In this document: positions 1 through 12,212 of the stretch, in pieces
Position numbering within the stretch: the stretch's first letter is position 1
Layout of the letters: each line of letters opens with the position of its first letter
From: Desulfocapsa sp.
GTDB lineage: Bacteria > Desulfobacterota > Desulfobulbia > Desulfobulbales > Desulfocapsaceae
DNA length: 12,212 nt
NCBI GenBank assembly: GCA_029942265.1
Contig: JAOZTO010000029.1
Location: forward strand, 1-12,212
Reading direction: 5' to 3'
The notes under the pieces: model-generated
What the model was told of the DNA's origin: nothing
Database searches by the model: none
What the model saw: the letters and a program-made list of their open reading frames with translations, nothing else
Position numbers and translations under genes: made by a program

Positions 1-609
1 ACCCGTGCTGTTGAATCCGGAATTGATATTGCCCTTGAACTTGGCAAACGTATTGATATCTTTGGAACGGGTGACATGGGAATAGGAAACACCACCCCTT
101 CTACAGCAATTGCAGCTATTATCACAGGAAAACCTCTGGAAGAACTTACTGGAAGAGGGACGGGGCTTGACGATGAGCAACTTGCCCACAAAAGAGATGT
201 TATCAAAACAATCCTTGAATGCAATAAACCTGATCCCAAAAATGGGCTTGATATCCTAGCCAACGTCGGAGGCTTTGAGATAGGTGGTATTGCTGGTTTA
301 ATATTAGGTGCGGCTGCACAGAAAAAACCGGTTGTGGTGGATGGTTTTATTTCAACGGCGGGTGCTCTTATTGCCTGTTCCATTGAACCCTTTGTAAGGG
401 ATTATATTATCTGTGCTCATCGTTCCATGGAACCTGGACATCGTGCCATGCAAGAAAAACTTGGCTGTAGCCCCCTTCTTGATCTTAATTTACGTTTAGG
501 TGAAGGGACAGGAGCAGCCCTTGCAATGAATTTAGTTGAGGCAGCAGTTGCAGTTCTGACAGAAGTAGCAACCTTTGAAGAAGCGGCAGTGGCAGGTTCC
601 GACAAGTAA
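1..609 (+). CDS. cobT: Nicotinate-nucleotide:dimethylbenzimidazole phosphoribosyltransferase CobT, 3' part
   Basis: Transfers the phosphoribosyl group of nicotinate mononucleotide to the lower-ligand base (classically 5,6-dimethylbenzimidazole), making the alpha-ribotide used by CobS. The gene enters from the left edge in frame 1, so only the C-terminal 202 residues are present; the family is about 350 residues. An internal ATG at 76 is not the true start, because family-like sequence (GIDIALELG, then [17 protein letters not shown]) is already in frame from base 1. Other family blocks are [14 protein letters not shown] and, near the end, [14 protein letters not shown]. The Glu in GEGTG (codon 502-504) matches the catalytic base known as Glu317 in Salmonella CobT. 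The real lower-ligand base cannot be told from sequence. It is followed after one base by cobS, so the two are probably translationally coupled. Confidence 0.96.
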
Positions 610-610
610 C

Positions 611-1405
611 ATGTGTGAAAAAGGCTTATTCAAAAAGGCTGCTTATAATCCACTGGCATCTTTTTTAGCAGGTGTGCGATTTCTCACTGTTATTCCAATC
701 CATTGGAAGAGAGAAAAGGATACTCTCTTTTTTCAGTCAAGCCTTATCTGGTTTCCATGGATTGGGCTTCTCATTGGGATGGGTTCAGCATGTATCATTT
801 CTTTGTGTGGTTCTTTTTTGCCTCCCTCAGTTTCTGCTGTATTTGCCATAACACTTCTTGCTGCTGTTTCAGGTTTTCTTCACATTGACGGGCTTGCAGA
901 TAGTGGAGACGGACTCCTCTGCAGTAGGCCTCGTAAACGCGCCCTTGAAATCATGCGAGACAGCAATACTGGTGCCATGGGACTGACAGTAGTGTTTTTA
1001 ATCTTACTAGGGAAATATGCTGCATTGTCGAGTCTTACAGTAGATAGCTTGTTACCTGCTATAATCCTTATTCCTGTGGCTGGCCGAACTGCAATATTAC
1101 TTAGTATGGCGATACTTCCATACGCCAGATCCGGAGATGGGCTTGGCCAACTTTTTTACTCAACGGAAAGTCGTATTCTAGCGATAGTAGGAATGCTTAG
1201 CTGCATACTGATTACTGCTTTAGTTGCTCCTCACTATATAGTGTTTGTTGGTGCTGCAATCCTAATTCCAGTAGGTCTATTCTCTTATTGGTGTTTTAAA
1301 ACACTTGGTGGAGCAACTGGAGATACTTTGGGTGCAATTTGTGAAATTACTGAATGTGCAGTTGCTGTAAGTATTGTTATTGCTCTTCATCCCTTTTCCC
1401 ATTAA
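611..1405 (+). CDS. cobS: Adenosylcobinamide-GDP ribazoletransferase (cobalamin synthase) CobS
   Basis: Integral membrane enzyme that joins adenosylcobinamide-GDP to alpha-ribazole (or its phosphate), the nucleotide-loop assembly step of cobalamin synthesis. From the ATG at 611 it is 264 residues, near the usual ~250. Seen: NPLASFLAGVRFLTVIPI near the N-terminus (family-typical FLTxIP), the acidic metal-binding motif HIDGLADSGDG at about residues 91-101, and RDSNTGAMG at about 116-124. Several hydrophobic segments fit a multi-pass membrane protein. An upstream in-frame TTG at 575 would add 12 residues (rich in K, R and Q) encoded inside cobT. I prefer 611 because it lies one base past the cobT stop and gives a family-like N-terminus. 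No strong ribosome-binding site is visible, which suits coupling to cobT. The GTP-transferring enzyme that makes its substrate (CobU/CobP) is not in the window. Confidence 0.94.
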   Translation: MCEKGLFKKAAYNPLASFLAGVRFLTVIPIHWKREKDTLFFQSSLIWFPWIGLLIGMGSACIISLCGSFLPPSVSAVFAITLLAAVSGFLHIDGLADSGDGLLCSRPRKRALEIMRDSNTGAMGLTVVFLILLGKYAALSSLTVDSLLPAIILIPVAGRTAILLSMAILPYARSGDGLGQLFYSTESRILAIVGMLSCILITALVAPHYIVFVGAAILIPVGLFSYWCFKTLGGATGDTLGAICEITECAVAVSIVIALHPFSH

Positions 1406-1430
1406 TTAATTGATATTAGAGTATGAATTT

Positions 1431-3998
1431 ATGAATGAATCCCAACCATATGAGCATGGTGGCAATATTTATGCCGCCGCAGATAAACATTCTGTAAAGC
1501 TCAATACCATCCTTGATTTTAGCGCAAATATCAATCCATTAGGCCCTCCTGAATGGTTACGGTCTGTTATAAGCTCTGAACTTGAATCCATCGTTCATTA
1601 TCCCGACCCCACTGCATCAGTACTTAAGAAGTGCATTGCTGATCAACACGGCCTTCCCGTTGAAAATATTCTTGCAGCAAACGGCTCTACTGAGTTGCTT
1701 TATCATTTAGCAAGGGTTCTTCACTGCAAGAGGGCTGTGATTCCAGTTCCATGTTATGTTGATTATATAAAAGTAATGGAGCTTTCAGGTGTTCCGGTAA
1801 AAACTGTTCCACTATTGGAAGAGCATGGGTTTGTTATTGATTTTCAGTATCTTAATACACTTTTGGTTCCAGGTGATCTGCTCATCATTGGGAATCCAAA
1901 CAACCCAACTGGAAAAAGTTTTCATAGTCATGATCTTGCTCGGTTGGCAGAAAAACACCTAGATGTTTTATTCCTGGTTGATGAAGCATTTCTTGACTTT
2001 ATCGATACCCGTGAAAGCCTTGCCGGTTCTGCAACAAATATAATTACGCTCCATTCACTCACCAAATTCTATGCTGTCCCCGGTTTACGTCTTGGCTATG
2101 GGGTTTTTCCTTCTACGATATGCAAGGCATTACAGAAGATACTACCGCCATGGACTGTCAATAGTCTTGCACAAAAAGTTGGTGAACGTGCAATTTCAGA
2201 TGTTAGTTATCAGCAGAAAACACGTAGTATTTGTACTCAAAACAGAATATCCTTTGCTCGAATGCTCGATGATTTCAAAATGCTAAAGGTGTTTCCAGCA
2301 GAAGCAAATTATTTCCTGATTCGTCTGTTAGGCAACCATTCGGTATCTTCTTTAAAAACCCGTTTGGCCGATAAAGGGATACTTATTAGAGATTGTGGCA
2401 ATTATTTGAATCTTGATAATTCCTTTTTTAGAATCGCAATAAAAAATGACACTGACAATCAACGCTTTATTGACATTCTTGCAACTATTCTTCCAGTTCA
2501 CAAAAAACGAAATATTCTCAAGAAAACGCCATCCTTGATGTTTCAGGGCACGTCATCAAATGCTGGGAAATCTATACTTACTACTGCGTTGTGCCGTATT
2601 CTTTTACAGGATGGTGTTCGGGTAGCGCCATTTAAAGCACAGAATATGTCTTTAAATTCCTATGTAACTCATGATGGTCTTGAAATGGGCAGGGCGCAGG
2701 TCGTACAGGCACAAGCTGCCCGTCTTGATCCTGATGTGTTGATGAATCCTATTCTTTTAAAGCCAAATTCAGATACTGGAAGTCAAGTCATTGTACGGGG
2801 CAAAGCTCTAAAGAATATGAACGTGATGGAGTATGTTAGCTTTAAAAAACAGGCAATGGGTATCGTCTCTGACTGTTATGATGAACTTGCGTCCCATTAT
2901 AATGTGATCATTCTTGAGGGTGCTGGATCACCTGGAGAAGTAAATCTAAAACGTCATGATATTGTCAATATGCGCATGGCACGCCACGCAGAGTCTCCTG
3001 TTGTTTTAGTTGGAGATATCGACAGGGGAGGTGTGTACGCTTCATTTGTCGGACATATGGAAGTGTTAAACCAGTGGGAACGTCAACTAGTTGCAGGGTT
3101 TTTGGTCAATCGCTTTCGTGGCAATGCTGATCTTCTTTATGATGCTCATGAGTATGTGAAAAATTATACCGGAAAAGATGTACTAGGTGTAATTCCCTAT
3201 CTTAAAAACCATGGTATTCCTGAAGAAGATTCTGTTTCTTTTAAAGAGGGTCTGTTTAATCGAACTAAACCAGAACACGAACATATCGTGATTGCCGTTA
3301 TTAATTTACCGCATATATCTAATTTTACAGACCTTGAACCATTTATTGCAGAAGCCGATGTACATCTTCGTATAGTCTCAGAGGTACATGATCTTCAACA
3401 CCCTGATGTAATTATTATTCCTGGATCAAAAAATGTCATGGGCGATCTTGCCATGCTTAAATCGTCAGGAATGGCTGAGGCGATCAGGAAACTTGGAGAA
3501 TCTGGCACTGAAATAGTCGGAATATGTGGTGGTTACCAAATGCTTGGTCGCTCCATTAAAGACCCTTACGGCATAGAATCATCAACAAAGTCAATCGATG
3601 CACTTTCTCTGATTGCAATAGAAACAACGCTTGATTCAACAAAAACCTTGCTAAGAAAATCAGGTACACACAAAAAATCTGGAAAAAATGTCACCGGGTA
3701 TGAAATCCACCATGGCCAAACGCTCTTTGCAAATGAAGCACTCTTTACTTACGACGATGGATCTGTCTGCGGTACAGCAGCTACACAAAAAAACATATGG
3801 GGAAGCTATCTTCACGGTATATTTGATTCGGACTCTTTTCGACGCTGGTTTATAGATACCATTCGTCAACGTAAAGGGTTGGCAGCTTACACTGGCGCTA
3901 TATCTATTTATGATTTAGAACCGGCTTTTGATCGTTTAGCGGATTCGGTGAGAGAGGCTATGGACATGGATAGTATATATCAATTACTGAGGCTTTGA
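1431..3998 (+). CDS. cobD-cobQ: Fused threonine-phosphate decarboxylase (CobD) - cobyric acid synthase (CobQ)
   Basis: One 855-residue protein carrying two B12 enzymes. Residues ~1-355 are a PLP-dependent fold-type I decarboxylase of the HisC-like CobD family, which makes (R)-1-amino-2-propanol O-2-phosphate from threonine phosphate. Seen: EHGGNIYAAA, DFSANINPLGPP, NPNNPTG (155-161), the cofactor Asp in DEAFLDF (D184) and SLTKFYAVPGLRLGYG with the PLP lysine K212. Residues ~366-855 are glutamine-dependent CobQ/CbiP: an ATP-binding loop GTSSNAGKS (373-381), FKAQNMSLNSYV, EGAGSPGEVNL, DIDRGGVYASF and a class I glutamine amidotransferase domain with C699 (GICGGYQ) and H795 (YLHGIF). Both halves look complete, with no stop or frameshift between them and only a short basic linker (~355-366). 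I chose the ATG at 1431, preceded by AGAG at nine bases, over a TTG at 1410. The order (CobD first) and fusion are less common than separate genes. Its two products are both substrates of CbiB, encoded next. Confidence 0.95.
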   Translation: MNESQPYEHGGNIYAAADKHSVKLNTILDFSANINPLGPPEWLRSVISSELESIVHYPDPTASVLKKCIADQHGLPVENILAANGSTELLYHLARVLHCKRAVIPVPCYVDYIKVMELSGVPVKTVPLLEEHGFVIDFQYLNTLLVPGDLLIIGNPNNPTGKSFHSHDLARLAEKHLDVLFLVDEAFLDFIDTRESLAGSATNIITLHSLTKFYAVPGLRLGYGVFPSTICKALQKILPPWTVNSLAQKVGERAISDVSYQQKTRSICTQNRISFARMLDDFKMLKVFPAEANYFLIRLLGNHSVSSLKTRLADKGILIRDCGNYLNLDNSFFRIAIKNDTDNQRFIDILATILPVHKKRNILKKTPSLMFQGTSSNAGKSILTTALCRILLQDGVRVAPFKAQNMSLNSYVTHDGLEMGRAQVVQAQAARLDPDVLMNPILLKPNSDTGSQVIVRGKALKNMNVMEYVSFKKQAMGIVSDCYDELASHYNVIILEGAGSPGEVNLKRHDIVNMRMARHAESPVVLVGDIDRGGVYASFVGHMEVLNQWERQLVAGFLVNRFRGNADLLYDAHEYVKNYTGKDVLGVIPYLKNHGIPEEDSVSFKEGLFNRTKPEHEHIVIAVINLPHISNFTDLEPFIAEADVHLRIVSEVHDLQHPDVIIIPGSKNVMGDLAMLKSSGMAEAIRKLGESGTEIVGICGGYQMLGRSIKDPYGIESSTKSIDALSLIAIETTLDSTKTLLRKSGTHKKSGKNVTGYEIHHGQTLFANEALFTYDDGSVCGTAATQKNIWGSYLHGIFDSDSFRRWFIDTIRQRKGLAAYTGAISIYDLEPAFDRLADSVREAMDMDSIYQLLRL
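3989..3992 (+). promoter_or_regulatory. Ribosome-binding site supporting the TTG start of cbiB
   Basis: GAGG lies nine bases before the TTG at 4002, inside the last codons of the cobD-cobQ fusion. It supports TTG as the true start of cbiB, since the next in-frame Met falls after the conserved N-terminal motif. Confidence 0.55.
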
Positions 3999-4001
3999 TC
4001 T

Positions 4002-5009
4002 TTGACTGTTAGCTTTGAACTTCTCATTGGGATTGCCATATTGCTAGATCTTCTCTTCGGAGATCCGCGTGCTATGCCGCATCCTGTAAGAGTTATTGGT
4101 TGGTTTTGTTCAACCACCGAAACTTTTTTTAGAAAACATCTGGGTTCTGAGTATTGTGCCGGTGTACTTTCATTTATAACAGTTCTCTTTGGTACAGTTG
4201 CTTTGGCGGCATCTTTTTTGGCAATATTACATCTGATATTTCCTGTACTAGCACAGATCTTTGCAGTTTTTCTTCTTTATACCTGCATTGCTGCACGAGA
4301 TCTTGTTGTTCATAGCCGTAGAGTATATTTAGCATTACAACGTCCAGATACGCTTTCAACAGCACGAGAAGCTGTTGCAGAAATAGTTGGCCGAGACACA
4401 AAAAGTCTTGATCGAAAAGGTATCATCAAAGCCTGTATTGAAACAGTTGCTGAGAATATGGTGGATGGCGTGACGGCACCACTGTTTTATGCTATACTGT
4501 TTTCAACATTATCACCTGTTACTGGAATTGACCCATTATTTCTTGCTGTGACAGGTGCCATGGGCTACAAGGCCGTAAACACCATGGATTCAATGTTTGG
4601 ATATAAGAACGACCGCTATATTGCATTTGGTCGAATGGCAGCAAAGGCAGATGATTTTGTCAATTTACTCCCTGCAAGGATCAGTGGATTGATTGTAATA
4701 CCTGCTGCTTTTGTACTTGGTCTTGACTGGAAAAATGCTTTTTTTGTGTACAAACGAGACAGATTTGCACATGCAAGTCCCAATGCTGCTCATACTGAAG
4801 CAGCCGTTGCTGGAGCACTTACAATTCAATTAGGTGGAACTTCAATATATTTTGGAAAAGAAATTGTAAAGCCTCATATTGGCGATGATAGTCGTTCGGT
4901 AACTGATAAAGATATACTACTAAGTAATCATTTGATGCTCATTTCTTCACTTTTCTTTGTGCTGCTTTTACTCATTCTCAGACATTTTTTTATGCGACTG
5001 TTTCTATGA
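4002..5009 (+). CDS. cbiB: Adenosylcobinamide-phosphate synthase CbiB (CobD in Pseudomonas nomenclature)
   Basis: Membrane enzyme that condenses adenosylcobyric acid with aminopropanol phosphate, giving adenosylcobinamide phosphate. It is 335 residues, close to the family norm. Seen: the N-terminal block LLDLLFGDPRAMPHPVRVIG; GIIKACIETVAENMVDGVTA with the acidic and polar residues typical of the family; and NTMDSMFGYKNDRYIAFGR followed by AKADDFVNLLPARISG. Hydrophobic stretches lie at about residues 54-97 and at the extreme C-terminus (~308-335). The start is TTG, three bases past the stop of the fusion gene and supported by a GAGG site. The stop overlaps the cbiA start as ATGA, a classic coupling arrangement. 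Both of its substrates come from the two domains of the protein encoded immediately upstream. Confidence 0.95.
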   Translation: MTVSFELLIGIAILLDLLFGDPRAMPHPVRVIGWFCSTTETFFRKHLGSEYCAGVLSFITVLFGTVALAASFLAILHLIFPVLAQIFAVFLLYTCIAARDLVVHSRRVYLALQRPDTLSTAREAVAEIVGRDTKSLDRKGIIKACIETVAENMVDGVTAPLFYAILFSTLSPVTGIDPLFLAVTGAMGYKAVNTMDSMFGYKNDRYIAFGRMAAKADDFVNLLPARISGLIVIPAAFVLGLDWKNAFFVYKRDRFAHASPNAAHTEAAVAGALTIQLGGTSIYFGKEIVKPHIGDDSRSVTDKDILLSNHLMLISSLFFVLLLLILRHFFMRLFL

Positions 5010-6358
5010 AAACATCATCATTTCTTATTGCAGGCACTGCGTCCGGATCTGGTAAAACCACTTTAACCATTGGTATTATGGCAGCACTCAAGAAGCGTGG
5101 TCTACGGGTTCAGCCGTTTAAATGTGGGCCTGATTTTATTGATCCAAGCCTTCACACAATGGTTACTAATGAACTTTCACCTAATCTTGATCTAAGGATG
5201 TGTGGTCGTGAGTTCTGTGTCAGCTCGTTTAATGAACGTATAGCAGGAAAAGATGTTGGGGTTGTAGAAGGAGTTATGGGGCTTTTTGATGGTGGAGTCG
5301 CAAGCTCTGCTGCACTTGCACGTGAACTGTCCTTACCTGTTATTTTAGTTGTGGATGCCCGTTCAGCAGCAGAAAGTGTTGCTGCTGTTGTTAAGGGATT
5401 TGAAGTGTATGCAGATGATGTTCATATAGCTGGAGTTATCTTTAATCGGGTTGGAAGTGCGCGACACAAAAAATTAATAGAAGATGGTATGGCTCTTGGC
5501 TGTGAAAGTGAGATAATCGGTTTTTTCCCAAGAGATATACGCTTTGAAATTCCTGATCGCCATCTTGGTCTGTATATGGGGGAAGAAAACCCCTTAGATC
5601 GCGAACAACTCTCACAGCTTGCAAGTGCGGTTGAATCACATCTTGATATCGATAAACTCTTGGAACTATCCGTTAAACATTCTACCACTTCTGCTAGTCC
5701 AAGTGTTGGGAAAATTCGTCAAAAGGCAAAGGTACGCCTTGCTGTTGCAAAAGATAAGGCATTCTGTTTTTATTACGAAGACAACTTTAAGATTCTTAAA
5801 GAGGCGGGTGCCGAACTTGTTTTTTTTAGCCCATTAACTGATACTACTTTACCGGACAACTGTAGTGGCATATATTTTGGTGGCGGGTATCCGGAACTCT
5901 ACGCTGAAAAACTAAGTGCTAATCGTTCCATGTTGCAAGCAGTATATGCTTTTGGTGAAGCTGGTGGGGTTATTTATGGGGAATGTGGCGGTTTTATGTA
6001 TTTATGTAAAAGAATCATGTCACTTGACAAACACTCATATCCGATGAGTGGCATATTTCCAATAGCGGTACAAATGAAACCAAGGCTATCCCGTCTTGGG
6101 TATCGTAATCCTCATCTCATGAAAAGTTGTTTCTTTGGCGATGCTAACCAGGAGCTTCATGGGCATGAATTTCATTATTCAGAAATTATTTTGTCAGATC
6201 AAACTGTTTATTCAGTTTATAAAATGGCAAATAATGAAGCAGAAGGCTTTGTATATAAGAATGTACTGGGAGGATATATCCATCTCCATTTGGCCAGAAG
6301 TAAAGATCCCGTACAAACATTTATCAATACGTTAATTAAATCACCTATCATCACATAA
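5006..6358 (+). CDS. cbiA: Cobyrinic acid a,c-diamide synthase CbiA (CobB-type)
   Basis: ATP- and glutamine-dependent amidation of the a and c carboxylates of (cobalt-)cobyrinic acid, in the cytoplasm. At 450 residues it has the normal length. Seen: an N-terminal nucleotide-binding loop GTASGSGKTT (10-19, K17), FKCGPDFIDP (38-47), VEGVMGLFDGG (87-97), and a C-terminal class I glutamine amidotransferase domain with nucleophile C327 in GECGGF and the histidine pair H426/H428 in GGYIHLHLA. This is the paralogue of the CobQ half of the upstream fusion; the GGYIHLH ending and the single-domain size mark it as CbiA/CobB rather than CobQ. Its ATG overlaps the cbiB stop by four bases. The symbol cbiA is preferred over cobB because the operon otherwise looks like the anaerobic pathway, but sequence alone does not separate the two uses. 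Confidence 0.95.
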   Translation: MKTSSFLIAGTASGSGKTTLTIGIMAALKKRGLRVQPFKCGPDFIDPSLHTMVTNELSPNLDLRMCGREFCVSSFNERIAGKDVGVVEGVMGLFDGGVASSAALARELSLPVILVVDARSAAESVAAVVKGFEVYADDVHIAGVIFNRVGSARHKKLIEDGMALGCESEIIGFFPRDIRFEIPDRHLGLYMGEENPLDREQLSQLASAVESHLDIDKLLELSVKHSTTSASPSVGKIRQKAKVRLAVAKDKAFCFYYEDNFKILKEAGAELVFFSPLTDTTLPDNCSGIYFGGGYPELYAEKLSANRSMLQAVYAFGEAGGVIYGECGGFMYLCKRIMSLDKHSYPMSGIFPIAVQMKPRLSRLGYRNPHLMKSCFFGDANQELHGHEFHYSEIILSDQTVYSVYKMANNEAEGFVYKNVLGGYIHLHLARSKDPVQTFINTLIKSPIIT

Positions 6359-6363
6359 TTATT

Positions 6364-7002
6364 ATGAATAGACTTACACAGATAAAACCCTATGAAATTG
6401 AGGCCGAAAGTTTCCGAATTATTGAAAATGAATTTTCTAAACAGACAGGAAGGCAGATCGAGGACTTTGATCCACGAGAATTTGCGATTATCCGTCGTGT
6501 GATTCACGCAACTGGAGATTTTTCTTTTGCCGAACGTATCCATTTTCACCCGGAAGCAATTGATTCAGGACTTGCTGCAATTCGATCAGGAAAAAATATT
6601 GTCACAGACGTGAATATGGCAGCTTCCGGTATCAGCCACACTTTGCTGACTCCTTTTGGTGGAAAAGTAATTTGCAAAGTGGCAGAAGCTGAAATTGCAA
6701 CTATAGCCAAAAATCAGGGGCGAACTCGTTCGCAAACTGCAATAGAGGCCGGAATGCGTGACAATGCAGGAATCATTGCCATTGGTAACGCACCCACCGC
6801 CCTGGTAACAGTTATGGATCTTATAGCGGCTGGTTCCCAGAAACCTGGTTTGATTGTCGGTGCTCCTGTGGGCTTTGTAAATGCACAAGAATCAAAAGAA
6901 ATACTTCTTGAACAAACGTATCCGTATATCGTTTGTGCAGGACGAAAGGGCGGTACAACGATATCGGTTGCTATTGTTAATGCCTTGCTTCGATTAGTTT
7001 AA
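6364..7002 (+). CDS. cbiC: (Cobalt-)precorrin-8 methylmutase CbiC/CobH
   Basis: Moves the C-11 methyl group of (cobalt-)precorrin-8 to C-12, giving (cobalt-)cobyrinic acid, the substrate of the CbiA encoded just upstream. It is 212 residues, the usual size. Seen: RRVIHATGDFSFAERI with the likely catalytic histidine H48 (equivalent to His43 of Pseudomonas CobH), GKNIVTDVNMAASGIS, IGNAPTALVTVMDLI, GLIVGAPVGFVNAQESKE and the C-terminal GRKGGTTISVAIVNALL. The start lies five bases after the cbiA stop and no clear Shine-Dalgarno is visible, so it probably depends on coupling. It is the last recognisable gene of the B12 operon here; a MITE copy starts 13 bases after its stop, so genes that once followed may have been lost. 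Confidence 0.95.
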   Translation: MNRLTQIKPYEIEAESFRIIENEFSKQTGRQIEDFDPREFAIIRRVIHATGDFSFAERIHFHPEAIDSGLAAIRSGKNIVTDVNMAASGISHTLLTPFGGKVICKVAEAEIATIAKNQGRTRSQTAIEAGMRDNAGIIAIGNAPTALVTVMDLIAAGSQKPGLIVGAPVGFVNAQESKEILLEQTYPYIVCAGRKGGTTISVAIVNALLRLV

Positions 7003-7015
7003 TCCCAGCTGACAA

Positions 7016-7171
7016 GTAAAAATCCGGCTAGCACCCCATCTTCGTTCGATTCGGCTTGTTCACATATGAACAAATATAGTTCACAAGCTGGATCAAGCGA
7101 ACCTGGGGCACTATCCAAACATTTACAGTTCAGTGGTTGATCCTATTTTTGAACCGAACCCGAATGTTTAT
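7016..7171 (+). mobile_element. MITE-like palindromic element, copy 1
   Basis: A ~156-bp non-coding element that closely matches the reverse complement of copy 2 (8781-8935). It starts GTAAAAATCCGG and ends CCGAATGTTTAT, an imperfect ~12-bp terminal inverted repeat. Within it, 7016-7126 is a 111-bp imperfect palindrome: the arms carry GGCTAGCACCCC and the near-complement GGGGCACTATCC outside, and TTCGTTCGATTCGGCTTG against CAAGCTGGATCAAGCGAA inside, around a loop with GTTCACATATGAAC. A 44-45-bp asymmetric tail follows (7127-7171). No flanking target duplication is found (GCTGACAA left, AGAGGTGT right), unlike copy 2, so this copy may be a recombination product or older. It lies between convergent cbiC and xseA. 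It encodes no protein and would need a transposase in trans. Confidence 0.85.
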
Positions 7172-7255
7172 AGAGGTGTTCAATTTGCTGAAAGTGCAGA
7201 GCCAACTGTAACAAGCGATGCTTTAGCAAAAGTTAGGGCAATTATCAGCGATTAA
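7133..7255 (+). pseudogene. Orphan 3' end of an unidentified gene (remnant)
   Basis: After the right end of MITE copy 1 a plus-strand frame reads NVYRGVQFAESAEPTV then TSDALAKVRAIISD and stops at TAA 7253-7255. The composition is protein-like and the codons resemble those of the neighbouring genes. The open frame extends back through the MITE to a TGA at 7067-7069, but the upstream part is element sequence. A GTG at 7133 would give a 40-residue product, without a ribosome-binding site. The stop overlaps the xseA stop by four bases tail to tail, as in naturally convergent genes. I read this as the C-terminal end of a gene whose body was deleted. I do not recognise the family. It could instead be a chance open frame of 31 codons beyond the element. 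Confidence 0.4.
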
Positions 7256-8610
7256 GAGGCTGTCGTCTTTATAACACCACATTCAACCACACCTTTGTGC
7301 AAACGGACTTGAAGTAGATCGCCCTGTTGCAATTTTGCACTATCACGCACAACGGTTTTACTACCATTTGTCTGGTTAATTTTAGTGGTAATTGAATATC
7401 CACGTGCAAGAGTTGCCAGCGGACTCACACTGTCAAGTTTGGCTACTTGACCTCTAAGTGCTACTTCTTTATTAAATATGGATGCATTGATTAAATAATT
7501 CAATTTTTCGGTGGCAAAATGAAGTCGCTGGTTTTGTAACTGAATCTTAGTGACAGGTGATTGGTTCTGTAATTTATCAGAGAGTTTACTGCACTGTGCT
7601 ATATCGTTATTTATCCGTTTTTCCATCACTGTAACAAGTCTAAGTGTTGCATGATCCAGTTGTAGTGAGTTATTGGTGAACAAAAAGTTCATATCGCCAA
7701 GTAACCTGCGACTTTGACTCACTCTGTGTTCCAAACTCTCAACTCTGTTACATATACTCCTGGTAAGACGATGTTGAAACTGACTGATTTGAGTTCGCAA
7801 AAGATTTCCATCCGGGATAATCATTTCGGCAGCAGCAGTAGGTGTGGGGGCACGGAGATCTGCACAAAAATCACTGATACTGAAATCCACTTCGTGACCA
7901 ACAGCCGAGACTATTGGAATATGTGATTGAGCAATAGCCCTTGCAAGCACTTCTTCGTTAAATGCCCAAAGATCTTCCAGCGATCCACCTCCTCGACAAA
8001 GTACAATGATAGACGTTTGGGGAATATTTTTATTTGTTGAAACTACAGCTTCTGCAATTTCAGTAGATGCACTGTTGCCTTGAACGCGAACGGGCACAAT
8101 ACTAATATTTACAGGAAAGTTTTGTTTTTTCCAGATAGTCAGGAAATCATGCACAGCAGCTCCTGTTGGAGAAGTGATCAAAACAATTTCCTTTGGATAT
8201 GAGCTAATCGGCTGTTTTCTTGCTTCGTCAAATAACCCCTCTGCCTGAAGTTCTTTTTTCAATTTTTCAAATTTGAGTTGCAGCGCACCACTTCCATGGA
8301 AGTCAATGGTATCAACAATTATCTGGTAATCGCCACGTGGTTCATAAATTGATATACGACCATGACAAATGACTTTCTGCCCGTCTGCAATCGCCTTTTC
8401 CAGATATCTGGCCTGGCCTTTGAAAAGAACAGCTTTTAACTGTGCCGAACTATCTTTAAGCGTAAAATATGAATGTCCAGAAAATGGACGACTTAAGTTT
8501 GAAATTTCACCTTGAACGCAAATAAATCGATATTTGCCTTCAACCATGTTTTTCAGTTCTCTGGTTAATGAAGAAACTGTATATACAGTATTTTTGTTGT
8601 TGGAAATCAT
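7252..8610 (-). CDS. xseA: Exodeoxyribonuclease VII large subunit XseA
   Basis: Catalytic large subunit of exonuclease VII, a metal-independent single-strand DNA exonuclease that cuts from both ends to oligonucleotides, working with several XseB small subunits. It is 452 residues, normal length. Seen: an N-terminal OB-fold DNA-binding domain (YTVSSLTRELK; CVQGEISNLSRPFSGHSYF; FKGQARYL), then catalytic-domain motifs SPTGAAVHDF (147-156), RGGGSLEDLWAFN (206-218) and VGHEVDFSISDFCADLRAPT (237-256) followed by PTAAAE. D155, R206, D242 and D251 sit in the blocks where essential residues are reported in the E. coli enzyme. A long helical region (~265-390) and a C-terminal ARGYS segment follow. The ATG at 8610 gives a family-like N-terminus. 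xseB, often adjacent, is not in the window. This is the only minus-strand gene and it is bracketed by inverted MITE copies. No convincing promoter was found. Confidence 0.96.
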   Translation of the reverse strand: MISNNKNTVYTVSSLTRELKNMVEGKYRFICVQGEISNLSRPFSGHSYFTLKDSSAQLKAVLFKGQARYLEKAIADGQKVICHGRISIYEPRGDYQIIVDTIDFHGSGALQLKFEKLKKELQAEGLFDEARKQPISSYPKEIVLITSPTGAAVHDFLTIWKKQNFPVNISIVPVRVQGNSASTEIAEAVVSTNKNIPQTSIIVLCRGGGSLEDLWAFNEEVLARAIAQSHIPIVSAVGHEVDFSISDFCADLRAPTPTAAAEMIIPDGNLLRTQISQFQHRLTRSICNRVESLEHRVSQSRRLLGDMNFLFTNNSLQLDHATLRLVTVMEKRINNDIAQCSKLSDKLQNQSPVTKIQLQNQRLHFATEKLNYLINASIFNKEVALRGQVAKLDSVSPLATLARGYSITTKINQTNGSKTVVRDSAKLQQGDLLQVRLHKGVVECGVIKTTAS

Positions 8611-8694
8611 AAGATAAACTCTATTTCTAAAAAAATAATGAAAAAGCTCTGAGTTGCAGTTTGTGAATAGACATGGCAGATTGAATAGGGTAGA

Positions 8695-8724
8695 TTGCCA
8701 GTCTGTTAAAATGGTTTTTATTAT
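8695..8724 (+). promoter_or_regulatory. Candidate sigma-70 promoter for the TPR-panC-panD operon
   Basis: TTGCCA (8695-8700) and TATTAT (8719-8724) are separated by 18 bases; each differs from consensus at one position. Orientation is toward the TPR gene. Transcription from here would place the whole of MITE copy 2 in the 5' leader, lengthening it from roughly 70 to about 225 bases. AT-rich sequence gives such matches by chance, so this is tentative. Confidence 0.4.
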
Positions 8725-8772
8725 GTCTGATACGATAAACTAATAATTCGCAAGTTTTTTGATAAAAGTAAA

Positions 8773-8780
8773 GAAAAAAG
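8773..8780 (+). repeat. Left target-site duplication of MITE copy 2
   Basis: GAAAAAAG immediately left of the element; the identical 8-mer lies immediately right at 8936-8943. The pair marks the insertion site. Confidence 0.75.
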
Positions 8781-8935
8781 GTAAAAATTCGGGTTGGGTT
8801 CAAAACAGCCCAGACCACTGAATTGTAAATATTTGGATAGTGCCCTAGGTTCGTTTGATCCGGCTTGTGAACTATATTTGTTCATATGTGAATAAGCCGG
8901 ATCGAACGAAGATGGGGTGCTAGCCGAATATTTAC
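8781..8935 (-). mobile_element. MITE-like palindromic element, copy 2, with 8-bp target duplication
   Basis: A 155-bp element, reverse complement of copy 1. Its ends are GTAAAAATTCGG and CCGAATATTTAC, a 12-bp terminal inverted repeat with one mismatch. The internal palindrome 8825-8935 also begins GTAAATATT and ends AATATTTAC, so the right terminus is shared by two nested inverted repeats. The inner stem pairs TTCGTTTGATCCGGCTT with AAGCCGGATCGAACGAA (one mismatch). Both sides are flanked by GAAAAAAG, a perfect 8-bp duplication, which fixes the boundaries and shows insertion by a DDE-type transposition mechanism. Eight-bp duplications occur in several IS families (for example ISL3, IS66 and IS1595); the parent element is not in the window. 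It sits 20 bases upstream of the TPR start. Confidence 0.9.
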
Positions 8936-8943
8936 GAAAAAAG
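8936..8943 (+). repeat. Right target-site duplication of MITE copy 2
   Basis: GAAAAAAG directly after the element's TTTAC end, identical to 8773-8780. Confidence 0.75.
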
Positions 8944-8955
8944 AATGGAGATGTA

Positions 8956-9648
8956 ATGAACGAAAAGAGCGCTTTTGATCCAAATCAGGTAGCAGATAAC
9001 GCCTATGTCGAGCCACGCGGGGTTCTTGACCAACTAAATCTTCCACTAGGTTTTGTTCGCTTTCTTAGAAAAAATAAGAAAGTATTACAGATTGTCGGTA
9101 TCCTTGTGGTTATCATCGTTGTTGTCGGATCACTTTATGATTCATATAGAGTGAATCGTATTTCAGACGCTGCCTCTGCTTTAGCCATATCTATGAGCAT
9201 TGAAGGAGAAGGGAAAGTCGTAGCGCTTCAACAAGTTGTCGATGATTTTTCGGGGACTGCCTCTGCTTTTTGGGCAAGTACCGAACTTGGTCATTTAGCA
9301 ATGACAGAGGGCAATTACAAAGAAGCTGGAAAATACTATTTAGGTGTACGGAACAATCTTTCTGAAACCAATCCTTTATATGGCCTCCTTACATTTGGTA
9401 TTGCACAGGCAGAAGAAGCCGATAAACAATATGCAAGTGCCATCGCCTCTTACATGTTGCTACGAGATATTGAAGGCTATAAAGATGAGGGCTTTATCGG
9501 AATGGCAAGAGTATTTGAAGCACAAGGAAAAAAACAGGAAGCTAAGACAGTCTACCAAGAATATCTTGCAAGTTTTCCAGGAGAGTTACAGAACGAACAA
9601 CTTTCACGCATGATTGAGGAGAAGATTACACGCCTGAACATTCAATAA
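8956..9648 (+). CDS. YfgM-like single-pass membrane protein with TPR-type repeats
   Basis: A 230-residue protein with a short cytoplasmic N-terminus ending in a basic stretch (FLRKNKK), one transmembrane segment (about residues 43-60, VLQIVGILVVIIVVVGSLY) and a helical periplasmic part. That part has tetratricopeptide-like repeats, such as AFWASTELGHLAMTEGNYKE, then YASAIASYMLLRDI and EGFIGMARVFEAQGKKQEA. This layout matches YfgM (TPR_21 family), which in E. coli associates with SecYEG and periplasmic chaperones; a similar role here is inference. An in-frame ATG at 8917 lies inside MITE copy 2 and would add 13 residues of element sequence. I reject it in favour of 8956, which has GGAG five bases upstream and follows the MITE insertion site. 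Its stop overlaps the panC start as TAATG, making it the first gene of the pantothenate operon. Confidence 0.8.
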   Translation: MNEKSAFDPNQVADNAYVEPRGVLDQLNLPLGFVRFLRKNKKVLQIVGILVVIIVVVGSLYDSYRVNRISDAASALAISMSIEGEGKVVALQQVVDDFSGTASAFWASTELGHLAMTEGNYKEAGKYYLGVRNNLSETNPLYGLLTFGIAQAEEADKQYASAIASYMLLRDIEGYKDEGFIGMARVFEAQGKKQEAKTVYQEYLASFPGELQNEQLSRMIEEKITRLNIQ

Positions 9649-10502
9649 TGAAAGTTATAACTTCTCCTGTTGAAATTCAAACTGTAGCTCAGGATTTTAG
9701 AGCCAAACAATTGACTATCGGCCTTGTTCCCACCATGGGTTTTTTTCACAATGGCCATGTAGCATTAATGAAAGAAGCAGGAAGAAGAGCCGATAAGGTT
9801 ATTGTCAGCCTCTTTGTAAATCCATTACAATTTGGACCCAGTGAAGATTTTGACACATATCCCCATGCATTTGAAAAAGATTGTCAAATAGCTGAAGATG
9901 CTGGCGTTGATATCCTGTACACTCCCAATAAAAAGGATATGTACAGTGAAGAATTTGCAACAACTATTCAAGTTAAGGGACTAACTTCTGGATTGTGTGG
10001 AGGGGATCGCCCCGGCCATTTTGATGGTGTTACGACCGTTGTGGGAAAACTATTTAACCAGACTTTGCCTCATATTGCTGTCTTTGGTGAAAAAGATTTC
10101 CAGCAATTAGCTGTTATTCGCCAATTTGTGAGAGACTTGGATTTCCCTATTAGTATAATTGGTTACCCCATAGTTCGAGAAGCCAATGGATTGGCTATGA
10201 GTTCCCGTAACTCATATTTAAAAAAAGACGAGATGGATGCTGCCCTTTGTCTCTCTACTGCAATCCGGTATGCTAAAAATCTTGTACGCAAACAGCAGAA
10301 TATCGCAGTTTCTGACATTGAAAAAAAAGTTGCGGATACTCTTTTGAAACACTCTGAATGTACTATTGATTATATTCAAATTGTCCATCAAAATACTCTT
10401 CAAAACTGTACTCAAATAAGTTCTGATTCTATTCTGCTAATAGCTGTAAAAATTAATAATCGCATACGTTTAATTGATAATTCTAAACTAACAGGTGGCT
10501 GA
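9648..10502 (+). CDS. panC: Pantothenate synthetase (pantoate--beta-alanine ligase) PanC
   Basis: Cytoplasmic enzyme that activates pantoate with ATP and joins it to beta-alanine, giving pantothenate for CoA. It is 284 residues, full length. Seen: the nucleotidyltransferase signature LVPTMGFFHNGHVALMKEA with a HIGH-like HNGH, VSLFVNPLQFGPSEDFDTYP, the pantoate-binding stretch LCGGDRPGHFDGVTTVVGKL, VFGEKDFQQLAVIRQ, and the KMSKS-equivalent region MSSRNSYL. The ATG overlaps the TPR stop by one base (TAATG). The only good Shine-Dalgarno (around 9616-9622) is about 25-30 bases upstream, so translation is probably coupled. The next gene supplies its substrate beta-alanine. panB is not in the window. 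Confidence 0.96.
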   Translation: MKVITSPVEIQTVAQDFRAKQLTIGLVPTMGFFHNGHVALMKEAGRRADKVIVSLFVNPLQFGPSEDFDTYPHAFEKDCQIAEDAGVDILYTPNKKDMYSEEFATTIQVKGLTSGLCGGDRPGHFDGVTTVVGKLFNQTLPHIAVFGEKDFQQLAVIRQFVRDLDFPISIIGYPIVREANGLAMSSRNSYLKKDEMDAALCLSTAIRYAKNLVRKQQNIAVSDIEKKVADTLLKHSECTIDYIQIVHQNTLQNCTQISSDSILLIAVKINNRIRLIDNSKLTGG

Positions 10503-10866
10503 TATAGACCGTCAAATGCTCAAAGCAAAACTGCATAAGGCAACCATAACAGAAGCTGATCTCACCTATGATGGAAGTCTTAGCATAGATAGTGATCTGC
10601 TGGACGCTGTAGGAATACTTCCCTTTGAACGGGTAAATGTCTATAACATTAACAATGGTGAACGTTTTGATACCTATGCTATAAAAGGGGCTGCAGGTTC
10701 TGGTGTTATTGGATTGAATGGCGCAGCAGCACGAAAAGGAATGGTTGGCGACACTATTATCATTGTTACTTATGCATCATACACAAACGAAGAATTAAAG
10801 AAATACCATCCGACAATTGCGCTGTTAGGTGATAATAATTCAATAAGAAAAATGCTCACAAAATAA
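10495..10866 (+). CDS. panD: Aspartate 1-decarboxylase PanD
   Basis: Pyruvoyl-dependent enzyme that makes beta-alanine from L-aspartate for the PanC encoded just upstream. Synthesised as a proenzyme that cleaves itself between Gly and Ser; here the site is G27-S28 in YDGSLSID. With the GTG start the residue numbers are offset by three from E. coli, and the key residues are all present: K12, R57 and Y61 (GERFDTY), N75 (GLNGAAA). It is 123 residues, typical of the family. The start is uncertain. GTG at 10495 overlaps panC by eight bases and gives a family-like N-terminus (ADIDRQMLKAKLHKATIT). An ATG at 10516 would drop seven residues and start right at MLKAKLH. In-frame TAA at 10489 excludes anything further upstream. 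No good ribosome-binding site is seen, consistent with coupling to panC. Confidence 0.95.
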   Translation: MADIDRQMLKAKLHKATITEADLTYDGSLSIDSDLLDAVGILPFERVNVYNINNGERFDTYAIKGAAGSGVIGLNGAAARKGMVGDTIIIVTYASYTNEELKKYHPTIALLGDNNSIRKMLTK

Positions 10867-10872
10867 TTCCAA

Positions 10873-10878
10873 AAGGAG
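10873..10878 (+). promoter_or_regulatory. Strong ribosome-binding site of the DegT-family gene
   Basis: AAGGAG seven bases before the ATG at 10886, in the 19-base gap after panD. It is the best Shine-Dalgarno in the window and implies independent, efficient initiation of the aminotransferase. Confidence 0.8.
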
Positions 10879-10885
10879 TTTTACT

Positions 10886-12088
10886 ATGCCCGGTTTTGAA
10901 GTTTTTGGTGAAGAAGAAAAAAAACAGATTAATGACGTCCTTGATACTGGTGTTCTGTTTAGATATGAATTTAATGAACAGCGAAACAATGTATTCAAGG
11001 TACTTGAATTTGAGAAGAATTTTGCCAGCTATTGCGGTGCAGGATATGCGCAGGCGGTAACTTCCGGTACAGCTGCTTTAAAGGTTGCACTTATGGCACT
11101 TGGTGTCGGGCCTGGTGATGAAGTTATCACCCAAGGATTTACCTTTGTTGCTACTTGGGAAGCTATACTTGATGTTGGAGCTATTCCTGTCTTTACCGAG
11201 GTTGATGAAACCTTAAATATGGATCCAGCTGATCTTAAAACAAAAATTACCGCAAAAACGGCCTGTATCATTCCTGTGCATATGCTTGGCGCTATGGCTC
11301 GTGTAGAAGAAATTGTTGCAATTGCTGATGAGCATAATATTCCAGTTCTTGAAGACACTGCTCAGGCTGCAGGAGGACGGATTAATGGACAGCATTTAGG
11401 AACATTTGGAGATTGTGGAACCTTTTCCTTTGACTCTGTGAAAACAATGACCACAGGTGAAGGTGGAATGATAATCACAAATGATGAAAAAATGTGGCGT
11501 AATATGTCTGAATATCAGGATCACGGACATGATCATGCCGTTAATCCTGGTGGACGTGGTGGAGAAGGGCGTAGTTTTATAGGATTTAACTATAGAATGA
11601 TGGAACTTCAGGGAGCTATTGGAATTGCCCAACTTGCTAAACTTGACTCCATGATTGCAGCACAAAAAGAACACAAGAAACAGCTACGCCTTGCAGCATC
11701 TGCAATACCAGGTGTAACTTTTAGAACACTTGTTGATGAAGAAGGGGATACCGCCACTTTTTTTGCATTTATACTAGAAAGTAAAGAGCATTGTCAGAGA
11801 GTAAGTGCAGTTCTTGCAGATGAAGGTGTGGGAGCAATCAATTTCAGTGAAAACAGTTGGCATTTTTACCCAAGCTGGGAACATCTCCTGGATGGCTCCA
11901 CACTTACTGCATCTGGATACCCTTTTGCTGAACCGGGTGGAAAGAAAAGAGTCATTTATGATCCAAAGATATTACCACAATCTGCTGATATTATGTCCAG
12001 AACACTGGTTTATCCGGTTTCCATAAAGATGAGTTCAGAACAGTTACAGAAGATGTGTGATGCTTTGAAAAAGGCTGCCAATGTATAA
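10886..12088 (+). CDS. DegT/DnrJ/EryC1/StrS-family PLP aminotransferase, KdnA-like
   Basis: A 400-residue sugar aminotransferase of fold type I. Family motifs seen: VTSGTAALKVALMALGVGPG, GDEVITQGFTFVATWEAI, the cofactor Asp D157 in LEDTAQAAGG, and the PLP lysine K186 in FSFDSVKTMTTGEGGM, followed by YRMMELQGAIGIAQL. From memory, several features resemble KdnA, the 8-amino-3,8-dideoxy-manno-octulosonate transaminase of Shewanella LPS. These are the N-terminus MPGFEVFGEEEKK, the LDTGVLFRYEF stretch, FSFDSVKT with its Asp-x-Val before the lysine, the histidine-rich YQDHGHDH and a late NSWHFYPSWEHL. KdnA puts an amino group at C-8 of Kdo. The assignment to that substrate is a hypothesis; DegT enzymes share motifs across many sugars. 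The gene has a strong ribosome-binding site and lies 19 bases after panD, so it is probably in the same operon, though with no evident metabolic link to pantothenate. Confidence 0.85.
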   Translation: MPGFEVFGEEEKKQINDVLDTGVLFRYEFNEQRNNVFKVLEFEKNFASYCGAGYAQAVTSGTAALKVALMALGVGPGDEVITQGFTFVATWEAILDVGAIPVFTEVDETLNMDPADLKTKITAKTACIIPVHMLGAMARVEEIVAIADEHNIPVLEDTAQAAGGRINGQHLGTFGDCGTFSFDSVKTMTTGEGGMIITNDEKMWRNMSEYQDHGHDHAVNPGGRGGEGRSFIGFNYRMMELQGAIGIAQLAKLDSMIAAQKEHKKQLRLAASAIPGVTFRTLVDEEGDTATFFAFILESKEHCQRVSAVLADEGVGAINFSENSWHFYPSWEHLLDGSTLTASGYPFAEPGGKKRVIYDPKILPQSADIMSRTLVYPVSIKMSSEQLQKMCDALKKAANV

Positions 12089-12123
12089 TGTGTGGAGTTT
12101 GTTGAGAATATAAAAAAGGCCTA

Positions 12124-12212
12124 GTAAATATTCGGCTAGCACCCCATCTTCGCTTGATCCGGCCTATTCACATATGAACTAATATAGTTCACATGCCGGA
12201 TCAAGCGAACCT
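12124..12212 (+). mobile_element. MITE-like palindromic element, copy 3, cut by the window end
   Basis: The first 89 bases match copy 1 in the same orientation: GTAAATATTCGGCTAGCACC at the left end, then the palindromic core to AAGCGAACCT at the last base. The inner arms TTCGCTTGATCCGGC and GCCGGATCAAGCGAA pair perfectly over 15 bp. The left flank is AAGGCCTA, so the matching duplication should lie just beyond the right end. It begins 35 bases after the aminotransferase stop; that gap holds no gene or clear terminator. Confidence 0.9.

What the first reader, a model, noticed from the sequence alone, without database searches (positions are those of the whole stretch)
8773..8943. Non-coding 155-bp MITE with a perfect 8-bp target duplication
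The sequence shows a 155-bp element with 12-bp terminal inverted repeats (GTAAAAATTCGG / CCGAATATTTAC), flanked on both sides by GAAAAAAG. Together with two further copies in 12 kb this indicates a transposition-competent, probably high-copy MITE family that depends on a transposase in trans. I do not recognise it as a named family.
Basis: partly seen in the sequence, partly recalled or inferred. Interest (0 to 1): 0.75.

Follow-up and report, generated by a model that had tools for sequence, protein, structure and literature searches.

The report
High-copy IS66-type MITE in Desulfocapsa-like bacterium
A 155-base piece of DNA that codes for nothing has been copied dozens of times through the genome of an uncultured sulfur bacterium, and its ends match those of a subgroup of ordinary jumping genes (IS66 type) found in related bacteria, which probably supplied the enzyme that moved it.

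Summary
Window 8781-8935 is a 155-bp element with 12-bp terminal inverted repeats (11 of 12 matching), flanked by GAAAAAAG on both sides. It is a high-copy MITE: the genome holds 181 exact copies of the 12-base terminus against 0 for the reversed control pattern and 82 strict right ends. Of 55 testable right ends (96 collected), 27 carry perfect 8-bp duplications; exchanged flanks gave none. Two copies have paralogous empty sites with a single target copy.

IS66-family insertion sequences that also carry a DruA-domain gene end in GTAAATATTCGG in four other Desulfobacterota genomes (7 of 8 ends identical). One of these four has a perfect 8-bp duplication (L238). ISBst12-type IS66 elements also make 8-bp duplications but end in GTAACTATTCAG. 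No intact partner with these ends was found in the host assembly; its one IS66-DruA locus is cut off at both contig ends.

The element is a 44-bp arm plus a 111-bp hairpin kept paired across copies. New member of a known kind; current activity is not shown.

The parts
8773..8780 (.). left 8-bp target site duplication GAAAAAAG
   Evidence: sequence; duplications at sister copies
8781..8935 (+). MITE copy, 155 bp, full length
8781..8792 (+). left terminal inverted repeat GTAAAAATTCGG
   Evidence: family consensus GTAAATATTCGG
8781..8824 (+). 44-bp left arm with a small stem-loop of its own
   Evidence: fold
8825..8836 (+). inner copy of the terminus, GTAAATATTTGG, base of the large hairpin
   Evidence: (I3)
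8825..8935 (.). 111-bp near-perfect palindrome (long hairpin as single strand)
   Evidence: fold of the whole element -77.5 kcal/mol, z -10.9; pairing kept across 20 copies
8924..8935 (+). right terminal inverted repeat CCGAATATTTAC
8936..8943 (.). right 8-bp target site duplication GAAAAAAG
7016..7170 (-). second copy, 88% identical, no duplication, one terminus lacking its outer base
12124..12212 (-). third copy, right part only, cut by the end of the contig

Best explanation
A non-autonomous, non-coding transposable element (MITE) of the IS66 type. It keeps the terminal recognition sequence GTAAATATTCGG at both ends. A DDE transposase of an IS66-family element, most likely of the subgroup that also carries a DruA-domain gene, acted on these ends and joined the element to staggered cuts 8 bp apart, which repair turned into the 8-bp duplications. 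SHOWN by sequence: matching ends, 8-bp duplications at many copies, single targets at two paralogous empty sites, IS66-DruA elements with the same ends in other Desulfobacterota, one with an 8-bp duplication. INFERRED: that this IS66-DruA group supplied the transposase, that the partner was in the host lineage, and the chemistry. The long hairpin is a kept feature of the family; whether it serves mobility, transcript behaviour or nothing is not known.
For: High copy number in the own genome. 27 of 55 testable right ends with perfect 8-bp duplications, 0 in 11,000 control draws. Empty sites: C59 copy against C40, 64 of 65 bases identical across the junction with a single TAACGAAG; C374 copy against uninterrupted copies of a second repeat with a single CTATTCTC. 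Six copies of 62, 112, 153, 157 (two) and 174 bp with 8-bp duplications in three other genomes of the genus. IS66-DruA elements with both ends: Desulforhopalus sp. GLR1684 (L223/L234, 2639 bp), Ca. Desulfobacula maris (L235, 2626 bp), G310 (L273, 2490 bp), G346 (L238, 2701 bp, duplication AAATAATT); first 12 bases identical to GTAAATATTCGG at 7 of 8 ends; the last three were found by protein similarity, blind to the ends; Pfam finds IS66 transposase and DruA domains in all four. A second element end in the Desulforhopalus genome shares its first 16 bases with the MITE left end. ISBst12-type IS66 elements in the same bacterial family (G001, G027, G053) end in GTAACTATTCAG, 10 of 12.
Against: No IS66 element with these ends is in the host assembly: PF03050 finds only C325 (a TnpB/DruA/IS66-transposase locus cut at both contig ends, best 8 of 12 to the terminus near them) and a weak hit at C150 that Pfam assigns to another family, DDE_Tnp_IS240. 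Only 1 of the 4 IS66-DruA elements with both ends has a matching 8-bp duplication, and the transposase frame of the G310 element is short (331 aa). Similarity between MITE and IS ends is 12-16 bases; I saw none inside. The Desulforhopalus element was itself found through its end pattern. 24 of 55 testable right ends have fewer than 7 of 8 matching flank bases; some lack a true left end or are decayed, one (C85) has a 9-bp repeat instead (read by eye).
Confidence: 0.85

Rival explanations
1. A MITE moved by a transposase of another family that also makes 8-bp duplications (IS1595, IS256, ISL3 or IS6 type; their duplication lengths are recalled).
For: An 8-bp duplication alone is not specific. 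One end with the first 16 bases of the MITE left end lies directly beside an IS1595-type gene (PF12762, PF12760) in G046 (L227). The host has an IS240/IS6-type gene at C150 whose ends I did not determine.
Against: The L227 end continues like IS66-DruA-type ends of G056 (63 bases at 93.7% with L224, 53 at 96.2% with L225, 49 at 81.6% with L223), and the second copy of the IS1595-type gene in L227 lacks that end. In 4 of 4 species where both ends of an element with this terminus were seen, it carries IS66 transposase and DruA domains.
Confidence: 0.09
2. A MITE mobilised by the ISBst12-type IS66 element (DUF6444 type) such as the 1728-bp element of G001.
For: G001 carries both, in the same genus; ends GTAACTATTCAG match 10 of 12; one of its three copies has an 8-bp duplication.
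Against: Positions 5 and 11 of the terminus differ between the groups. The own genome has no match to this transposase, and of the 7 other genus genomes with MITE matches only G001 has full copies and G018 a 78-base fragment.
Confidence: 0.05
3. A REP/BIME-like or terminator-like structural repeat rather than a transposon; the duplications are coincidence.
For: Long, kept hairpin; mostly outside open frames, 20 of 26.
Against: 27 perfect 8-bp duplications against 0 in the control, empty sites, no enrichment between convergent genes (2 of 19 classified) and no orientation preference (6 same, 5 opposite), no terminator pattern at the window copy.
Confidence: 0.01

Closest known systems
IS66 family, DruA-carrying elements (L223, L235, L238, L273)
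   Same: terminus GTAAATATTCGG (7 of 8 ends identical); 8-bp duplication in L238
   Different: 2.5-2.7 kb, code for an IS66 transposase and a DruA-domain protein; beyond 12-16 end bases I saw no similarity to the MITE
IS66 family, ISBst12 group (G001 element; ISDge4, PMC12898284, one passage seen)
   Same: 8-bp direct repeat; ends of similar form (ISDge4 GTGACTACTCAGCA / GTAACTGCTCAGCA; G001 GTAACTATTCAGCG)
   Different: terminus of G001 differs at 2 of 12 bases; single transposase gene; group assignment of the G001 element is my inference
MITECca01 of Cardinium (PMC9769881, passages seen)
   Same: bacterial MITE of about 240 bp, 169 copies, most abundant mobile element of its genome, mostly intergenic
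   Different: derived from an IS982-family element; parental IS present in the genome
MITEPsy1 of Pseudomonas syringae (PMC3189936, passages seen)
   Same: short non-coding element with ends like those of an IS; shown to transpose
   Different: 4-bp CTAG/YTAA duplications; resembles instead the second MITE family noticed here

Membership tests
MITE | short (<300 bp) and non-coding | tested here: met
   155 bp; listed frames that reach into it (8627-8818 minus, 8917-9648 plus) only run in from outside; the second is an upstream extension of the TPR gene
MITE | terminal inverted repeats | tested here: met
   12 bp; of 31 copies with at least 7/8 duplications, left and right termini agree at 12 of 12 in 12, 11 of 12 in 18, 10 of 12 in 1
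MITE | target site duplication of fixed length | tested here: met
   8 bp; 27 of 55 perfect, 0 in 11,000 control draws
MITE | multiple dispersed copies | tested here: met
   82 strict right ends
MITE | an autonomous element with matching ends in the same genome | tested here: inconclusive
   not found in this 88.9%-complete, 588-contig assembly, whose one IS66-DruA locus has both ends cut off; present in other Desulfobacterota
IS66-derived element | ends beginning GTAA and matching an IS66-family element | tested here: met
   12 of 12 at 7 of 8 ends of IS66-DruA elements
IS66-derived element | 8-bp duplication made by the matching IS66 element | tested here: met
   L238 AAATAATT/AAATAATT; 3 other elements with both ends lack it
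IS66-derived element | mobilised by an IS66 transposase | not testable with these tools
   needs an assay
REP/BIME repeat | palindromic unit without terminal duplications (definition recalled) | tested here: not met
   duplications present
Rfam RNA family | match above the gathering score | tested here: not met
   only MIR2606 at 38.5 bits against a gathering score of 139.7

The most novel reading that the evidence does not exclude
An IS66 subgroup in which a DruA-domain protein (the family of the Druantia defence protein) works as a transposition partner drives a hairpin MITE family, and the hairpin is kept by selection because it is part of the mobility substrate or silences read-through transcription. 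Nine of 47 pairs changed on both sides while 97.7% of cells stayed paired. Of the nearly fixed wobble-type positions four are G-T and none A-C, which would fit an RNA-level role, but five other positions are nearly fixed as other mismatches, and over all sites G-T and A-C occur at 16 and 10. Arm homogenisation by template switching would give the same covariation.
Probability: 0.15. Interest if true: 0.6.

Novelty: new member of a known kind. Interest (0 to 1): 0.35.

Why it matters
It assigns an unnamed, genome-shaping repeat family to a defined transposase class. It suggests that IS66-type elements can seed MITE families at high copy; none of the five papers that I opened from the searches pairing IS66 with MITE terms describes one in the passages I saw (searches; opened). 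It points to an IS66 subgroup that carries a DruA-domain gene (searches found no paper in the library holding IS66 with DruA or DUF4338). It also helps explain why this genome is in 588 pieces: 37 of 96 right ends sit within 100 bases of a contig end.

Tried and rejected
Plasmid and phage collections: no match at blastn 'distant'. Rfam: one sub-threshold microRNA-hairpin hit, taken as chance. Sixteen lone-terminus loci of relatives were inspected for neighbouring transposase genes; by reading the translations I saw ordinary genes only, no family search was run on them. The C150 hit to PF03050 was set aside: it is weak and Pfam puts it in DDE_Tnp_IS240. The idea that the inner 111-bp palindrome moves alone: among the 23 right ends without a duplication listed, the 9 whose best partner was the inner terminus (110-112 bp) had at most 5 of 8 matching flank bases. 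A 112-bp copy with an 8-bp duplication exists in G018; I did not establish whether it is the same module. The terminator/BIME idea was rejected on gene orientation. The G-T over A-C asymmetry was left as suggestive only. A DruA remnant at C6 beside a MITE was checked and lies outside the element. A first duplication census (90 right ends, 53 counted, 27 perfect, 3 at 7/8) was replaced, because two of its right ends had been cut by my own stretches rather than by contig ends and some loci had been left out; one (C100) remains cut by my stretch. Papers: for PMC9769881, PMC3189936, PMC12888890, PMC12898284, PMC3281130, PMC6713103 and PMC4853749 I saw search listings and the passages returned by 'find', not the whole texts; five of the eight papers listed were not opened.

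Full report
OBSERVATION. The sequence at 8773-8943 is as described: an 8-bp GAAAAAAG, a 155-bp element, and GAAAAAAG again. The termini GTAAAAATTCGG and CCGAATATTTAC match at 11 of 12 positions. The window is a complete contig (C29) of a 2.93-Mb, 588-contig, 88.9%-complete assembly. The TPR protein next to the element is closest, among the named proteins listed, to Desulfocapsa (63-64% identity), so I take the host as a Desulfocapsa-like bacterium; that name is an inference. The element sits between divergent genes, xseA (7252-8610, minus) and the TPR gene (plus; I read its start as ATG 8956), and ends just upstream of what I read as the ribosome-binding site of the latter.

COPY NUMBER AND DUPLICATIONS. 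BLAST in the own genome scored 40 of 259 first-look candidates and gave 40 distinct places. The exact 12-base terminus GTAAAWATTCGG occurs 181 times, its reversed control 0 times (100 places listed). The stricter 21-base right end occurs 82 times, control 0. From the loci fetched I collected 96 distinct right ends (up to 2 mismatches in 17 bases). Of these, 37 lie within 100 bases of a contig end on the element side, and 4 more gave no left-end candidate (one of them because my stretch was too short). Of the remaining 55, 27 have perfect 8-bp duplications, 4 have 7 of 8, 1 has 6 of 8 and 23 have fewer. With right flanks exchanged among copies (11,000 draws), 8/8 never occurred and 7/8 occurred in 0.04%. 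One of the remainder (C85) shows a perfect 9-bp repeat by eye. The duplicated 8-mers are AT-rich without a clear motif (27 examined). Of 30 copies with at least 7/8 in the first census, 4 had too little flank; of the other 26, 6 lie inside open frames of at least 120 codons, against 79% for random points in the same stretches. A second pass with other frame rules found 4 inside, 2 without a flanking frame and 19 between genes: 11 tandem, 6 divergent, 2 convergent, with no orientation preference (6 same, 5 opposite).

EMPTY SITES. Joining the flanks in silico and searching the fetched own-genome stretches gave two clear paralogous empty sites. The C59 copy has an uninterrupted counterpart in C40, identical at 64 of 65 bases across the junction, with a single TAACGAAG. 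The C374 copy sits in a second repeat whose uninterrupted copies carry a single CTATTCTC. A third case (C275 against C136) has small gaps near the junction and I do not count it. No orthologous empty site for the window copy could be tested; the relatives held are different species.

ANATOMY. The family consensus is a 44-45-bp left arm, which starts with the terminus and can form a small stem-loop, followed by a palindrome of about 111 bp that starts with an inner copy of the terminus and ends with the right terminus. As a single RNA strand the window copy folds at -77.5 kcal/mol, z -10.9. In an alignment of 20 full-length copies (18 from the own genome, 2 from relatives) the palindrome keeps 97.7% of cells paired, with both-side changes at 9 of 47 pairs; 0 of 500 shuffles reached this (mean 1.8), and slid structures gave 1-2. 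The structure was taken from the window copy and the copies are related, so both controls lean in its favour. Own-genome length variants of 134, 135 and 143 bp have lost sequence at the hairpin tip, and those of 92 and 104 bp more of it, all five with perfect duplications. Full-length copies lie 3.2-9.7% from the consensus (25 copies), so the family is not a single recent burst.

RELATIVES. Seven of 19 other genomes of the genus give BLAST matches, 1-8 each. Six copies with perfect 8-bp duplications were found there, of 62, 112, 153, 157 (two) and 174 bp, in three genomes. In 93 genomes of the family, own included, the 16-base pattern GTAAATATTCGGSTWG occurs in 10, with 156 of 173 hits in the own genome.

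THE ENGINE. IS66-family elements were looked for first because of the GTAA end and the 8-bp duplication (a recalled trait of the family; for ISDge4, an IS66-family element, and for two IS66 elements of Paracoccus it is in passages seen). G001, a MITE carrier of the genus, has three identical 1728-bp elements with ends GTAACTATTCAGCG, one of the three with the duplication ATTGCTTC. G027 and G053 have the same type with duplications. These match the MITE terminus at 10 of 12. A better match came from the pattern search. Contig C419 of G056, identified by name as Desulforhopalus sp. GLR1684, holds a 2639-bp element with GTAAATATTCGGCTT at both ends, an IS66 transposase (PF03050, E 1.1e-49) and a DruA-domain protein (PF14236, E 9.9e-47). 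Searching with that transposase, blind to the ends, gave further elements of the same make-up: Ca. Desulfobacula maris (2626 bp, ends 12 and 11 of 12), G310 (2490 bp, 12 and 12; its transposase frame is short, 331 aa) and G346 (2701 bp, 12 and 12, with the perfect duplication AAATAATT). The phylum-wide search matched 2 of 345 genomes at E 1e-40. A Methylococcales contig has a more distant one with interrupted transposase frames (11 and 10 of 12, second end at the contig end). The fourth locus (Desulfamplus) showed no end. Three of the four elements with both ends lack a matching duplication. Another element end in G056 shares its first 16 bases with the MITE left end.

WHAT IS MISSING. In the host assembly PF03050 finds C325 and one weak hit at C150, which is IS240-type. 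C325 carries TnpB, DruA-domain and IS66 transposase genes but runs off both contig ends, and nothing better than 8 of 12 to the terminus lies near them. A second DruA match, at C6, is a remnant. The partner may be outside the bin, unassembled because it is repeated, or lost. Present-day mobility is therefore not shown.

KNOWN OR NEW. Bacterial MITEs are a known kind; MITECca01 (IS982-type) and MITEPsy1 are comparable in style (passages). In the passages I saw of five papers opened from searches pairing IS66 with MITE terms none describes an IS66-type MITE, and no paper in the library holds IS66 together with DruA or DUF4338. The library lacks most subscription papers, and ISfinder was not available, so this is not proof of absence. 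PADLOC's Druantia DruA model matches three element-borne proteins only weakly (16.6-23.8 bits), so they are DruA-domain proteins, not shown to be defence genes.

Noticed in passing
G000:C51:9837-9975 (L013:1362-1500) and other contigs of the same genome: A second MITE family: 139 bp, ends GAGGCTGTCCGAGAAT, flanked by CTAG on both sides in 17 of 17 copies in which both ends were recognised (26 loci scanned); 40 of 139 candidates scored. One copy lies in the CTAG of the first MITE, and one copy of the first MITE lies in it.
   Followed up: partly
L223, L235, L238, L273 and own-genome C325 (L222): IS66-family elements that carry a DruA-domain gene next to the transposase; in C325 it lies between the TnpB and transposase genes.
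   Followed up: partly
G000:C6:165-533: A shortened DruA-domain reading frame (122 aa) about 60 bases from a truncated MITE, outside the element.
   Followed up: partly
L227 (G046:C93), 1707-2700 and 3674-4420: Two near-identical IS1595-type gene copies (PF12760, PF12762 in the first), one directly abutting an IS66-DruA-type element end; apparently a chimera of two elements.
   Followed up: partly
window 76-7002: A cobalamin biosynthesis cluster (DBI_PRT/CobT-like, CobS, a fused aminotransferase-CobQ-like 862-aa frame, CobD/CbiB, CobB/CbiA-like, CbiC).
   Followed up: no
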